This document shows positions 1 through 64,000 of a DNA stretch of 64,000 bases, piece after piece. Each line of letters opens with the position of its first letter. Position 1 is the first letter of the stretch. The notes beneath the pieces were generated by a model. The model saw nothing but the letters and a program-made list of their open reading frames with translations, made no database searches and was not told the DNA's origin. The stretch is from Alkalinema sp. FACHB-956. Lineage in GTDB: Bacteria; Cyanobacteriota; Cyanobacteriia; Leptolyngbyales; Leptolyngbyaceae. Both the position numbers and the translations under genes were made by a program. The stretch lies in assembly GCF_014697025.1 (NCBI RefSeq), contig NZ_JACJRC010000008.1:124001-188000 (forward strand). Reading direction: 5' to 3'.

Positions 1-634
1 GGGTGATCGCCATGTCGGTTAGATAAGCCCACACGGTTGCTGCGACATGCGCTGGCATCCAGATGGTATATCCCGGCGTGGCTAAACCGCTCCCGACCGC
101 AATTCTCACATCACAATCGGCAATGCGGGCAGTCTGGTGGGAGCCGTAGGGTTGTCCAAGCAATTCCGATGCACCGATCGCCTGTACAATTTCATGGCTG
201 GTTGGCCCGATTAAACTAAACATGGCCGTTTGCTGAGTGAGGTCAGCGAGTTTAACTTTATCGGCAAAGAAGATGTAGCGATCGAGGAATTGCATTAAAC
301 GATCGGTGTTTTGGGGCGAAACAGTTAATAGCACCGATTGCTCCAACAGATAAGCCGTGGCCAGATCGATCGTCCGGGCAGTGGAGGTCACAAAAACAGT
401 ATCGCAGCCTTCACCGGGCTGGCGTAGTTTGAGGGTATGGGTGCTTTGGTTGTGGAGAAAGTTGAGCCGATCGGCATCGCTTACTTCAATGCGACCCCAA
501 TGGCTGCGATCGTAGAGGGCGACGCTGGCTTGGGCCGCTGCGATCGCGGCGGCATCTTGGCCAAAACTAACGGGCACTTGATCTTCGAAAATGGCCCCTT
601 GCTGGGTTTGTAATTGGCGTAGATCTTGAAGCAT
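1..634 (-). CDS. GcvT/YgfZ-like folate-binding protein (3' end outside window)
   Basis: An uninterrupted reverse-strand frame starts at the ATG at 632-634 and runs off the left edge, giving 211 residues. It reads MLQDLRQLQTQQGAIFEDQV, then an ALYDRSHWGRIEVSDADR segment and LNFLHNQSTH. This is the N-terminal pattern of the aminomethyltransferase-fold family, in which GcvT and the tRNA-modifying, Fe-S-related protein YgfZ both begin with a Y/L-D-x-S segment followed by D/R-x-x-FLHNQ. A later 'SLIGPTSHEI' segment fits the same fold. The Cys-containing motif that would separate YgfZ from GcvT lies outside the window, so the exact member is open. In cyanobacteria a single-domain YgfZ-like protein is the usual bearer of this N-terminus. 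Confidence 0.8.
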   Translation of the reverse strand, partial: MLQDLRQLQTQQGAIFEDQVPVSFGQDAAAIAAAQASVALYDRSHWGRIEVSDADRLNFLHNQSTHTLKLRQPGEGCDTVFVTSTARTIDLATAYLLEQSVLLTVSPQNTDRLMQFLDRYIFFADKVKLADLTQQTAMFSLIGPTSHEIVQAIGASELLGQPYGSHQTARIADCDVRIAVGSGLATPGYTIWMPAHVAATVWAYLTDMAIT

Positions 635-798
635 GGGGCTGTATTCACTCCCGTTGTCAAACGTGATTGAGCAATAATTGAGCAATGTGACTCTACAAAA
701 TCGTAATGTAGATCGAACATAGATTGAATGACGTGCGATCGAACTGATGATTCAGCCACCAACCCCAGGGAGTGGGCGGTACTCGATCAGGAGCAATC

Positions 799-1326
799 CT
801 AGGCAATGGGCGGGAGTTGGGCAAACATTTGATGGATAATCTGTTTAGTTTTTTCATCTAGGGCGATCCAGTCTACATCGCCATCTTCTAACAGCGTGGT
901 ATCCACTTCCACAGGAATATCGGTGGGGTTTGGGTCGCTGGAGCCATTGCTGGACCCACTAGCCCCTTCCTGGAAACAGATGCGGTAACACAGATCCCAC
1001 AAATCCCAGATAACGACCTGATCACCGTGGCTCAGGTGGAGTTCATAGATGATTTCTGGGGTGGGCAGTTCAGCCAGAACGTCTTCCAGTTCTAGAATGC
1101 GATCGACCGATCGGGTGTTTTTCAATTCTTGCTGGAGCAGGGCAAAGCGGCTCTTGGCTTCGTCGGAAACGTCGTCATCCCAAACCAAGGTTTCGCGGTA
1201 ATCCCCCTTCCAATCCGAGGTCTCTAAGGATTTGCGGAGGTTGTCAATCAGCCGGATAAAGACGGGCTGCATCAGGATTTCGGCTTGGGCCCAGGCGGCT
1301 TGGTCGGCAAAGGTTGGCTTCTTCAT
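799..1326 (-). CDS. Conserved hypothetical acidic protein, 175 aa
   Basis: An ATG-started frame of 175 residues beginning [20 protein letters not shown]. It is soluble and acidic, with no signal peptide or membrane segment. An aromatic stretch '[15 protein letters not shown]' lies near residues 105-120, and a Gly/Ser/Asn-rich linker (about 120-135) separates it from an acidic C-terminal tail. I do not recognise a named family and infer only that it is a real gene: it fills the space between the YgfZ-like gene and fmt, and its start lies 101 bp from the divergent fmt start. The two could share a divergent promoter region. Confidence 0.7.
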
Positions 1327-1427
1327 GGGGGACTGATCTCGACTCGCACCTGTTCACCGTACACCGGAGATGGGATAATCTGTACCCGTTTGTAACGTTT
1401 TCGCTACAATCCCCAAAGGCTCAAACC

Positions 1428-2426
1428 ATGATCAAAGTTGTCTTTTTTGGAACCCCCCAGTTCGCTGTTCCGAGTTTGGAGGCGTTGATTGCCCATCCAG
1501 ACTTTGAGGTTTTGGCGGTGGTGACGCAGCCGGACAAGCGCCGGGGGCGAGGCAATGATCTGTCGCCTTCGCCCGTCAAGTCGATCGCGCTGACGCACAA
1601 TCTGACCGTGTGGCAGCCAAAGAGTATTAAGAAGGATCAGGAAACGCTGGCGAGTTTGCGGGCGTTAGAGGCGGATATTTTTGTAGTGGTGGCCTATGGG
1701 CAGATTTTATCCCAGGAAATTCTGGATATGCCGAAGTATGGCTGTGTGAATGGGCATGGGTCACTGTTGCCGAAGTACCGTGGGGCTGCGCCGATTCAAT
1801 GGTGTCTTTACCACGGGGAGCCGGAAACTGGGATGACGACCATGCTGATGGATATTGGCATGGATACGGGGGCGATGCTGCTGAAGTCGAAATTACCGAT
1901 CGACCTCTTGCAGAATGCCCAAGCGTTGGCGATCGCGTTGTCGCAACAGTCAGCAGCGTTATTGCTGGAAACGTTGCCCCCGTTGGTGGCGGGAACCTTG
2001 CAACCGGAACCCCAGGATCCCGATCAGGCAACCTATGCACCGTTGATTAATAAGGAAGATTACGGCTTGGATTGGGCCCGATCGGCGATCGCGTTGCATA
2101 ACCAGGTACGGGGGCTTTATCCCAACTGTGCAACAACCTTTCGGGAGGGGGCGTTGAAGGTGATGGCGACGGTACCCTACACGGCGGAAACGCTGGCGCA
2201 GTTACCGGAGGATTGGGCCGCGATCGGCGAGCAGGTGTTGGCATTCCAGAATCCGGAGGCGACACCGGGAACGATCGTAGGAGTGGTCAAAAATTATGGT
2301 GCAGTGATTCAAACAGGAGCAGGATTGCTATTGCTACGGGAAGTGCAGTTAGCAGGCAAACGGGCACAGTCCGGGTGGGATTTTGCCAATGGGTTACGGA
2401 TTCAGATCGGGGAACGGGTTGGGTAA
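1428..2426 (+). CDS. fmt: Methionyl-tRNA formyltransferase
   Basis: Formylates Met-tRNAfMet using 10-formyl-tetrahydrofolate for translation initiation. The 332-residue product starts [20 protein letters not shown]. The frame is open further upstream, but the first 38 codons have no family counterpart, so I place the start at the ATG at 1428. The catalytic region shows [18 protein letters not shown] with the conserved Asn and His, followed by MDIGMDTG, which carries the catalytic Asp. The C-terminal anticodon/tRNA-binding domain (about residues 205-310) contains [19 protein letters not shown], typical of the family. Length is normal. It is divergent from the 175-aa hypothetical gene. Confidence 0.97.
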
Positions 2427-2467
2427 CGGGAATACCCAATCAAGTTAAGCGGCACGCAGCGCGGGGG

Positions 2468-2689
2468 CTAGGGAGGATCTTTCCGATCGCGCTCCATCTT
2501 GCTCACGTATTGCCAATTCGAACCCGGCACCGGAACGGGGGGACTCCAGCGCACTCTGTCGCTAAACCGCAGCACATACAACTGATTAATCGTCGATTGC
2601 ACTTCCTCGCGAGTTCCTAATAAATAAAATTGCAACGGCTGGCGATCGTCCTCGATCGCACGATCGAGATCGTCAAAACTAACAAACAT
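2468..2689 (-). CDS. Small conserved hypothetical protein, 73 aa
   Basis: I chose the start MFVSFDDLDRAIEDD at 2689 because a GGAG lies eight bases upstream of that ATG. The longer frame to 2728 would add 13 unlikely residues. The protein is soluble and ends in a basic/acidic tail. The segment 'QPLQFYLLGTREEVQSTINQ' followed by 'LRFSDRVRWSPPVPVPG' suggests a compact alpha/beta fold. It converges with fmt, with a gap of about 40 bp between the two stop codons. I do not recognise the family. Confidence 0.6.
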   Translation of the reverse strand: MFVSFDDLDRAIEDDRQPLQFYLLGTREEVQSTINQLYVLRFSDRVRWSPPVPVPGSNWQYVSKMERDRKDPP

Positions 2690-3222
2690 GGGATTTCTCC
2701 TAAACGTAGAGGGGGGAAGAAATCCCAAAAATTAAAGCCACCCTTTTGCGCAGGACAAGTAGGGTGGCCCGATCGAATGTTAAAATCCGTGTCAGACCGC
2801 CTAGCTGGTCAGATCAGCTTCGGGGTTTAGCTACCCTTTGTTGGTTCCAAGCAACGCTGGGTAGCGCCTTAATTTTTGGGGTCGTAGCTGATTCAATCGG
2901 GACTTAAAAAACACGGTTGCACTCAGCTATGAAAAACAAGCCTAGGGGGAAATCGAAGCGCTGTCAACTGTTTTGCGATTGATTGCAAATCCGTGATATT
3001 TAGCAACATTGCCAAGTTACGTTCTGCCTCGCTTTGCCTGCAACCGCGATCGGGATCAGCATCTGGCCTGGTCATCCGGCTCAGCGATCGATTCCACCCA
3101 TCCACCCCTGCGATCGGGCAAGCGCTTAACTACAGTCAGCGATCCAGCCAATCTTAGAAATTATCAGGAATAGGCTAACTCGAACCTGAAGCCATCGGAA
3201 GTATTCATTCTCCAACGGTTTT
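2690..3222. other. Spacer of about 530 bp with a symmetric hairpin
   Basis: No credible gene. CCACCCT...AGGGTGG forms an inverted repeat near 2739-2767. A second, more regular hairpin at 2830-2865 pairs GCTACCC with GGGTAGC and encloses GTTG/CAAC. The short reading frames here have no coding character. Confidence 0.5.
2830..2865. other. Symmetric two-step hairpin (candidate structured RNA)
   Basis: GCTACCC (2830-2836) pairs with GGGTAGC (2859-2865). Inside it, after a 3-nt by 3-nt internal loop, GTTG pairs with CAAC around an 8-nt loop. T-rich sequence (TTAATTTTT) follows on the plus strand, so it could also act as a weak terminator. It is not linked to a gene I can name. Confidence 0.4.
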
Positions 3223-3729
3223 ATGAAATCTGCTTCTCTGTCCCGTTCGATCGCAGCACTCACCCTCCCGGCCTTTGCAGTGGTGCCCTGCTTGCTCCCC
3301 GTGCTGAGCTTGCCTGCCCAAGCGGCACAACCGCAAATCTATCGGCAAAGCGTCACCTTGCCCATGCACCGCAAAAAGGGGAACTGTCCCAAAACCCTCA
3401 ATCTGGCGGTTGAAAGTCGGCCCTACGAAGGCGGCTCAGAGCATACCGTTGTCCTGAAAACAAGCGCGATCGCGGGTACCGCAAAGTATGCAGACTCCAA
3501 ACCTAGAGTTGTAATTTTTAGTGCACCATTAAAACCGCAATATAAAAATTGTGTTGGTTGGATTGATGCTGAAAAGAATCCTTCACCGTTATACAACGTG
3601 TGGTTTCAGTCTGGCTCTGTCTATTTCCGATTCGATTTAGATGCAATGAAAGATCGGCCCGATAGCGCAATTACCTATCAGAAAGTAGTCAACGGCGAAC
3701 CCAAGATTCGCTATGCCATTGCAGATTAG
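3223..3729 (+). CDS. Secreted hypothetical protein, 168 aa
   Basis: The ATG start gives a clear Sec-type signal peptide: basic N-terminus, hydrophobic core 'LTLPAFAVVPCLLPVLSLP', and an AQA-A cleavage site near residue 35. The mature part is about 130 residues, basic, with two Cys (in GNCPK and KNCVGW) that could form a disulphide. It is likely periplasmic or extracellular. An intrinsic terminator follows 20 bp after the stop codon, so it looks like a single-gene unit. The family is not recognised. The secreted protein at 63097-63735 has a similar layout, but I see no clear sequence similarity between them. Confidence 0.75.
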   Translation: MKSASLSRSIAALTLPAFAVVPCLLPVLSLPAQAAQPQIYRQSVTLPMHRKKGNCPKTLNLAVESRPYEGGSEHTVVLKTSAIAGTAKYADSKPRVVIFSAPLKPQYKNCVGWIDAEKNPSPLYNVWFQSGSVYFRFDLDAMKDRPDSAITYQKVVNGEPKIRYAIAD

Positions 3730-3749
3730 GAATCCCCTCACCCTGCAAA

Positions 3750-3776
3750 CCTCTCCCAGAACGGGGGAGGTTTTTT
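3750..3776 (+). terminator. Intrinsic terminator after the secreted protein gene
   Basis: CCTCTCCC (3750-3757) pairs with GGGGGAGG (3763-3770), allowing one mismatch, and is followed directly by TTTTTT at 3771-3776. It sits 20 bp after the stop codon at 3729. Confidence 0.8.
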
Positions 3777-3956
3777 GCGTCTAGCTCTCCTTCCCAAAAT
3801 AGAGGGAGACGAGGTTGGGGGATGAGGGCAAATTTGCAAAACGCGGATCCTTTGCCCCCCTTCAGCCTAAAAACTCCGGTGGGATGCAGTGCCTCAGGTA
3901 GCAGAGCAGTTAGGATAGGGATTAGTTAAACTTTGCATTGAATCAAGGCGATCGTT

Positions 3957-4352
3957 GTGACCTCTGCAATTTCCACCCCGCAACCCACCGAAACCGTAGA
4001 ACTCGCGCCAAGCTACAAAATTCCGATCGTGTTGCTATTGGCGGGATTTGCGATGTTATTTGTCCAGATTTGGGTGGGCCTACCGATTTTTGCCTTTGGC
4101 TTATTTCTTTTGATTCAAACCGCAAGCCTCAGACTGACCTTCACCCCCACCGAACTAGATGTCTATCGCGGCGCTACTCGAATTCGCCAATTTCCCTACA
4201 GCGAATGGCAAAACTGGGAAATTTTCTGGTCGCCTGTCCCGATTTTGTTCTACTTCAAGGAAGTAAAAAGTATCCACTTTCTCCCCATTCTGTTTAACCC
4301 ACAGCAATTGCGAACCTGCCTAGAGCAGCGTTGTCCCAGAATGACTCCCTAA
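3957..4352 (+). CDS. DUF3119-like membrane protein, 131 aa
   Basis: Starts at a GTG (3957; MTSAISTPQPTETVELAP). Two adjacent hydrophobic segments lie at about residues 22-55 ('IPIVLLLAGFAMLFVQIWVG' then 'LPIFAFGLFLLIQTASL'). They are followed by a soluble part with TELDVYRGATRIRQFPYSEW and IHFLPILFNP, the pattern I associate with the cyanobacterial DUF3119 family. Function unknown; the topology suggests a small integral membrane protein with a PH-like cytoplasmic half. The DUF3086 gene follows 62 bp downstream on the same strand, and plsY lies further along. I recall, but cannot check here, that these families neighbour each other in other cyanobacteria. Confidence 0.75.
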   Translation: MTSAISTPQPTETVELAPSYKIPIVLLLAGFAMLFVQIWVGLPIFAFGLFLLIQTASLRLTFTPTELDVYRGATRIRQFPYSEWQNWEIFWSPVPILFYFKEVKSIHFLPILFNPQQLRTCLEQRCPRMTP

Positions 4353-4414
4353 CTCAACCCCTCCCCGGTTCTGCAAAATTCATTAAAATTGTCCTACTAT
4401 ACATTCCGACGGTT

Positions 4415-5668
4415 ATGCCTTCCGACGCTATGCCCTCTGACCTCCCTTCTGACGATCTTCAGCCATTCAATCCGTTGAATTCAGACCCTGCGGCGGAGGG
4501 GGTTCCGGTGCCGTCTGCCAATGCAGTCAGCCAAAATCCGTCTGAACCCACGATCGCAGATATCGATAGCGTTGAGCCAGAGCCTTTGGAGTTAGAGCCT
4601 TTGGAGTTAGAGCCTTTGGAGCTAGAACATTCTCATTCTGAGCCAGAGCATTCTGAGCCAGAATATTCTGTACAAAGTGCCTTGATCCAAGACTTATCCC
4701 AGGAGCAAGCTCGCTTGGAGGCGGTGTTGCAATCGCTAAAGGCTGATATTGGGGAGTTAGAGGCGAAGCGCGATCGCCTACAAACGGAAATTGCCGAATC
4801 TCAGGACTATTTAGCCAAATTTGTCCAAGATGCCCTGGGTGACTTGGAACGGCGCAAACATACGTTGCAACTGTCGATCGAGCAATTGGAACGACGGCAG
4901 GAACGCATTCGGGAAGAAATGCGCAGTACCTTTGCCGGGTCTTCCCAGGAAATTGCCATTCGCGTACAGAGCTTTAAGGATTACCTCGTCGGCAGCTTGG
5001 AAGATCTCGTAGCGTCCGCCCAAAAACTGGAAATAGGCCGACCGGAACCGGAAGTGGTGCCTTCTGCGCCAACCCCGATCGCGACAATGCCCGAAGTCTT
5101 GGAAGACCCGCAGTTTGCCGAACCGTTGTATGAAAAACAAACGGACAAAATTAAGCGAGTCATTGCCCTATTTCGCAACGAGCCCGATTACTACGGGCCA
5201 ACCTGGAAACTGCGGCGCACCTTTGAGTCCATCCATGCAGAACGGACAAATGATTGGTTCTTTACCCAAGGGGGACGAGGATCCATCCGTAGTTTGGGGT
5301 CGCGGTTGCAAAATATTTTGGTGGCGTCGGCGGTTATTTCGGTGCTGTACAACCTCTATGGGGATAAGCTACGCCCCTTAGTCTTGGCCAACAGCCCCGA
5401 ACGCCTAGGAGAGTGGCGACGCGGCTTACAGGATTGTCTAGGATTGCGGCGGGATGACTTTGGGGCCGATCGGGGGGTGACGTTGTTTGAAGCACCGGAA
5501 CCGTTGATTGCGCGGGCCGATCGGCTGCAAAAAGATCAGAAAATGCCGTTAATTATCATTGATGAAGCGGAGGAGTTTGTGAACTTGGCCTTACTCCAGT
5601 TTCCGTTGTGGCTGGCCTTTGCAGGCGATCCTCAGAAGCAAGTGGTTCAGCAAGCTTACTTTTATTAA
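4415..5668 (+). CDS. DUF3086 domain protein with coiled coil, 417 aa
   Basis: I prefer the ATG at 4415 (MPSDAMPSDLPSDD); the frame is open back to 4331, overlapping the DUF3119 gene. Residues 1-95 are acidic and low in complexity, including EPLEL three times and HSEPEHSEPEYS. Residues about 98-200 form a long coiled coil (EQARLEAVLQSLKADIGELE onward). The C-terminal 180 residues are conserved-looking (YYGPTWKLRRTFESIHAERT; MPLIIIDEAEEFVNLALLQF) and match what I know as DUF3086. Function unknown. The three EPLEL units are perfect or near-perfect 15-bp DNA copies, so the acidic arm has grown by local duplication. Confidence 0.8.
   Translation: MPSDAMPSDLPSDDLQPFNPLNSDPAAEGVPVPSANAVSQNPSEPTIADIDSVEPEPLELEPLELEPLELEHSHSEPEHSEPEYSVQSALIQDLSQEQARLEAVLQSLKADIGELEAKRDRLQTEIAESQDYLAKFVQDALGDLERRKHTLQLSIEQLERRQERIREEMRSTFAGSSQEIAIRVQSFKDYLVGSLEDLVASAQKLEIGRPEPEVVPSAPTPIATMPEVLEDPQFAEPLYEKQTDKIKRVIALFRNEPDYYGPTWKLRRTFESIHAERTNDWFFTQGGRGSIRSLGSRLQNILVASAVISVLYNLYGDKLRPLVLANSPERLGEWRRGLQDCLGLRRDDFGADRGVTLFEAPEPLIARADRLQKDQKMPLIIIDEAEEFVNLALLQFPLWLAFAGDPQKQVVQQAYFY
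4580..4624 (+). repeat. In-frame tandem repeat, 3 x 15 bp
   Basis: Three consecutive copies of GAGCCTTTGGAGTTA (the last has one change) encode EPLEL-EPLEL-EPLEL inside the DUF3086 gene. The unit length is a multiple of three, so the frame is kept. Confidence 0.95.
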
Positions 5669-5800
5669 CGATCCTTTTTAACGGTTGATTAACGATCATT
5701 TATTGGACATCATTTCGATCGATCGAACATCAATCATCTCTAACGCTGGGTGTGGCTAGTTTCGGACAGCTGTATCCAGCGTTGATCTTTCAGGTTGGAT

Positions 5801-6373
5801 TTATAAAATCCCCATCAGGTTCAAGACAAATCCCGGCATCAGATCTGGGGCTGAGAGTTCCGTAGGCTGGCTCAAAACAGCGATCGGGGAATTGGCTTGG
5901 TAGATTTCCACGGTTTGCGTATCTGGGTCAATCAACCATCCCAGTTGTGATCCGTTGTCCAGATATTCCTGCATTTTCAGCCGTAAATCTTCAATTTCAT
6001 CCGAGGGAGATTTCAACTCCACCACAAAATCAGGACAGAGGGGAACCCATTTCTGGCGTTGTTCGGGCGTTAGGGCATCCCAGCGGGTTTGACTGATCCA
6101 GGCTGCATCCGGCGATCGAATGGCCCCATTCGGCAACCGAAACCCCGTCGAGGAATCGTAGAGATGTCCTAATCGGGCTTGCCGATTCCACAGCCAAAGT
6201 TGTCCAGTTAATTCAGCGTTACGTTCGCCTGTGTCGCCGCCGGTCAAAGACATGATAACGAGTCCTCCTCGGGCGGTGCGCTCAAACTTAAGGTCACGGT
6301 TGTGGTGACAAATTTGCTCAAATTGTTCATCGGTCAACTCAAGGGTCGGACGGAGATTAATGGTGACAACCAT
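5801..6373 (-). CDS. Uma2 family endonuclease-fold protein, 190 aa
   Basis: PD-(D/E)XK-fold protein of the Uma2 (DUF820) family, greatly expanded in cyanobacteria and of unproven function. Residues 'RSPDAAWISQTRW' and 'PDFVVELKSPSD' supply the Asp and E-x-K catalytic pattern; 'LGWLIDPDTQTVEIYQ' is the usual C-terminal strand. Length (190 aa) is normal. It converges with the DUF3086 gene and is divergent from plsY. It belongs to the branch that starts 'LTDEQFEQICHHNRDLKFER', unlike the four other Uma2 genes in this window, so the copies are not all recent duplicates. Confidence 0.9.
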   Translation of the reverse strand: MVVTINLRPTLELTDEQFEQICHHNRDLKFERTARGGLVIMSLTGGDTGERNAELTGQLWLWNRQARLGHLYDSSTGFRLPNGAIRSPDAAWISQTRWDALTPEQRQKWVPLCPDFVVELKSPSDEIEDLRLKMQEYLDNGSQLGWLIDPDTQTVEIYQANSPIAVLSQPTELSAPDLMPGFVLNLMGIL

Positions 6374-6592
6374 AGAGGAGATCTCCTAGGGCAGAGAGGC
6401 GCGGTTATTCTCTAGTTTAACCTAGGGGCAGTGGATGAATCTTAGAGGAAATCCCCAGCAAATTGCCCCGAAGGTGAGACAATTTATCTCACAATCTTGG
6501 CCTATACGATTGGCTGGGGCCGAGACCTGATGGGTAACCTGTGATGTCGGTTATCTAGATTGAATAATGCTGTTCTGACTTGGTGAATTGCC

Positions 6593-7360
6593 ATGACTGC
6601 TTGGTTGTTGGTTGCCTTAACTTTAGTGATTGCTTATTTGTTGGGTTCGATTCCGACGGGATATTTATTTGCCAAATGGCTGAAGGGTATTGATATCCGC
6701 CAAGTGGGATCGGGTTCGACGGGGGCCACCAATGTTTTACGCACCCTGGGCAAAAAAGCCGGGGCAACAGTTTTGGCGATCGATGTTCTGAAGGGGGTTT
6801 TAGCGGTTTGTGCGGTCTATGGACTGTATAAATGGCTTGCCCAGACGACCTGTCAGCTAGATGATGCAAGTTGGCAAGCCATTAACGAAGCGACCAGTGC
6901 GTTTAATGCGGGGCAAGGGGTGAATGCCACATTCCCTGAACCGCAGATGCAATGCCTGAAGTTATCTCTGGCAGCGCCTTGGGTCGTTGTTGGGGCGGGG
7001 CTGCTAGCGATTTTGGGCCATAGTAAGTCGGTGTGGTTGGGGTTCACGGGGGGAAAATCCGTGGCAACCAGTTTGGGCGTGCTGTTGGCGATGAGTCCGA
7101 TCGTGGGTTTGAGTGCCTTTGGAGTGTTTCTGATTTCAATCGCGCTGACTAAAATTGTTTCCATTAGCTCGATCGCGGCGGCTTTGGGGGCAATGATTTT
7201 GATGCTCGTCTTTCAGCAGCCGATCGCCTATTGTTTGTTGGCGATCGCAGGGGGAATTTATGTGATTTGGCGGCATCGATCGAACATTCAGCGATTGCTA
7301 GCGGGAACAGAACCAAAAATAGGACAAAAAACAAACGACAATGCTGAAACATCCACTTAG
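6593..7360 (+). CDS. plsY: Glycerol-3-phosphate acyltransferase PlsY
   Basis: Transfers an acyl group from acyl phosphate to glycerol 3-phosphate at the membrane, the first step of phosphatidate synthesis. The 255-residue protein carries family motif 1 (LLGSIPTGYLFAKWLKGIDI RQ) and GSGSTGATNVLRTLGKK with the conserved Ser/Gly/Asn residues, and later GFTGGKSVATSLGVLL. Several hydrophobic helices alternate with these loops. It is a little longer than bacterial PlsY (about 200) because of a periplasmic insertion near residues 80-125 (CQLDDASWQAINEATSAFNA), an insertion I consider usual in cyanobacterial versions. About 530 bp of non-coding DNA follow. Confidence 0.95.
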   Translation: MTAWLLVALTLVIAYLLGSIPTGYLFAKWLKGIDIRQVGSGSTGATNVLRTLGKKAGATVLAIDVLKGVLAVCAVYGLYKWLAQTTCQLDDASWQAINEATSAFNAGQGVNATFPEPQMQCLKLSLAAPWVVVGAGLLAILGHSKSVWLGFTGGKSVATSLGVLLAMSPIVGLSAFGVFLISIALTKIVSISSIAAALGAMILMLVFQQPIAYCLLAIAGGIYVIWRHRSNIQRLLAGTEPKIGQKTNDNAETST

Positions 7361-7900
7361 GATTGAAGGGTTATTTAAAGTTGCGGATACGGATAAAGGT
7401 GGGGGATAGGAGATGGGGATGTCAAAAATCGGTCAGTTCTCGATCGAACAATTAATCACAATGCCCACCCACACAGGTCTGCAACTTCGAGTCGAAGTCC
7501 TACCCACAGTAGCCTAAAGCCGCATCCATCCTTCGCGACCCGATCGCTTCCTGCAACCCCTGTTCTCGCTGGGTTGCCCACCCCCATCCGTCACCCAGAT
7601 CAGATCTCCGCATCGGGTCTCGGCTGTTTAAACCTTCCCAAAAATGTATCCGTAATTACCGCAATTTTTGCGTATAACCACGGATGAGTGATACGGATTA
7701 ATCTGTCATGATTAATTTCTATCGAAGAATTGAGTTACTCATCGGGCAAAATCTGGTCGAAAGCAATATTTTCACAGCTACCTACTCAGCAGCGATCGTT
7801 GCTGAGTTTTTTGAGGAAATTACGGAATTTTAGTGGATTGGGTTATTGGGATCTCTCGCGAGGGCAATTTAACACCAACAGCCTAAGGAGAACCGCCACT
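7361..7900. other. Spacer between plsY and the KGK gene
   Basis: About 540 bp without a supported gene. The downstream frame is open from 7730, but the added residues look random and the ribosome-binding site points to 7901. An AT-rich stretch at about 7640-7720 (with ATGATTAATTTC) is the likely promoter and leader region of the KGK gene; no clear -35/-10 pair stands out. Confidence 0.45.
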
Positions 7901-8869
7901 ATGAGTCAACAGGGTAATTTCCCGCTTTCTACCAAAGACGTTATCCACATTGAGAATTTTCAAGGCAAAGGGGCATTACTGCAAAACGATGCCACCCTGC
8001 GAATTCATACACTTCTGCGTCAATTAGACAATATCCTGAAGCAGTCTGGATCCCTCTCCATTGATGAGATTACCGCATTGCTCCAGCAAGGCATCCCCTG
8101 CGAGGTTCTCCAACCCGGCGCACCCGACTGGCAAAGCGGGACTTTACACCTCAGCCTGCAATTCTATCCCAGCACTGCACCCATGGCTGCCTCCATGGAA
8201 TTACAGCAAGCCGCTACACCCCTTGCATCCACTGCACCCGCGACCCCTACTGCCGCGATCGTTCAACCTGTACCGCAACCCGCAGAAGACAGCTTGTCAG
8301 ACAGTTTTTCAGACAGTTTGTCCGTAATGGCCAACGACGCGATCGCTGAACCTGAGCTAGCTGAATTTGAAATTCCTGAACTGGGGGAACCTGCGATCGC
8401 TGAAATGGCCTTTGATGCACCGGATGCCACGGACATGGGAGTCTCTTTAGATGAGTCCTTAATGGATGCGGAAACGGCGTTTGACGAGTCTTTGCTAGAG
8501 CCCGAGTTAGAGGCTGAGTTAGAGGTCGAAGCACCCGCGATCGAAGATGCCTTTGCAGGCAGTGATTTAGATGCAGACGTTTTCAGTGCCAATCTAGAAG
8601 AAGAAATTGGTGCAGAGTTTGACGGCTTGATGAATGATGAAATGGAAATTGAAGCTGCAATCTCAGCAGACATGATGGCTGATGCAACTAACAGCGAACT
8701 TGATGAATTTGCATTTATGAACGCTGAAGTCGGCAGCACAGAAAATGTAGAAATGGCCTTTGATCTAGATAGCCAATCAGTAGATGTCGGTTCTGTGAAC
8801 GATCTAGACAGCCCTTGGGATTTGAACAATGAATTGGATGCAATGCTGCTACAAAACGGTAATAGCTAA
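7901..8869 (+). CDS. KGK domain protein with long acidic tail, 322 aa
   Basis: An AAGGAG at 7885-7890 selects the ATG at 7901 (MSQQGNFPLSTKDVIHIENF). Residues 1-105 match the cyanobacterial KGK domain: DVIxI, a helix RIHTLLRQLDNIL, then GIPCEVLQPGAPDWQSGTLH L. Function of the domain is unknown. From residue about 115 to the end the protein is Ala/Glu/Asp/Met-rich and strongly acidic (ELGEPAIAEMAFDAPDATDM; ELEAELEVEA), probably disordered. An intrinsic terminator follows, so the gene is monocistronic. The tail is much longer than in the compact family members I recall. Confidence 0.8.
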   Translation: MSQQGNFPLSTKDVIHIENFQGKGALLQNDATLRIHTLLRQLDNILKQSGSLSIDEITALLQQGIPCEVLQPGAPDWQSGTLHLSLQFYPSTAPMAASMELQQAATPLASTAPATPTAAIVQPVPQPAEDSLSDSFSDSLSVMANDAIAEPELAEFEIPELGEPAIAEMAFDAPDATDMGVSLDESLMDAETAFDESLLEPELEAELEVEAPAIEDAFAGSDLDADVFSANLEEEIGAEFDGLMNDEMEIEAAISADMMADATNSELDEFAFMNAEVGSTENVEMAFDLDSQSVDVGSVNDLDSPWDLNNELDAMLLQNGNS

Positions 8870-8911
8870 CAGCAGGTTTACACCTCTGAATTCATCAAAT
8901 TATCCCTGATA

Positions 8912-8946
8912 AAAAGCCTCCAGAATTGATTTTGGAGGCTTTTTGA
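8912..8946 (+). terminator. Intrinsic terminator of the KGK gene
   Basis: AAAAGCCTCCA pairs with TGGAGGCTTTTT around a short loop, ending in a T run. It lies about 45 bp after the KGK stop and before the convergent rlmD gene. The A-run/T-run symmetry would allow termination from both sides. Confidence 0.85.
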
Positions 8947-8992
8947 TGGCAATCACAGCAATCAGATTGATGTCCTTCAAGTACATTAAAAC

Positions 8993-10456
8993 TTAAGTTG
9001 ACTCACCCTCCGATCGCACTAAAAACGCTGCCGTCTCCACATGGGGCGTCTGGGGAAAGAAATCCGCTGGTTGCACCCGTTGCAGTTGATACAAGCCATC
9101 TGCACAGAGAATTTTCAAATCCCGTGCCAGTGTCGCTGGGTTACAACTGATATAGACAATTTGGTTCGGTTGCCATTGACGTAACGTTGCTAGAACCCCG
9201 CCATCGCAGCCCTTCCGAGGGGGATCCAGAAGCACAACTTCTGGATGAATCTCCAAGGTAGGTAAAACCGTTTCCACCGCTCCCACATGAAATTCAGTAT
9301 TGTCAATCTGATTGTTCGCAGCGTTGATTTTTGCTTGATCGATCGCCGCCGCTTGCACCTCAATCCCAATAACTTGTTTCGCCTGTTTTGCCAGCGGTAA
9401 CGTCAAAGTTCCAATGCCACAATAGGCATCCACGATCGTTTCCTGCCCTTGCAGATTAAGTTCTTGGCGAACGACTTGGAGTAACGCTTCCGCCTGCTCG
9501 GTATACACCTGAAAAAAAGTATCCGGCCCAATCTGGAACGTCAGGTCTGCAAAGGTTTCTTCCAAATACCCTTGCCCCGCAATACAAAAGGTTTCCGGCC
9601 CAAAAATGGCATTGGTTTTGCCGGGATTGAGATTTAAACACACCCCCACTAAGCCAAATCGCTGCATCCAAGCCGATGCCTGGGGCCAGAGATCATTAAT
9701 TTTGCGATCCTTGGCCACGATCGTCAGCAACACATCCCCTGTGCGCCGTCCCACCCGCAAACTGAGATGCCGGATATTGCCTTGATGGGTTTTCTCGTCA
9801 TAAATCGGCCATTTCCGCTTGCCAATATCCTGCTTAACCGCTTCCAGAATGGGATTAAACTGTTGGTCTTGAATCGGACATTGGTTCAGATTGACAATCT
9901 GGTGACTTCCCTTCTGGTAATAGCCCGCAATCACCCGGCCATGGACGATCGACCGCTGGGGATCCGCAGGTGGAGCTGAACGATCCACTGGCCCACTTTG
10001 CCGCTCTGCGATGCCCAAGGGGTAAGTCGATTTGTTGCGATAGTCAAACGCAGCCCCGATCGTCAGGACGGGATCAACCTCGACCTCACTAAACCCACCA
10101 ATCCGCTGCAAGGCTTGGCGCACCTGATTACGTTTCGCCTCCAATTGGTACTCATAGTTCACATGCTGCCACTGACACCCGCCACACTTATCAGCCACAA
10201 TACAGCTAGGCCGAATCCGGTGGGGGGACGCTTCTAGGAGTTCTTGAACTTTGCCGTGGGCGTACTGGGGTTTGACACGCAACAACCGAACGCTGACCCG
10301 ATCGCCCGTCACCGTATCCGGCACAAACACTACCCGATCGTCCATCCGACCCACGCCATCACCACTATCGCTCAAATCCGTAATGGTGACTTCAACCAAC
10401 GCCCCCTGTTGCCAGGAACCAGATCGATCGGACACAGATGGTGAATCAGGGGACAT
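8993..10456 (-). CDS. rlmD: 23S rRNA (uracil-C5)-methyltransferase RlmD/RumA family
   Basis: SAM-dependent m5U methyltransferase of 23S rRNA. The 487 residues show an N-terminal TRAM domain (about 12-72: VEVTITDLSDSGDGVGRMDD), the 4Fe-4S cluster motif C-x5-C-GG-C (CIVADKCGGCQWQH, about 82-95) with a fourth Cys in NLNQCPIQD, and a C-terminal Rossmann domain with VDAYCGIGTLTLPLAKQAK, LLDPPRKGC and the nucleophile-containing YISCNPATLARDL. Whether it targets U1939 or another uracil cannot be told from sequence alone. It converges with the KGK gene; tRNA-Phe lies upstream on the same strand. Confidence 0.93.
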   Translation of the reverse strand: MSPDSPSVSDRSGSWQQGALVEVTITDLSDSGDGVGRMDDRVVFVPDTVTGDRVSVRLLRVKPQYAHGKVQELLEASPHRIRPSCIVADKCGGCQWQHVNYEYQLEAKRNQVRQALQRIGGFSEVEVDPVLTIGAAFDYRNKSTYPLGIAERQSGPVDRSAPPADPQRSIVHGRVIAGYYQKGSHQIVNLNQCPIQDQQFNPILEAVKQDIGKRKWPIYDEKTHQGNIRHLSLRVGRRTGDVLLTIVAKDRKINDLWPQASAWMQRFGLVGVCLNLNPGKTNAIFGPETFCIAGQGYLEETFADLTFQIGPDTFFQVYTEQAEALLQVVRQELNLQGQETIVDAYCGIGTLTLPLAKQAKQVIGIEVQAAAIDQAKINAANNQIDNTEFHVGAVETVLPTLEIHPEVVLLDPPRKGCDGGVLATLRQWQPNQIVYISCNPATLARDLKILCADGLYQLQRVQPADFFPQTPHVETAAFLVRSEGEST

Positions 10457-10590
10457 AAATAAAACGGCTAAAGAACGATCGGTAGACAGTACTCACCTAG
10501 GAGTTAAAGTGCCATACCTTAAGAGTGAATGCACTGAAACGTCGAGTTACTGATGTTCAAACCATCAGTGACTCCAATTAATTTTTTGAA

Positions 10591-10663
<73 letters not shown>

Positions 10664-11027
10664 TTGCTTGCTCTCTTGCGAGCGCTTAATTAAATTAACA
10701 AACCCTTCCAAGTTTTGCAACCCCTTTCGGAAAATTTCTGAAACTTTTTTTAGACAGCCAAAAAGGTAAGCCGCTGTAGAGGGCATTCCAGGCTGTTTTA
10801 GAGTAAGCTTGAGGCAAACTTCTGGAAAAGCTTGCCACTTTTCTGTTCTCCGCCTACAGGCTCTCCGCCTAAATCCTGACCCAATGCGGACAAGGTTGCT
10901 TGAATCGTTCCGTTAACACTCCTTGGGATCGGGATGCAGGGCAGGGGCAGAATCCGGAAATCGGGTAACGTGCTAGGCTTCCTTTGCCAAATTTATTTAG
11001 GATTGGTCATTTCTAGTCTAAAAGTCT
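10664..11027. other. Spacer between tRNA-Phe and VKOR gene
   Basis: About 360 bp without a gene. It contains two near copies of CTCCGCCTA at about 10848-10877 and an AT-rich segment (CCAAATTTATTTAGGATTGG) just upstream of the VKOR start, which is the probable promoter zone. No clear ribosome-binding site precedes the VKOR ATG. Confidence 0.4.
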
Positions 11028-12026
11028 ATGATTCGCCGACGCTCTACGCCTTGGATCCACCGCTGGTCACGCCCCATCATTGGGGGCATCGCCACCTTAG
11101 GGGTGCTCAATACGGCCTACCTCACCTATCTGCGTTTTTTTGCAGTGGGTGATTCTTGTCCAACCCAAACCTGTGCTGTGTTAGCTAGCCGCTATGCCAC
11201 TGTCTTTGGGCAACCGCTCTCTTTGTTTGGACTACTCGCTTATTTAGCGATCGCCGTTTTGGCCCTCAGTCCCCTGCTATTTAAAGGCGAGGACAGCCTT
11301 TCGACCCGCAAGAAACTGGAAGATAGCACTTGGCCACTTCTCTTTCTAGGCACAACGGCCATGCTGGTCTTCAGTGGCTACTTGATGTATGTCATGTTCT
11401 CGGAATTCGTCTTCGGAGGCCGAGCGTTGGGGTGGGGCGGGATTTGTCCCTTCTGTCTGTTCTCCGCCGTCTGTGCCACTGCAATGTTTGTGTTGTGCTT
11501 GCTGGGACGGGATTGGGACGATCGCGGCCAACTGGCCTTTATGGGCGTCATTATCAGTATGGTGACGCTGGTGAGCACCCTCGCGATTTATGCTCCACAA
11601 CAGGAGACCGCCGGTGCTGGCACGATCGGGGATGCCCAGGGGAATGTTTATTTCTTGGTAGATGCCACATCGGGCGAATCTGAAGTCCAACTTGCCAAGC
11701 ACCTGAAGCAATCTGGAGCCAAAATGTATGGTGCTTTTTGGTGTCCTCACTGCTGCGAACAAAAGCAGTTATTTGGCAAAGAAGCCATGAAGGAATTGGA
11801 GTACGTGGAATGTGGAGAGGGTGGAAAAAATGCCCAACTCAACACTTGCAAAACGTCCTTAGAGGCAGCCGCTAAACAAACGGGACAAGCACCCGGATTT
11901 CCCACTTGGTCTGTCGGTGACAAATACTATTCTGGACGGCAAACCCTCGCTGAGTTAGCGAAAAATTCAGGATACACCGGGCCACAGAATTTTAAGAATG
12001 AGTTTCGTGTCTGTCGTCAACCTTAA
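11028..12026 (+). CDS. Vitamin K epoxide reductase-thioredoxin fusion
   Basis: Membrane disulphide-generating enzyme, the cyanobacterial counterpart of DsbB plus DsbA. It takes electrons from the fused thioredoxin-like domain and passes them to quinone, promoting disulphide formation on the lumenal/periplasmic side. Residues 1-200 form the VKOR part: loop cysteines C44 and C49 (CPTQTC), then the active CPFC at C140/C143 in a transmembrane helix. The C-terminal domain has FWCPHC (C239/C242) and a cis-Pro segment GFPTWSV. An extra Cys follows CPHC (CPHCC). The region between Cys in 'NTCKTSLEAAAKQTGQAPGF' and the cis-Pro looks about ten residues longer than in homologues I remember. A 14-bp tandem array begins at the stop codon. 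Confidence 0.93.
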   Translation: MIRRRSTPWIHRWSRPIIGGIATLGVLNTAYLTYLRFFAVGDSCPTQTCAVLASRYATVFGQPLSLFGLLAYLAIAVLALSPLLFKGEDSLSTRKKLEDSTWPLLFLGTTAMLVFSGYLMYVMFSEFVFGGRALGWGGICPFCLFSAVCATAMFVLCLLGRDWDDRGQLAFMGVIISMVTLVSTLAIYAPQQETAGAGTIGDAQGNVYFLVDATSGESEVQLAKHLKQSGAKMYGAFWCPHCCEQKQLFGKEAMKELEYVECGEGGKNAQLNTCKTSLEAAAKQTGQAPGFPTWSVGDKYYSGRQTLAELAKNSGYTGPQNFKNEFRVCRQP

Positions 12027-12104
12027 GTCGCACCCCTTAAGTCATCCCCCTTCAGTCACGCATCTTCAGTCACACCTCTTCAGTCGCTAACCTTAAGTCA
12101 CCGC
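12021..12104 (+). repeat. Tandem array, 6 x 14 bp, spanning the VKOR stop codon
   Basis: Six consecutive degenerate 14-mers of the form CCTTAAGTCGCACC / CCTTAAGTCATCCC / CCTTCAGTCACGCA. The first unit contains the TAA stop of the VKOR gene (12024-12026). No transcript or protein role is evident. Confidence 0.95.
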
Positions 12105-12146
12105 AACCCCTAACAAGTCAGAGTCACTAGCCCCCAGTAATCAACG

Positions 12147-12178
12147 GAGCAGAGGATATTCCTTCTCTGCTCTTTTTT
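12147..12178 (+). terminator. Intrinsic terminator downstream of VKOR
   Basis: GAGCAGAG (12147-12154) pairs perfectly with CTCTGCTC (12165-12172) across a 10-nt loop, followed by TTTTTT at 12173-12178. It overlaps the last two bases of the convergent response regulator gene. Confidence 0.85.
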
Positions 12179-12851
12179 ATGGCTCGATCGGTTCTGCAAC
12201 GGTGCGATCGATCGGAGGTTTATGGCCATGTTCAAAGGCATAGCGAACTAACTGCGATCGATTTTCCAGTTGTAATTTATTGAGAATATTGCTGAGATGG
12301 GTTTGTACAGTGCGGGGACTGACAAAGAGGTGTTCACCAATTTGCTTATTGGTATAGCCTTGGATCACTTGCCAGAAAACTTTCTCTTCGGCAGGCGTTA
12401 AGGGCAGGGGATGGGGAGCGGATTGGGGTTCCGGTGGGTTGCTGACCTGCTGAAGTAGACGAATAATTTCGGCATGGGTTCGGCGCGATCGCTCCAGCTG
12501 TGCTTCAATCTTGGCGAGCAGTTCACGGGGTTCAAAGGGTTTGATTAAGTAATCATCTGCCCCCATGGAATGGCCCTGAACCCGATCTTCGATGTCTGCC
12601 CGACTCGATAGAAAGATAAAGGGGAGGAGCTGCCCAATCCGGCTCGATCGAACCCGTCGGCAAAATTCGTAGCCATCCATTTCGGGCATCAGGACATCGG
12701 AAACAATCACGTCTGGAGGATCCTGCTCAAACAGGGCTAGGGCATCCAGCCCAGAAGCGGCATCTTGTACACAATAGCCCCGTTTACTCAGATAGCGGCT
12801 GAGGGCTGTCCGGAGCGTGGTGTCATCATCAACAACAAGAATTTTTTTCAT
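12177..12851 (-). CDS. NarL/LuxR-type response regulator, 224 aa
   Basis: Two-component DNA-binding regulator. I start it at MKKILVVDDDTTLRTALSRY (12851); the frame is open to 12923 but the extra 24 residues lack family character. The receiver domain (1-120) has the acidic pair DDD, the phospho-acceptor Asp in VIVSDVLMPEMDGYEF, the switch Ser/Thr (FLSS) and Lys (YLIKPF). The LuxR HTH (about 150-210) reads LTPAEEKVFWQVIQGYTNKQ IGEHLFVSPRTVQTHLSNIL. A coiled linker joins the two domains. No kinase gene is adjacent, so its partner is unknown. It resembles the Ycf29/ManR-like regulators of cyanobacteria, but the exact orthologue is not clear. Confidence 0.92.
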   Translation of the reverse strand: MKKILVVDDDTTLRTALSRYLSKRGYCVQDAASGLDALALFEQDPPDVIVSDVLMPEMDGYEFCRRVRSSRIGQLLPFIFLSSRADIEDRVQGHSMGADDYLIKPFEPRELLAKIEAQLERSRRTHAEIIRLLQQVSNPPEPQSAPHPLPLTPAEEKVFWQVIQGYTNKQIGEHLFVSPRTVQTHLSNILNKLQLENRSQLVRYAFEHGHKPPIDRTVAEPIEP

Positions 12852-12971
12852 GCGGAGGTGTCCTCGATCGGACAGAGTTGGAATAACAAGGTTGCACTGT
12901 TTCTGTAGTGCTAGGATGCCCAATTCACAACCTAGAATCGAAAATCATCGAAAATTCAACCCCGCTCAATT

Positions 12972-13019
12972 CACTGTTGAGGGCGCTGTTAAGGGCACTG
13001 TTAAGGGGCCTGTTGAGGC
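12972..13019 (+). repeat. Tandem array, 4 x 12 bp
   Basis: Four units: CACTGTTGAGGG, CGCTGTTAAGGG, CACTGTTAAGGG, GCCTGTTGAGGC. It lies in the 373-bp divergent spacer (12852-13224) between the response regulator and the anchored hypothetical gene. The rest of the spacer shows no gene. Confidence 0.93.
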
Positions 13020-13224
13020 AACGCAATGCTTCCTCCGGATTACGCCCAACAATTGTGGAATTGATTAACTTTCCCAGCCCGCCATCCAGCGAACACGCAG
13101 TGAGCGAATACATAGAATACATAACAAAACTAGACGCATCAGGGCTGCGCCTCCAAAGCATTCTCGGGAATCCCCAGAGAAGCACTTGTATCCATCTGGA
13201 ACCCTGTTTTGAGGAATCCGCATC

Positions 13225-13905
13225 ATGATGAAACGCATGGTATTCATTGGGTTGGGATTATTGGGAACGATGTGTTCTGGGCTCGCGATCGCCTATCAGC
13301 AAGCCACAAGTTTGCCCGCTGGGTATGAAAATCCAGCCCAAAACCCCCTCCCTGCACCAGACACCCTCCAAGCGGCGGCCCAACCCATCGAGCAAAAGCT
13401 GCGATCGCTGAACTCAGAAAATTCCTCCGTCAGCTTAAGCCCAGCCGAAGTCAAGGTTCTCGTCGCCGCTACCATCAGCCAAATCAGTCAACAGGTCAAA
13501 GCCTCTACCGCCATTAAAGGTGTTCATACCACACTAGAGAATCAGCAACTTCAGGCAGGGGCTGTGGTTGACCTCGCGGAGTTACAGCAAAGTCAGTTAT
13601 CTCGCCAGGAAAAGGCCCTGCTGCAGGACACGATCCAGCGGATTCCAGGCTTTCAAGATCGCCAAATCTATCTCGGGATTTCAGGTAAACCTCGAATTGT
13701 CCATGGCCAAATTCAACTTGATCCAGAGACTCAAGTCAAAGTGGGCAATCTCAGTTTTTCACTCCAGCAAATTGCCCAGCGCGTTGGCGTTCCGCCAGAA
13801 CAAATCCAAGCCCAAATTAACCGAACCTTACCTCAATTTCCATCTGAAATGTCTGCCAGTTCTGTGGAAGTTGAGAACGATCGAGTGGTGATTCGTCGAA
13901 ATTAG
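13225..13905 (+). CDS. Membrane-anchored or exported hypothetical protein, 226 aa
   Basis: Starts at tandem ATG ATG codons (MMKRMVFIGLGLLGTMCSGL); GAGGAA lies about 10 bp upstream. The N-terminus is an uncleaved anchor or signal peptide ending near AIAYQQATS. The rest is soluble, Gln/Leu-rich and periplasm-facing by inference. A helix-rich half (residues 60-130: SPAEVKVLVAATISQISQQV) is followed by a half with 'IYLGISGKPRIVHGQIQLDP' and a final helix pair. The layout resembles small cyanobacterial thylakoid or plasma membrane-associated proteins, but I do not recognise the family. The nearest neighbours are a divergent regulator upstream and the convergent exoD-like gene. Confidence 0.75.
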   Translation: MMKRMVFIGLGLLGTMCSGLAIAYQQATSLPAGYENPAQNPLPAPDTLQAAAQPIEQKLRSLNSENSSVSLSPAEVKVLVAATISQISQQVKASTAIKGVHTTLENQQLQAGAVVDLAELQQSQLSRQEKALLQDTIQRIPGFQDRQIYLGISGKPRIVHGQIQLDPETQVKVGNLSFSLQQIAQRVGVPPEQIQAQINRTLPQFPSEMSASSVEVENDRVVIRRN

Positions 13906-14054
13906 GCGCGATCGAACACAAGGTTTAAACAATATTCAGTCGCAGGATAAAAGATTCAGTCAAAGCACAAAGATTCATACCGTTGTGAAGTCTCAGCAAT
14001 CCACTGGAGCACCCAAGTAGATGGATAGGACAGTTAACAGTGGGTTTGGAAGTC

Positions 14055-14678
14055 CTAAAAAAGTTTATGGAAATACTCGATCGCTTGGCAAAAGATAATC
14101 CACATTGCACCCGTAATGCTGGCAAAAAAAACGGTTGTGAGGGCCGTCATGCCTAGCCCAATCAGCATCAGCAATCCATCATCTTCTAATAATCCAATGA
14201 CCAACGCTTCGATCGTATAGGCAGGTAATAGATTCGTCAGTGGAATGGGCAAGGGAAGCGCCATTAATGTTGCATTCCAAGCCATACACAGACCCACCAA
14301 ACGGCGGATATTCCGGTTATGACTCACACGAACCAATCGCATTTGAGAAAACTTTTCAACAGGATAGAGAACTCGTTCAATATTTTTAAGTAATCCCTGG
14401 GATAACTTCGGCGACATTTCCAACTGTGCCAAACGATGGGGTAACCAAGGCTGTTTAGCCCCCAATGCTAACTGCAAGCCCATCAAGATCGTGCCTGCTC
14501 CCATTAAGGTGGAAAATCCCGCTAATGGAATGGGTACTGGAATCAACATCGGTAGGGTGAGAAGTCCGCTCAAAATGCCAAATCCCTGTTCGCCAGTGCG
14601 CTCCAACAAGGTTGCAATCGAAAGAGGCGTGTCTGAATGTTCTTCGAGCAAACCTTGAATGGTTACAGAGAGCTTCAT
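14055..14678 (-). CDS. ExoD family membrane protein
   Basis: The 207-residue form starts MKLSVTIQGLLEEHSDTPLS (ATG at 14678). A GTG at 14741 would extend it by 21 residues, less likely. ExoD proteins were named for exopolysaccharide defects in rhizobia; their biochemical role is unknown. The family pattern is present: an N-terminal cytoplasmic helix with LLERTGEQGFGILSGLLTLP, then MLIPVPIPLAGFSTLMGAG, and three further hydrophobic segments, including MALPLPIPLTNLLPAYTIEA and the C-terminal FFASITGAMWII. Probably a plasma-membrane protein. Confidence 0.9.
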   Translation of the reverse strand: MKLSVTIQGLLEEHSDTPLSIATLLERTGEQGFGILSGLLTLPMLIPVPIPLAGFSTLMGAGTILMGLQLALGAKQPWLPHRLAQLEMSPKLSQGLLKNIERVLYPVEKFSQMRLVRVSHNRNIRRLVGLCMAWNATLMALPLPIPLTNLLPAYTIEALVIGLLEDDGLLMLIGLGMTALTTVFFASITGAMWIIFCQAIEYFHKLF

Positions 14679-14897
14679 ATGGGCAGGGATAAAAGAGCGC
14701 GATAGCAAAAGAACCTTATGGGATAGAATTCCCGCTGACACAGGTCAATTCCGCAATAAAATTCTCGAAAAACGATATAAGAACCCGATCGAACCAAAAG
14801 CTTCCTTTCAACCAATACCAAAATCGAAAACCAAACAAATCGATTTTTGATTGCAACCTAGGGGTGATGGCTCTCTAAATTTCCCTACTCTGCGGGA

Positions 14898-14950
14898 CGC
14901 AGAACGCCAAGAAGCAGAACTCTAGAAGCAGAACGCCAGAAGCAGAATTC
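14898..14950 (+). repeat. Tandem array, about 4 x 14 bp
   Basis: Degenerate units built on AGAAGCAGAACGCC, directly consecutive. They lie in the 514-bp divergent-side spacer between the exoD-like gene and bioD (14679-15192). The remainder of the spacer is unremarkable and has no gene. Confidence 0.88.
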
Positions 14951-15192
14951 CACCAAGAGACTTGCAAGCCGTTCAGAGCAATTTTCTCCGATTTCTTGGC
15001 AGAGTCCTTCCATCAGGCGCTAGGGGATCTAGAGGAAATCGGATTTACAGCTCGGATCTGTAGTCTTGATCAATCAATTTACTCCGGAATCTTGCTTCTG
15101 TTGTAACCTTCTTTTCCTAATAAAATCGGTTCGCAATAGTTTTGTAACAGACTGGATCGATCCTTGCGATTCCTTTGTGGGCAGGCATTGAC

Positions 15193-15903
15193 CTAACCCG
15201 TCGGGGTCAAAGAACTGAAGCTAGCTAGCGGAAGCAATTTCTCAAGGGCCAAATCTGAGGCGATGGTGGCAAGCTGGTTGAGATTCGTCGGATCTTCTAG
15301 GTGAGGCAAGACGCCCAAAACGGGCAAGCGGGTCAACGTTTCAATCAGCGCAATGTTCGCCCATTGATCGACTTCATCAGCCGTGACGGGCGTGATACAG
15401 TTCAGCACAATCCCTTTCAGGTGAACCCGCGATCGTTCTGCCAGAGCGACATTGGCTACCGCTTGCCCGATCGCGCCCAGCTTAACCGGAACCACCAGCA
15501 CCGCAGAAAGTCGCCAATCCCAGGCTAAGTCGGCCACAGTGGTCTCGTGGGTAACGGGTGACCCCAATCCCCCCAGACCCTCTACTAGCACAAAATCATG
15601 GTTTTGCACTAGCTGAGTATAGGTATGCCAGACGAGATCGAGGGGAATCGATCGGCCTTCTCGATCCGCTGCCAAGGGGGGCGCTAAGGGAGCTGCAAAC
15701 TGCAGGGGGTTAGCTAGGGTGAGGTGAGCACTGGCTGAGAACAGCCGCTGGTAATGCTCACGATCGCCCACCCCGGTTTGAATCGGTTTCAAAATTCCCA
15801 GCGATCGGGGTTGACAGTAAAGCTGCCAATAGGCCGCTAACGCAGAGGTTAGCACCGTCTTACCCGCATCGGTATCCGTTCCCGTAATTAACAGTGCATT
15901 CAC
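15193..15903 (-). CDS. bioD: Dethiobiotin synthetase
   Basis: ATP-dependent carboxylation of diaminopelargonate to dethiobiotin, the penultimate step of biotin synthesis. Residues show the P-loop GTDTDAGKTVLTSALAAYW, the substrate loop ILKPIQTGVGD, and 'DFVLVEGLGGLGSPVTHE' with the family VEGxGG motif. Start choice: AAGGAG lies nine bases upstream of the GTG at 15903 (VNALLITGTDTDAGK), a better distance than for the in-frame TTG at 15909. Length is 236 aa, normal. No other bio genes are in the window; cyanobacteria often scatter them. Confidence 0.93.
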   Translation of the reverse strand: MNALLITGTDTDAGKTVLTSALAAYWQLYCQPRSLGILKPIQTGVGDREHYQRLFSASAHLTLANPLQFAAPLAPPLAADREGRSIPLDLVWHTYTQLVQNHDFVLVEGLGGLGSPVTHETTVADLAWDWRLSAVLVVPVKLGAIGQAVANVALAERSRVHLKGIVLNCITPVTADEVDQWANIALIETLTRLPVLGVLPHLEDPTNLNQLATIASDLALEKLLPLASFSSLTPTG

Positions 15904-15975
15904 CCGCAATTTCTCCTTCGCACCGTATACCCGCCATTGTACGGGATCATGCTAGCATCCCTTTTCCATGACATC

Positions 15976-16005
15976 GGAGTTTATTCCCGAGGAGTTTATT
16001 CCCGA
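15976..16005 (+). repeat. Direct tandem duplication, 2 x 15 bp
   Basis: GGAGTTTATTCCCGA occurs twice without a gap in the short spacer between the kinase gene and bioD. Confidence 0.95.
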
Positions 16006-16083
16006 TGCCCTCCAACCGCCCACTAAAGGGAATGCTCCACTGAATGGGAGGATCCACCCAAGCAGTGACCATTGATGGCCCCC

Positions 16084-18006
16084 TTACCTCACACTGACCG
16101 TCAACGTAAATTCCGCAGGTTCATTGGCGCTAACATCAATCTGATAGTCCCCGGTATCGGCCACAGGATTTTCCCAAGACTTCCCACCCCCTTCCAGCGG
16201 ACTCCCATCGGGACGCCGCACAATGAAAGCTCCACTGCCTTGGAGGTTAATACTGAGCGCCTGACCCGATTGGATGCTGAGTAGATAGCGGCGAATGACT
16301 CGGCCATCCGTGCGACCTTGAATTTGGGCAGAGCTTTGTCCTTGCGAAAAGGAAATTCGTTCAGTTTTGACCTCGGCTTCAGAGGGCGGGGTTGGATCGG
16401 TGCTGGGAGAAGGCGACACGGATGGAGATGGGGAGGGCACGATCGGATTGGCCAACTTCAGTTCCAACTTAAAGTCCGATTTCGACAAACCTTGGACCGT
16501 CTTAAGTTGCACAGCATAGCTGCCATTGAAGGGCAATTCTCCTTCCCAGAACGGCACCCGTTTTGCCCGATCGAGGGGTTGGTCATCGGGCCCCAGAATC
16601 GTCATCAGTACCCCTTCTCCGCCCAGGGCTGCCGTCAAGGTTTGCCCCTGTTTCCCAGCAAAGTTAAAGGTGAGGGTTTGATTGGCTTGGAGAGGGCCTG
16701 TGCGGGTGACGGGCTTGTCTGGCGTCAAATCCACCCGCTGGCTAATCTCCACATTGGTTGGGCTGGGACTGGGCTTTGGCGTTTTGCTGGCGCTGGGACT
16801 AGGACTCGCGCTAATGGTAACAGTTGGGGTTGGAGAGGGCTGATTTTGAGAATTGGATCCTAGCGATCGGGCAATGACCCAGGAGCCAATCCCGACCAAA
16901 GAGACCACGCCCACACCAATCAGCCCCACCGACCAGGGATCATCCCACAGGGAACTGCGCGTCGGGGAACTCGTCGGGGTCGATCGCCGCTGACCCGCGT
17001 TGGCACCCAGATTGGAGCCCGCATATTCAGTCCCTTCGGGGGGACGGCCAATGGCCACCGTTGCCATCTGGGAGGGCTGGGCAGTTGGGGGCTGAGCGGG
17101 CAGAGTCACGGGACCGCCGGGAGGCGTTGGGGAAAAATGACTTGGATCGGCTTGATAGGTACCCGGTTGACCCAAGTTTTGCAGAGCTTGTTGGACTTCC
17201 AGGGCGGACTGGAACCGCTGACTGGGGGTATAGCTCAACATCCGATTCACAATTTGCGCAAAGGCTGGCGACACCTGACACCAACGCTGCCAATGCCAGG
17301 TCATCGTACTGTCATCGAGGAGTTCCTGGGGTTCCCGTCCAGTCAACAGCACCACGACCGTCACCGCCAAGGCATAGAGATCGCTGTTAGGGTAGGCTCG
17401 GCCCGTCTGCATCTGCTCGATCGGGGCATAGCCCAGCTTACCCACGGTGGTAGATTGTTTCAGCGTATCTGGCACCTGAATCCGCGTTGCGAGTTCCTTG
17501 ACCACACCAAAGTCAATCAGCACAGGGAGCCGATCGCGTTCCCGCAAAATCACATTATCTGGCGCAATGTCGCGGTGGATAATGCCCTTGCCATGGAGAT
17601 AGGCCAGTACTGGCAACACCTGCTGCATCAGTTGAATGATTTCCGGTTCCGAAAAGACATAGCCCTGGCTTTTCCGTTCTTCCAGCAAGGCGCGATAGGT
17701 CTTGCCATCCACATAATCCTGCACCAGGAAAAATCGCTGATTTTCCTCAAACATGGCGCGGAATTGCGGAATTTGAGGATGCTGAATCTGGTAGAGGATT
17801 TGGGCTTCGCGCTGAAATAGTTCCTTGGATTTTTCCAAGGCGTACTCCCCCGTTTGGGGCAACACCAATTCCTTCAAGGCACAAGGCTCATTAAAGCGAG
17901 CTTGATCTTCAGCGAGATAGGTTCTCCCAAAACCGCCTTGGCCCAAGATGCTCAGTAAGCGATATCGGCTTTGAAGAACAGTCCCTATCGAAATCGGTGG
18001 TTGCAT
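16084..18006 (-). CDS. Serine/threonine protein kinase with extracytoplasmic domains, 640 aa
   Basis: Hanks-type kinase. Residues 12-275 form the kinase domain: glycine loop GQGGFGRTY (22-30), ATP-binding Lys45 in ALKEL, catalytic loop HRDIAPDN (144-151) with Asp146, and DFG at 165-167. A Pro/Ser/Thr linker leads to one transmembrane helix near 355-380 (VGLIGVGVVSLVGIGSWVIA). Outside the membrane are two copies of a bacterial pre-peptidase C-terminal-like beta domain (about 430-520, with LTFNFAGKQGQTLTAALGG; and about 555-640, with FSQGQSSAQIQGRTDGRVIR), separated by a Ser/Pro-rich spacer. All key residues for activity are intact. The extracytoplasmic beta domains suggest sensing of a wall or sugar ligand, which is inference. 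Confidence 0.92.
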   Translation of the reverse strand: MQPPISIGTVLQSRYRLLSILGQGGFGRTYLAEDQARFNEPCALKELVLPQTGEYALEKSKELFQREAQILYQIQHPQIPQFRAMFEENQRFFLVQDYVDGKTYRALLEERKSQGYVFSEPEIIQLMQQVLPVLAYLHGKGIIHRDIAPDNVILRERDRLPVLIDFGVVKELATRIQVPDTLKQSTTVGKLGYAPIEQMQTGRAYPNSDLYALAVTVVVLLTGREPQELLDDSTMTWHWQRWCQVSPAFAQIVNRMLSYTPSQRFQSALEVQQALQNLGQPGTYQADPSHFSPTPPGGPVTLPAQPPTAQPSQMATVAIGRPPEGTEYAGSNLGANAGQRRSTPTSSPTRSSLWDDPWSVGLIGVGVVSLVGIGSWVIARSLGSNSQNQPSPTPTVTISASPSPSASKTPKPSPSPTNVEISQRVDLTPDKPVTRTGPLQANQTLTFNFAGKQGQTLTAALGGEGVLMTILGPDDQPLDRAKRVPFWEGELPFNGSYAVQLKTVQGLSKSDFKLELKLANPIVPSPSPSVSPSPSTDPTPPSEAEVKTERISFSQGQSSAQIQGRTDGRVIRRYLLSIQSGQALSINLQGSGAFIVRRPDGSPLEGGGKSWENPVADTGDYQIDVSANEPAEFTLTVSVR

Positions 18007-18162
18007 AGTCTTGGCGATGACTGAACGGTAGAACGTACTCTGGAATGAATCCTGAAACTAATCAAGTCTACCCGACCTAGCAAAATGTGACGCGAGAGAA
18101 TCCCAACATTTCTCCGGTGGACGGAATATCTTGCAGGGGGGCAGGATGCTGAGGGATCAAGC

Positions 18163-18621
18163 TTAACCCAACTTTGCTTTCACGATCGCCTGCACCTTTT
18201 TGCCATCGGCCTTGCCTTTGAGTTGCTGCATGGCGGGCCCCATCACTTTGCCCATATCCTTTGGACTCGTGGCCCCCACCTGGGCAATGATTGCGTCGAT
18301 CGCTTGCGCCACTTCTTCATCCGTCAATTGTTGTGGCAGGAACCCTTCAATGATGGCTAACTCCTGGGCTTCTTGATCCGCTAAATCCTGCCGACCCACC
18401 GCTTGGTATTGTTCGATCGCATCCCGTCGCTGCTTTGCTATCTGCATCAACGCTTCCATTTCTTGCTCTTCTGTCAACGTTTGCTGGCCTGACGGACGGA
18501 CGCTAACTTCTTTCTCCAGGAGAACTTTTTTGATGCTGCGCAAGGTTTCCAGGCGCACCTTCTCCTTGGCTTTCATGGCGGATTTAATCTCTTCACTGAT
18601 ATGGTCAATGAGGCTTGCCAT
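18163..18621 (-). CDS. GatB/YqeY domain protein
   Basis: A 152-residue single-domain protein of the YqeY family, homologous to the C-terminal tRNA-binding part of GatB. It opens with SLIDHISEEIKSAMKAKEKV and contains the family signatures VRLETLRSIKK, DAIEQYQAVGRQDLADQE and MGKVMGPAMQQLKGKADGKKVQ, ending in VKAKLG. Length is typical. Whether it helps amidotransferases or acts elsewhere in tRNA quality control is not known. It lies about 160 bp upstream-wise of the kinase gene on the same strand. Confidence 0.92.
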   Translation of the reverse strand: MASLIDHISEEIKSAMKAKEKVRLETLRSIKKVLLEKEVSVRPSGQQTLTEEQEMEALMQIAKQRRDAIEQYQAVGRQDLADQEAQELAIIEGFLPQQLTDEEVAQAIDAIIAQVGATSPKDMGKVMGPAMQQLKGKADGKKVQAIVKAKLG

Positions 18622-19137
18622 TACACACGTCCTTTTGTAAACAATCTCGTTTAAATACTATTTTCTTGCCTAATGGTATTGGCAGACCGTCGAGAAATTT
18701 GGCACAATTAGTTGTCACTTCTAGTTGTCACTCCAGCTACTCTGACAACCTTGTCAGAGATTTGAGTCATTCAACTATCAGTTTCAAGTTTATAAGTTTC
18801 AAATTTAGCCTTGGTTGCGAAATTTCTTGAGCAACGACGGAACCTTAACCCTGTTGCCGAATTTTACTGGCTCGTCTTCGTTAACCTGTGTTTTCTTCCA
18901 CTTTTTGCGATTGCTTGATTCGCTGTTTCGTTTTTTGACAAATTTTCTTGGCAAATTTTTCTTGGCAAATCAATATCTTAAGGTTCCCATTTTGACCATG
19001 ACTGTCTCACGGCTGCAAATTTCTAGTGTGATTGTGCACAAGTGCCGCAATTGGTGAGATAGTCTTTAAGCAAGATCTGGGACGATGTTCTCTGATCTCA
19101 GTGATAAGATTGCCGTGAATGCGTTCGAGGGCTTGAC
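18622..19137. other. AT-rich divergent spacer between yqeY-like gene and prs
   Basis: About 515 bp without a supported gene. Direct tandem pairs are common: AGTTGTCACT twice near 18711-18736, AGTTTCAA-like copies near 18779-18805, and TTTTCTTGGCAAAT twice near 18950-18972. The region upstream of the prs GTG start must hold its promoter, but no consensus pair stands out. Confidence 0.5.
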
Positions 19138-20136
19138 GTGATCAGTTCTGCGACTCTGACTCTCCCCATTGCTTCTGCTCCTGTTGTTGATACTCACAAT
19201 AACCGTCTCTGTTTACTAACGGGATCCGCGAATCCGGTGTTGGCACAAGAGGTGGCCCGTTATTTAGGGATAGACCTTAGCCCAATGATTCGGAAGCGGT
19301 TTGCGGATGGCGAAATCTATGTCCAGATTTTGGAATCTATTCGGGGGAGTGATGTTTACATCATTCAACCTACTTGCCGTCCAGTGAATGATCATTTGAT
19401 GGAACTCATGATCATGATTGATGCCTGCAAGCGAGCTTCGGCACGGCAGGTAACTGCGGTTTTGCCTTACTACGGCTATGCACGGGCCGATCGCAAAACG
19501 GCGGGTCGTGAGTCCATTACAGCGAAGTTAGCCGCTAACTTGCTAACGAAGTCGGGAGCCAATCGCGTGTTGGCCATGGACTTACACTCTGCTCAAATCC
19601 AAGGCTACTTTGACATTCCATTGGATCATGTCTATGGGGCTCCTACGATCGTTGATTACCTAAGGAGCAAGAAACTAGAAGACTTGGTGATTGTCTCGCC
19701 CGATGTCGGCGGGGTTGCTCGGGCCCGAGCCTTTGCCAATCGTTTAGGGGATGCTCCACTCGCCATCATTGACAAACGTCGTCAGGCTCACAATGTGGCG
19801 GAAGTGATGAATGTCGTGGGCGATGTGCGGGGTAAGACTGCGGTGCTGGTCGATGACATGATTGATACCGCTGGCACGATTACTGAAGGCGCTAAGCTAC
19901 TGCGACGGCAAGGAGCACGGCAGGTCTATGCTTGTGCAACCCATGCGGTGTTTTCTCCACCGGCGATCGAACGCCTGTCGAGTGGCTGTTTAGAAGAGGT
20001 GATCGTCACGAATACGATTCCACTGTCTGAGGATCAACGATTCCCGCAGTTGACGATTTTGTCCGTAGCCAATGTTTTGGGCGAAACGATTTCTCGGATT
20101 CACGAAGACAGTTCTGTGAGCAGTATGTTTCGCTAG
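19138..20136 (+). CDS. prs: Ribose-phosphate pyrophosphokinase
   Basis: Makes PRPP from ribose 5-phosphate and ATP for purine, pyrimidine, His and Trp synthesis. The 332 residues start at a GTG. Motifs: LLTGSANPVLAQEVARYLGI, the DLHSAQIQGYFDIP metal/ATP loop, VVSPDVGGVARARAFANRLG, and the PRPP-binding loop VLVDDMIDTAGTI. A ten- to fifteen-residue N-terminal extension (MISSATLTLPIASAPVV) precedes the conserved core, as I recall for cyanobacterial forms. It is monocistronic by context. Confidence 0.97.
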   Translation: MISSATLTLPIASAPVVDTHNNRLCLLTGSANPVLAQEVARYLGIDLSPMIRKRFADGEIYVQILESIRGSDVYIIQPTCRPVNDHLMELMIMIDACKRASARQVTAVLPYYGYARADRKTAGRESITAKLAANLLTKSGANRVLAMDLHSAQIQGYFDIPLDHVYGAPTIVDYLRSKKLEDLVIVSPDVGGVARARAFANRLGDAPLAIIDKRRQAHNVAEVMNVVGDVRGKTAVLVDDMIDTAGTITEGAKLLRRQGARQVYACATHAVFSPPAIERLSSGCLEEVIVTNTIPLSEDQRFPQLTILSVANVLGETISRIHEDSSVSSMFR

Positions 20137-20340
20137 GGTGGAATACTTCCCTAGCCCCTGATGTTCAGTATTCGTTCAGCTAGGCCACTTGTGAGATGAT
20201 TCGGCGATTGAACTGAAGTTTTTATTCTTTTCTACTGATGTCATCGTTTTCGACTGAATAGACTGCTGATCCTGATAGATTCGATGAAAGGTTGATGGTC
20301 GATCAATGTCGATCAATAGGGTGTGCTGAATGGTCAGTGC

Positions 20341-20376
20341 ACCTTCTTTGCTTTTGCGACCTTCTTTGCTTTTGCG
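20341..20376 (+). repeat. Exact tandem duplication, 2 x 18 bp
   Basis: ACCTTCTTTGCTTTTGCG is repeated exactly with no gap. A separate pair of GTCGATCAAT lies just upstream, near 20299-20318. Confidence 0.95.
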
Positions 20377-20520
20377 AATATCTTCTCACTGGCTCGTTGC
20401 TCAAGGAATCGCATATCCAGGAAGGATGAATTGGAACAGCTGTAGCCACACCACTGGCAATCAACAGGGCATCATGCAGCTATCAATTGGCGATAACCTA
20501 GCCCATCTGCCCAATAAAAA

Positions 20521-20540
20521 TGGGCGATTTGCATCGCCCA
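20521..20540. other. Perfect 8-bp hairpin with alternative partner
   Basis: TGGGCGAT (20521-20528) and ATCGCCCA (20533-20540) pair around TTGC. The first five bases, TGGGC, can instead pair with GCCCA at 20509-20513, so the two helices are mutually exclusive. Confidence 0.55.
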
Positions 20541-20712
20541 CTGAGGAATGTCTCACTTTAGCTATGTCATTAATAGCTAGCGTCAACTTCATTCCGCAGG
20601 AATTGATTTCCAGATTTCTTAAGCAGTCTTTGTCAGCGGACGTTGATATTACTCGGCTATGCCGCGATTGCACGATCGTTGATATCCCTCGATCGCCCGA
20701 TCGCGCACAGGG

Positions 20713-21174
20713 CTAGTTCCAATCGTTATCTGCACCCAAAAATTCCGGTCGGCTGCTCCCAGGAATTTGCCAATCCTCATTTTCACCACCCACAACCAGC
20801 CGTTCAATTCCCACAAAATCTCGACTGAGTTGGTTGAGGGCATTGATTAGAATATCGATCGCGAGGGCATCACTGGTGCCTAAATCAAACCAACAGCGAG
20901 CCCAACTCCCTTCGTATTCAAATTCCCCCATGTTGTGCATCAGCGCCATCATGGAATTGTCTGCCTGGTCGTTATCGTAGGGCAGATAGCTAATTTCTAG
21001 TCCAATCTCTTGCACCTGAACATTTTCAGCATTAAAGCCACCTAGCTTGCCAAGATAAAACCAGGAACTGAAGACTTCTTCCACATACTGCTTTTCCATT
21101 TCAGAAGGCACTGTGGGAAACTTTAGCCAGATCCAAAGATTGAACTGGTCAAATTCACGAAACTCAACTTGCAT
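20713..21174 (-). CDS. DUF3531 family protein, 153 aa
   Basis: A soluble 153-residue protein starting MQVEFREFDQFNLWIWLKF. It contains MEKQYVEEVFSSWFYLGKLG GFNAENVQVQ, then 'FEYEGSWARCWFDLGTSDAL' and 'INALNQLSRDFVGIERLVVG GENEDW'. This is the pattern I know from the cyanobacterial/chloroplast DUF3531 family, which has no established function. Length is as expected. It is convergent with the long prs-side spacer and follows the TPR gene on the same strand. Confidence 0.78.
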   Translation of the reverse strand: MQVEFREFDQFNLWIWLKFPTVPSEMEKQYVEEVFSSWFYLGKLGGFNAENVQVQEIGLEISYLPYDNDQADNSMMALMHNMGEFEYEGSWARCWFDLGTSDALAIDILINALNQLSRDFVGIERLVVGGENEDWQIPGSSRPEFLGADNDWN

Positions 21175-21389
21175 AGAATCAATACTGAAAGTAAACAGGC
21201 AATCAACTAGAAAATGGGAAACTAAGTCGTGAATCTGTGAGTTAAGTTACGTTAGTTCAGAATACTGAACTGTTAGCTGCTAATCTAACGCCACCGAACT
21301 CTCGGCTATTAATTTTCCCACACTCCCGATCGTTCCTGGGCTTCCCGCCAGATTTCTATGCCGCCCAATTTATCGACCAACAGATAGTC

Positions 21390-22388
21390 CTATGGCTTTT
21401 TGTCAGCCGGCTTTTGGCCCGCTTGGGCGCGCTGATTGGCGAGGCGCAGTTCCCGCTTCATTTGGTTGACAAGTCCCGCAGGAAGTTGACTTTCTTTCTT
21501 GAGGGCTTGTTCAAAGAATTTGATGCTATCTGAGAATTTGCCTTGCTTGTAGAGAATTTGCCCCTTGAGGTATTGCACCTCAGGGTTATCGGGCGTTGTA
21601 CCCAGGGCCCGATCGACGGAGGCTAGGGCTTTATCCAATTTTTTCAGGTCACGATAGCCCCACGCTAAACTGCGATCGGCAATGTATTTTGGCCCTGCTT
21701 TTTGTTCTAGCCGTTCGATCGCTTGATCGGGATTGGACAGCGGCAAGCTCACATTCACCGCCAACATCAGATCCATTGCGCCTTTCACCAAGTTCAGTTC
21801 GGGATCGTTGGGAGAAACTTTTTCAGCTTCGTCTAACTTTTTAAACGCATCCTGTACCTTACCCAGAGCAGTGGGCATACCCCGCACCATCCCTTGGGAA
21901 TTAATCGTAGAAGCCGCTTCCAAAAAGTTACCGACGGCAATGTAGAGATTACCGCGAAGGGGATCGGAACTTGCCAGCTTTTCTGCGGTTTCGCGAGTCA
22001 GGGTGGCGTTGGATGTAAAGGTTCCCCCATCCCGTTGCATGAAAGCTAACGTTGATTTGAGGGCATAAACCAGGGGATCGCTGCCTTCCTTGGCAGCGGC
22101 CTGATCTAACAGTTCTAGGGTCTTGGGACTGTAATCGCCTTTTTCAAAGATCGCTTTGAAGGCTGCTTCCGTTTTATCCCCGATCGGTTTGGGATTGCTA
22201 GTGCGGAACGGATCCTTCGCCAAGGCAGGATTCGTTAAACAGCCCAAAAGCAACGCCGTACCACCCGCCAACAGGCCCAATCGTCGTGTCACCGGGAAGG
22301 ATTTCACCCCCAACGTATTCCCCGAAGAATGGGTGCGTTGAGCCGTGCGTTGAGCCATGCGTTGTCTAGCTGTGATTTGATTTGCCAT
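21390..22388 (-). CDS. Sll0314/Alr1548-type TPR protein, possible lipoprotein
   Basis: 332 residues. After a basic N-terminus comes a hydrophobic stretch LGLLAGGTALLLGC ending in a lipobox-like LLGC, then NPALAKDPF. It is therefore exported, either as a lipoprotein at that Cys or by signal peptidase I after ALA. Residues about 65-320 are helical repeats; the clearest TPR pair is KALASVDRALGTTPDNPEVQ YLKGQILYKQGKFSDSIKFF. The start is uncertain: the ATG at 22388 leaves a long basic arm, and the ATG at 22358 (MAQRTAQRTHSSG) gives a more usual signal. The arm itself contains a 12-bp DNA duplication. I recall this layout as the Sll0314/Alr1548 TPR family. Confidence 0.8.
   Translation of the reverse strand: MANQITARQRMAQRTAQRTHSSGNTLGVKSFPVTRRLGLLAGGTALLLGCLTNPALAKDPFRTSNPKPIGDKTEAAFKAIFEKGDYSPKTLELLDQAAAKEGSDPLVYALKSTLAFMQRDGGTFTSNATLTRETAEKLASSDPLRGNLYIAVGNFLEAASTINSQGMVRGMPTALGKVQDAFKKLDEAEKVSPNDPELNLVKGAMDLMLAVNVSLPLSNPDQAIERLEQKAGPKYIADRSLAWGYRDLKKLDKALASVDRALGTTPDNPEVQYLKGQILYKQGKFSDSIKFFEQALKKESQLPAGLVNQMKRELRLANQRAQAGQKPADKKP
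22333..22356 (+). repeat. Tandem duplication, 2 x 12 bp, in the TPR gene start
   Basis: GTGCGTTGAGCC occurs twice in a row, followed by a partial third copy. It encodes the repeated AQRT of the N-terminal arm on the reverse strand. Confidence 0.93.
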
Positions 22389-22459
22389 GGGTGTATCCGA
22401 TCGAGGATGTCTGCATTCTACTAGCGACTGATGACGCTAGGATTCGGTGGGAAGTTCCA

Positions 22460-22510
22460 AGCCAAATTTTTACCCAAGCCAGATTTTTACCCAAGCCAGA
22501 TTTTTAACAG
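22460..22510 (+). repeat. Tandem array, 3 x 17 bp
   Basis: AGCCAAATTTTTACCCA, AGCCAGATTTTTACCCA and AGCCAGATTTTTAACAG lie end to end in the divergent spacer between the TPR gene and the ATPase gene. Confidence 0.96.
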
Positions 22511-22636
22511 AATTCGTTCCCTAGGATTCGGCGGTTTCGGGGATCATTCGCTAAACTTGCATCAATCAGGTTTCTTCACCCTGAATATGGGCATAACTAG
22601 GGGAATCCTGAACCATACCTACCCCAGCCAAGCGGA

Positions 22637-23332
22637 ATGTTATACCTGCGAGATCTGTCCTACTATCCCACTGCCTGCCCCCAACCCATCCTCAACGCCA
22701 TCAACCTGGACATGCCCACCCAGCAATTAGGACTGATCGTTGGGCCAAGCGGCTCAGGCAAAAGTACTTTATTGGAAATTCTGGCAGGCTTGGCGGAACC
22801 CACCAGCGGCAGCATGTTCTGGCGGGAACAGGAGTTGACGTTTCTGCACATGCAGCAACTCTGCGGCTTGGTCTTCCAGTTTCCGGAACGGCATTTTTGT
22901 GGTGGGACGATTCTAGAAGAATTGCGCTTGGGCCATCCGGAACTCAGTAGCGATCGGATCCGGGAAGCTTTGACGGAAGTAGGACTCGATCGTTTATCGC
23001 TGCAAACTTCGCCCCATGCCCTCAGTGGGGGACAGCAACGCCGTCTAGCCTTGGCGGTGCAACTGATTCGCCAGCCCAATGTACTGTTGCTGGATGAACC
23101 AACGGCTGGCTTGGATTGGTCTATGCGACGGCAACTGGTCAAACTTTTGGCGAAATTAAAGGAGCATTGGACGTTATTAGTCGTCTCCCATGATGCCTCG
23201 GAATTGCTGGAAATCGCCGATCGCTGTTGGCAGATCTCCCAGGGCAATTTGAAGGAGGTGGCTCCCGCCGATCTGCGGCAACAGTTTACAGAAACTGCCG
23301 TGGCTTCAGGCTTATCTTCGATCGCGCCGTAA
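22637..23332 (+). CDS. ABC transporter ATPase, ECF/cobalt-type
   Basis: A 231-residue nucleotide-binding subunit: Walker A GPSGSGKSTLLEILAGLAEP, Q-loop LVFQFPERHFCGGTILEEL, signature LSGGQQRRLALAVQL, Walker B LLLDEPTAGLDW, and H-loop VVSHDAS. The Q-loop sequence 'FQFPERHFCGGTI' is typical of energy-coupling-factor ATPases and related cyanobacterial/chloroplast half-proteins. No permease or substrate-binding gene is adjacent, so it must work with partners encoded elsewhere; the substrate is unknown. All catalytic motifs are intact. Confidence 0.92.
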   Translation: MLYLRDLSYYPTACPQPILNAINLDMPTQQLGLIVGPSGSGKSTLLEILAGLAEPTSGSMFWREQELTFLHMQQLCGLVFQFPERHFCGGTILEELRLGHPELSSDRIREALTEVGLDRLSLQTSPHALSGGQQRRLALAVQLIRQPNVLLLDEPTAGLDWSMRRQLVKLLAKLKEHWTLLVVSHDASELLEIADRCWQISQGNLKEVAPADLRQQFTETAVASGLSSIAP

Positions 23333-23366
23333 TGCTGGCATCAGTGAGATCTGAGTTGGACCTTTG

Positions 23367-23410
23367 CTAGGCATTCACTAGGCATTCGCTAGGCATTTGC
23401 TGGACATTCG
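23367..23410 (+). repeat. Tandem array, 4 x 11 bp
   Basis: CTAGGCATTCA, CTAGGCATTCG, CTAGGCATTTG and CTGGACATTCG follow each other between the ATPase gene and rsmG. Confidence 0.96.
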
Positions 23411-23515
23411 CAAGCAGGGCGAGAACAGAGATGCGATGATGGGAAGTTGCGCGAACCTGACTGCACACTCGTTCAACGTGAATTCAACCCCTTCGTTCCG
23501 ACCCTCAGCACGCTC

Positions 23516-24244
23516 ATGACTGCCCTACCGCACAATCTTGACCTCTGGCAAGCCACCCTTGACTGGTGCCCTAGCGATCGCCAACAGGAGCAATTTCAGG
23601 GGCTCTACGAAGCACTGTTGGCTGGAAACCAACGGCTGAATTTAACCCGCATTACCGAACCCACGGAGTTTTGGGAAAAGCACCTGTGGGATTCCCTAGG
23701 TGGCATTATTGACTACCTCCAGGATCCAACTCCAGCGATCGAGATGATTGACATTGGCACAGGCGGCGGCTTTCCAGGGGTACCGATCGCGATCGCGTGT
23801 CCCCATTGGCAAATCACACTTTTGGACTCTACCCGCAAAAAAATTACCTTTCTACAACAAATGACCCAGGAACTGGGCTTAACTCAAATCCACTGCGTGG
23901 TCGATCGGGTAGAGCAGGTAGGTCAGGATCCTAACCATCGGGAACGGTACGATTTGGCAACCTTGCGAGCGGTGGCTGCTGCTAATGTTTGCGCGGAGTA
24001 TGCCCTGCCGTTGGTCAAAGTTGGGGGTGAGGCCATTCTCTACCGAGGCCAGTGGACGATGGAGGAAGAAGCAGATTTAATTCGGGCGACGGAAAAATTG
24101 GGTGGAGATTTGATCGAAGTCGAAACCTTTGTCACACCGCTGAGCGAGGGCCAGCGCACCTGTCTACATCTGGCCAAAATCAAACCTACCCCCCCGGAAT
24201 TTCCCAGGGCGATCGGCATTCCCACTCAAAAACCACTCAGCTAA
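23516..24244 (+). CDS. rsmG: 16S rRNA (guanine-N7)-methyltransferase RsmG
   Basis: Methylates G527 of 16S rRNA. I start at MTALPHNLDLWQATLDWCPS (23516); the frame is open to 23447 without family support. SAM motif: MIDIGTGGGFPGVPIAIA. Upstream it has the conserved NQRLNLTRITEPTEFWEKHL WDSL, and downstream VVDRVEQVGQ and DLATLRAVAAANVCAEYALP LVKVGG. Length (242) is normal. It converges with the large DUF4347 gene. Confidence 0.95.
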   Translation: MTALPHNLDLWQATLDWCPSDRQQEQFQGLYEALLAGNQRLNLTRITEPTEFWEKHLWDSLGGIIDYLQDPTPAIEMIDIGTGGGFPGVPIAIACPHWQITLLDSTRKKITFLQQMTQELGLTQIHCVVDRVEQVGQDPNHRERYDLATLRAVAAANVCAEYALPLVKVGGEAILYRGQWTMEEEADLIRATEKLGGDLIEVETFVTPLSEGQRTCLHLAKIKPTPPEFPRAIGIPTQKPLS

Positions 24245-24330
24245 TCTCAATGGGATTGATTTGTTTGATTCGATTCGTGAGGTAGCGCGATCGTCGCAGC
24301 GATACAGCCATCGAATGCAGGTTCAATTCG

Positions 24331-27300
24331 TTAAACCTGCAACGGCGATCGCAGCACACCACCACTAGCAACCCAGGGATCCGTTTGTTGTAAAGCAGAA
24401 GGTTGGAGAAGGGCGTTAGTCGATAGGGCGGTCGATCGTAGGGCACTAGAGCCAACCACCTTTGCCGTAGCAGTATCATCATTGACGATCGTGCCTGTAC
24501 CGCGACTAACGGCAAAGGTCGCATTGGTCAGGTTTGTCAAATTGACAGAGAAGGATTCATCCCCTTCCACCGTCCCATCCCCGCGAATCGGAACACTAAT
24601 GGTCTTGCGGGTTTCGCCAGGATTAAAGCTGAGGTTACCACTAATGGCAGTATAGTCACTCCCCGCGATCGCTTGTCCATTCACCGTTGCATACCTCAAC
24701 GAGACGGTTTTACTAGTTGCAGCGGTTAAACTCACGGTAAACACTGTATTCTTAGTTCCCGCATTACCTTCAGTAATTCGTACATTATTAATCGAAAGCT
24801 TGGGGGGAGTACTATCGTCATTGGTGATAGTAGCGATTCCCTTACTAGTACTTAAACTTGCATTAGTTGGACTACTAAGGTTAACCGAGAAGGTTTCATT
24901 AGCTTCTACCTGGGTATCTCCAGTAATTGCAATACTAATCGTCTTGCTAAGTTCACCAGCATTGAAACTTAAGGTACCTGTTTTGGCGGTATAGTCACTT
25001 CCTGCGGCAGCTGTACCATTAGCCGTTGCATACTTCACACTAATTGTTTGGGAACTGACAGCAGAGAGTTTAACCGTAAACACTGCATTCTTAGTCCCTA
25101 GGCTCCCCTCGGTCAAAGTGACATTATTGATAGACAAACTGGGGAGCGTGGTGGCCGTGTCATTATTGACGATCGTTCCCAGTCCCTGACTATCGGCGAT
25201 CGTGGCATTGCTCGCACCACTGAGATTGAGGAAGAACGACTCATTCGGTTCGACTGCCGTCTCACCTAGGACAGGAATCGCGATCGTTTTCGTCAGTTCG
25301 CCAGGATTAAAGCTAAGGGTACCGCTGGTGCTGGTGTAGTCAGACCCCGCCGTGGCCGTGTTATTGGCCGTGGCATAGTTGACTTTAACGAGTTGTGTGC
25401 TAGCTCCCGATAGGGTCACTGTAAAAACTGCATTTTGTGCGCCGGAATTGCCTTCAGTCACTTGCACATCATTGACCCGCAGACTGGGTAACGGTGAGCC
25501 ACCACTGCCAAATTCGACTGCGCCCACATCCGGCTGACTATCGCGAGTGAAGCCGAGTAAATCGGTAATCGGTGCCCCCGATACGCCAGTGTTAATGGCT
25601 GGACTACCCGCCAAGAGCGGATGGAACCAAAAATTTCCCGACTGCTGCAATGCGCCCAATTTCGGATCAACCGATCGCGCTCCCGAGGCCACACTCACAT
25701 CACTGGGGGGATATTGAATATTGCCGCCTTGGTCGGTAAATGTGCGGTTCACATGCTGTTGGATATTCCAGGGATTCGTCCCGTTATCAGCGGTATTGCG
25801 ATCGAAAATCGTATTTTTGAGACTGACGGAGGCGTCACTGGCTGCCACGATCGCGCCACCCACCCAGCCCGCATGGTTCAGAGCAAAGGTGACGTTGGTC
25901 AGGTTGGCCGAAGCATTGCTAAACAGTGCCAGGGCACCGCCATTTTTCACATAGTCATCAGCAGTCAACCCTTTAGCGGTTCGATTGCCTGAAAATGTAG
26001 TGTTGGTAATGGTGGAGTTGGTTTGATTAATCCAAACACCGCCCCCAGAGCCAGCGGAATAGTTGTCCACAAAGGCGGTATTGCGCAGAGTCAGGCTGCC
26101 ACTGCCTTTGCTGTTGCGGACATGGTCGATCGCACCGCCAGCGCCCATTTCACCCCCCGGCAAACCGATCGCTTGGTTGCTTTTGAAGCTGGAATTTTCG
26201 ATCGTCACCACATCTTCCGGATCATTGAATAGATAGAGTGCGCCTCCCGCTGATCGACTAATGTTATTTTCAAAGACGCTGTTTTTAATGGTGGTATTGT
26301 TATTCGCCCGATCGGTGAAGATTGCGCCCCCATAACCCCGCAGCGTCGGGTTGAGCGCCCCGGCACGATTATCCACCGTTGCCGCAGAGACATCGTTATT
26401 GAGGAACTTAGAATTTTCGATCGTGAGCTGACCGTTCAGGCTATTGATCGCACCCCCGTTAATACCTTTGTTCCCTGTAAATTCGCTATTGGTAATCGTC
26501 AAAGCCCCAGGGCCAAAGAAACCGATCGCCCCCGCTCCCCGTTCATCATTGCCTGCGGTTGCTTTGTTGCCCGTAAATTTGCTGCCTGTAACCGTCAGGC
26601 TGCCTTCATACTCGCTGTAAATAGCCCCACCGCCATTATCCGCTGTGTTATTGCTGAAGGTGACATTTTCAACGGTTAACTTGGCTTTGTGGGTCGTGGT
26701 AATTGCACCCCCGCGATCGCGGGTAAACCCATTGACCAACGCAAGATTTTTGACCGTCAAACTTGTGGGAAAATCCACATTGGAATTGAGTTGCAGAATG
26801 CGAGTGGCATTGTTACCACTGATTTTCAAGCCCGCTGCCGCCGCACCATCAATAATGAGGTTTTTACCCGCTGGAATGTCCAGTTGACTACTGAGGGTAA
26901 TGGTCTGATTTGCCAAGTTAGCAGCAAAGGTAATCGTATCTCCCGTTTTGGCGTTGGCGATCGCCTCCCGCAGTGACCCAGCACCGCTATTATTCGTATT
27001 GGTGACGGTGACCAAGGCCAATACCCCAGCATAGGACGCCATCGTTGCTGGATGTAGGATTGAGTCAAACGCAACGGCACCCAGCCGAGTTTCCAACTGC
27101 CAGTTCCCCGATCGATCGCCGTGGCCGGTTGGACTCACGGATGCTGCAATGTTCGCATCCGTCAACTGTTGAAACTTGTGCAGAAAAGCTTGGCCAACCT
27201 CTCCCTGGGCCACATTACAGCCGTACAGAACCCAATTGGGAGGCACTTCTGGATGACAGGCTGTAATGGCTGAAAAATATCCTGCATAGCGATCGAGGGT

Positions 27301-27693
27301 CTCTGCCATCACGATCGTATCGCCTAGAGATAATTGCCCAGGACTCCCATGGGCAAAGACATGAATCTCAGTCAATTCCGGATGGCTCACCAATGTTTGT
27401 AGGATTTGTGCAAATCCATCCTTGTGGGGATTGAGTAGTTGCACAGCAACATTGGGCAAAAGACCATTCAATAACGAGATGTAATCTTCTACTGCCGGAT
27501 CAATGAACGCGATCGTGGATTTGACTTGCTGAGAAACCCGTTGAGGGGGGGACTGAAGAGTTTCCGCTACCACCGGCTGGCAGGAGCTAGACTGAGAAAT
27601 TCTAGATTGAGAAATTCTAGATTGAGAAATTCTAGACTGAGATGTAGCAGTATTTGCCATTTGCGTGGATAACATTTGCGTATGAGCAATCAT
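24331..27693 (-). CDS. DUF4347 / beta-helix / Calx-beta surface protein, 1120 aa
   Basis: GGAGG six bases before the ATG at 27693 fixes the start (MIAHTQMLSTQMANTATSQS). Order: a short arm with RISQS repeats; a DUF4347 domain (about 60-205; IAFIDPAVEDYISLLNGL, VFAHGSPGQLSLGDT, YGCNVAQGEVG); a right-handed parallel beta-helix (about 235-690) with many NNxxxxGGAI turns such as NNTADNGGGAIYSEYEGSLT; then three Calx-beta domains (about 730-1070), each with VTEGNxG, YATxNGxAxAGSDY and TITNDD. There is no classical signal peptide, so type I-like secretion, known for many DUF4347 proteins, is plausible. It is probably an extracellular adhesin or matrix protein. It stands alone; no secretion gene is adjacent. 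Confidence 0.9.
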   Translation of the reverse strand: MIAHTQMLSTQMANTATSQSRISQSRISQSRISQSSSCQPVVAETLQSPPQRVSQQVKSTIAFIDPAVEDYISLLNGLLPNVAVQLLNPHKDGFAQILQTLVSHPELTEIHVFAHGSPGQLSLGDTIVMAETLDRYAGYFSAITACHPEVPPNWVLYGCNVAQGEVGQAFLHKFQQLTDANIAASVSPTGHGDRSGNWQLETRLGAVAFDSILHPATMASYAGVLALVTVTNTNNSGAGSLREAIANAKTGDTITFAANLANQTITLSSQLDIPAGKNLIIDGAAAAGLKISGNNATRILQLNSNVDFPTSLTVKNLALVNGFTRDRGGAITTTHKAKLTVENVTFSNNTADNGGGAIYSEYEGSLTVTGSKFTGNKATAGNDERGAGAIGFFGPGALTITNSEFTGNKGINGGAINSLNGQLTIENSKFLNNDVSAATVDNRAGALNPTLRGYGGAIFTDRANNNTTIKNSVFENNISRSAGGALYLFNDPEDVVTIENSSFKSNQAIGLPGGEMGAGGAIDHVRNSKGSGSLTLRNTAFVDNYSAGSGGGVWINQTNSTITNTTFSGNRTAKGLTADDYVKNGGALALFSNASANLTNVTFALNHAGWVGGAIVAASDASVSLKNTIFDRNTADNGTNPWNIQQHVNRTFTDQGGNIQYPPSDVSVASGARSVDPKLGALQQSGNFWFHPLLAGSPAINTGVSGAPITDLLGFTRDSQPDVGAVEFGSGGSPLPSLRVNDVQVTEGNSGAQNAVFTVTLSGASTQLVKVNYATANNTATAGSDYTSTSGTLSFNPGELTKTIAIPVLGETAVEPNESFFLNLSGASNATIADSQGLGTIVNNDTATTLPSLSINNVTLTEGSLGTKNAVFTVKLSAVSSQTISVKYATANGTAAAGSDYTAKTGTLSFNAGELSKTISIAITGDTQVEANETFSVNLSSPTNASLSTSKGIATITNDDSTPPKLSINNVRITEGNAGTKNTVFTVSLTAATSKTVSLRYATVNGQAIAGSDYTAISGNLSFNPGETRKTISVPIRGDGTVEGDESFSVNLTNLTNATFAVSRGTGTIVNDDTATAKVVGSSALRSTALSTNALLQPSALQQTDPWVASGGVLRSPLQV
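27587..27641 (-). repeat. In-frame tandem repeat, about 4 x 15 bp
   Basis: CTAGATTGAGAAATT units (plus-strand reading) encode RISQS three times, plus a partial copy, near the N-terminus of the DUF4347 protein. As in the DUF3086 gene, a multiple of three keeps the frame. Confidence 0.95.
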
Positions 27694-27940
27694 AAAAATC
27701 CTCCAAAACAGATGGGGCAAACTGTTCTCGGAATACACTGCCAAAGCAGCAAGATAGACACTAGGATTTGTGCTGAGCCCGACAATTTTGGTCATAGCTC
27801 AGCCATTGCTAGAACATCAGTCCACCGCAAGTAAATCGCGTTCCTGTGAATCTAGCAATTGGATTGATTTAGATTAAAATTGAATGACTGTTTCAAGCAT
27901 GAGTACCAGAGTAAATTTTGACTACTATGAACTCACAGCA

Positions 27941-28018
27941 GACTTAAAGAAATAGGTAGACTTAAAGAAATAGGCAGGCTTAAAGAAATAGGGTAAGAAA
28001 TCGTAGGATAAGAAATAG
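27941..28018 (+). repeat. Tandem array, 3 x 18 bp plus degenerate copies
   Basis: GACTTAAAGAAATAGGTA, then the same with CA at the end, then GGCTTAAAGAAATAGGGT, followed by two decayed AAGAAAT copies. Confidence 0.95.
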
Positions 28019-28050
28019 GAACCAGTAATTTCTGGAGACCCATTCTGATA

Positions 28051-28135
28051 GCGATTCTGGCTCAAGCGGTTCTGGCTTAAGCAATTCTGGCTTATAGTTG
28101 CTCGACTTATAGTTGCTCGACTTATAGTTGCTTGA
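28051..28135 (+). repeat. Two abutting arrays of 15-bp units
   Basis: 28051-28095 holds three units on the theme GCGATTCTGGCTCAA. 28091-28135 holds three units of CTTATAGTTGCTCGA. The second array starts inside the last unit of the first, so two successive expansions with different registers seem to have occurred. Confidence 0.94.
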
Positions 28136-29070
28136 GCAGATATACGTTCTGACTGATGTACATGCTGACGGATATATGTTTTGGCTCGTGTTGGTGATTC
28201 AAGTTAAGTTACGTGCCATGCATATCCATCTTGTCAAATTACTATCAGGCATGACATCACTCATTAAATAACAAGAATTTCATTATCTGGACGGGAAGTT
28301 TAAATCTGCCTCGGAACAATGCGGATTTATAACTTTCTTGACCATATTCTTTCACCTTACAAAAACAATCAAGGTGGGATGATTGGTTCAATTTGTTGCT
28401 GGAATTCAAGATTCGGTAGATATTTCCGCAATCAAACTACAACCCACCCTATTGAATTAACGAATGGAACGTGTTGGTAGAACCCTAATGATGACGGTAA
28501 ACCTCTGTGCTTTCTAGTAGGCCCCTGATGTTGGCAGAACCCTAATGATGAATAGAACCCGTACTTGCTAGACCCCGAGAAGTTACAACACCAATCGGTG
28601 GTCTGAAATGATCTGAAATGACTGGTAGACGTTTCTGTGCTTGTCTGAATGACTGTTTCTGAATGACTTATCTTGCTTGTCAGCCTACAGGGTCAGCCCT
28701 CGTGAAATCACTGAGAAACTGCCAGTTTTCTGTCTGTCCACTATGGGAGGCTGATTTTGTCATAGGGCTAACTTAGTTACTATTCAAACAAACTAATCTC
28801 TCAACAGTAACTTCTGTCGTGATTCTAAAGGCCAACCCTGAAGCCAGTCATCTGCCATTTCACCCCTGCACGATCGCAGTGACAGTTACCCTGGTGTCTA
28901 CTGATCAGAGTCTCCATCCAACCACAATCTCTAGGGACGACCACGTCTACAAGTCCCCATCCACACCCCCTTATCCCAAGGAACTAGCGGTTCACACAAA
29001 ACCTGAAATTTTATCCGGAATAGGGGGAGAGGCAGGGAAATACGTCAATGTAAGATGCACTCTGACAGCG

Positions 29071-29098
29071 CCCCTAGTTCTACTAGGGGTTTTTATTT
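29071..29098 (+). terminator. Perfect intrinsic terminator with no upstream gene
   Basis: CCCCTAGT (29071-29078) pairs exactly with ACTAGGGG (29082-29089) across a 3-nt loop, followed by TTTTTATTT. Orientation is plus strand. No gene lies upstream on that strand for more than 4 kb (rsmG ends at 24244). Confidence 0.88.
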
Positions 29099-30442
29099 GA
29101 GCACTAAGAATTTAATGACTACGTAGAATACTGACACTGTGAGTTGTAAGAGGGCGATCGGGATCCCATATTTCAGAAAGGTTCGAAACGACATGCCCCG
29201 ACCATGCTGCTGGGCAATGCCTGCGGCCACAATGTTGGATGATGCCCCCACCAAGGTGCCATTTCCCCCCAAGGTTGCTCCAAACATCATGGCGTAAAAC
29301 AACGGCAAGACCTCTGGCGGGAACTGGCCTGCGTAGTCTTTCATTGCCATTTCTGGGGCAATTAAGCCCACTGTGACGAGATACTGCTTCAGCAATGGCA
29401 CCATGGCAACCACTAGGGGAATATTGGGAACCACGCTGGAAATAATCCCAACTGCGAATGTCAGCAAAATACAGCCCAGAACGATATTCTTGCCAAGCAC
29501 GATCGCTAGAAATCCTGACAAACTTTGAATGACTCCTGTTTTTTCTAACCCCCCAATCAGAACAAAAATGCACATGAAAAAGATCAGGGTGCTCCAGTCC
29601 ACATCTCGTAAAATATTTTCTAGACGATCGAGGCGGCTATGGTGGGCCAAGAGCAGAGCCAGTGCCGCTCCGAGCAGTGCCACCGTCGCTGGACTAATCG
29701 GCGTCGGCAAATTTTCACCAATCACAAAGAAAATCAGAACAAACGCCACAATAAGCGCACCGATCGCCAAAACACGAGGATGATTAATTTGAGGATGGGG
29801 CAAGTTTTCTAAGCTATCCAATTTTTTGCGCCAAATTCGCCGAAACAAAATTGGTAAAGTGACAACGACGCTTACAACCGCAAGTAATCCCCCAAAACTG
29901 AGGCGTAGGAGATAGTCCGTAAAACTCAAATTAATTGCATCCCCTACAATAAAAGTCGCCGGATCCCCCACTAGGGTTAATAGACCAGAACTGTTTGCCA
30001 CGAAGACCAGCAGAATTAACAGGGGAATGAAATCGACTCCCACTTCCTCGGCGATCGGGGGAATCAACGGAGCAATCAACATCACCGTTGTAGCATTGGG
30101 CAATACTGCACAAATCGGCGTCGTAATTGCTGTAATCCCTAACAATAGGCGCTTTCCCTCGCCCTTAGCCAGTAACACAATTTGGTTACCGAGATATTCA
30201 AAAATTCCGGTGGGTTCAAAGGATCGAACCAACACCATCACCCCAAAAAATAAAGCCAAGGTGCCATGACTCCGACCGATATAGTCGATCGCCTCTGGCA
30301 GGGTCATCACATTCCCGATAATCAACAGGAGTGCACCACATAACGCCGCGATCGTCATATGAGTCCACTCAGTCATGACTAAAACAATGACTCCTAAAAA
30401 GATGGCTGTTGCAAAACTTGCCTGCCAAGACTCCATACCCAC
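29093..30442 (-). CDS. ArsB/NhaD (SLC13-like) family transporter, 449 aa
   Basis: A 12-helix-type membrane transporter of the ion transporter superfamily. Motifs include EAIDYIGRSHGTLALFFGVM VLVRSFEPTG, PNATTVMLIAPLIPPI, VGDPATFIVGDA and, near the end, GATLGGNGTLVGASSNIVAA, the duplicated hairpin signatures of ArsB/P-protein/NhaD-type carriers. Residues about 205-225 form a basic loop between the halves (FRRIWRKKLDSLENLPH). Substrate (Na+/H+, arsenite, dicarboxylate or sulphate) cannot be told from sequence. Length is normal. It is alone on its strand; no arsenic genes are nearby. Confidence 0.88.
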   Translation of the reverse strand: MGMESWQASFATAIFLGVIVLVMTEWTHMTIAALCGALLLIIGNVMTLPEAIDYIGRSHGTLALFFGVMVLVRSFEPTGIFEYLGNQIVLLAKGEGKRLLLGITAITTPICAVLPNATTVMLIAPLIPPIAEEVGVDFIPLLILLVFVANSSGLLTLVGDPATFIVGDAINLSFTDYLLRLSFGGLLAVVSVVVTLPILFRRIWRKKLDSLENLPHPQINHPRVLAIGALIVAFVLIFFVIGENLPTPISPATVALLGAALALLLAHHSRLDRLENILRDVDWSTLIFFMCIFVLIGGLEKTGVIQSLSGFLAIVLGKNIVLGCILLTFAVGIISSVVPNIPLVVAMVPLLKQYLVTVGLIAPEMAMKDYAGQFPPEVLPLFYAMMFGATLGGNGTLVGASSNIVAAGIAQQHGRGMSFRTFLKYGIPIALLQLTVSVFYVVIKFLVLK

Positions 30443-30574
30443 ACCCTTGAGGTAAATTACCTCAGTATTCTAGGGTGAAACTGATTAGGCCAATGGTTAT
30501 CCCCATCTCTCCACTCCCGCAGAACTTTCTAGCAAAAGCGCAGGCAGACAATCCGTCAAATCCAGCAAGCAAGA

Positions 30575-30648
30575 CAATCTAGGTCAGTTAAGTCATCAAT
30601 CTAGGCCAGTTCAGTCAATCTAGACCAGTTCAGTCAATCTAGGCAAGT
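30575..30648 (+). repeat. Tandem array, 4 x 19-22 bp
   Basis: Units built on CAATCTAGGCCAGTTCAGT (the first is three bases longer) lie in the 345-bp divergent spacer between the transporter gene and the FIST gene. The rest of that spacer carries no gene. Confidence 0.94.
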
Positions 30649-30787
30649 CAACGGTATACTGCCTCCAGGGGTAGAATTAACCATGGATTCAGCAGATTTA
30701 CGAAGATAGGATCCCAATTCATCCGGGAAAATTAAGAATGCGCGGGTAAAGATCCCATTAACTATCAGCTTGCTGTGGCACCGAGTT

Positions 30788-31921
30788 ATGAAAATTGAGC
30801 AATGTCAATGGACACAACACAATGGATGGCATCTGCATGCACCGGGTAAACTAGCAGAGCAGGCTCAACTCCTTTTGGTATTTGGAAATTTGCAGGATCA
30901 CGCTAATCTTCTCAACGATTTGCAAGCGATTTATCCGAATGCCTATTGTTTGGGGTGTTCAACCGCTGGGGAAATCTACGACACCCAGGTTACAGATAAT
31001 GCTCTCGTCATCACCGCGATCGCCTTTGAAGCCACCCAGGTCAAAAGTTTCAAAATTCATCTCGACCCGGATGACAATAGTTTTCAGGCAGGCGATCGCT
31101 TAGGTAGCCAACTCGACACAGAAGGACTGGCCCATCTCTTTGTTCTCTCCGATGGTCTACAGGTCAATGGCAGTGACCTCGTCCGGGGCTTGTCGCAGCA
31201 CTTACCCATCGGAGTTGCCGTCACGGGAGGCTTATCCGCCGATGGGGCCAACTTCCGCCAAACTTGGGTCATGCTGAATCACGAAATCCAGCAAGGTATG
31301 GTAGCCGCGATCGGGCTCTACGGCGATCGCCTGAAGGTTGGATACGGTTCTCGGGGTGGGTTTACCCCCTTTGGCCCAGAACGAGTCATTACTCAGTCAG
31401 ACGGGAATGTATTGTACAAACTCGATGATCAATCCGCTTTAGAACTCTATCGAAACTATCTCGGAGAACATGCAGAGAACCTACCGGCCAGCGGCTTACT
31501 GTTCCCCTTAAGTTTACAAATTACTAACCACAAATACCCCTTGGTGCGCACCCTCTTAGCCATCAACGAAGCCGATCAAAGCATGACCTTTGCGGGAGAT
31601 GTTCCCCTGGGATCAACTGTGCGGCTGATGCAAGCCAGCTTTGCCAATCTCACCCATGCCGCCGTCCAAGCGGCAGAAGCTGCTCAGCAAGCCTTGGGGG
31701 AACCGCAACCGGAACTCGCCATTTTAATCAGTTGCGTCGGTCGCAAGCTACTGCTCAAACAACGCATTGAAGAAGAGGTTGAAGAGGTTCGGGAGGTTCT
31801 AGGCGAGAAGACTGTCTTAACAGGATTTTATTCCTATGGTGAGATTTGTCCCTGTGCCCTAGGGCTCCCAGCCGAGTTACATAATCAAACCATGACAATT
31901 ACAACCTTTGCGGAAATTTAG
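30788..31921 (+). CDS. FIST domain sensor protein, 377 aa
   Basis: FIST N and C domains are putative sensory domains that bind small ligands, possibly amino acids. The start is MKIEQCQWTQHNGWHLHAPG (30788). FIST-N signatures: LLVFGNLQDHANLLNDLQAI YPNAYCLGCSTAGEI, 'HLFVLSDGLQVNGSDLVRGL', VAVTGGLSADGANF, and then 'GDRLKVGYGSRGGFTPFGPE RVITQSDGNVLYKLD'. FIST-C: 'ALELYRNYLGEHAENLPASG', AILISCVGRKLLLKQR, and the terminal VLTGFYSYGEICPCALG. No signal peptide, so cytoplasmic. The kinase gene starts 48 bp downstream, and the two surely form one signalling unit. Confidence 0.94.
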   Translation: MKIEQCQWTQHNGWHLHAPGKLAEQAQLLLVFGNLQDHANLLNDLQAIYPNAYCLGCSTAGEIYDTQVTDNALVITAIAFEATQVKSFKIHLDPDDNSFQAGDRLGSQLDTEGLAHLFVLSDGLQVNGSDLVRGLSQHLPIGVAVTGGLSADGANFRQTWVMLNHEIQQGMVAAIGLYGDRLKVGYGSRGGFTPFGPERVITQSDGNVLYKLDDQSALELYRNYLGEHAENLPASGLLFPLSLQITNHKYPLVRTLLAINEADQSMTFAGDVPLGSTVRLMQASFANLTHAAVQAAEAAQQALGEPQPELAILISCVGRKLLLKQRIEEEVEEVREVLGEKTVLTGFYSYGEICPCALGLPAELHNQTMTITTFAEI

Positions 31922-31969
31922 CGGGACGATAGAATTCTTTCTCAAGCCATTCCTTTGAGCAACCCCTCA

Positions 31970-33331
31970 ATGCTGGAGATCCATCGTTTACTGAAACGAC
32001 AACTGAAACGGTACCTGGGTGATTTTGAAAATCTGCCAGAGGATGTCAAAGCCTTCGTCACCGCCGTCAATGATGCCTATTGGCAAGCAGAGGAAGATCG
32101 GACCCGATTGGAACGCACCCTGGCCATTAGCTCAGAAGAGCTATTGACAGCCAACAATGCCCTGAAAGGAGTTCTCCAGGATGTCGAGCAACAGGTTGCC
32201 GATCGCACCCAAGCGCTGACCCAAGCCAATGCCAATTTAGAAACCACCCTGAAGGAACTCCAAGCAACCCAACTACAACTCTTGCAACAGGAAAAGATGT
32301 CATCCCTGGGGCAGCTAGTTGCAGGGGTGGCCCATGAGATTAATAACCCTGTGAACTTTATCTCCAGCAATTTGCCCTACGTTGAGCAATACGCCAATGA
32401 CTTCATCCGAATGCTTCAGATTTATCAGTTGCAGTATCCCCAGTCCAATCCTGTGATTGAGGCACTTTGTAGCGATATTCAATTGGACTTCTTGATGACC
32501 GACTTGCGAAAAATTTTGGCCTCCATGCGAGTGGGGACCGAGCGCATTCAAGAAATTGTCCTCTCCCTACGCAATTTTTCCCGCTTGGACGAAGCTGAAA
32601 TGAAGCCGGTCTACCTCCAGGAAGGGTTAGATAGTACCTTAATGATTTTGAGTAGCCGCTTGAAATCCTCGGATTTGCGAACACCCATTTCCGTCATTCA
32701 GCACCATCCTGATCTTCCACAAATTCACTGCTATGCAGGTCAACTTAACCAAGTGTTTATGAATTTGCTGGGTAACGCGATCGATGCGCTAGAAGAAGCC
32801 CCCAAATTTAACCGATCGTTCAATACTGTCTCTACGGGTCAGGGAATAGGCCAAGCACTGTCCAGCGTGGGCCAAGCCAATGCACCTCTGATGGCTCGCG
32901 ACGGTGCAGACACTGAAGTTCCTGAGCCAACCTACTCCGATCCCACTCTCACCTGGTTACATCAATGGCTCCAACAGGAACAAAGCAAGCCGACCATTTG
33001 GATCCGCACTGAGCTCATTGAATCAGATTGGGTGCAAGTGCAAATTATTGATAATGGCACTGGGATTCCGGCCAAGATTCAGCAGCACCTATTTGATCCA
33101 TTTTTCACCACCAAGCCGATCGGCAAAGGTACGGGTTTAGGGCTGTCGATCAGCTATTCCATTGTCACCGATCGCCATGGTGGCCATCTCACCTACCATT
33201 CTTTACCGGGACAGGGCACAATGTTTACGGTCAAAATTCCTATGCATCAACCGAGCCCCGCCTCTCGAAATCTTCTAGATTCTCTCAACGCCTCAGAGCT
33301 TAATTTCGAGACAGCCGTTGAGAAGCTGTAA
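31970..33331 (+). CDS. Sensor histidine kinase paired with FIST protein, 453 aa
   Basis: A soluble kinase without membrane segments; start at MLEIHRLLKRQLKRYLGDFE (31970, with TTG 31955 as alternative). Residues about 45-120 are a coiled coil. The H-box is GQLVAGVAHEINNPVNF (phospho-acceptor His), the N-box FMNLLGNAIDALEE, G1 IIDNGTGIPAKI, F DPFFTTKPIG and G2 KGTGLGLSIS. Between the N-box and G1 lies an insertion of about 60 residues (FNRSFNTVSTGQGIGQALSS through TWLHQWLQQEQS) where most kinases have about 15. The upstream FIST gene probably supplies the input. No response regulator is adjacent. The stop codon lies in a short tandem duplication. Confidence 0.92.
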   Translation: MLEIHRLLKRQLKRYLGDFENLPEDVKAFVTAVNDAYWQAEEDRTRLERTLAISSEELLTANNALKGVLQDVEQQVADRTQALTQANANLETTLKELQATQLQLLQQEKMSSLGQLVAGVAHEINNPVNFISSNLPYVEQYANDFIRMLQIYQLQYPQSNPVIEALCSDIQLDFLMTDLRKILASMRVGTERIQEIVLSLRNFSRLDEAEMKPVYLQEGLDSTLMILSSRLKSSDLRTPISVIQHHPDLPQIHCYAGQLNQVFMNLLGNAIDALEEAPKFNRSFNTVSTGQGIGQALSSVGQANAPLMARDGADTEVPEPTYSDPTLTWLHQWLQQEQSKPTIWIRTELIESDWVQVQIIDNGTGIPAKIQQHLFDPFFTTKPIGKGTGLGLSISYSIVTDRHGGHLTYHSLPGQGTMFTVKIPMHQPSPASRNLLDSLNASELNFETAVEKL

Positions 33332-33398
33332 CAAAATGCAGGTGTAACAAGATACAGATACCGCTTCCACCCCCTAGCCCCAGTAACATACCCAACCT

Positions 33399-33440
33399 AG
33401 GCGCATATTCGACCCAGACGCATATTCGACCCAGGCATAC
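33399..33440 (+). repeat. Tandem array, 2.5 x 17 bp
   Basis: AGGCGCATATTCGACCC, AGACGCATATTCGACCC, then a partial third unit, downstream of the kinase gene. A further pair of ATTCTACTCAG/GTTCTACTCAG lies near 33499-33522. Confidence 0.93.
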
Positions 33441-33631
33441 AGTCATTTAGGCCCATACCTGCTCCAAGCATCCAGCCCTACTGAAGTTCTACGCAAAAAT
33501 TCTACTCAGAAGTTCTACTCAGCGTGGGCATGTGGAATAAGCCTGTACAGGGAAAGTAGCCAACAAGACTTTCAATCTAATCACAGCTGTTTCCCTGAGA
33601 AGCTTCCTGAGTAAAGTTTTGTGTATCCAGT

Positions 33632-33715
33632 TTATGCATCAAACGATCTGCATTAAACCATCTGCATCAAACTATTTACACCAAACTATCCACACCAAAC
33701 TATCTACACCAAACT
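33632..33715 (+). repeat. Tandem array, 6 x 14 bp
   Basis: Units on the theme ATCTACACCAAACT (for example ATCTGCATCAAACT, ATTTACACCAAACT, ATCCACACCAAACT), immediately downstream of the convergent psbN gene. With the 17-bp array it occupies most of the 454-bp spacer 33332-33785. Confidence 0.95.
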
Positions 33716-33785
33716 GTCTCCCTTGAGCTTGGCAAGTGCTATGGGTACCCCCCCACCTGCTCAGCGAATGATGACAGCGGTACCG

Positions 33786-33917
33786 CTAATCTTCATGATC
33801 TTCAAAGGGATCGCTGAGTTCTTTGGAAGGGGGGCCAAATGCTGTATAGATGGCGTATCCTGTCAACCCGATCAGGGCTGCACAAAGCGAAATGTTAAGA
33901 GCCATTGCAGGTTCCAT
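33786..33917 (-). CDS. psbN: PsbN protein
   Basis: A 43-residue frame starting at the ATG at 33915-33917: [20 protein letters not shown] then [23 protein letters not shown]. One transmembrane helix (about 6-26) is followed by the highly conserved tail FGPPSKxLxDPFxxHED, diagnostic of PsbN. PsbN helps photosystem II assembly and repair rather than being a core subunit. As in other cyanobacteria and chloroplasts, it lies opposite and upstream of psbH, with 99 bp between the starts. Confidence 0.96.
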
Positions 33918-33948
33918 AGTGACCCTAAGATTATGAGTGTCTTTCCCT

Positions 33949-33954
33949 TATAAT
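33949..33954 (+). promoter_or_regulatory. -10 box (TATAAT) of the psbH promoter
   Basis: A perfect TATAAT in the psbN-psbH spacer. It implies transcription starting near 33961 and a leader of about 55 nt for psbH. No good -35 is seen at 17 bp. Confidence 0.6.
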
Positions 33955-34016
33955 GTAACGCAGACTTAACAAGTTCTGTCGAGACAATCTCAGTAGAAAA
34001 GCACAGTAGGAAAGCT

Positions 34017-34220
34017 ATGGCACAGCGGACTCGGTTGGGAGACATCCTTAGACCCCTCAACTCTGAATACGGTAAAGTCGTTCCCGGTTGGGGCACCACG
34101 CCTGTTATGGGTGTTTTTATGGCTCTGTTCTTGGTCTTTTTGCTTATCATTCTGCAAATTTACAACTCTTCGCTCCTGCTGAATGATGTCTCCGTAGACT
34201 GGAGAAGTTTAGGTCAGTAG
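34017..34220 (+). CDS. psbH: Photosystem II phosphoprotein PsbH
   Basis: A 67-residue PSII subunit needed for stable CP47 and QA/QB function. Sequence: [40 protein letters not shown], one transmembrane helix at about 28-48, then [20 protein letters not shown]. It is the short cyanobacterial form without the phosphorylated N-terminal extension of plants. The segment LNDVSVDW replaces the LEGVDVDW I remember from others, a minor lumenal-tail change. Confidence 0.98.
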
Positions 34221-34445
34221 TTCAGCCGAGGTGACGATCGAAGCTTGCGAAGGATTCAGGGCGCAAACGTTTACGATCGTCCCACATCGCAGAACCCTAT
34301 AGCAGGATTTGTATTGGCGGCTTTGTTTTTGAGGAGCGCAATGACTCCGAAACAAGAGCCGTTTTTTCGTGGGGTGTTTTTTCAGATTGCGTAGAGTATA
34401 GGATGGGATGTACTCTGAATCCTGACCAGAGCCGGAGGTAACTGC

Positions 34446-34790
34446 ATGAACGTATTTGGTATTGGCTTACCGGAAATGGTGCTGATTTTTGTGTTAGCAC
34501 TGCTCGTCTTTGGCCCAAAAAAATTGCCGGAAATCGGCAAAACCTTGGGCAAAACCCTGCGAGGGTTTCAGGATGCGTCTAAGGAATTTGAGAACGAATT
34601 TAAAAAAGCATCTGAGCAAGTGGAGCAAGCCGTAAACGCTCCCATGAAGGCAACCTTAGAAGATAAGCCCAGCCTCTCGCCCGCCAGTGACGTTACAGAT
34701 GCCACAGTCATTGAGACGAGTGCAGATGCAGCGACCAGTCCGGATGCCTCCAATCCGCAAGAAACTGCTGATGCTTCCAAGTCGGCTTAA
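34446..34790 (+). CDS. tatA: Twin-arginine translocase TatA/E subunit
   Basis: Pore-forming subunit of the Tat pathway, which exports folded proteins into thylakoid lumen or periplasm. The 114 residues have the FGIGLPEMVLIFVLALLVFG transmembrane helix, the hinge GPKKLPEIGK, an amphipathic helix GKTLRGFQDASKEFENEFKK and a Ser/Thr/Asp/Ala-rich disordered tail. GGAGG is seven bases upstream of the ATG. It lies 225 bp behind psbH; whether they are co-transcribed is open. Confidence 0.95.
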   Translation: MNVFGIGLPEMVLIFVLALLVFGPKKLPEIGKTLGKTLRGFQDASKEFENEFKKASEQVEQAVNAPMKATLEDKPSLSPASDVTDATVIETSADAATSPDASNPQETADASKSA

Positions 34791-34826
34791 CGATCGTCCA
34801 GTTAATGATTGCTAGTGAGAGTCAAT

Positions 34827-34885
34827 AATCACTAGTAATTAGTTACTAGTGATTACTAGTGATTGCTAGGAATTGCCAGTCAGTG
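34827..34885 (+). repeat. Inverted repeat and 10-bp tandem copies after tatA
   Basis: AATCACTAGT (34827-34836) and ACTAGTGATT (34845-34854) are perfect inverted arms around 8 nt. CTAGTGATTA, CTAGTGATTG and CTAGGAATTG then follow in tandem. The 380-bp spacer to pth (34791-35170) also has TCAACTAGTTCA, TTGACTCGT and TGCTGACTG, each about twice, and no gene. Confidence 0.85.
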
Positions 34886-35170
34886 ATTGCCCATCAGGAA
34901 TTGCCTAAGCTGCGGCCCAACGGGTTGAAACTCCAAGCCGTGATTTTCTCAACTAGTTCAGTTTTCAACTAGTTCAATTCCTTGACTCGTAATATTGACT
35001 CGTTTGTGCTGACTGATCGTGCTGACTGCGATGCGGCGTGAGGGGACTGACTGATAATGCGGGCTGATGATTTTACCTGGCCCTGCGGTTGCAATCTTTC
35101 CTCATTTTTTGTTGCTTTTCGTTACGATTAGTAGTGGATTGTCCTCTTAGTCTAATATCCGGCGCTTGTC

Positions 35171-35791
35171 ATGTCCGATGCAGCTAAGGCTCCCCCATCC
35201 CCCATCATCCCTCAATTGATCGTGGGGTTGGGGAATCCTGGAGCCAAGTATGAAAATACTCGTCACAATATTGGGTTCACCGTTCTGGATGAACTGGCTC
35301 GATCGTGGCAGATTTCCCTAGCAGAACAAAAGAAATTTCAAGGCTGGTTTGGCGAAGGCACGATCGCATGCCGGAAGGTGCGGTTGCTCAAGCCTTCCAC
35401 CTATATGAACAACTCAGGACAGGCCATTCGAGCCGTCGTGGACTGGTACAAGCTGGATCCAGAGGCTGTCTTGGTGGTCTACGATGACATGGATTTGCCT
35501 GTGGGTAAGTTGCGGATGCGACTGTCTGGTTCCGCCGGGGGACAAAATGGCATGAAATCTGCGATCGCCCATCTCGGCACACAAAAATTTCCCCGCCTCC
35601 GAGTGGGCATTGGCAGCAAGAGTCAAGACGCGGTATCCCATGTGTTGGGCAGTTTTGCGCCTGGGGAAAAAGTGATTATGCAAGAAGTGGTGCGGCTGTC
35701 CAGTGATGCGATCGCAGCCAGTCTGCGGGAAGGGGTTGAAAAAGCTATGAACCTCTATAACAATCGAGTAATAGAAGCCAGTGTTGCCTAA
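35171..35791 (+). CDS. pth: Peptidyl-tRNA hydrolase
   Basis: Cleaves peptidyl-tRNA released from stalled ribosomes. The 206 residues start MSDAAKAPPSPIIPQLIVGL with a short extension before the core. Motifs: IVGLGNPGAKYENTRHNIGF (catalytic His in RHNIG), LKPSTYMNNSGQAI, YDDMDLPVGKLRMR, GSAGGQNGMKSAIAHLGTQK and FPRLRVGIG. All catalytic residues are present. The DUF3146-like gene follows after 26 bp, so they probably form an operon. Confidence 0.97.
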   Translation: MSDAAKAPPSPIIPQLIVGLGNPGAKYENTRHNIGFTVLDELARSWQISLAEQKKFQGWFGEGTIACRKVRLLKPSTYMNNSGQAIRAVVDWYKLDPEAVLVVYDDMDLPVGKLRMRLSGSAGGQNGMKSAIAHLGTQKFPRLRVGIGSKSQDAVSHVLGSFAPGEKVIMQEVVRLSSDAIAASLREGVEKAMNLYNNRVIEASVA

Positions 35792-35817
35792 CGTTTTGCT
35801 CACAGTTTAAAAATTAC

Positions 35818-36081
35818 ATGGCCCGTAAGCGTCTTCCCCAAACCACCGCCCATGTACGAATTGTTCGCCAATCTTGGCAGGCAGGCCAGATTGAAGGCGA
35901 AGTTCGGGCCAATCAGTATGAATGGTCCTTTGCTTGGAACTTTCGCCAGGGAGAATTGCTGATTGAGCCATCCTTGGGACGGGCATTGATTCGGGAACCC
36001 CTAGGCCGTTTTCTAGAAGCCAAGGACTATCAACTGGAACCGGGCGGTGACTACTCGTTTACGATTCGGGCGGAGTTGTAG
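35818..36081 (+). CDS. DUF3146-like protein, 87 aa
   Basis: A small soluble basic protein: MARKRLPQTTAHVRIVRQSW, QAGQIEGEVRANQYEWSFAW, LIEPSLGRALIREPLGRFLE, then DYQLEPGGDYSFTIRAEL. This matches my memory of the cyanobacteria-only DUF3146 family; function unknown. It follows pth by 26 bp and overlaps the 3' end of the convergent ruvX-like gene by 23 bp. Confidence 0.75.
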   Translation: MARKRLPQTTAHVRIVRQSWQAGQIEGEVRANQYEWSFAWNFRQGELLIEPSLGRALIREPLGRFLEAKDYQLEPGGDYSFTIRAEL

Positions 36082-36490
36082 CCGGTGGGTTGCTTTCCAG
36101 AGACTTTAAATAGCGCTCCACCAGGATAATCGCGACCAGATCATCGATCGGCCGGGGGGGAGTTCGCATCCCCTGGGGAATCAGCTTTTGTAATCCTTGG
36201 GGGGGGTGCAGTTGCCAATAGCGATCGCGGGCCTCTAGGCTGCTAAAGCGTTCATCCACCCGTTGCACCGGAATTTCGGGCAAAGCTCCTTGAAATTGTT
36301 TCTGCCAAGCCTTTGAACCCGTTTGATCTCCCAAAACAATCAAACGCACTGGGTAATGCTGGCACAGGGTTTCCACCACGGTAAGGGCTTGATCCACAGC
36401 AATGACTTCATGCACTGGAGGATGGCCGTGATCATCCACGATCGCCACCCCACATTTATCCCGTCCGGGATCAAACCCTAAGTAGTACAT
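36059..36490 (-). CDS. ruvX: RuvX/YqgF-like pre-16S rRNA nuclease, 143 aa
   Basis: RNase H-fold protein of the YqgF/RuvX family, linked to maturation of the 16S rRNA 5' end. The start MYYLGFDPGRDKCGVAIVDD (36490) has GAGG upstream. The first-strand motif GFDPGRDKCGVAIVDD corresponds to the family D-x-G-xxRxGxA; VDERFSSLEARDRYW and the C-terminal DDLVAIILVERYLKSL supply the other expected acidic positions. It follows the DUF3084 gene by 55 bp, same strand, so they are probably co-transcribed. Length is typical. Confidence 0.85.
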   Translation of the reverse strand: MYYLGFDPGRDKCGVAIVDDHGHPPVHEVIAVDQALTVVETLCQHYPVRLIVLGDQTGSKAWQKQFQGALPEIPVQRVDERFSSLEARDRYWQLHPPQGLQKLIPQGMRTPPRPIDDLVAIILVERYLKSLESNPPATTPPES

Positions 36491-36545
36491 ATTGCCTCGC
36501 GCCTCTCCATCACTAGTTCTGCGGCTGGCCGTGCGGGTCACAGCC

Positions 36546-37943
36546 CTAACGACTAGTTTGCAGCACCGTTTGTCCATTCTGAACTGCAATCAATTCTAGA
36601 CGCATCGGCCCCGCCGTATAGGTGACATCCCCCGCGATCGCGCGAATTTCAATCGAACTATCGTACTGCCGGAGTCCATCAATAAACTGAATCAGCGCCT
36701 GAATCCGACTGACCTGCACATTATCGGAGAGCAATCCAGCTCGCTTCGCCCGGAAAATCGAAGCCGCCACGAGTTTGTTAATACGATCTTGAATCTCTGT
36801 GACAGTCATCTTGGACGGATCCAGAGAAGTGGTGGCCAGGACATCCCCAGGCCGATAAATCACTTCATTACGCACCACATCGGCAAACACCGTTACCTCT
36901 GTTTTTTCGCCCAATAGGTAATTCGCCGCCGCCAAAATTCGCACAAAGTAGTCCCGGCCATCGCTGATCTGGCGAGCTAACTGATCCACTTCCGATCGGG
37001 TAATCCGCAAAATTTGACCATTGCCATCGACCCCCGGTTGCAGTGCGCCCTGTGCCACTCGATTGGCTTCCCGCAGGAGTGCATCCACCGCCTGGTTGGA
37101 GGCTTGGGGATTGGTAATGCGCACCACCCCTGACGCCAGCACTTGGTTCCGCAAAATCGCCGGGGTGCCCAATCGCAGACGCTGAGCTTCCTGTTCCAGT
37201 TTCTCCACTTCACGGGCCAGCGCAACCTGCTGATTTTCCAAAGCCCGTAGCCGTTCTTCCCGTTGGGTAATGACGGTATCTCGGGCTGCAATGTCCCGAT
37301 CGCGCTGTTGAATGATTTTGCTGCGTTCTTCAATTTCTTGATCTCGGGCAGCAATTTGGGCTTTGACTTCATCCCGCTGGGCGGCTAACTGTTTTTGCTC
37401 AGCTTCTAGTTCCAGAATTTCGGATTTTAGCGCGAGAGCTTGCTGGGAAACCGAGAGTAACTGTGCCTGCACGACATTGCGTTGCTGTTCGACCTGCGCC
37501 CGTCGGGCTTCGGTGGCCCGTTGCAGGGCAGCGGCATCCTTGAGGGAGTTTTTGACCCGATCGAGCTGCGCCTGCACCTTGCCCCGCTCCACTTGGGACT
37601 TATTCAACTCCGCCTCAACATTTTCTTTTTGCTCGGCGGTCTTACCCAGTTCAGCCTTCGCTTGATCCAAATCGGTACTCGCTCGCCGTAATCGCCGCTG
37701 AATCACCTCAAAGTTGAGAATCATGTCGCGAAATTGCCGATTAGCCAGCAGTAAAATGCCCAGCGTGGACGCTGAGATCAAAATCCCGGTCAAAATAGTG
37801 ACAACGACAGCCGTCTTCTTAGGGCGGAGATTAAACAAGCTCAGACGCGCTTTGCCCACTCGGGTTCCAATGCGATCGCCCAGCGTGGCAATGACACCCC
37901 CTAAGATCAACACCGCCAAAATCAGGATATACCCGCTAGACAT
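36546..37943 (-). CDS. DUF3084 membrane-anchored coiled-coil protein, 465 aa
   Basis: MSSGYILILAVLILGGVIAT is an N-terminal transmembrane helix; a second lies at about 48-68 (VVVTILTGILISASTLGILL), with the basic loop NLRPKKTA between. Residues 75-255 are one long coiled coil rich in Gln/Glu/Arg. Residues 270-465 are the conserved DUF3084 globular part (LASGVVRITNPQASNQAVDA; YFVRILAAANYLLGEKTEVT VFADVV; VTYTAGPMRLELIAVQNGQT). Function unknown; the topology suggests a membrane-tethered structural or envelope protein. GGAG five bases before the ATG supports the start. Confidence 0.9.
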   Translation of the reverse strand: MSSGYILILAVLILGGVIATLGDRIGTRVGKARLSLFNLRPKKTAVVVTILTGILISASTLGILLLANRQFRDMILNFEVIQRRLRRASTDLDQAKAELGKTAEQKENVEAELNKSQVERGKVQAQLDRVKNSLKDAAALQRATEARRAQVEQQRNVVQAQLLSVSQQALALKSEILELEAEQKQLAAQRDEVKAQIAARDQEIEERSKIIQQRDRDIAARDTVITQREERLRALENQQVALAREVEKLEQEAQRLRLGTPAILRNQVLASGVVRITNPQASNQAVDALLREANRVAQGALQPGVDGNGQILRITRSEVDQLARQISDGRDYFVRILAAANYLLGEKTEVTVFADVVRNEVIYRPGDVLATTSLDPSKMTVTEIQDRINKLVAASIFRAKRAGLLSDNVQVSRIQALIQFIDGLRQYDSSIEIRAIAGDVTYTAGPMRLELIAVQNGQTVLQTSR

Positions 37944-38028
37944 TACAACTCCACCACACCTGCCGCTGGACTAAAGGTTTCCAAACGGCTCCTACCAAAA
38001 ACTATAGCCAGTCTAAAGCCTATTGACC

Positions 38029-38056
38029 GTTCTAACAGGACTGTTCTGACAGGACT
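38029..38056 (+). repeat. Tandem duplication, 2 x 14 bp
   Basis: GTTCTAACAGGACT followed by GTTCTGACAGGACT, between the DUF3084 gene and ntcA. Confidence 0.94.
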
Positions 38057-38122
38057 GTTCCCCAGGGAACCTTAGGGCAGTGGGATTCTCCCGCAGAACT
38101 GGATCCGGTGGATCAGCACGTC

Positions 38123-38177
38123 GGAACTGGACTATTGGGAACTGGACTATTAGGAACTAGACTGTTTGGAACTGGGA
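38123..38177 (+). repeat. Tandem array, about 3.7 x 15 bp
   Basis: GGAACTGGACTATTG, GGAACTGGACTATTA, GGAACTAGACTGTTT and GGAACTGGGA run directly up to the ntcA stop codon (38180). Confidence 0.95.
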
Positions 38178-38179
38178 TT

Positions 38180-38851
38180 CTAGGTGAATTGCTGACTAAG
38201 CATGACGGGATTATGAACCGTGATTTTCTTTTTGTGAATAGAAATCATTTCATCCTGCCGCAGATCCCCAAGTAAGCGAGTCACTGTGACGCGAGTGGAT
38301 CCAATAGCTTCCGCGATCGCCTGGTGGGAGAGCTTGAGATCGATCGTGATCCCGTTTTGTCCCGGCACCCCAAAGTCCCGGCATAGGATCAGCAAAAAAC
38401 TCACCAACCGAGATCCCATATCCCGGTGAGCCAAGGTTTCGATCATCATCTCCGTTTGCAGAATCCGGGATGACAGCCCCTTGAGCATCCACATGGACAG
38501 ATCAGGATTTTCCTTCAGGGCCTTTTCTACCTGTTCGATCGGTACCGAAAGCAGTTCCACCGGCGTAAACGCCACCGCGTGGTAGAAGCGATCGGCTTTT
38601 TGTCCCGTAATCAGCGATAGGACTCCAAATACACTGTTTTCCCGCAACAGCGCGACAGTGATTTCTTCCCCCGCTTCATAGACCCGAGATAACTTAACAG
38701 CCCCTTTCTGGAGAAAATAAACCCGTTCAGCAGGATCACCCGGAAAGAAGATTGTCTTACCCCGCTCGAAGGTTTCCACCATCGGCGGATAAGCGTTTCC
38801 ACCCATTTGGCGGAACATTGATGCGAGCGACTTGTCTGGGCTTATTACCAT
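38180..38851 (-). CDS. ntcA: Global nitrogen regulator NtcA
   Basis: CRP-family transcription factor that senses 2-oxoglutarate and controls nitrogen assimilation. The 223 residues match NtcA almost throughout: cNMP-like fold ([40 protein letters not shown]), the dimer helix ([40 protein letters not shown]) and the [28 protein letters not shown]8-TAC site 184 bp upstream of the start suggests the autoregulation known for this gene. Tandem repeats abut its 3' end. Confidence 0.98.
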
Positions 38852-38887
38852 CTTCCCCGTTCCTAACGCCGTTCTACGGAAAGGCCA

Positions 38888-38905
38888 GTAGAGTTAGCTA
38901 ACTAC
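38888..38905. promoter_or_regulatory. Palindrome near the ntcA start
   Basis: AGTTAGCTAACT is a perfect 12-bp palindrome flanked by GTA and TAC (GTA-N12-TAC overall), about 40 bp upstream of the ntcA start codon. The spacing is four bases too long for a standard NtcA box. It is a candidate operator. Confidence 0.45.
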
Positions 38906-39034
38906 ACAATCAAGGGGTCAACGTTCAAGAGATCCGCTAAGAGATTAATTCCGATGAGAATCGTTTCTGTAAGATTCACTCTGTGAGCAATTGTTGACTT
39001 GAGACCAATAAAACCTACCGATCGAGGAGTTTTT

Positions 39035-39048
39035 GTAGCAAGAAATAC
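39035..39048. promoter_or_regulatory. NtcA-binding box GTA-N8-TAC
   Basis: GTAGCAAGAAATAC matches the NtcA consensus GTA-N8-TAC exactly, in the 711-bp divergent spacer between ntcA and fabI. On the ntcA strand, TAGGTT lies 17 bases and TTTTAT 21 bases after the box, either of which could be the -10. Autoregulation of ntcA from such a site is established in other cyanobacteria; assignment to ntcA rather than fabI is inference. Confidence 0.7.
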
Positions 39049-39144
39049 ACTCCACTACGCTTTCTACTAAGCTTATGGGCAATTTAGCTGAGCCGGAGTC
39101 TTCAACGTTGAGTTTTATTGAATTAGCACAGGTCTAAGTTCGCT

Positions 39145-39172
39145 CTGAGTTGAATCATCTGAGTTGAATCAG
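39145..39172 (+). repeat. Tandem duplication, 2 x 14 bp
   Basis: CTGAGTTGAATCAT then CTGAGTTGAATCAG in the ntcA-fabI spacer. Confidence 0.94.
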
Positions 39173-39218
39173 GAGGCTGCACCTAAACTGATCACAATCC
39201 ATCCAACCAGGTTCATCT

Positions 39219-39250
39219 AGTGCAATGTAAAGATAGTGCAATGTATAAGG
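39219..39250 (+). repeat. Tandem duplication, 2 x 16 bp
   Basis: AGTGCAATGTAAAGAT then AGTGCAATGTATAAGG, upstream of fabI. Confidence 0.93.
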
Positions 39251-39310
39251 TGGACGAACGATGGCGAAAACCTGTGCTAATTCGCACGGGGTATTCCGGT
39301 CACCATTACC

Positions 39311-39359
39311 TTGATCACACTGAATCCTGATCACACTGAGGCACTCTGATCACACTGAG
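39311..39359 (+). repeat. Three copies of TGATCACACTGA
   Basis: Copies begin at about 39312, 39328 and 39347, spaced by 16-19 bp. They lie in the fabI upstream region and carry no inverted symmetry beyond the central TGATCA. Confidence 0.9.
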
Positions 39360-39562
39360 ATTGTCAATATCTTACTCCCAAGTTTTGGCCCCTGCACAAT
39401 TTTGTCCAGTTAGCGCATCCCCACCCAAGACCGGGCTTTGGGCACTTTAGGCCGCAACGATCGCGGTGCACGACCGCAATGGCCGGAAATCTCCCTAGGG
39501 TCGCCTATTCCATGGCTGACCATCTTTGAGTATTCTCATAAATGCTCTCAACGTACATGGCT

Positions 39563-40360
39563 ATGCTGAATCTGAGTGGAAAAAACGCCCTGGTCACAGG
39601 AATTGCTAACGATAAGTCGATCGCCTGGGGCATCGCCCAGCAACTCCATAGGGCCGGAGCCAACATTGGGGTCACCTATCTGCCGGATGACAGCGGCAAG
39701 TTTGAGAAAAAGGTGCGGGATCTGACCGAGCCGTTGAATCCCAGTTTGTTTGTGCCCTGTAATGTCCAGAGCGATGAGCAAGTTCAAGCTACCTTTGATG
39801 CGGTGAAGGAAGCTTGGGGACGGCTAGATATTCTGATTCACTGTCTGGCCTTTGCCAATAAAGAAGAATTGAAAGGCAACTTTAGCGCCACCAGTCGGGA
39901 AGGCTTCAAGTTGGCCCTGGATGTCAGTGCTTATTCATTGATTCAGATGGCGGGGGCGGCTAAACCCTTGATGACCGAGGGCGGCAGTATTGTCACCCTG
40001 ACCTACTACGGTGGTGTGAAGGTCATTCCGAACTACAACGTTATGGGCACGGCCAAGGCAGCCTTGGAAATGAATGTGCGGTATCTGGCCCATGAACTCG
40101 GCTCCCAGGGCGTTCGAGTCAATGCCATTTCCGCTGGCCCCATCCGCACCCTGGCCTCCTCTGCGGTGGGTGGGATCCGCGACATGATTAAGCATGTGGA
40201 AGAGGTGGCTCCCCTGCGGCGCACCGTCACCCAGTTGGAAGTGGGTAATACGGCGGCATTCCTGAGCAGTGACCTCTCCAGCGGGATTACAGGTCAGGTG
40301 ATCTATGTGGATTCCGGGTACGAAATCATGGGGATGACCGACAGCCGCGTCGAGTCCTAA
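39563..40360 (+). CDS. fabI: Enoyl-ACP reductase (NADH), FabI
   Basis: Reduces trans-2-enoyl-ACP in the last step of each fatty-acid elongation round. I choose MLNLSGKNALVTGIANDKSI (39563); an ATG six bases upstream and one at 39542 are alternatives. The FabI-type cofactor motif is GIANDKSIAWGIAQQL. Catalytic residues are the Y-x6-K pair, read here as TYYGGVKVIPNYNVMGTAKA ALEMNVRYLA, and the active Ser/Pro region ISAGPIRTLASSAVGG. The C-terminus ends GMTDSRVES. 265 aa, normal length. Confidence 0.97.
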   Translation: MLNLSGKNALVTGIANDKSIAWGIAQQLHRAGANIGVTYLPDDSGKFEKKVRDLTEPLNPSLFVPCNVQSDEQVQATFDAVKEAWGRLDILIHCLAFANKEELKGNFSATSREGFKLALDVSAYSLIQMAGAAKPLMTEGGSIVTLTYYGGVKVIPNYNVMGTAKAALEMNVRYLAHELGSQGVRVNAISAGPIRTLASSAVGGIRDMIKHVEEVAPLRRTVTQLEVGNTAAFLSSDLSSGITGQVIYVDSGYEIMGMTDSRVES

Positions 40361-40388
40361 CCCACCCCTGATTAAGTTCTCATGCAGG

Positions 40389-40949
40389 TTAAATCCCCGT
40401 CAGGAAAGGCTCGATCGCCAGTTCCACGTCGGGGAAGGCTAAGAGCCGAATGGGGCCTTGGGAGAGGGTGGTCATTGACCGATAATCCTCTCCTTGCGGG
40501 TCTCGATAAATTCTGACTTGGCGAGCTGCCAGGTGAATGACCCAATAGTCGGGAATCCCGGCTTGGGCATAGAGTTGTCGTTTGATGCCAGTATCTTTTT
40601 TCCAGCTGGTATTCGCGTATTCAATCAGGAGGAAAATTTCCTCTGGATAGGGATGGCGCTGGGTTCGATAGAGCGATCGCTGGGGCAGGACGACCGCAAT
40701 ATCCGGCTGGGGTTCGGAATTTTGTAACGGTAAAGTAATGGGTTTTGTTTCACGAATTAAGGCAAGATCGCCCAGTTTCGATCGAAGATAATCGGCGGTA
40801 TCGGTACACCCTTGGGCATGATCGGGACTTTCGGGTGACATCTCAACAACGGCTCCGTTCAACAGTTCAACCGATCGATCGGCTAGCAGCCCCACTTGGA
40901 TCATGTGGTGATAGTCGGCGATCGTCCAGTGCGCCAGGGTTACAGTCAT
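40389..40949 (-). CDS. Uma2 family endonuclease-fold protein, 186 aa
   Basis: Starts MTVTLAHWTIADYHHMIQVG (40949). It has the branch pattern DRSVELLNGAVVEMSPESPD H, PDIAVVLPQRSLYRTQ, EIFLLIEYANTSWKKDTGIK RQLYAQAGIPDYWVIHLAAR. The Asp in QPDIAVV and the E-x-K equivalent in LLIEYANTS correspond to the PD-(D/E)XK site; the Lys position appears shifted, as in the two genes near 46 kb. It converges with fabI and is divergent from hisB. Same branch as the 45.9/46.5 kb pair. Confidence 0.9.
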   Translation of the reverse strand: MTVTLAHWTIADYHHMIQVGLLADRSVELLNGAVVEMSPESPDHAQGCTDTADYLRSKLGDLALIRETKPITLPLQNSEPQPDIAVVLPQRSLYRTQRHPYPEEIFLLIEYANTSWKKDTGIKRQLYAQAGIPDYWVIHLAARQVRIYRDPQGEDYRSMTTLSQGPIRLLAFPDVELAIEPFLTGI

Positions 40950-41084
40950 CGCATTTCCCAGGAAATCAATCTGTTGCAAATTCCTACGGTTGCTCCTGTC
41001 TTAATCTTAGCTAACTCCCTAAATTTCACGGGATAATGGAACCCTCACACCCTTAGATTTGCAATATTTGAGTGGAATTTGGCT

Positions 41085-41717
41085 ATGCAGACCACCGATC
41101 GTCCGACTGTTCCTGCTGTGTTCCCCAGCGATCGCACCGCGACCGTTCACCGCAAAACCGGTGAGACGGATGTGACGGTGACCATTTGCTTGGACGGGAC
41201 GGGACAATGCAACGTCAACACCGGGATTCCCTTCCTAGACCACATGCTGCACCAAATTTCCTCCCATGGATTGTTTGACCTAGACATTCAGGCCACCGGT
41301 GACCTCCACATCGACGACCACCACACCAACGAAGATGTGGGCATTACCCTCGGGATGGCGCTGGCTAAAGCCTTGGGCGATCGCAAGGGCATCGTGCGCT
41401 TTGGGCATTTCCTAGCGCCCTTGGATGAATCGCTGGTACAGGTGGCCCTGGACTTTTCGGGACGGCCCCATTTGGCCTATGGCCTCGACATTCCCACCCA
41501 GCGCGTGGGCACCTATGACACCCAACTGGTACGGGAGTTTTTTGTCGCGATCGTCAACCATGCCCAGATGACGCTACACATTCGCCAACTGGACGGCTTG
41601 AACTCCCACCACATCATTGAAGCGACCTTTAAAGCCTTTGCCCGAGCCATGCGCATGGCCACAGAGGTCGATCCCCGCCGCGCCCACGAAATTCCGAGCT
41701 CAAAGGGTGTTCTATAA
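41085..41717 (+). CDS. hisB: Imidazoleglycerol-phosphate dehydratase
   Basis: Histidine biosynthesis, dehydration of IGP. The ATG at 41085 gives [23 protein letters not shown] 41079 is in frame but less likely. The two metal-binding repeats are [20 protein letters not shown] with [15 protein letters not shown] (here [18 protein letters not shown]) and the C-terminal [20 protein letters not shown]. 210 residues, a monofunctional enzyme as in other cyanobacteria, without the fused phosphatase of enterobacteria. Confidence 0.97.
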
Positions 41718-41983
41718 AACTTCAGGAACTTTGTCCTATCGTTGAAAATCTTCAGATAAAGAGTCTCTGTGTTACTATCTGTGATGTTTGAGGAGACCTG
41801 TATGGAGACTGATGCCAATTCCGTTGGTGCTGACATTGGATTCTGTATTCAGGACTGAGAAGGGTGGACTGAGTAAGTCATCTACCCTCAGTCTGAATCT
41901 CTTTCTCTCGCAGTCTTGATTGTATCCATGGCAAAGGCTAGGAGTTGCACAGTCACGAATGTGGTGGTAGAGGAGTAACGAGA

Positions 41984-43060
41984 GTGACAAAGCGACCTGA
42001 AGACTGTTCGGGGTTCTCGCTCCAGAGAATTCAACCGACACCGATTCGTATTGGTGTGATTGGCATTGGCAATATGGGCCAGCATCACACTCGAGTCTTG
42101 AGCCTGCTGAAGGATGTGAAACTCGTTGGGGTTTCCGATGTGAATGTCGAGTTGGGCTTAGAAACTGCTAGCCGCTATCAGACTCGATTTTTTGAGGACT
42201 ATCACAACTTATTAGAGCATGTGGATGCGGTCTGCATTGCCGTTCCCACTCGCCTCCATCACGCGGTCGGCATGGCTGCGCTGAAGGCGGGGGTGCATGT
42301 GCTGATCGAAAAGCCGATCGCGGCCACGATCGCTGAAGCGGAGTCCTTGGTCAATGCCGCTGCGGAGAATGAATGCATTCTGCAAGTCGGTCACATTGAA
42401 CGCTTTAATCCCGTCTTTCAAGAGTTAAGTAATGTCTTGAAAACGGAAAATCTCCTGGCGTTGGAAGCCCACCGCATGAGTCCCTACAGCGATCGTGCCA
42501 ATGATGTGTCGGTCGTGTTGGATTTGATGATCCATGATATCGATCTGATGCTGGAACTGGCGGCTTCTCCCGTGGTGCGTCTGACCGCCAGCGGTAGTCG
42601 CGGCAGCCAAAACTCCAAGTACCTCGACTATGTGACTGCAACCTTGGGCTTTGCCAACGGCATTGTGGCAACTTTGACCGCTAGCAAGGTGACCCATCGC
42701 AAGATTCGTCGCATTTCTGCCCATTGCCAGCGATCGCTGACGGAAGCCGATTTCCTAAATCACGAAATTAAAATCCACCGCCAAGCCCACGCCTATAATT
42801 CTTCCAGCTTTGGCAAGTCGTTCTACCGCCAGGATGGCATTGTAGAGCAGGTGGCGATCGGGCGGACGGAGCCGTTGTACGCAGAACTAGAACATTTTGC
42901 GGCCTGTGTGCGGGGTGGCCTATCGCCCTCCGTCGGCGGCGAACAAGCCCTAAAAGCCCTGCGGTTGGCTAGCTTGATTGAACAAATGGCCATGGACGGC
43001 CAAGTTTGGCAACCTTCAGAATTGGCGGGAACGATCGAGACTCCAGTCATGTCAATCTAA
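41984..43060 (+). CDS. Gfo/Idh/MocA family oxidoreductase, 358 aa
   Basis: NAD(P)-dependent sugar-type oxidoreductase. GGAG eight bases before the GTG at 41984 fixes the start (MTKRPEDCSGFSLQRIQPTP). Rossmann motif GVIGIGNMGQHHTRVL, then VCIAVPTRLHHAVGMAALKA, the EKP motif VHVLIEKPIA, and the C-terminal LMIHDIDLMLELA and GEQALKALRLASLIEQMA. It is distinct from biliverdin reductase. Orthologues with nearly the same central text (ALEAHRMSPYSDRANDVSVV) are widespread in cyanobacteria, so it is likely a conserved sugar-nucleotide enzyme of unknown substrate. A strong terminator follows. Confidence 0.88.
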   Translation: MTKRPEDCSGFSLQRIQPTPIRIGVIGIGNMGQHHTRVLSLLKDVKLVGVSDVNVELGLETASRYQTRFFEDYHNLLEHVDAVCIAVPTRLHHAVGMAALKAGVHVLIEKPIAATIAEAESLVNAAAENECILQVGHIERFNPVFQELSNVLKTENLLALEAHRMSPYSDRANDVSVVLDLMIHDIDLMLELAASPVVRLTASGSRGSQNSKYLDYVTATLGFANGIVATLTASKVTHRKIRRISAHCQRSLTEADFLNHEIKIHRQAHAYNSSSFGKSFYRQDGIVEQVAIGRTEPLYAELEHFAACVRGGLSPSVGGEQALKALRLASLIEQMAMDGQVWQPSELAGTIETPVMSI

Positions 43061-43112
43061 CTGCAACAGATGGAATCAATGCACGGCTTGGAGCAACCTT
43101 GCTCTAAGCTAA

Positions 43113-43145
43113 GGGGGGAGTTATTGATGAGCTCCCCCCCTTTTT
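43113..43145 (+). terminator. Intrinsic terminator after the oxidoreductase
   Basis: GGGGGGAG (43113-43120) pairs with CTCCCCCC (43132-43139), followed by a T run at 43141-43145. It is about 50 bp past the stop. Confidence 0.87.
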
Positions 43146-43203
43146 CTTTGCCCAGTTCTGCGTTTTCCGTTGGTGAGTTCTGTTACCGAGTCCTATTGAA
43201 AAC

Positions 43204-43770
43204 ATGCCCGTTGCGCTAGAAACTCCGCGTTTAATTGTCCGCCTAGCCTGTCAAAAAGATGTCCCGCAAATTCTCCAGTATCTCCGGGATAACGATGCCT
43301 TCCATCATCCTTTTACCCCGTTACCCCCAGAAGGCTGGCTGACAAGGGATTTTTGGCGGGGACAAGTGGCTCGCAATTTTAAGCATTATCAACAGGGGCA
43401 GGCGCTACGTCTTTTTCTCTTCGATCGACAGTCACCGGGCGTTGTCATTGGCATGGCCAACTTCACCCAATTTATGGGCTATCCGTTTTATGCCTGTAAC
43501 TTGGGCTATGGGCTCGCGGAGAAGAAGCAAGGACAGGGGCTAATGCAGGAAGCGTTACAAGCCGCGATCGACCATGTGTTTTGCACCATGAATTACCATC
43601 GCATTCAGGCTAGTTACATGCCTCGCAATCAGCGCAGTGGCAATTTATTAAAGCGGTTGGGATTTGTGATTGAAGGCGAAGCTAAAAATTACTTATTAAT
43701 TAACGGTGTTTGGGAAGATCATATTCTGGTGAGTTTAACCAATCCCCATTGGCAACTAAAGGATCATTAG
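43204..43770 (+). CDS. GNAT acetyltransferase, RimJ/RimL type, 188 aa
   Basis: N-acetyltransferase fold: LETPRLIVRLACQKDVPQIL, GVVIGMANFTQFMGYPFYAC, the acetyl-CoA loop LGYGLAEKKQGQGLMQEALQ, and the C-terminal RNQRSGNLLKRLGFVIEGEA KNYLLINGVWEDHILVSL typical of the RimJ class, which acetylates protein N-termini such as ribosomal S5. Motif A is GQGLM rather than the more usual GKGYA, still permissive. The second GNAT gene starts 22 bp downstream on the same strand, though their sequences differ and they are unlikely to be duplicates. Confidence 0.9.
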   Translation: MPVALETPRLIVRLACQKDVPQILQYLRDNDAFHHPFTPLPPEGWLTRDFWRGQVARNFKHYQQGQALRLFLFDRQSPGVVIGMANFTQFMGYPFYACNLGYGLAEKKQGQGLMQEALQAAIDHVFCTMNYHRIQASYMPRNQRSGNLLKRLGFVIEGEAKNYLLINGVWEDHILVSLTNPHWQLKDH

Positions 43771-43792
43771 AAAACTCAGGAAGGTCGATCGG

Positions 43793-44275
43793 GTGGATAT
43801 ACGATTATTTACACCAAAGGATGCAGAACAAATCGCCCAACTTTTTCATGACACGGTGCGCACCGTGAATCGCCCAGATTACTCACTGGAACAGGTCCAG
43901 GCGTGGGCCCCGGAGAATCTACAGTTCAGGAATTGGGCGGAGGTTTGCGCCGATCGCTTTACCTATGTAGCAGATGACAAGGGTGTGATTGCAGGATTTG
44001 GGGAATTAGAACCTAACGGTCACATTGATTGCTTTTACTGCCATCGGGATTATCAACGCTGTGGTGTGGGCAGACAACTTTATCAGGCGATCGAGCGTAA
44101 AGCTTTAGAGTTATCACTGCCTAGACTGTTTGTAGAATCTAGTATTACAGCAAAATTATTTTTTGAAGCAATGGGTTTTTCTACCATTTGCCAACAGCAA
44201 GTGAGTTCCCGAGGTGAAATATTTGTAAACTATAGAATGGAAAAAGTTTTAAGCAATGTACTCTCCGATTCCTAA
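43793..44275 (+). CDS. GNAT acetyltransferase, 160 aa
   Basis: Starts at a GTG (43793; MDIRLFTPKDAEQIAQLFHD TVRTVN) with AGGAAGG upstream. Contains GVIAGFGELEPNGHIDCFYC, then motif A HRDYQRCGVGRQLYQAIERK, and SITAKLFFEAMGFSTICQQQ. The DYSLEQVQAWAP segment is typical of YafP-like acetyltransferases, whose substrates are unknown. It is probably transcribed with the RimJ-like gene; an AT-rich 110-bp spacer precedes mnmE. Confidence 0.88.
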   Translation: MDIRLFTPKDAEQIAQLFHDTVRTVNRPDYSLEQVQAWAPENLQFRNWAEVCADRFTYVADDKGVIAGFGELEPNGHIDCFYCHRDYQRCGVGRQLYQAIERKALELSLPRLFVESSITAKLFFEAMGFSTICQQQVSSRGEIFVNYRMEKVLSNVLSDS

Positions 44276-44353
44276 GTTAATTGATCATAGGTTAGATAAT
44301 CTTGCGGAATTACGATCGATGTAAATGGCTAAATTCTTGGATAGTTACGTACG

Positions 44354-44392
44354 TTTTTAGATTTTATTTTTAGATCTCATTTTTGGATCTCA
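44354..44392 (+). repeat. Tandem array, 3 x 13 bp, abutting the mnmE start codon
   Basis: TTTTTAGATTTTA, TTTTTAGATCTCA and TTTTTGGATCTCA. The last base of the third unit is the A of the likely ATG start codon, so the repeat makes up the entire proximal leader. Confidence 0.93.
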
Positions 44393-45831
44393 TGGTTTCT
44401 ATTCCCCCGACCAGCAAATCTATGATATCTTCTCCCTCCCCTATCGCTGCATCTCCCACGATCGTGGCCATCGCAACGGCGATCGTGCCGGAACAGGGCA
44501 GCGTCGGCATTATTCGGATGTCCGGGAGTGAGGCAGTGGCGATCGCGCGGCAGATCTTCCACACACCCGGTCAGCAGGTATGGGAAAGCCATCGCATCCT
44601 CTACGGCTTTGTGAAAGATCCAGCAACACAGACAACAATCGATGAAGCATTGCTATTGGTCATGCTGTCTCCGCGATCGTATACCAAGGAAGATGTGGTC
44701 GAGTTCCACTGCCATGGGGGCATTATTGCCGTACAGCAGGTGTTACAAGTCTGTATTGCCCAGGGTGCGCGGCTGGCCCAACCGGGAGAGTTTACGCTGC
44801 GGGCCTTTTTGAATGGACGGATTGATTTGACGCAGGCGGAAAGCATTTCGGATTTAGTCGGTGCCCGATCGCCCCAGGCAGCGGCAACGGCCCTGGCGGG
44901 CATCCAAGGCAAGCTGGCGCAACCGATTCGTAATCTACGCACCACTTGTTTGGATATTCTGGCGGAGGTGGAAGCCAGAATCGATTTTGAAGATGATTTG
45001 CCGCCCTTGGATGAAGCACAGGTGGTGGCTAGCGTTGCCCAAGTGGTGGCTGATGTGAATCGCATTCTAGCGACTGCCGATCGGGGGGAACTGCTGCGGA
45101 CGGGTTTGAAGGTGGCGATCGTGGGTCGGCCCAATGTGGGAAAATCCAGTTTGCTCAACGCTTGGAGTCGCAGCGATCGGGCGATTGTCACCGAACTACC
45201 GGGGACGACGCGGGATGTGGTGGAGTCGCAGTTGGTTGTGGGGGGCATTCCCATTCAGGTCTTGGATACGGCGGGCATTCGAGAAACGGAGGATTTAGTC
45301 GAAAGCATTGGAGTAGAGAGATCGCGGCAAGCAGCCCAGTCCGCTGATTTGGTCTTATTCACGATCGCGGCGGATCAAGGGTGGACTGCTGGGGAGAGGG
45401 AAATTTATCAACAGGTGAGTGATAAACCGTTGATTGTGATCGTCAATAAAGTCGATTTAGTTGACCCAGCAATGACGATTGCGGAAATTACAACACAATT
45501 AACGCTACCGGAAACACGAATTGTTACGACAGCAGCGGCTAGCAATCAAGGCATTGAGGCGTTAGAGCAGGCGATTTTGCAAGCAGTGCAGGCAGGAGAA
45601 ACCCAAGCCGCAAACTTGGATTTAGCGATTAATCAACGGCAGGCAGCGGCGTTAACCCGTGCGAAGGTGGCATTGGAGCAGGTGGAGGCAACGATCTCGC
45701 AACAGTTACCACTGGATTTTTGGACGATCGATCTGCGGGGGGCGATCGCGGCGTTGGGAGAGATTTTGGGTGAGGATGTGACGGAATCCGTTCTCGATCG
45801 TATTTTTAGTCGGTTCTGTATTGGGAAATAA
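44392..45831 (+). CDS. mnmE: tRNA U34 carboxymethylaminomethyl GTPase MnmE
   Basis: Works with MnmG to modify wobble uridine of tRNAs. Residues about 20-130 are the N-terminal THF-binding domain ([38 protein letters not shown]). The inserted G domain has G1 [15 protein letters not shown]3 [11 protein letters not shown] and G4 NKVDLVD. The C-terminus is FCIGK, carrying the conserved Cys. The start is uncertain among the ATG at 44392 ([10 protein letters not shown]) and the ATG at 44422 ([10 protein letters not shown]). 479 aa, slightly long at the N-terminus. The stop codon lies in a tandem duplication. Confidence 0.95.
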
Positions 45832-45851
45832 CTGGATTGGGAAATAACCGG
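45820..45851 (+). repeat. Tandem duplication, 2 x 16 bp, across the mnmE stop codon
   Basis: ATTGGGAAATAACTGG then ATTGGGAAATAACCGG. The first copy contains the mnmE TAA (45829-45831); the second copies it outside the gene. Confidence 0.96.
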
Positions 45852-45863
45852 CGATTAATTCAG

Positions 45864-46412
45864 CTAATTCAGCAAGCGATCGACCTCAACCGCAATCTCT
45901 GGAAATGCAAGTGGTGTAACAGTTCCAGTGGTTAGTATCGTGTGTTGTTGGTAGCGATCACCCTGGGGTTGGCGCAGAAGATGGAACCGCCGATCGGCCA
46001 AATCAATGACCCAATATTCCGGAATAGCAGCTTGGGCATAGAGCGCTGCTTTCAAGGTCAGATCGGTTTGTAGACTGCTGTTCGCCACTTCAATCAACCA
46101 GAAAATATCATTGGGGTTGGGATGGCGATCGTTGTACTGCATACCAGGCCGTTGCACAATCGCGATATCGGGCTCGGGTTCGGAAGTTGCCAAGGTAATT
46201 GGGCCGTTAAACCGCACGTAGGCCCGATCGCGCAATAGTTCCCGCAAATAATCCGCGCTCAAATTGGCTGTGTTGTAATGAATTGGTTTTTCAGGCGTCA
46301 TTTCAACAATATCTCCAGCCAACAGTTCAACGCGCCGATCGCGAAGAATTCCCGCGTCAATCATGCAGTGGTAGTCATTAACCGACCATTTGGCCAGGGT
46401 GTGTATGGGCAT
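45864..46412 (-). CDS. Uma2 family endonuclease-fold protein, tandem copy A
   Basis: 182 residues starting MPIHTLAKWSVNDYHCMIDA G. Typical blocks are RRVELLAGDIVEMTPEKPIH Y, PEPDIAIVQRPGMQYNDRHP, and DIFWLIEVANSSLQTDLTLK AALYAQAAIPEYWVIDLADR. It converges with mnmE; copy B starts 39 bp beyond. The two copies agree almost completely in residues about 105-165 and at the extreme N-terminus but diverge in about 48-100, where ligand or partner specificity may lie. Confidence 0.9.
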   Translation of the reverse strand: MPIHTLAKWSVNDYHCMIDAGILRDRRVELLAGDIVEMTPEKPIHYNTANLSADYLRELLRDRAYVRFNGPITLATSEPEPDIAIVQRPGMQYNDRHPNPNDIFWLIEVANSSLQTDLTLKAALYAQAAIPEYWVIDLADRRFHLLRQPQGDRYQQHTILTTGTVTPLAFPEIAVEVDRLLN

Positions 46413-46451
46413 TAGCGTAAAGGGATTAGAGTAGAGGAACTAGCGTTAAAA

Positions 46452-47000
46452 TCAGAGACGGTTTAAGAGGCGATCGACCTCAATCGTAATCTCTGGAAAT
46501 GCAAGCGGTATGAGAGTTCCAGTGGTCAGAATGGTTTGCTGTTGGTAGCGATCACCCTGGGGTTGGCGCAGAAGATGGAGCCGCCGATCGGCCAAATCAA
46601 TGACCCAATATTCCGGAATAGCAGCTTGGGCGTAGAGCGCTGCTTTCAAGGTCAGATCGGTTTGTAGACTGCTGTTCGCCACTTCAATCAACCAGAAAAT
46701 ATCTTCTGCACCAGGATGGCGATCTTCGTACCCTATATCGGAAATTTGAACGATCGCGACATCAGGTTCCGGCTCGGAGTTTGCCAAGGTAATGGGGCCA
46801 TTGAACCGAACATCGGCTAGTCCTTGGAGTAAGATCGCTAGGTATTGGCTGGTGCGTCGGGCTCGGCTGTAGTGAATCGGTTTTTCGGGCGTCATTTCAA
46901 TAATGTCTCCAGCCAACAGTTCAACGCGCCGATCGTGAAGAATCCCCGCGTCAATCATGTGGTGATAGTCATCAACAGACCATTTGGCCAGGGTGTGCAT
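46452..47000 (-). CDS. Uma2 family endonuclease-fold protein, tandem copy B
   Basis: 182 residues starting MHTLAKWSVDDYHHMIDAGI L. It is the tandem paralogue of the downstream copy: identical over DIFWLIEVANSSLQTDLTLK AALYAQAAIPEYWVIDLADR and much of the following text, different in SRARRTSQYLAILLQGLADV and ISDIGYEDRHPGAE. It keeps the Asp of PDVAIV and the Glu of LIEVANSS. The near-identical DNA in the 3' half with a divergent middle suggests gene conversion between copies. Confidence 0.9.
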   Translation of the reverse strand: MHTLAKWSVDDYHHMIDAGILHDRRVELLAGDIIEMTPEKPIHYSRARRTSQYLAILLQGLADVRFNGPITLANSEPEPDVAIVQISDIGYEDRHPGAEDIFWLIEVANSSLQTDLTLKAALYAQAAIPEYWVIDLADRRLHLLRQPQGDRYQQQTILTTGTLIPLAFPEITIEVDRLLNRL

Positions 47001-47106
47001 AGGCTAAACCCTACAACAGTAAATCCACAACGCATAAACTTCTATATGCATTGTAAAAGAAGAGCGAGGGGGATCGGATCGGTAGCAGTGATAAAGCAAT
47101 TTGGCC

Positions 47107-47583
47107 TTACTCGGGTAAGAAGTCTAAATCGATTACCTGAGTCAACTCATAGGGGCCAATTTCGGGAAACGTTGCATCAGGCAAATTGGTTTCCTGAATG
47201 GCTAAATCTCGCCCAATTTCATAGGCTTCAGCCATGGCTTCCAGCACGTAAGGTTGGAGACTGGGGTTTTCTTTCAAAAGCTTACCAATCCGGCGGCGCT
47301 GTTCTCGTAAGGTTGCTCGCCAGCTATTGCTTCGATTTGCTGGCTGATATTGCCACTTTAATAAATGCCCCAATAGCACCGCTAACCAATTTCCCAACTC
47401 TTGGCGTTCCCGTCTACCCAAACTTTCAAGTTCCTCTACCAAATTTTCGATATCTAATTCTGCCCAATTCCCCGATCGAAGGGCATTCACCATTTCCTGA
47501 GTCCACGCATAAAAATCCCGATTGTACAGCGGTTGCTGGGTCTCCGAAGGATGGGATACGAGATTGTGAGATACCGGGGTCAT
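47107..47583 (-). CDS. DUF29 family protein, 158 aa
   Basis: The DUF29 pattern is clear: YNRDFYAWTQEMVNALRSGN WAELDIENLVEELESLGRRE RQEL, then LLGHLLKWQYQPANRSNSWR ATLREQRRRIGKLLKENPSL. The family is expanded in cyanobacteria and some bacteria, with no known biochemical activity. Length is typical. It lies next to the two Uma2 genes on the same strand, 106 bp upstream of copy B; whether they work together is unknown, but both families are often found as scattered multicopy genes. Confidence 0.88.
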   Translation of the reverse strand: MTPVSHNLVSHPSETQQPLYNRDFYAWTQEMVNALRSGNWAELDIENLVEELESLGRRERQELGNWLAVLLGHLLKWQYQPANRSNSWRATLREQRRRIGKLLKENPSLQPYVLEAMAEAYEIGRDLAIQETNLPDATFPEIGPYELTQVIDLDFLPE

Positions 47584-47635
47584 AACAACTTACCTCAAGA
47601 ATTAGCCCCTATCCTTGGAGTCTATCACGGCCAAA

Positions 47636-47662
47636 CAAAAGGGTGAGCCGTAGCCCACCCTA
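47636..47662 (-). terminator. Intrinsic terminator of fba
   Basis: On the reverse strand AGGGTGgGC pairs with GCtCACCCT around a short loop and is followed by TTTTGTTT, 45 bp downstream of the fba stop codon. Confidence 0.8.
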
Positions 47663-47705
47663 AACTAAATCTCAATCAATCCCAAGTGAAACGAAGTCAA
47701 TTGGA

Positions 47706-48776
47706 CTACACAGCAGCAGCCACTTGCTTCAGTTCACCCTTGGAGTACTTGCGAGCGTACTCTTCCAAGCTGATTTGCTGGATCTTGCTAGCTTGGCCAG
47801 CGCACCAGAACTGCTGGTAACGATCGGCACAAACTTTCTGCATGTACTTGATGGAAGGCTTCAGGAAGTGACGGGGGTCAAACTCGCTGGGCTTCGCCAT
47901 CAAAGCTTCCCGAACCGCAGCCGTAATGGCCAAACGGTTGTCGGTGTCGATGTTCACCTTACGAACACCGGACTTAATCCCCTTTTGAATTTCTTCAACG
48001 GGAACCCCGTAGGTTTCAGGAATTTCGCCACCGTACTGGTTGATCAGCGCAATCAAATCTTCGGGAACCGAAGAAGATCCGTGCATCACCAAGTGGGTGT
48101 TGGGCAGACGACGGTGGATTTCTTCGATGCGGCTGATCGCCAGGATTTCGCCGGTGGGCTTACGGGTGAACTTGTAAGCACCGTGGCTGGTTCCGATCGC
48201 CACTGCCAGCGCGTCCACTTGGGTCGCTTCCACGAAAGCCACGGCTTCATCGGGATCGGTCAGCAGTTGGGAGTGATCCAACTTGCCTTCAAACCCGTGA
48301 CCATCTTCAGCTTCGCCCATGCCGGTTTCCAGAGAACCCAAGCAACCCAGTTCACCCTCAACGGATGCCCCGATCGCGTGAGCCACTTTCACCACTTCAC
48401 TGGTCACAGCCACGTTGTAGTCAAAGCTTGCGGGGGTCTTAGCATCAGCTTCCAAGGACCCGTCCATCATGACGCTGGTGAAGTTGTTCTTCAGCGCAGA
48501 GTAGCAAGTTGCAGGCTCGTTCCCATGGTCTTGGTGCATCACGATGGGGATGTGGGGATAGGTTTCCACCGCCGCCAAGATCAGGTGGCGCAGGAAGTTC
48601 TCACCCGCATAGTTGCGCGCACCGCGAGAAGCTTGCAGGATCACGGGGCTGTCCGTTTCGTTAGCAGCCTGCATGATTGCCTGGATCTGCTCCATGTTGT
48701 TGACGTTGAATGCAGGAATGCCGTAGCCATTCTCTGCTGCGTGATCGAGCAGCAGTCGCATAGGTACGAGCGCCAT
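47706..48776 (-). CDS. fba: Class II fructose-bisphosphate aldolase
   Basis: Forms fructose 1,6-bisphosphate and sedoheptulose 1,7-bisphosphate in the Calvin cycle and glycolysis. 356 residues, Calvin-cycle subtype. Zinc site [13 protein letters not shown], then [57 protein letters not shown] and [23 protein letters not shown] six bases before the ATG is the strongest ribosome-binding site in the window, and the codon choice is highly biased (a long antisense frame results), both fitting high expression. Confidence 0.97.
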
Positions 48777-48929
48777 AAGAGTCCTCCTGGGATATGGTCA
48801 GCGAGTTTCAGATACTTGATCCTGAGAATAATCTTAAGACAAGTCTGTCCCCTGGCACAGGTCGATCTCGATGATTCTTGGACCTAAATAGGTAAAAATC
48901 TCTATCAAATTTTCTATTTCTCTGAAAAG

Positions 48930-49571
48930 TTATGATAAGTGGACATTATCTGTGGAGGATTCTGGTGGGAATTCCGGTGGGTTTGGTTGAATTCCAGAGG
49001 ATTGCTCCCGCACCCATTGCACCAGGATAGGAAAAAAGGCTTGAAAATCCGCTTCCAAGGCCGGGTAATGATGCTGAAGTTCTTCGATCGCTTGGGCTAG
49101 GGGCGTTTCTCGCTTAAACCGTCGAGCAATGCGCCGTAGGGTGAGATCAACCCCTGCCAGATCGCGGTAGGAGTAGAGCCAGTCTTGATCCACCATCACC
49201 GGAACCGCCCGTTGCAACAATGGCGGCAGGATGGCTTGATGGGTCAACAGAATGTCGTAGGCCCGATCGACGAACTCCCGCAAACTTTCCTGGGAGTAGT
49301 CCGCCCAATGTTTGGACAAAAAATGGTCGTACAGCACATCAAGCATAATGCCTGCAAAGCGCCGGAATTTCGGGCTCATCCGCTGTTTACTCCGCCGCAC
49401 GATCGCATGGGTATCGGTAAAGATGTCCACTTGCTGATGCAGGACAATCCCTTGGCGAATCGCAGGACTATACTGGGCTTCGCATAATCCTTTGCGAAAA
49501 TCTCCCAGCAGATTGCCGATCATCGATTCCGGGGATCCATCTGAGAGGTGTAAATGGGCTAAATAATTCAC
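48930..49571 (-). CDS. acpH: Acyl carrier protein phosphodiesterase family
   Basis: Removes the phosphopantetheine arm from holo-ACP in bacteria where it has been tested. GAGGAG eight bases upstream of a GTG at 49571 gives VNYLAHLHLSDGSPESMIGN LLGDFRKGL, the family N-terminus; the frame open to 49685 adds no family residues. Other conserved parts are GIVLHQQVDIFTDTHAIVRR SKQRMSP, GIMLDVLYDHFLSKHW and LYSYRDLAGVDLTLRRIARR F. 213 aa. The next gene upstream (50232) is on the same strand after 133 bp. Confidence 0.88.
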   Translation of the reverse strand: MNYLAHLHLSDGSPESMIGNLLGDFRKGLCEAQYSPAIRQGIVLHQQVDIFTDTHAIVRRSKQRMSPKFRRFAGIMLDVLYDHFLSKHWADYSQESLREFVDRAYDILLTHQAILPPLLQRAVPVMVDQDWLYSYRDLAGVDLTLRRIARRFKRETPLAQAIEELQHHYPALEADFQAFFPILVQWVREQSSGIQPNPPEFPPESSTDNVHLS

Positions 49572-49704
49572 CAACTTAACTCCTCGATCGTTCCCATCCT
49601 GCGTTGTCTTGGACGGGTTGTCTTGATCAAAGCGCTGCGATCGACTCCAAGGTTCCCAGCTTCCCGATTCCAGGGGCAGCAGCATTCCAGAGGTGTCGGT
49701 ATCG

Positions 49705-50232
49705 CTAGCGCAAATAGGCCGTTCCAGTCTTATCAGTATGGATTTGCAGACTTTCCGTAGACTCCTGTTTCAAAATCATCAACGCCCGCTGTACCAATAC
49801 CTCGGATCCTTTGACAATCACTAGATATTTGCCCGCATCCATTTGACTGCGGTAGGGCAAGGCATCCCCCGTTTTGGAAAATAATCCGGCACTACTGCCC
49901 ATGAACAAGCTCCCCGTGAATCCTCCAAAGGCTCCCAATAGCCCACCCAGAATCACGTTCCCCACTTCGCCCGCCCAGGGAAATGTGTTGAGTTGCGTAG
50001 ACAAGTTAAACCCAATCCCCCCCACAAAACCAAAGGGCACCATCCATAGGGCAGACCACTTGACCCGATTCCAGGCTTGTGCTCTGGGGTTAGCCAGCCC
50101 AAAGTCATCTGCGGTTTTATGGCCTTGACCAAGAATTGCCCGGTTGGTTGTTGGCACTTTTCCCGCCTGTAATGCAGCATCGGCGGCCTCCGCCAACTTT
50201 CGATCGCGTACCACTGCTACTAAGTAATTCAT
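49705..50232 (-). CDS. Membrane protein with glycine-zipper segments, 175 aa
   Basis: Starts MNYLVAVVRDRKLAEAADAA L (50232). Two Gly-rich hydrophobic segments (MVPFGFVGGIGFN; VILGGLLGAFGGFTGSLFMG) resemble glycine-zipper stress proteins and lie between soluble ends. The C-terminal part SQMDAGKYLVIVKGSEVLVQ RALMIL looks like a small alpha/beta domain. I do not recognise a named family. It precedes acpH on the same strand. Confidence 0.72.
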   Translation of the reverse strand: MNYLVAVVRDRKLAEAADAALQAGKVPTTNRAILGQGHKTADDFGLANPRAQAWNRVKWSALWMVPFGFVGGIGFNLSTQLNTFPWAGEVGNVILGGLLGAFGGFTGSLFMGSSAGLFSKTGDALPYRSQMDAGKYLVIVKGSEVLVQRALMILKQESTESLQIHTDKTGTAYLR

Positions 50233-50412
50233 TGCACCATCCCCCACAACACCGTTTGCAAACCATTTCCTAGGGTAAAGGGCTGTAGGTACCCTTGACT
50301 AGCGCACCTCAAAAAAGCACATTCTTACACCAGCATCTTTAGGTCGCGCCCTGAATCGCCCCAACCTCTTCCACATTGCTAGACTGAGGGTGTCGATCGC
50401 TGGTAACCCCCC

Positions 50413-51009
50413 ATGGCCATCGCAACTCAAAGAAGGCTGACATTAGAGGAATATCTGACCTATGACGATGGGACGGAGACTCGGTATGAGCTGGTGGATG
50501 GAGTACTCGTTGAAATGGAGACAGAAAGCACGATTAATACCCGAATAGCAGTGTTTCTGATTCAGACCTTCCTATTGCTGGGACTAGAGGTTGCCCTGCT
50601 GGGGATTAAGCAAAAAATCCAGGTAAATAGTCCCTATGCCTCAGCCCGTGACCCCGATCTAATTGTGCATTCAGAGGCTTCAGCACGGGCGATCGAAGGT
50701 CGGAAAGAATCCTGTTTGTTTCTCGGAGATCCTAATCCCTTGCTAGTAGTTGAAGGGGTTTCCCCTGGAAGCGAATCCAGTGATAACTATCAACGGGACT
50801 ATGTGCAGAAAACGACTGAGTACGCCGCACGGGGTATCCCTGAATATTGGATTGTGGATCCCGATCGAGCTGTAGTGTCGATCAGGACGTTGACGGACGA
50901 GGCGTACCAGTTTCAACCATTTGAGGGCAATTCCTCGATCGCCTCTCCTTCCTTCCCCAACTTGCAGGTAACCGCAGCGCAGGTGCTGCAAGCGGGGAGA
51001 AACGGGTAG
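50413..51009 (+). CDS. Uma2 family endonuclease-fold protein, 198 aa
   Basis: Starts [30 protein letters not shown]. It has the other Uma2 branch pattern: [29 protein letters not shown], and [49 protein letters not shown]. The usual E-x-K reads VVEGVSP here, so the Lys/Ser position differs from the canonical VEVxSP, and nuclease activity is uncertain. It lies alone between the divergent membrane protein gene and the PSII S4 gene. Confidence 0.88.
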
Positions 51010-51106
51010 AGGGGACGGGGAAGCACTGGGAAGAGCGCTAGAATAGACTCTGCTTTGTGGATCAGTTGTTTTGATCCACTCCACTAGAGGACGCTATTCA
51101 GAATTT

Positions 51107-51889
51107 ATGCTGCCACGTGAGGATTTGCTCAAAGGGGTTGAGAACCGTGAAACCGTTGCCCAAGTCATCGATCGGGCCGAACAGGCCATCAAAACTTGGG
51201 AAGTGGTGCAGACTGACTTTTTAGCCCCTCCCGAACTGGCAGAAGTTCAACAAATTTTCAGCCGCTTAACGGATATTCATCTGCTGACCTGGGGGGGCTA
51301 TCCCCAAGCCGAACGGCAACGGGTTGCGATCGCGCGATCGGAAATTCCTCTGGATCAAGACACCACTGTTGAGCTAACGGCCTTGGAAATTGCTGGCAAC
51401 TTCCTGTTTGATACCGCCACCCACCGGGACTTTTTGGGGGCTTTGCTGGGAACCGGAATTGTCCGAGATAAAGTGGGCGACATTATTGTTTTGGGCGATC
51501 GGGGGGCGCAGGCGATCGTTGTGCCGGAACTCGCCGACTTTCTAACAATGCAGCTCACCCAGGTGCGATCGGTGCCCGTGAAAACTCGCCCCGTCCCCTT
51601 AACTGAGCTGAAAATTCGAGAACCTAAAAAGAAAGAACTAACCACCGTGGAAGCCTCCATGCGTCTCGACGCGATCGCCTCTGCTGGGTTTGGCATGTCC
51701 CGGAGTAAAATGGCTGACTTGATTACGTCTGGGGATGTCCGCGTCAATTGGAAAGAAATCAGCTCGACCAGCCACCCTGTCAAATCCGGTGACTTAATTG
51801 CCGTGCGGGGCAAAGGGCGAGTGGAGGTGGGTGAAGTCGCAATCACCAAGAAAGATCGCTATCGAGTCAACCTGACTCGCTTCGTATAG
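51107..51889 (+). CDS. Photosystem II S4 domain protein
   Basis: A cyanobacterial/plant RNA-binding protein related to YlmH, placed in a family named for an effect on PSII. Start MLPREDLLKGVENRETVAQV (51107; open to 51071). Residues about 1-165 form the YlmH-like N-terminal region (HLLTWGGYPQAERQRVAIAR; LGALLGTGIVRDKVGDIIV). The S4 domain (about 185-250) has RLDAIASAGFGMSRSKMADL ITSGDVRVNW. The 260-residue length is normal. A 14-bp duplication follows the stop codon. Confidence 0.93.
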   Translation: MLPREDLLKGVENRETVAQVIDRAEQAIKTWEVVQTDFLAPPELAEVQQIFSRLTDIHLLTWGGYPQAERQRVAIARSEIPLDQDTTVELTALEIAGNFLFDTATHRDFLGALLGTGIVRDKVGDIIVLGDRGAQAIVVPELADFLTMQLTQVRSVPVKTRPVPLTELKIREPKKKELTTVEASMRLDAIASAGFGMSRSKMADLITSGDVRVNWKEISSTSHPVKSGDLIAVRGKGRVEVGEVAITKKDRYRVNLTRFV

Positions 51890-52342
51890 CTTGAGCCCAG
51901 TCCTGAAAGCTAATTCCTGAAAGCTAAATGTCATGTTTCGCTTAGTCCGCTGCAAGAGAATTTTCTGCTTTGAGGCACTCTCCCCCCAATTTCTTACGAA
52001 AGATTAAGCACGCGCAGGATTGCTCTTTCTTTCTACTTTTAGACCTTATCAATAGGGCTAGGCAGGTTCATCAGGGAGAAAATCTATCCTGACAAGGTTT
52101 GTATCTTGTGTAACTTACATACACATATTGTTACGGAGCTATTACAGGGCCATTTACGTAAATAATCCAGCCTATCACTGATTGTCTCGAAGGAGCCTTG
52201 GGTACAATTTCCGAAGGGGGGCTTATCCCAAGTCTTGTCGCATTGCATCAAAAAAATTGCCATTTCCATCCCTTGGCAATGACTCAGGTTGCATGATTAC
52301 CGCGTATTCCAGTCCTTCAATTCGCCTCCTTGCTGATCTGCC
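51890..52342. other. Spacer before the response regulator-kinase pair
   Basis: 450 bp with no gene. Contains the 14-bp duplication above and an AT-rich zone near 52095-52150. A GTA-N7-TAC sequence at 52110-52122 is one base short of an NtcA box. Confidence 0.4.
51902..51929 (+). repeat. Tandem duplication, 2 x 14 bp
   Basis: CCTGAAAGCTAATT then CCTGAAAGCTAAAT, 12 bp past the stop of the S4 gene. Confidence 0.95.
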
Positions 52343-52720
52343 ATGCCTCGAATCTTGTTAGTGGAAGACAATGAAGTCAACCGAGAAATGCTATCTCGGC
52401 GGTTGTTGCGGCGCGGGTTTGAGGTGTTGATTGCAGTGGATGGCAAAGTAGGGGTTACGGCAGCCATTGAAGCAAAACCTGACCTGATCTTGATGGATAT
52501 GAGCTTGCCCATTCTGGACGGATGGGAAGCGACCCGACAAATCAAAAATCACCCTGATACCCAACATATTCCAGTCATTGCTCTGACCGCCCATGCCATG
52601 GTGGGCGATCGGGAGCGATGTCTAGAAGCAGGATGCGACGAGTACGATACCAAACCGATCGATTTTTCTCGCCTGCTTTCCAAAATTAGTACCTTTCTCG
52701 GAAACGACGTGGTGCCATGA
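52343..52720 (+). CDS. CheY-like response regulator, 125 aa
   Basis: Single receiver domain: MPRILLVEDNEVNREMLSRR with the acidic pair ED, the phospho-acceptor Asp in DLILMDMSLPILDGWEATRQ, and ALTAHA with Thr, and Lys in YDTKPIDFSRLL. No output domain, so it acts by protein contact, most simply on the hybrid kinase, whose ATG overlaps its stop codon by four bases (ATGA). That overlap argues for translational coupling. Confidence 0.95.
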   Translation: MPRILLVEDNEVNREMLSRRLLRRGFEVLIAVDGKVGVTAAIEAKPDLILMDMSLPILDGWEATRQIKNHPDTQHIPVIALTAHAMVGDRERCLEAGCDEYDTKPIDFSRLLSKISTFLGNDVVP

Positions 52721-55047
52721 AGCCTATCCGCCTCTCTTCTAAATCCCCCAGTCTGAGCCTACGTCGCAAAACTCTGGGAATGATTGGGATCACGTTAGTA
52801 GGACTCAATGTCACCCTGTTTTTAATTTTTTCAAGCTTGTTACTGCGCAACGCACAACAGGCAGATCATCGGCAAGCTCAGCATGATATTGAGATCGCCA
52901 GCCAATTTGTGGATCACACCCTCGAGGAGATCAGCGATCGCTTTAGCGATTGGTCGTCTTGGGATGATACCTATAACTACATGCAAACCCGTGATCCAGG
53001 GTTTATTGAGTCGAATTTGATTGACTCTCAGCTTGCCTTGCTGGATGTAAATCTGATTGCCTTTTTTAGTCCCACTGGAGAGTTGGTTTTTGGGACGATG
53101 TACGATTCGAAAAAGGCACGTTCAGAACCCATTCCGCCGGAAATCCTCAAAGCTTTAACTCCAACCAGCCCCATTCTGAAGCCCCCATCCCAGCAAGAAG
53201 ATTTAACCGGATTAATTCAAGCTCCCGAGGGAGCGATGCTGCTGGCATCCCGTCCCATCCTCAATAGCAAACGCCAAGGCCCTGTGCGGGGGCGTATGGT
53301 CATCGGGAAGTATTTCCACAACAGTCATTTTCTCGCATACTCAAAAATGTTGCGTCTGCCCCTCCAATCACACTCTATTGTGAATGGTGAATTTCCCAAG
53401 GAACTTAAGCATATTCAGTTCAAACCACAGGATCCCGTCACAGTGGATGTGCACGAGGCATCGTCGAAAATCATCCATGCCCATACTGTTCTCAAAGACT
53501 TTTTTGGCAATCCTGTCTTGGCCTTAACCCTGGATAATCCTCGATCGGCTTACCAACAAGGTTGGCAGACGCTCTACTCACTGATGGGCCTCAGTATCCT
53601 CGTGGGCTTGGTTTTTGGTGGAATGACGGTTTTAAATTTAGAAAAGTTGGTGCTGGCTCGGCTCAGTCGCTTAAACAAAGAAGTCAAAAATATTAGTCAA
53701 TTACGACGGCTAGATCAACGCGTCACCGATCTAGGCACCGATGAATTGGGCAATCTCAGTCGTACTTTAAATCGAATGCTCAATGCACTCGAACAGTACG
53801 AGCAGGAACAACATCAAGCCGCCGCCGATATCCTTCATGCTAAGGAAGAAGCGGAAGCAGCCAGTCGCGCCAAGAGCCAATTTTTAGCCAACATGAGCCA
53901 CGAACTGAGAACGCCGATGAATGCCATCATTGGCTTTAGCGAAATGCTCATGGAAGATGCAGCCCAAGCCCACAAAACTGACCTATTTCAAGATCTGGAA
54001 ACCATCCACAACGCCGGCAATCATTTGCTGAGATTGATCAACGACATTTTGGATATTTCCAAAATCGAAGCTGGCAAGATGGAGCTTTACCTAGAGAAGT
54101 TTCCAGTTCTGTCTTTGGTGCAATCGACGATCGAGACCATTCAACCGTTACTCCAAAATAACGCCAACCATCTCGTAACCCATTTATCACCTGACTTGGG
54201 TGAAATGTATGCGGATGCAGTCAAGGTGCGTCAGATTCTCTATAACTTACTGAGTAATGCCTGCAAATTTACCCACAACGGAACGATTAGCCTCAGTGTC
54301 GATCCCATTCCCGAATCTCAAAGCATTCGTTTTCGGGTGATAGATTCTGGCATCGGTCTGTCCCAAGAGCAGATCGGCCAACTTTTCCAAGCATTTTCCC
54401 AAGCAGATAGTTCAACCACTCGTAAATATGGTGGAACGGGGTTAGGTCTAACCATTACCCAACATTTTTGCACCATGATGGGCGGCACTATCTCGGTTGA
54501 GAGCACTTTGAATGAGGGCTCAACGTTTGAGGTTCTGCTGCCTCAACAAGTCTCTGCTCTGCAGCCGAGTGAGCCCCCATTGATCCAGCAGCCCCGCACC
54601 CCCTTCAAAGCCCAAAATCTTCCACTGTTACTCGTGATTGATGATGATCCGAACTTTCACGAATTGATTCGTCGTCAGCTCACGAGCTACCCCCTGCAAA
54701 TCGTGGATGCAATGACGGCAGAAGAAGGCATTCAAATTGCCAAAACCATGAAACCACAGGTCATTACGTTGGATGTGATGATGCCCAATCAAGATGGGTG
54801 GTCTGTTTTAATGACCCTAAAGCAGGATCCAGAACTCGCTCAGATTCCTGTGATCATGACCACGATCGTGGAGAACCCCCGCCTCGGCTATTCCCTAGGA
54901 GCGACGGATTATTTACTCAAGCCCGTGAGTCGTGAACGCTTGCAATCCACCTTGGAGAAGTACTGTCCCCCAGACAATGCAGACTATGGCAAAGCCATCA
55001 GCCCGGATCGAGTGAGTGAAGAAATTTATAAGCTGCTCTTTGGGTAA
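52717..55047 (+). CDS. CHASE4 hybrid histidine kinase, 776 aa
   Basis: Membrane sensor. TM1 lies at about 21-42 (GMIGITLVGLNVTLFLIFSS LL), then an extracytoplasmic CHASE4 domain (about 55-260; DRFSDWSSWDDTYNYMQTRD PGFIESNL is its core pattern). TM2 at about 285-305 (SLMGLSILVGLVFGGMTVLN) is followed by HAMP (about 310-365), H-box FLANMSHELRTPMNAIIGFS, N-box YNLLSNACKFTH, G1 DSGIGLS, F AFSQADSSTTRKYGGTGLGL and a C-terminal receiver domain with DVMMPNQDGWSV as the phospho site and LLKPVSRE. It is translationally coupled to the CheY-like regulator upstream. The ligand is unknown. Confidence 0.94.
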   Translation: MKPIRLSSKSPSLSLRRKTLGMIGITLVGLNVTLFLIFSSLLLRNAQQADHRQAQHDIEIASQFVDHTLEEISDRFSDWSSWDDTYNYMQTRDPGFIESNLIDSQLALLDVNLIAFFSPTGELVFGTMYDSKKARSEPIPPEILKALTPTSPILKPPSQQEDLTGLIQAPEGAMLLASRPILNSKRQGPVRGRMVIGKYFHNSHFLAYSKMLRLPLQSHSIVNGEFPKELKHIQFKPQDPVTVDVHEASSKIIHAHTVLKDFFGNPVLALTLDNPRSAYQQGWQTLYSLMGLSILVGLVFGGMTVLNLEKLVLARLSRLNKEVKNISQLRRLDQRVTDLGTDELGNLSRTLNRMLNALEQYEQEQHQAAADILHAKEEAEAASRAKSQFLANMSHELRTPMNAIIGFSEMLMEDAAQAHKTDLFQDLETIHNAGNHLLRLINDILDISKIEAGKMELYLEKFPVLSLVQSTIETIQPLLQNNANHLVTHLSPDLGEMYADAVKVRQILYNLLSNACKFTHNGTISLSVDPIPESQSIRFRVIDSGIGLSQEQIGQLFQAFSQADSSTTRKYGGTGLGLTITQHFCTMMGGTISVESTLNEGSTFEVLLPQQVSALQPSEPPLIQQPRTPFKAQNLPLLLVIDDDPNFHELIRRQLTSYPLQIVDAMTAEEGIQIAKTMKPQVITLDVMMPNQDGWSVLMTLKQDPELAQIPVIMTTIVENPRLGYSLGATDYLLKPVSRERLQSTLEKYCPPDNADYGKAISPDRVSEEIYKLLFG

Positions 55048-55239
55048 ACCTCCAATTGGGGATAAATTGGGTAACGGTTCAGAGTCAGGGTAACGGTTGG
55101 GAGAAGCGGGGTTTCTAGTTGCGAAGTCGGTAGAACAGGACACACATTCTCCTACAATGATTAGGACAATTGTTGCTTAAAGCCCAGGGTGCTCACAGCA
55201 CTCATGGTGCTCACAGCAGGGGATTCATCGGTTTCAAAC

Positions 55240-55563
55240 ATGGCGACGAACTACCGCGTAGAAATTTTGCATCAAGGCCAAACCCATGTCATTGAGGTAC
55301 CAGACGATCGCACCGTTCTAGAGGTTGCCAATGAGATGGGGTTGGATTTGCCCGTATCTTGTACCGCTGGTGTCTGCACCACCTGTGCTGGCAAAGTGCT
55401 GGAAGGCAAGGTCGATCAAGCAGATAATTTAGGGATCAGTGCTGAGTTGCAGGCGGAAGGATATGCCTTGCTCTGCGTGTCCTATCCTCGCTCTAACCTC
55501 AAAATTGAAACTGAAAAAGAAGAAACAGTCTACCATTTGCAATTCGGCCAATACCAGCAATAA
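55240..55563 (+). CDS. Plant-type 2Fe-2S ferredoxin, 107 aa
   Basis: MATNYRVEILHQGQTHVIEV starts at 55240; the frame is open to 55189 with a poor extension. The cluster ligands are SCTAGVCTTCAGKV (C-x4-C-x2-C) and ALLCVSYP further on, as in the [2Fe-2S] PetF family. It diverges from the photosynthetic PetF I form (the segment NEMGLDLPVSCTAGVC is of the stress/minor ferredoxin kind), so it is probably one of the low-abundance ferredoxins. It is followed by the small gene and DUF3326 on the same strand. Confidence 0.93.
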   Translation: MATNYRVEILHQGQTHVIEVPDDRTVLEVANEMGLDLPVSCTAGVCTTCAGKVLEGKVDQADNLGISAELQAEGYALLCVSYPRSNLKIETEKEETVYHLQFGQYQQ

Positions 55564-55655
55564 GGCCATCCTGAAGAATCAGTCCATCCTTGGGATAAGC
55601 AACTCATGAACGATCGACGAATGGAGCTGTCTAGCTCTGGCTGCCGAGGGCAACG

Positions 55656-55910
55656 ATGAACACGGCTTTTATTACCTTGGATGTCAGTGTTCCGGCGAAC
55701 TCTGCGGATCTTCCAGGGGTGGTTGAAACAGCCCTACGACAGTATGGTGAGCCATTGCGTTGGGCGATTACCGAGATCGTTTCTACAACAGACTCTGAGA
55801 GGGGGAGCACCCGTTTTGCCACACCGCTTAGTCAGGCCAAGGCAAGGATTGAAGCGATCGTTACGACGGGTTGTAGCCCCTCGAATTGTCAGGCTCCAGG
55901 TTCAACCTAA
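55656..55910 (+). CDS. Small protein upstream of DUF3326, 84 aa
   Basis: MNTAFITLDVSVPANSADLP G, then EPLRWAITEIVSTTDSE, and LSQAKARIEAIVTTGCSPS. It reads like a real small alpha/beta protein, and GAGG lies nine bases upstream. The segment 'YGEPLRWAIT' plus 'IEAIVTT' looks conserved to me from cyanobacterial small proteins, but I cannot name a family. It lies 39 bp upstream of DUF3326 and 92 bp after the ferredoxin, same strand. Confidence 0.65.
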   Translation: MNTAFITLDVSVPANSADLPGVVETALRQYGEPLRWAITEIVSTTDSERGSTRFATPLSQAKARIEAIVTTGCSPSNCQAPGST

Positions 55911-55949
55911 CCTGTGCTGTTTCCAGATCTTGAACGTTCTGACTGTGTC

Positions 55950-57047
55950 ATGGTGAACCGACCTTATACTGTTGGCCTGATTATTCCAACGGGCATTGGA
56001 GCCTCTGTGGGCGGCTACGCTGGAGATGCACTCCCCGTTGCACGGGCGCTCTCCCAAGTGTGCGATCGCTTAATTACCCATCCCAATGTCCTCAATGGAG
56101 CCCAGCTCTACTGGCCCATTGCCAATGCCCTCTATGTAGAAGGCTATGCCCTTGATCAGTTTGCTGCTGGCCAATGGGGGCTACAGCCCGTGCATCAGAA
56201 TCGGATCGGATTACTGCTGGATGCGGCGATCGAGCCGGAATTGCGTTGGCGTCACCTACAGGTGGCAGATGCAGCGCGGGCTACCTTGGGGCTGGATTTG
56301 ACTGATTATGTAGTGACCGATCAACCGCTGGGAGTGGAACTCCGCACCGCCCCATCCGGTGCCACCTGGGGCACCATTCAAGCCCCCGATAGTCTGTTGC
56401 GAGCAGCCCACCGACTCATTCATGATGTGAAAGCGGACGCGATCGCTGTGATCGCTCGCTTCCCGGACGATCCAGGAACCGAAGCCTTAGAAAATTATCG
56501 CCACGGTCAAGGAGTAGATCCTCTGGCGGGGGCAGAAGCGGTCATCAGTCATCTCGTGGTGCGCCAATTTCAGGTGCCCTGTGCCCATGCCCCCGCCCTA
56601 GAACCATTGCCTTTGGATCCGACGCTCTCTCCTAAGTCCGCCGCAGAAGAAATTGGTTATACATTCTTGCCCTGTGTTCTGGCAGGTTTGAGCCGTGCCC
56701 CCCAATTCATTGATCGATCCCAGGGCGATCGTTCGATCGTCGGCTCTGCCTCAGCAACAACGGTATGGCGTGATCAACTCGATGCATTTATTGTTCCAGA
56801 AACGGCCTGCGGAGGCAGTGCAACCTTGCATCTCAGTCAATCTCGCACTCGCATTATCACCATTCGAGAAAATTCAACTCGGATGCAAGCTGGTCCCAGG
56901 GATCTTGGAATCACGACAATTTCTGTCCAGTCTTACTTGGAAGCGATCGGAGTCATTGCTGCCCATCGAGCGGGAATAAGCCCAGCCGCTTTAGGCCCAT
57001 CCATCCTACCTCTCCAAGAATCCCGATCTGCCCTCCAACCATCGTGA
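55950..57047 (+). CDS. DUF3326 family protein, 365 aa
   Basis: Conserved cyanobacterial/plant protein of unknown function. Start MVNRPYTVGLIIPTGIGASV (55950; GTG 55914 is the alternative, and no good ribosome-binding site is seen). Family blocks: GGYAGDALPVARALSQVCDR LITHPNVLNGAQLYWP, NALYVEGYALDQFAAG, QNRIGLLLDAAI, VIARFPDD, DPLAGAEAVISHLVVRQFQV PCAHAP, 'AAEEIGYTFLPCVLAGLSRA P', and VPETACGGSATLHLSQ. No signal or membrane segment. Length is close to the family's. Confidence 0.88.
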   Translation: MVNRPYTVGLIIPTGIGASVGGYAGDALPVARALSQVCDRLITHPNVLNGAQLYWPIANALYVEGYALDQFAAGQWGLQPVHQNRIGLLLDAAIEPELRWRHLQVADAARATLGLDLTDYVVTDQPLGVELRTAPSGATWGTIQAPDSLLRAAHRLIHDVKADAIAVIARFPDDPGTEALENYRHGQGVDPLAGAEAVISHLVVRQFQVPCAHAPALEPLPLDPTLSPKSAAEEIGYTFLPCVLAGLSRAPQFIDRSQGDRSIVGSASATTVWRDQLDAFIVPETACGGSATLHLSQSRTRIITIRENSTRMQAGPRDLGITTISVQSYLEAIGVIAAHRAGISPAALGPSILPLQESRSALQPS

Positions 57048-57230
57048 GCTGCTTAATGTTACCTGTCTCCTGTTTTTGGATCCTGATTGGGCCTTAGTTG
57101 TGATTGGTAGACAATCTGTCCCAAAATCTTGGTATTGTTTCGATCATGGACGTTATCTACTTTCTTCATCCAGAATTTTTTACTGTTCTTCCTTAAGTTC
57201 TGCTAGTTGTCCTCCTAAACTCTATCGAAC

Positions 57231-57815
57231 GTGACCAATCCTCCCAACTCTCCCAACCTGGAGCCAATGACCCGCACTCAAATCTTGATCGTGATGGCGG
57301 TTACGGCGATCGGATTGCTTTTAGTCGCTCGAATTTGGATGCAGGTCAGTACTGTGAATCTCTTGGCAGTCCAGCTTACAGGAGTCGCCGTTGGGCAAGG
57401 AATCTTGTTAGGACTGGGAATTAGTCTAGCGAGTATTCTAATTTATCAGGTCTGGGCGGATTATCGACATAGCGCAGATTATTATCTTGAACTGATTATT
57501 AAACCCCTCATTTTGTTGGATTTAATTTGGCTCGGCTTGTTACCGGGACTGAGTGAAGAGCTGCTGTTCCGGGGCATTATGCTGCCAGAATTTGGCCTGA
57601 ATTGGCAAGGCTTAACGCTTTCCAGCATCTGTTTTGGCGTGCTCCACCTCTCTAGCCTCAAGCATTGGGCCTATGTGGTGTGGGCTAGTGTGATTGGTAT
57701 TGTCTTGGGAATCAGTGTGATTCAGACAGGTAATTTGTTGGTACCGATCGTGGCTCACGTATTCACCAATATCCTATCGGGCTTGATTTGGAAGTTTAGA
57801 CATCGATCGTCTTAA
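57231..57815 (+). CDS. CPBP family intramembrane protease, 194 aa
   Basis: CAAX-protease/bacteriocin-processing (Abi) family membrane metalloprotease or glutamic protease. Hydrophobic helices at about 20-40, 50-75, 90-115, 125-145 and 150-185. Motif 1 is SEELLFRGIMLPE (two catalytic Glu); motif 2 is SSICFGVLHL; motif 3 is IVAHVFTNILSGL with His and Asn. The start is uncertain between the GTG at 57231 and the ATG at 57267 (MTRTQILIVM). Confidence 0.88.
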   Translation: MTNPPNSPNLEPMTRTQILIVMAVTAIGLLLVARIWMQVSTVNLLAVQLTGVAVGQGILLGLGISLASILIYQVWADYRHSADYYLELIIKPLILLDLIWLGLLPGLSEELLFRGIMLPEFGLNWQGLTLSSICFGVLHLSSLKHWAYVVWASVIGIVLGISVIQTGNLLVPIVAHVFTNILSGLIWKFRHRSS

Positions 57816-58588
57816 AAGCAGACCTACGAGTCATGGCTCTCAGATTCTGGATGGCTAGGGTTCCGTCAGGCAGATTTTGATGGAATAGAGACTCTCGAAA
57901 TTTAAATAGCATCAGTGCTCTAGCATCTCAGGATCTGTCAAATTTCACGGGACTATCCTAGCCATGGGCCAGTCACTCAGCGCAGCAAGCCAGCACAGCA
58001 ACACAACCTTGATTGCCGTCAATCATCTCTGACAATCACTTCGCCGATGCAATTACTGCATAACTGAGTTGAATGATGAGTTGGATGGTGAGTTGGATTC
58101 AATGCCTGTTAGATCCGGCATCTAGAGAAAAGAGGGAGAAATTGTAATGGTTAGTGGATTATTAATAGACTTTTTTATATTCTCCTCTCCAGCTTTCCGA
58201 GCATTCCAATGTCTCCGATCGAACTAAAATCGTGAGTTGGCCTAGGTGATTTGAATCACTCGAAGTTAGTTAGAAATACTGATGTCACGGAATAATTCAA
58301 CACTCATTATTTTTGAGATTCTAGAATTTTGATGGGCTTTTCCGGTGGGCACGGAATGGAAATATAAAGGAACGAATAACTTCTTTTTAGAGACTTCAAC
58401 TAACAGAATTCCGTAATGATAGATGGTTGAACTGATTGGGAAATTTAGTTAAAGCAAGTTCTCCATTGACTTTATGTAAAGCGAGTTTTTATACAACCCA
58501 GAAAATACAAATTTGTGAGAAGATTTGCTGGGTAGTCATCAATACCCGGTAATTGAGTTCATACACAAGAATTTATTTCTAGACATCT
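57816..58588. other. AT-rich spacer, no gene seen
   Basis: About 770 bp. Apart from a three-copy 12-bp array (58066-58101), I find no gene, RNA gene or mobile element. The composition is more AT-rich than the flanking genes, especially beyond 58140. Confidence 0.5.
58066..58101 (+). repeat. Tandem array, 3 x 12 bp
   Basis: GAGTTGAATGAT, GAGTTGGATGGT and GAGTTGGATTCA, contiguous. Confidence 0.94.
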
Positions 58589-58942
58589 ATGTACAACAGT
58601 GAGGAGATTGCGCAGCAATCCTGGCTCTTTCATTCCTGGCTAGAAGCTGCACCTTTTGTTGAGTATCGAGGTTGGCTCATCCGAGCTTACCCTGAGGGAG
58701 AAGATTGGGTGTGGGATGTCGTCGCCCCCCCCGATCGAGGTAGTTGTTGGTTTGAATCTGGTCACGTTTACCGATCAAAATCGAAAGCACTGTTGGAAGC
58801 ACGACGCTTGATTAATCAAATTGCTGTCAATGAAGCAATTTCATCTGTTTTAGAATCGCTACACCAAGCCAATCAAATTTCGTCTCCAGAGTATCAGGCA
58901 CTCCTTCAGAGCCTAACACCCGCCTCTCTTTCGTTAGCTTAG
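58589..58942 (+). CDS. Hypothetical protein, 117 aa
   Basis: MYNSEEIAQQSWLFHSWLEA, then VEYRGWLIRAYPEGEDWVWD V, FESGHVYRSKSKALLEARRL, and a helical tail. 'YRGWxIxxxxEGxxWxWDV ...SGxxYxSxxxAL' is a pattern I have met in small cyanobacterial proteins of unknown role. An isolated gene between two non-coding stretches. Confidence 0.68.
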   Translation: MYNSEEIAQQSWLFHSWLEAAPFVEYRGWLIRAYPEGEDWVWDVVAPPDRGSCWFESGHVYRSKSKALLEARRLINQIAVNEAISSVLESLHQANQISSPEYQALLQSLTPASLSLA

Positions 58943-59823
58943 CGGCCTAGTTGAACTTTCATTCGTTTTCTTGGCTTGCTTACCTGCTACGAACTGAATC
59001 TTATCAACTCTAAATTTTATTCACTCTAGGTTTTATCAACCTATGGTTTTATCAACGCCAGCTTGCTGCCTCAATGGGTTAGCTTCGGTGGGTTGATTCA
59101 GTGCTCCCAGATTATTCGGCTAAAGTTTCCTTCGGTATTGATCCTTCTTTCGTACCCTTCATTTCTCGATCGCTTTAGGATCTCGCAATTCAGACATTCC
59201 GTAATACCCCTAGTATTCTCTAACGATACTTTAAAACTACAACTCAATTGTGCTTTTACAGATAATCTTTCTGCACAGTTATTTTTTTCGATGGCAATGA
59301 CTAAGTGCAAGAATTGGCTTATTGATGTTGAGTGCATGGGTAAGGTTAGATTTATCTTTTTGGAAGATAGATCTAATTCGTTCTTCAACTAAGAAGTTCA
59401 CAAAATCGTTGGAGCTGAGATTTAATTTTTACCAACTTCAATTTAAAAATATTTCTTGTAAAAACAAACTAGATTTCAAGAAATTCCACAACTTAATTCA
59501 GTTAAAGCCAATTTTATCAATCCTTAAGTTAAAACTTGGTTTGCAATCAATTAGTTTGCGATCAATCAATTCAGAGTAATTTTGTACTGAAATGATACCG
59601 AGTACTGCAATCGAGTCCTGTCATCTTAGTAAGCGATAGCGGCCTCACCTCCCACAATTCTGTTCGCTCATCCTTCGAGTCCGTTCGCTCATCCTTAGAG
59701 CCTGTGCCACCCCATTGGAACTGAACTGAAAAAAATTATGGATTCTTCCAATGGAATGACCGGAACCTAGTCCCGATCGCTGGAAACGAGTAGCAACCTT
59801 CTAACTCAGTTTCGGTGACTGTC
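58943..59823. other. AT-rich spacer with direct repeats, no convincing gene
   Basis: About 880 bp. Reading frames at 59063-59392 and 59322-59579 are basic/hydrophobic in a way expected from AT-rich random sequence and have no ribosome-binding sites. Two repeats lie here: CTCTAGGTTTTATCAAC/CTATGGTTTTATCAAC near 59024-59056, and a 21-bp tandem pair at 59661-59702. Confidence 0.5.
59661..59702 (+). repeat. Tandem duplication, 2 x 21 bp
   Basis: Two adjacent 21-mers share the core GTTCGCTCATCCTT and differ at the first base, the 16th base and near the end. Confidence 0.93.
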
Positions 59824-59973
59824 ATGCCAGGTTTTCTTGCAGGAACGAGCTTACTGCTCTGGTTTTTACTGATGTTTTGGCTGTATTGCAATGTGCCAGA
59901 GTGGATTTTTGTCCCTCTATTTGTGGTGGCAACCCTGTGGTACCTCAAGATGATGGAGCCCAAAAGCCCCTAA
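59824..59973 (+). CDS. Small hydrophobic membrane protein, 49 aa (candidate)
   Basis: ATG at 59824: MPGFLAGTSLLLWFLLMFWL YCNVPEWIFVPLFVVATLWY then LKMMEPKSP. Two transmembrane helices with a short turn and a basic/acidic tail, 50 codons including the TAA at 59971. A GTG three codons upstream is an alternative start; no strong ribosome-binding site. It ends 48 bp before nnrD on the same strand. I do not recognise a family. Confidence 0.45.
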   Translation: MPGFLAGTSLLLWFLLMFWLYCNVPEWIFVPLFVVATLWYLKMMEPKSP

Positions 59974-60021
59974 GCCAAGTCATTGCAGAATAGATCTTGA
60001 TGTCTGTTCTAAACATTTGCC

Positions 60022-61674
60022 ATGGATACTGTGCCGAACGATCGCACCCTAATGACCCAGTTGCAGGGAAAAGCGTGGCGGGAGCGGAACGAAGTGTTAA
60101 ACCGAGTTGTTGTCACTGCGGCCCAAATGCAGGCGATCGAAGCACGGGTGTTTGCCGCAGAAATGCCGATCGCGGCCTTAATGGAAAAAGTCGCAGGACT
60201 CATTGCCCAACGGGTCATGGAATTGTATCCCCACACGCAATCGTCTCGCGTAGGCGTGTTAGTCGGTTCCGGACACAACGGAGGCGATGCCTTAGTGGTT
60301 GCACGGGAAATGTACCTGCAAGGCTATCAGGTCGTGTTGTGTTGTCCATTTACGTCACTCAAGGAACTGACCCAAGCCCACCTGAACTATGCCCAGAGCT
60401 TAGGCATTCCCTGTTACAACCATTGGGCAGAGGTTCCAGCTTGCGATCTGTGGATTGATGGTTTATTCGGCTTTGGGCTATCGCGATCGATCTCAGGTGC
60501 CTCAGCCGAAATTGTGACTCAGATTAATCAGCAAACCTGTCCTGTCGTCAGCATTGATCTGCCTTCTGGGATTCACACTGATACCGGAGCCGTTCTGGGG
60601 ACAGCCATTCAAGCCACCCACACCCTGTGCCTGGGGCTGTGGAAGTTGGGACTCTTGCACGATCGAGCCTTACCCTATGTGGGCCAAGCAGAGTTGATTG
60701 ATTTTGGTCTGCCCATTCCCGATATCCAAGCAGTTCTAGGAGCCGATCCAAGCATTCAGCGTATTACCGCCACATCAGCGCTAGCGGGTCTCACCCTACA
60801 TCGCCCGGTCACAGTCCATAAATACAAGCTGGGCCATGTGCTGCTAGTTGTGGGTTCCCAGCGCTATCCTGGAGCCGCCATTTTAGCAGGCTTAGCGGCT
60901 CAAGCTAGCGGGGTTGGAATGCTCTCGATCGCGGTGCCAGCTTCATTACGATCCCTATTAGTGTCGCGGATTCCTGATGCTTTGGTCATTGCCTGCCCAG
61001 AAACAGACAGTGGTGCGATCGCAGATTTGCCGTCAGATATCAACCTGGAAAAATATCAGGCGATCGCGGCGGGATGTGGCCTGACAACGGATGCCCATGC
61101 CGTAGTGGAGCAGTTGTTGGCCTGCGATCGTCCAGTTGTATTAGATGCCGATGGTCTGAATTGCTTAGCCGATCGGGCAACCGCTCTGTTATCTCAACGG
61201 CAAGCCCCCACGATTCTGACACCACACACGGGCGAATTTGAGCGTCTTTGGCCCGGTCTACTGCAACAATCAATCAGTACCACCGCAGCCGTCCAACAGG
61301 CCGCACAGACCTGCCAGACTACGGTTTTACTCAAAGGGGCACGGGTGACGATCGCGAATCCTCAGGGCCAAGTTCGAATTAATCCGGCCAGTACCCCTGC
61401 CCTTGCCCGAGGGGGGAGTGGTGATGTGTTAACTGGATTGATGGGAAGTCTGTGGGCACAGGCGATCGGGTTAGCCCATCAAGCCCCCCTCGATCACGGA
61501 TCCAGTCGGGCTAACCCTCCCACCGATCCCTTACAAATTGCCCAAACAGCGGCGTGGTGGCATGCCCAAGCAGGAATCTTAGCGGCGATGGAGCGATCGG
61601 AGTTAGGTGTGGATCCAGAAACGCTAACCCAACACTTACTCAAAACGCTGGTTCAATATGTCGGATCCAAGTAG
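60022..61674 (+). CDS. nnrD: Bifunctional NAD(P)H-hydrate epimerase/dehydratase
   Basis: Repairs hydrated NAD(P)H: the N-terminal half epimerises R/S-NAD(P)HX, and the C-terminal half dehydrates S-NAD(P)HX using ADP. Residues about 20-230 are YjeF_N (VTAAQMQAIEARVF; GVLVGSGHNGGDALVVAREM; VVSIDLPSGIHTDTGAVLG). Residues about 255-550 are the ribokinase-like dehydratase (LVVGSQRYPGAAILAGLAAQ; PVVLDADGLNCL; TPHTGEFERLW; ARGGSGDVLTGLMGSLWAQ). All key motifs are present. Length (550 aa) is slightly above average, because of the N-terminal arm. Confidence 0.96.
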   Translation: MDTVPNDRTLMTQLQGKAWRERNEVLNRVVVTAAQMQAIEARVFAAEMPIAALMEKVAGLIAQRVMELYPHTQSSRVGVLVGSGHNGGDALVVAREMYLQGYQVVLCCPFTSLKELTQAHLNYAQSLGIPCYNHWAEVPACDLWIDGLFGFGLSRSISGASAEIVTQINQQTCPVVSIDLPSGIHTDTGAVLGTAIQATHTLCLGLWKLGLLHDRALPYVGQAELIDFGLPIPDIQAVLGADPSIQRITATSALAGLTLHRPVTVHKYKLGHVLLVVGSQRYPGAAILAGLAAQASGVGMLSIAVPASLRSLLVSRIPDALVIACPETDSGAIADLPSDINLEKYQAIAAGCGLTTDAHAVVEQLLACDRPVVLDADGLNCLADRATALLSQRQAPTILTPHTGEFERLWPGLLQQSISTTAAVQQAAQTCQTTVLLKGARVTIANPQGQVRINPASTPALARGGSGDVLTGLMGSLWAQAIGLAHQAPLDHGSSRANPPTDPLQIAQTAAWWHAQAGILAAMERSELGVDPETLTQHLLKTLVQYVGSK

Positions 61675-61767
61675 TCCCAAGTGTGGCGAAAAATTTTCAA
61701 AAAAAGTTTGGCTAACCCCTTGCAAAATCTGAAGAAAGTCTTTACTATAAGAACTCGTGGAAGGCAA

Positions 61768-61849
61768 GGGTCGGTGCCCGAGTGGTTAATGGGGGCGGAC
61801 TGTAAATCCGCTGGTTACACCTACGCTAGTTCGAATCTAGCCCGGCCCA
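61768..61849 (+). tRNA. trnY-GUA: tRNA-Tyr (GTA)
   Basis: 82 nt, class II cloverleaf with a long variable arm. Acceptor GGGTCGG pairs with CCGGCCC (one G-T), discriminator A. The anticodon loop reads CTGTAAA, anticodon GTA; the T arm has TAGTTCGAATCTA. It follows nnrD by about 90 bp. Confidence 0.97.
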
Positions 61850-61860
61850 TTCCACACAAC

Positions 61861-61932
61861 GCCCATGTAGCTCAGTGGTAGAGCACACCCTTGGTAAGGG
61901 TGAGGTCACGAGTTCAATCCTCGTCATGGGCT
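61861..61932 (+). tRNA. trnT-GGU: tRNA-Thr (GGT)
   Basis: 72 nt. Acceptor GCCCATG pairs with CATGGGC, discriminator T. D arm GCTCAGTGGTAGAGC, anticodon loop TTGGTAA (anticodon GGT), T arm CGAGTTCAATCCTCG. It lies 11 bp after tRNA-Tyr, so both are probably one transcript. Mobile-element remnants follow directly. Confidence 0.97.
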
Positions 61933-62052
61933 TTGGGTTTGAGCGCTCTACGACTGAGTTCTGGCGGTTCTTTCAAAAAATCGGTTGGGTGACTTTGGAC
62001 TAGGTTGGGTAGGTTTGGGAGTCAAAATTAGGGCAGATTAAGGGCAGTGTTT

Positions 62053-62154
62053 TTACAGCCCTAACCTAGGCAGTTTGGGACGTTTGACGGTATGCCCATA
62101 AACTTTGCTGACCATGGCCGTGTTCCGGTGGCCCATGAGATAAGCAGCATCAGG
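62053..62154 (-). pseudogene. Tyrosine recombinase C-terminal remnant
   Basis: On the reverse strand, immediately before a TAA (62053-62055), reads PDAAYLMGHRNTAMVSKVYG HTVKRPKLPRLGL. The text DAAYLMGHRNTAMVSKVYGH is the C-terminal signature of phage-type integrases: L-M-G-H box, then V-Y-G-H with the nucleophile Tyr. A TGA at 62155-62157 ends similarity upstream, so only about 33 residues survive. It lies 120 bp downstream of tRNA-Thr, a common integration target. Confidence 0.72.
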
Positions 62155-62158
62155 TCAG

Positions 62159-62311
62159 GTGCCGCAGCTCGATCCAGAATGGGTCAGCATTCAACGGATT
62201 ATTTATCGTGATCGGGGTAGCATACGAGTACAAGAACCTCATCCCAAGGTCATATTTATCAGTTCGCTGCCACTGGATGCTAACGGCCTAGAGTCGTTCT
62301 GGCAGAATGGC
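62159..62311 (+). pseudogene. ISAs1-type transposase remnant
   Basis: The frame reads MPQLDPEWVSIQRIIYRDRG, then [20 protein letters not shown]. The order W-x-x-IQR-x-I, RGS, and ISSLPLDA followed by LESFW resembles the segment before the catalytic E in ISAs1-family transposases (W-x-GIQR-x-I ... YYISSL-x-x-xA ... IRGHW). The rest of the element, the DDE residues and the ends are gone. It abuts the integrase stub, so one insertion may have cut the other. Confidence 0.5.
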
Positions 62312-62337
62312 AGAATGAAGTTGTGCATGCTTACTCT

Positions 62338-62976
62338 ATGGATCTCGGAAAGCTACGGCAGGACTATACCCAGGCAGGGTTAAATCGAGAAAGTCTCAAA
62401 TCAAGTCCCTTTGAGCAATTTGAATTGTGGTTTCAGCAAGCTTGCGAAGCCGAGTTGTTGGAACCCAATGCAATGGTTTTAGCAACGGCTTCAGCGAGTG
62501 CGGCTCCTTCGGTTCGCACGGTGTTGTTGAAATATTTCGATCGCCAGGGATTTGTCTTCTTTACGAACTACGAGAGTCGCAAAGCCCAGCAAATCCAGGA
62601 AAATTCCCAAGTTGCGGTGTTATTTCTTTGGTTGGCGCTGGAACGGCAAGTGCAAATTACAGGACAAGCCATCAAAGTTTCCACGGCGGAATCCTTGAAA
62701 TACTTTGCCACTCGCCCACGGGGAAATCAATTGGGCGCTTGGTGTTCTCAACAAAGTAGCATCATTTCTTCCCGGCAACTGCTGGAAATGAAATTAGAGG
62801 AAATGCAGCGTAAGTTTATGCACCAGGAAATCCCGATTCCCTCCTTTTGGGGTGGGTATCGCATCGTCCCCGACAGTGTTGAGTTTTGGCAGGGACGACC
62901 GAATCGGCTGCACGATCGCTTTCTCTACACACGTCAGGAATCCGAGGGGTGGGAGATCCAGCGTCTTGCACCGTAA
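62338..62976 (+). CDS. pdxH: Pyridoxamine 5'-phosphate oxidase
   Basis: FMN enzyme that makes pyridoxal 5'-phosphate. Start [20 protein letters not shown] (62338; a GTG at 62323 is in frame). Family blocks are [57 protein letters not shown], and [25 protein letters not shown] with the substrate-binding Arg and His. 212 aa, normal length. It follows the mobile-element debris by about 25 bp; the recombinase/transposase event appears to have stopped just before it. Confidence 0.95.
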
Positions 62977-63096
62977 ATGTGGACATTGGCTAGGTCGATC
63001 GCGCGATCGACCTGCATAATCGATCGATCTCCAGCATGTGATACTCCAGCACCTTGAATTTCCCCGGATTCAAGGTTTCCTATTTTGGAGGTTGAT

Positions 63097-63735
63097 ATGG
63101 TTCGTCAGTCAATTCAGCAGAGTATTTATAGAACCACTGTTGTTAGCAGTTTGATGATGGCAACAGTATCGATTCTCTACCCGTTGCAAGCCAGAGCAGA
63201 AATCCAGTCTACTCAATTTGAAATGTACCCCGTTGGCCAGTTTGTTCCCTGTTTGGCAAAGCCTGGACTGCAACCCAAAGTCAGAGTTACTGTTGTGCGT
63301 GGCGAATTAAACGACCATTTGAACATTCAGCTAGAAGGATTCAAGGAAGGGGTGAAGTTTGACCTGTTCTCGATCGAAAATACACCTCAGTTACCCGATG
63401 GTTCACGGGATCCTAATTTTAAAAATTTTGGGCTCGCTTGGTACCAATCGGATTTGGAAGCCGGGTCAACTTCACTGAGAACCATCTTTTTGGATCAAAT
63501 TTTTGGCATTGACACCTCGGGAACCCGTGGCCCAGTCAAGACCTTCCACCTGGGCTTTTGGTTTAATAATCCCAAAGATGCCCAAGCCTGTGGTTTTGAT
63601 GTCACCAAACCTACACCGTTTAATGGAGAACATCAAGCAGGGCCTTTGGCGTTTGTGACACGACAAATTGCAGGACGGGCAGCCAAATTAGGGCCACTCT
63701 GCACCAAACCCAACGGCCAAAAGTGTGATCCCTAG
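63097..63735 (+). CDS. Secreted hypothetical protein, 212 aa
   Basis: GGAGG five bases upstream fixes the ATG at 63097 (MVRQSIQQSIYRTTVVSSLM). A signal peptide (TTVVSSLMMATVSILYPLQA RA) has a likely cleavage after ARA. The mature part of about 180 residues has LNIQLEGFKEGVKFDLFSIE, then TFHLGFWFNNPKDAQACGFD and a C-terminal CTKPNGQKC. Four Cys could form disulphides. I do not recognise a family; role unknown. It is probably extracellular or lumenal. Confidence 0.75.
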   Translation: MVRQSIQQSIYRTTVVSSLMMATVSILYPLQARAEIQSTQFEMYPVGQFVPCLAKPGLQPKVRVTVVRGELNDHLNIQLEGFKEGVKFDLFSIENTPQLPDGSRDPNFKNFGLAWYQSDLEAGSTSLRTIFLDQIFGIDTSGTRGPVKTFHLGFWFNNPKDAQACGFDVTKPTPFNGEHQAGPLAFVTRQIAGRAAKLGPLCTKPNGQKCDP

Positions 63736-63820
63736 ATCCCTTTTATCCCCAATCAACTGGTGTCGGTTCAGGGTAAAGGTTCAAGTAAAAGACACAGGTA
63801 TATTTTATATTTATTGTCTG

Positions 63821-63833
63821 AGGTGAGTCACCT
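63821..63833. promoter_or_regulatory. Short perfect palindrome
   Basis: AGGTGAGTCACCT has 6-bp arms around a single G. It follows an AT-rich stretch (TATTTTATATTTATTG) and lies upstream of the partial frame at the right edge. A possible operator; unproven. Confidence 0.35.
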
Positions 63834-63851
63834 TACCCCTATTCTGGCTAA

Positions 63852-64000
63852 CGCATCACAATTAACTACACGATCGCCGATGGCAAAGGCAAAGAGGTTA
63901 CTAGTAGCTTCATCACGTACCAGGGGGATTTTCAATACGGAGCTGCCTTACCGTTTTCTACCACGCGATCGACACCAGGAGCCAGCGCTAAAATTACGTC
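63852..64000 (+). CDS. Partial open frame at right edge (uncertain)
   Basis: After a TAA at 63849-63851 the frame stays open to the window end, reading RITINYTIADGKGKEVTSSF ITYQGDFQYGAALPFSTTRS then TPGASAKIT. It looks like coding text for a secreted or surface beta protein (TIADGKGKEV; FQYGAALPF), but no ATG, GTG or TTG starts it at the expected place. It may be the decayed 5' end of a gene, or use a rare start. It cannot be resolved without the next bases. Confidence 0.35.

Follow-up and report, generated by a model that had tools for sequence, protein, structure and literature searches.

A Terminator in a Gene-Free Spacer of an Alkalinema Genome Probably Ends a Small RNA Gene Related to NsiR1

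What does a strong intrinsic terminator end when no gene lies in front of it? The window analyzed here, a 64-kb stretch (64,000 nt) of Alkalinema DNA, raises this question at 29071-29094 (+), where the initial annotation had described a perfect 8-bp stem, a 3-nt loop, and T5 at the end of a 1.4-kb gene-free spacer. The hairpin is as described: CCCCTAGT-TCT-ACTAGGGG occupies 29071-29089 on the plus strand and is followed by TTTTTATTTG, the whole stretch covering 29071-29099, and an outer G-U pair extends the stem to 9 pairs. The site has what defines an intrinsic terminator, a GC-rich stem-loop with a U-tract immediately after it. The spacer is also real, with a length of about 1.3 kb (27796-29092) rather than 1.4 kb, and it is flanked by two minus-strand genes, encoding a DUF4347/Calx-beta protein and a CitMHS/ArsB-type transporter. 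A strict terminator scan of both strands of the 64 kb (stem of at least 8 perfect pairs, loop of 3-8, U-rich tail) found three sites, compared with none in each of eight first-order Markov sequences of 64 kb. A lenient hairpin scan of 26000-31000 carried no information, giving 4 sites where shuffles gave 5.0 on average. Another of the strict sites, at 7784-7807 (+), has an 8-bp stem and T5. The plus-strand ORF at 6593-7360 ends over 400 nt before this site, which falls within the first part of a TTG-initiated frame and is possibly another orphan.

No U-run follows the hairpin at 29071-29089 on the minus strand, and the hairpin is therefore oriented to end a plus-strand RNA. Beginning 2-3 nt past the stop codon of the convergent minus-strand transporter gene, it might be taken for the terminator of that gene; we rejected this reading because of the missing U-run, and tblastn against the relatives' loci, of 3-8 kb each, gives no match to the transporter, leaving this reading with next to no probability.

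At gathering thresholds, the Rfam matches in the window are limited to three tRNAs. When 27700-29200 was searched permissively, NsiR1 (RF02399) matched 29048-29097, end to end in the model, with 31.3 bits (E of 6.9e-4 in the whole-genome search); a mir-3099 match from a permissive search (E 2.8) was dismissed as being at chance level. The score lies below the RF02399 gathering score of 39, and in place of the exact canonical 5' core GGTAGATGCACCCTGA the window has GTAAGATGCACTCTGA, with one extra base and one substitution, so we call the copy NsiR1-like and do not file it as NsiR1. Its core shares AGATGCACYCTGA with canonical NsiR1, its terminator comes directly after a short linker as in NsiR1, and 29048-29098 folds with -16.1 kcal/mol (z of -3.07). 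The motif of the own DIF1 promoter that characterizes NsiR1 is present as well, as an exact TCCGGA at the canonical distance; motif and spacing agree with a DIF+ promoter acting from a presumed start site. The likeness to the DIF+ (DIF1) class, for which the accessible text of PMC6133370 gives TCCGGA at -35 and a -10 other than TATAAT, is one of the motif only, the window having GGAAAT at -10. At this place GGAATA is found in four of five relatives and CGGATA in the fifth (G007), and the commonest bases in 36 canonical contexts are GGAAGA. Since GGAAAT departs from the relatives, the window copy may be weak or decaying.

Judged from its sequence, the hairpin is very probably the intrinsic terminator of a small RNA gene of about 50 nt, a diverged sibling of NsiR1 (Table 1). 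The initial annotation had suggested a non-coding RNA ending at about 29094, and an end at about 29094-29097 is supported by the end of the Rfam NsiR1 match at 29097 and by DIF1 at the NsiR1 distance. Its statement that no gene precedes the terminator is to be amended, as the missing gene would be the short RNA itself; the promoter and the kinship with the NsiR1 family go beyond what it had seen. An unlikely alternative, to which we still allow some weight, is a decayed NsiR1 copy, a former sibling RNA in which the terminator and part of the promoter survive while expression in this genome has been lost. The score below gathering, GGAAAT rather than GGAATA, and a still more degraded core-like stretch at 38959-38983 would fit decay, whereas the intact TCCGGA, core, and terminator, and a core that shows no difference from copies in two other genera across 14 consecutive columns, argue against it. 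The stretch at 38959-38983 (+), CTGTAAGATTCACTCTG, scores 12.9 bits with the R1 model of the variant block, has TCCGCT at the -37 position, and shows no terminator by eye.

Table 1. Features at and around the putative small RNA gene in the window
Feature	Position	Strand	Basis or remark
rsmG	23447..24244	+	Putative RNA start, ~29048, lies 4.8 kb downstream
DUF4347/Calx-beta protein gene	24331..27795	-	Pfam; separates rsmG from the RNA in the window
DIF1 (DIF+) motif TCCGGA	29014..29019	+	-35 region; 37 nt before the T of TAAGATG
-10-like element GGAAAT	29036..29041	+	Read from alignment; putative -10
NsiR1-like small RNA, ~50 nt (predicted)	29048..29097	+	cmscan; 5' end placed from the Rfam model, +/- ~2 nt
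Conserved core GTAAGATGCACTCTGAC	29050..29066	+	Alignment of variant copies; likely base-pairing segment
Probable intrinsic terminator of the NsiR1-like RNA	29070..29094	+	Hairpin scans, Markov control, fold
CitMHS/ArsB-type transporter gene	29093..30442	-	Convergent; stop codon overlaps the U-tract region

NsiR1 of Nostoc is described as a heterocyst-specific regulator RNA. NCBI places Alkalinema in the Leptolyngbyaceae. This family is not known to form heterocysts. In Nostoc sp. PCC 7120, according to the available part of PMC9045159, NsiR1 is about 60 nt long and is encoded upstream of hetF by a tandem array of 12 copies, every one with its DIF1 promoter; expression depends on HetR, and the RNA represses hetF and the hetP-like gene alr3234. 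The window RNA resembles this NsiR1 (RF02399) in having DIF1 at the same distance, AGATGCACYCTGA near its 5' end, a short linker, a GC-rich terminator, and several related copies per genome. Besides its score below gathering, it differs in an extra A (GTAAGATG rather than GGTAGATG), a C to T change in the core, an ACAGYGCC-type linker, a host lineage without known heterocysts, and its occurrence as a single dispersed copy away from hetF, its neighbors being the transporter and DUF4347 protein genes and not a divergent hetF. RNA162 of Limnospira indica PCC 8005, which we liken to it by description from the accessible portion of PMC8400943, is likewise an NsiR1-type RNA in a non-heterocystous host.

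Canonical copies exist in the same genome. A whole-genome Rfam search gave four over-threshold NsiR1 copies (44.8-54.7 bits) and one further place of 33.0 bits with a canonical core. These copies and those of relatives are built alike: TCCGGA or a close variant of it comes first, then a spacer and a GA-rich -10, next TGGTAGATGCACCCTGA, and finally a short linker leading into a terminator. Of 36 distinct canonical contexts, 23 have an exact TCCGGA at -37/-38 from the T of TAGATGCAC, and 35 have the motif when one mismatch is allowed; the window has it exact at -37. Both the exact core and DIF1 (at most one mismatch) are present in all 30 best-scoring loci, taken one per genome. Below threshold, at E up to 1, the NsiR1 model also matches 8 of 14 or 10 of 14 unrelated control genomes, none of them over the cut-off; such matches are weak alone, and we therefore rely on the promoter, the orthologues, and the over-threshold counts.

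One canonical copy of this genome (C2:3156) is divergent from the gene of a 902-aa CHAT protein, a HetF homologue whose match to NCBIfam HetF is almost full-length and scores 824 bits, below the cut-off of 1200 set for that model. The same arrangement recurs in other genomes: at least 9 of the 30 best-copy loci have a close HetF homologue (at least 57% identity) divergent from NsiR1, and one more has a weak homologue, a count that is a lower bound because it was made in flanks of at most 1.5 kb with the 902-aa protein as query. The nine loci belong to families f1, f17, f18, f20, f25, and f28. All four tandem arrays chosen from f32, which we infer from its top NsiR1 scores and long arrays to be a family of heterocyst formers, are also divergent from a HetF homologue (~50-54% identity in the N-terminal half). 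Closely spaced copies occur in other families too, f1 included. Close and evenly stepped copies in genomes of the family of the window itself, in G004 contig 14 (272-588), G060 contig 448 (9349-9680), and G012 contig 23, among others, show that tandem NsiR1 arrays are not confined to f32.

The variant form was sought in 58 genomes by DNA search, where 33 genomes gave a match at E up to 1, mostly by chance, and five besides the genome of the window (G031, G034, G015, G007, and G024) matched through the core at E < 1e-4. Conservation upstream of the hairpin, where the initial annotation had suggested a covariance search in relatives, is seen in these five, which keep the promoter motif and the core and each have a terminator-like hairpin of their own. 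Promoter and core are common to six genomes in three genera. TCCGGA is invariant in all six variant copies, 20 of 23 columns are invariant over 29050-29072 compared with 0 of 16 just after TCCGGA, and the 14 consecutive columns 29050-29063 are invariant in 6/6. The terminator sequences differ among the relatives, each being predicted to fold as a stem near a U-tract; for G034, G015, and G024, half of the six RNAs, the predicted fold does not clearly surpass that of shuffled sequences (z of -1.15 to -1.49). The set of six omits G010, which shares TCCGGA and the core and not the linker; G020 (L008), with a core-like stretch and no TCCGGA in the preceding 65 nt; and G047 (L011, E 0.0475), a probable chance match.

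The R1 model matches 8 of 242 genomes of the class at E up to 0.001: five with at least 55 bits, G010 with 29 bits, and two canonical copies with 23.4 bits (G050 and G201). Because the five strongest, that of the own genome included, are all in the training set, they show the rarity of the variant and add no new support. An exact-pattern scan of one genome per species for 84,980 species, which may omit the records of the own genome and which did not return the copy of G007 that fits the pattern, gave four records, all of them cyanobacterial MAGs and one named Alkalinema sp.

In four genomes of one genus, the variant RNA adjoins rsmG, directly downstream and on the same strand. The distance from the end of the rsmG frame to the core A is 46, 46, and 79 nt in three of them, and in the fourth (G015) 73 nt separate the core from the end of the rsmG tblastn match; in G007 the variant copy and rsmG are on different contigs. 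Of 30 rsmG loci in the family, the 25 that remain besides these four and that of the window have no such core with TCCGGA in the stretch of up to 1.5 kb covered; four of these 25 (L071, L073, L074, and L078) contain the AGATGCAC string with no TCCGGA in the preceding stretch examined. In the three relatives whose ORFs were read, no DUF4347 gene separates rsmG from the RNA, and tblastn gives no match to it in the loci of the four relatives.

These comparisons bear on two further readings. The open frame that the initial annotation had placed at 28819-29100 does traverse the hairpin, and with these 93 codons and the plus-strand rsmG upstream the hairpin might end a long plus-strand transcript, by read-through or from a decayed spacer gene, with no discrete RNA. 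We consider this very improbable, since a 3.5-kb minus-strand gene intervenes and it is the promoter motif and core that are conserved in relatives, while terminator sequences differ. The conserved block might instead encode a tiny peptide in the frame V-R-C-T-L-T, which is open across the core in all seven copies examined, is preceded by GTG two codons before it in four of the seven, and in the window has a further possible opening at 28819, a GTG lying 77 codons upstream. However, in the other three of the seven (the window, G007, and G010), no in-frame start occurs within 40 codons or before a stop, which leaves this reading unsupported, and the available text of PMC9045159 describes the parent NsiR1 as non-coding and acting by pairing; a peptide is hardly to be expected here. 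In the rest of the spacer, upstream of ~29048, we found nothing that ties it to the short RNA. Short tandem repeats of different units (three copies, 15-18 nt spacing) and a 23-nt pair are seen at 27587-28551, a region that takes in part of the spacer together with the start of the DUF4347 gene.

For the small RNA that we favor, a mode of action can be proposed by analogy. Under nitrogen stress, the HetR/HetZ pathway would presumably switch on its transcription, and its weakly structured 5' core AGAUGCACUCUGA would pair with translation-start regions and repress them as Nostoc NsiR1 does. The C to U change in the core would still permit G-U pairing with anything that the parent core pairs with; owing to the shared AGATGCACYCTGA, an uninterrupted run of 13 pairs, one of them G-U, is possible between the variant and the antisense of a canonical core. 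Further or different targets would come within reach through the added A and the ACAGCGCC extension. The hetF leader would be among the pairing partners if it spans the divergent NsiR1 copy: the predicted duplex of the variant with the hetF leader of its own genome has -23.9 kcal/mol, compared with -43.9 for the copy encoded there, and falls to -12.9 if the leader stops short of that copy. Since -23.9 does not stand clear of the duplex background (mean -17.2, sd 3.1, lowest 1% at about -25.1 in 508 window segments, the complement of the variant itself included), this pairing is suggestive only and not decisive. A scan of six genomes for near-perfect complements found no convincing trans target; three single-mismatch complement sites besides the RNA genes, one of them at 38970-38983 of the window, were dropped as chance.

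We compared the occurrence of NsiR1, counted at threshold, and HetR, counted by HetR_C, in 242 cyanobacterial genomes drawn evenly from the class. The results show that 120 genomes have both, 4 have only NsiR1, 2 have only HetR, and 116 have neither (NsiR1 in 124, HetR_C in 122), with both present in 19 families and NsiR1 found in 120 of the 122 HetR genomes; related genomes are not independent, and the Fisher value for this co-occurrence is not to be read as a probability. Among 97 relatives, 72 have over-threshold NsiR1 and 69 have HetR_C, and all 69 are, by eye, among the 72. The genomes with NsiR1 only are G040, G054, G128, which is 62% complete, and G206, which is in ~1200 contigs. A search with the full HetR protein gave no match in G040, G054, and G062. 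G040 and G054 (families f7 and f21), with NsiR1 over threshold and HetR found neither by HMM nor by full protein, are candidates for loss of HetR with retention of the RNA. The two HetR-only genomes, G190 and G254 (family f37), have HetR_C matches that rank among the weaker ones (5.8e-21 and 2.1e-19). The genome of the window has hetR and a nifH match over the cut-off.

We tentatively propose that NsiR1 may be no heterocyst invention and may instead be ancestral, an RNA made as an output of the HetR circuit in filamentous cyanobacteria. Its link to hetF would then be older than heterocysts, lineages that retain HetR would retain the RNA as well, and the window sibling may now form a separate subfamily with its own targets in one Leptolyngbya-like lineage. 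If this is true, HetR would act in non-heterocystous filaments at least partly through NsiR1-type RNAs, and cell division, reached via HetF, may be one of the processes affected. PMC11298460, in its accessible part, calls it a mystery what HetR and PatX do in filaments that lack heterocysts; it also reports that effects of PatX on transcription in Leptolyngbya BL0902 are basically HetR-independent, which speaks against a simple circuit of HetR and PatX there. The co-occurrence of NsiR1 with HetR and its hetF linkage beyond f32 give a concrete candidate for the RNA output of HetR, measurable in the existing Leptolyngbya hetR and patX deletion strains, and the window variant, a naturally occurring sibling whose core is altered, would suit studies of how NsiR1-type RNAs divide their targets.

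In the literature searched, whose scope excluded the earliest NsiR1 papers, we found no account of NsiR1 tracking HetR across genomes and one report of a non-heterocystous NsiR1, in Limnospira (PMC8400943, as far as its available text goes); the earliest papers may mention others. Homologues of sRNAs were mapped over 89 genomes, non-heterocystous ones included, in Figure 2 of PMC4734099, as described in the portion of that article available. A PatX-like ORF with eight RGSGR motifs and a signal-like N-terminus was also observed in the genome of the window, in G000 contig 3 (L106:3663-3298, -). It lies upstream of hetR on the same strand, with TCCTGA, one mismatch from DIF1, ~60 nt before its ATG.
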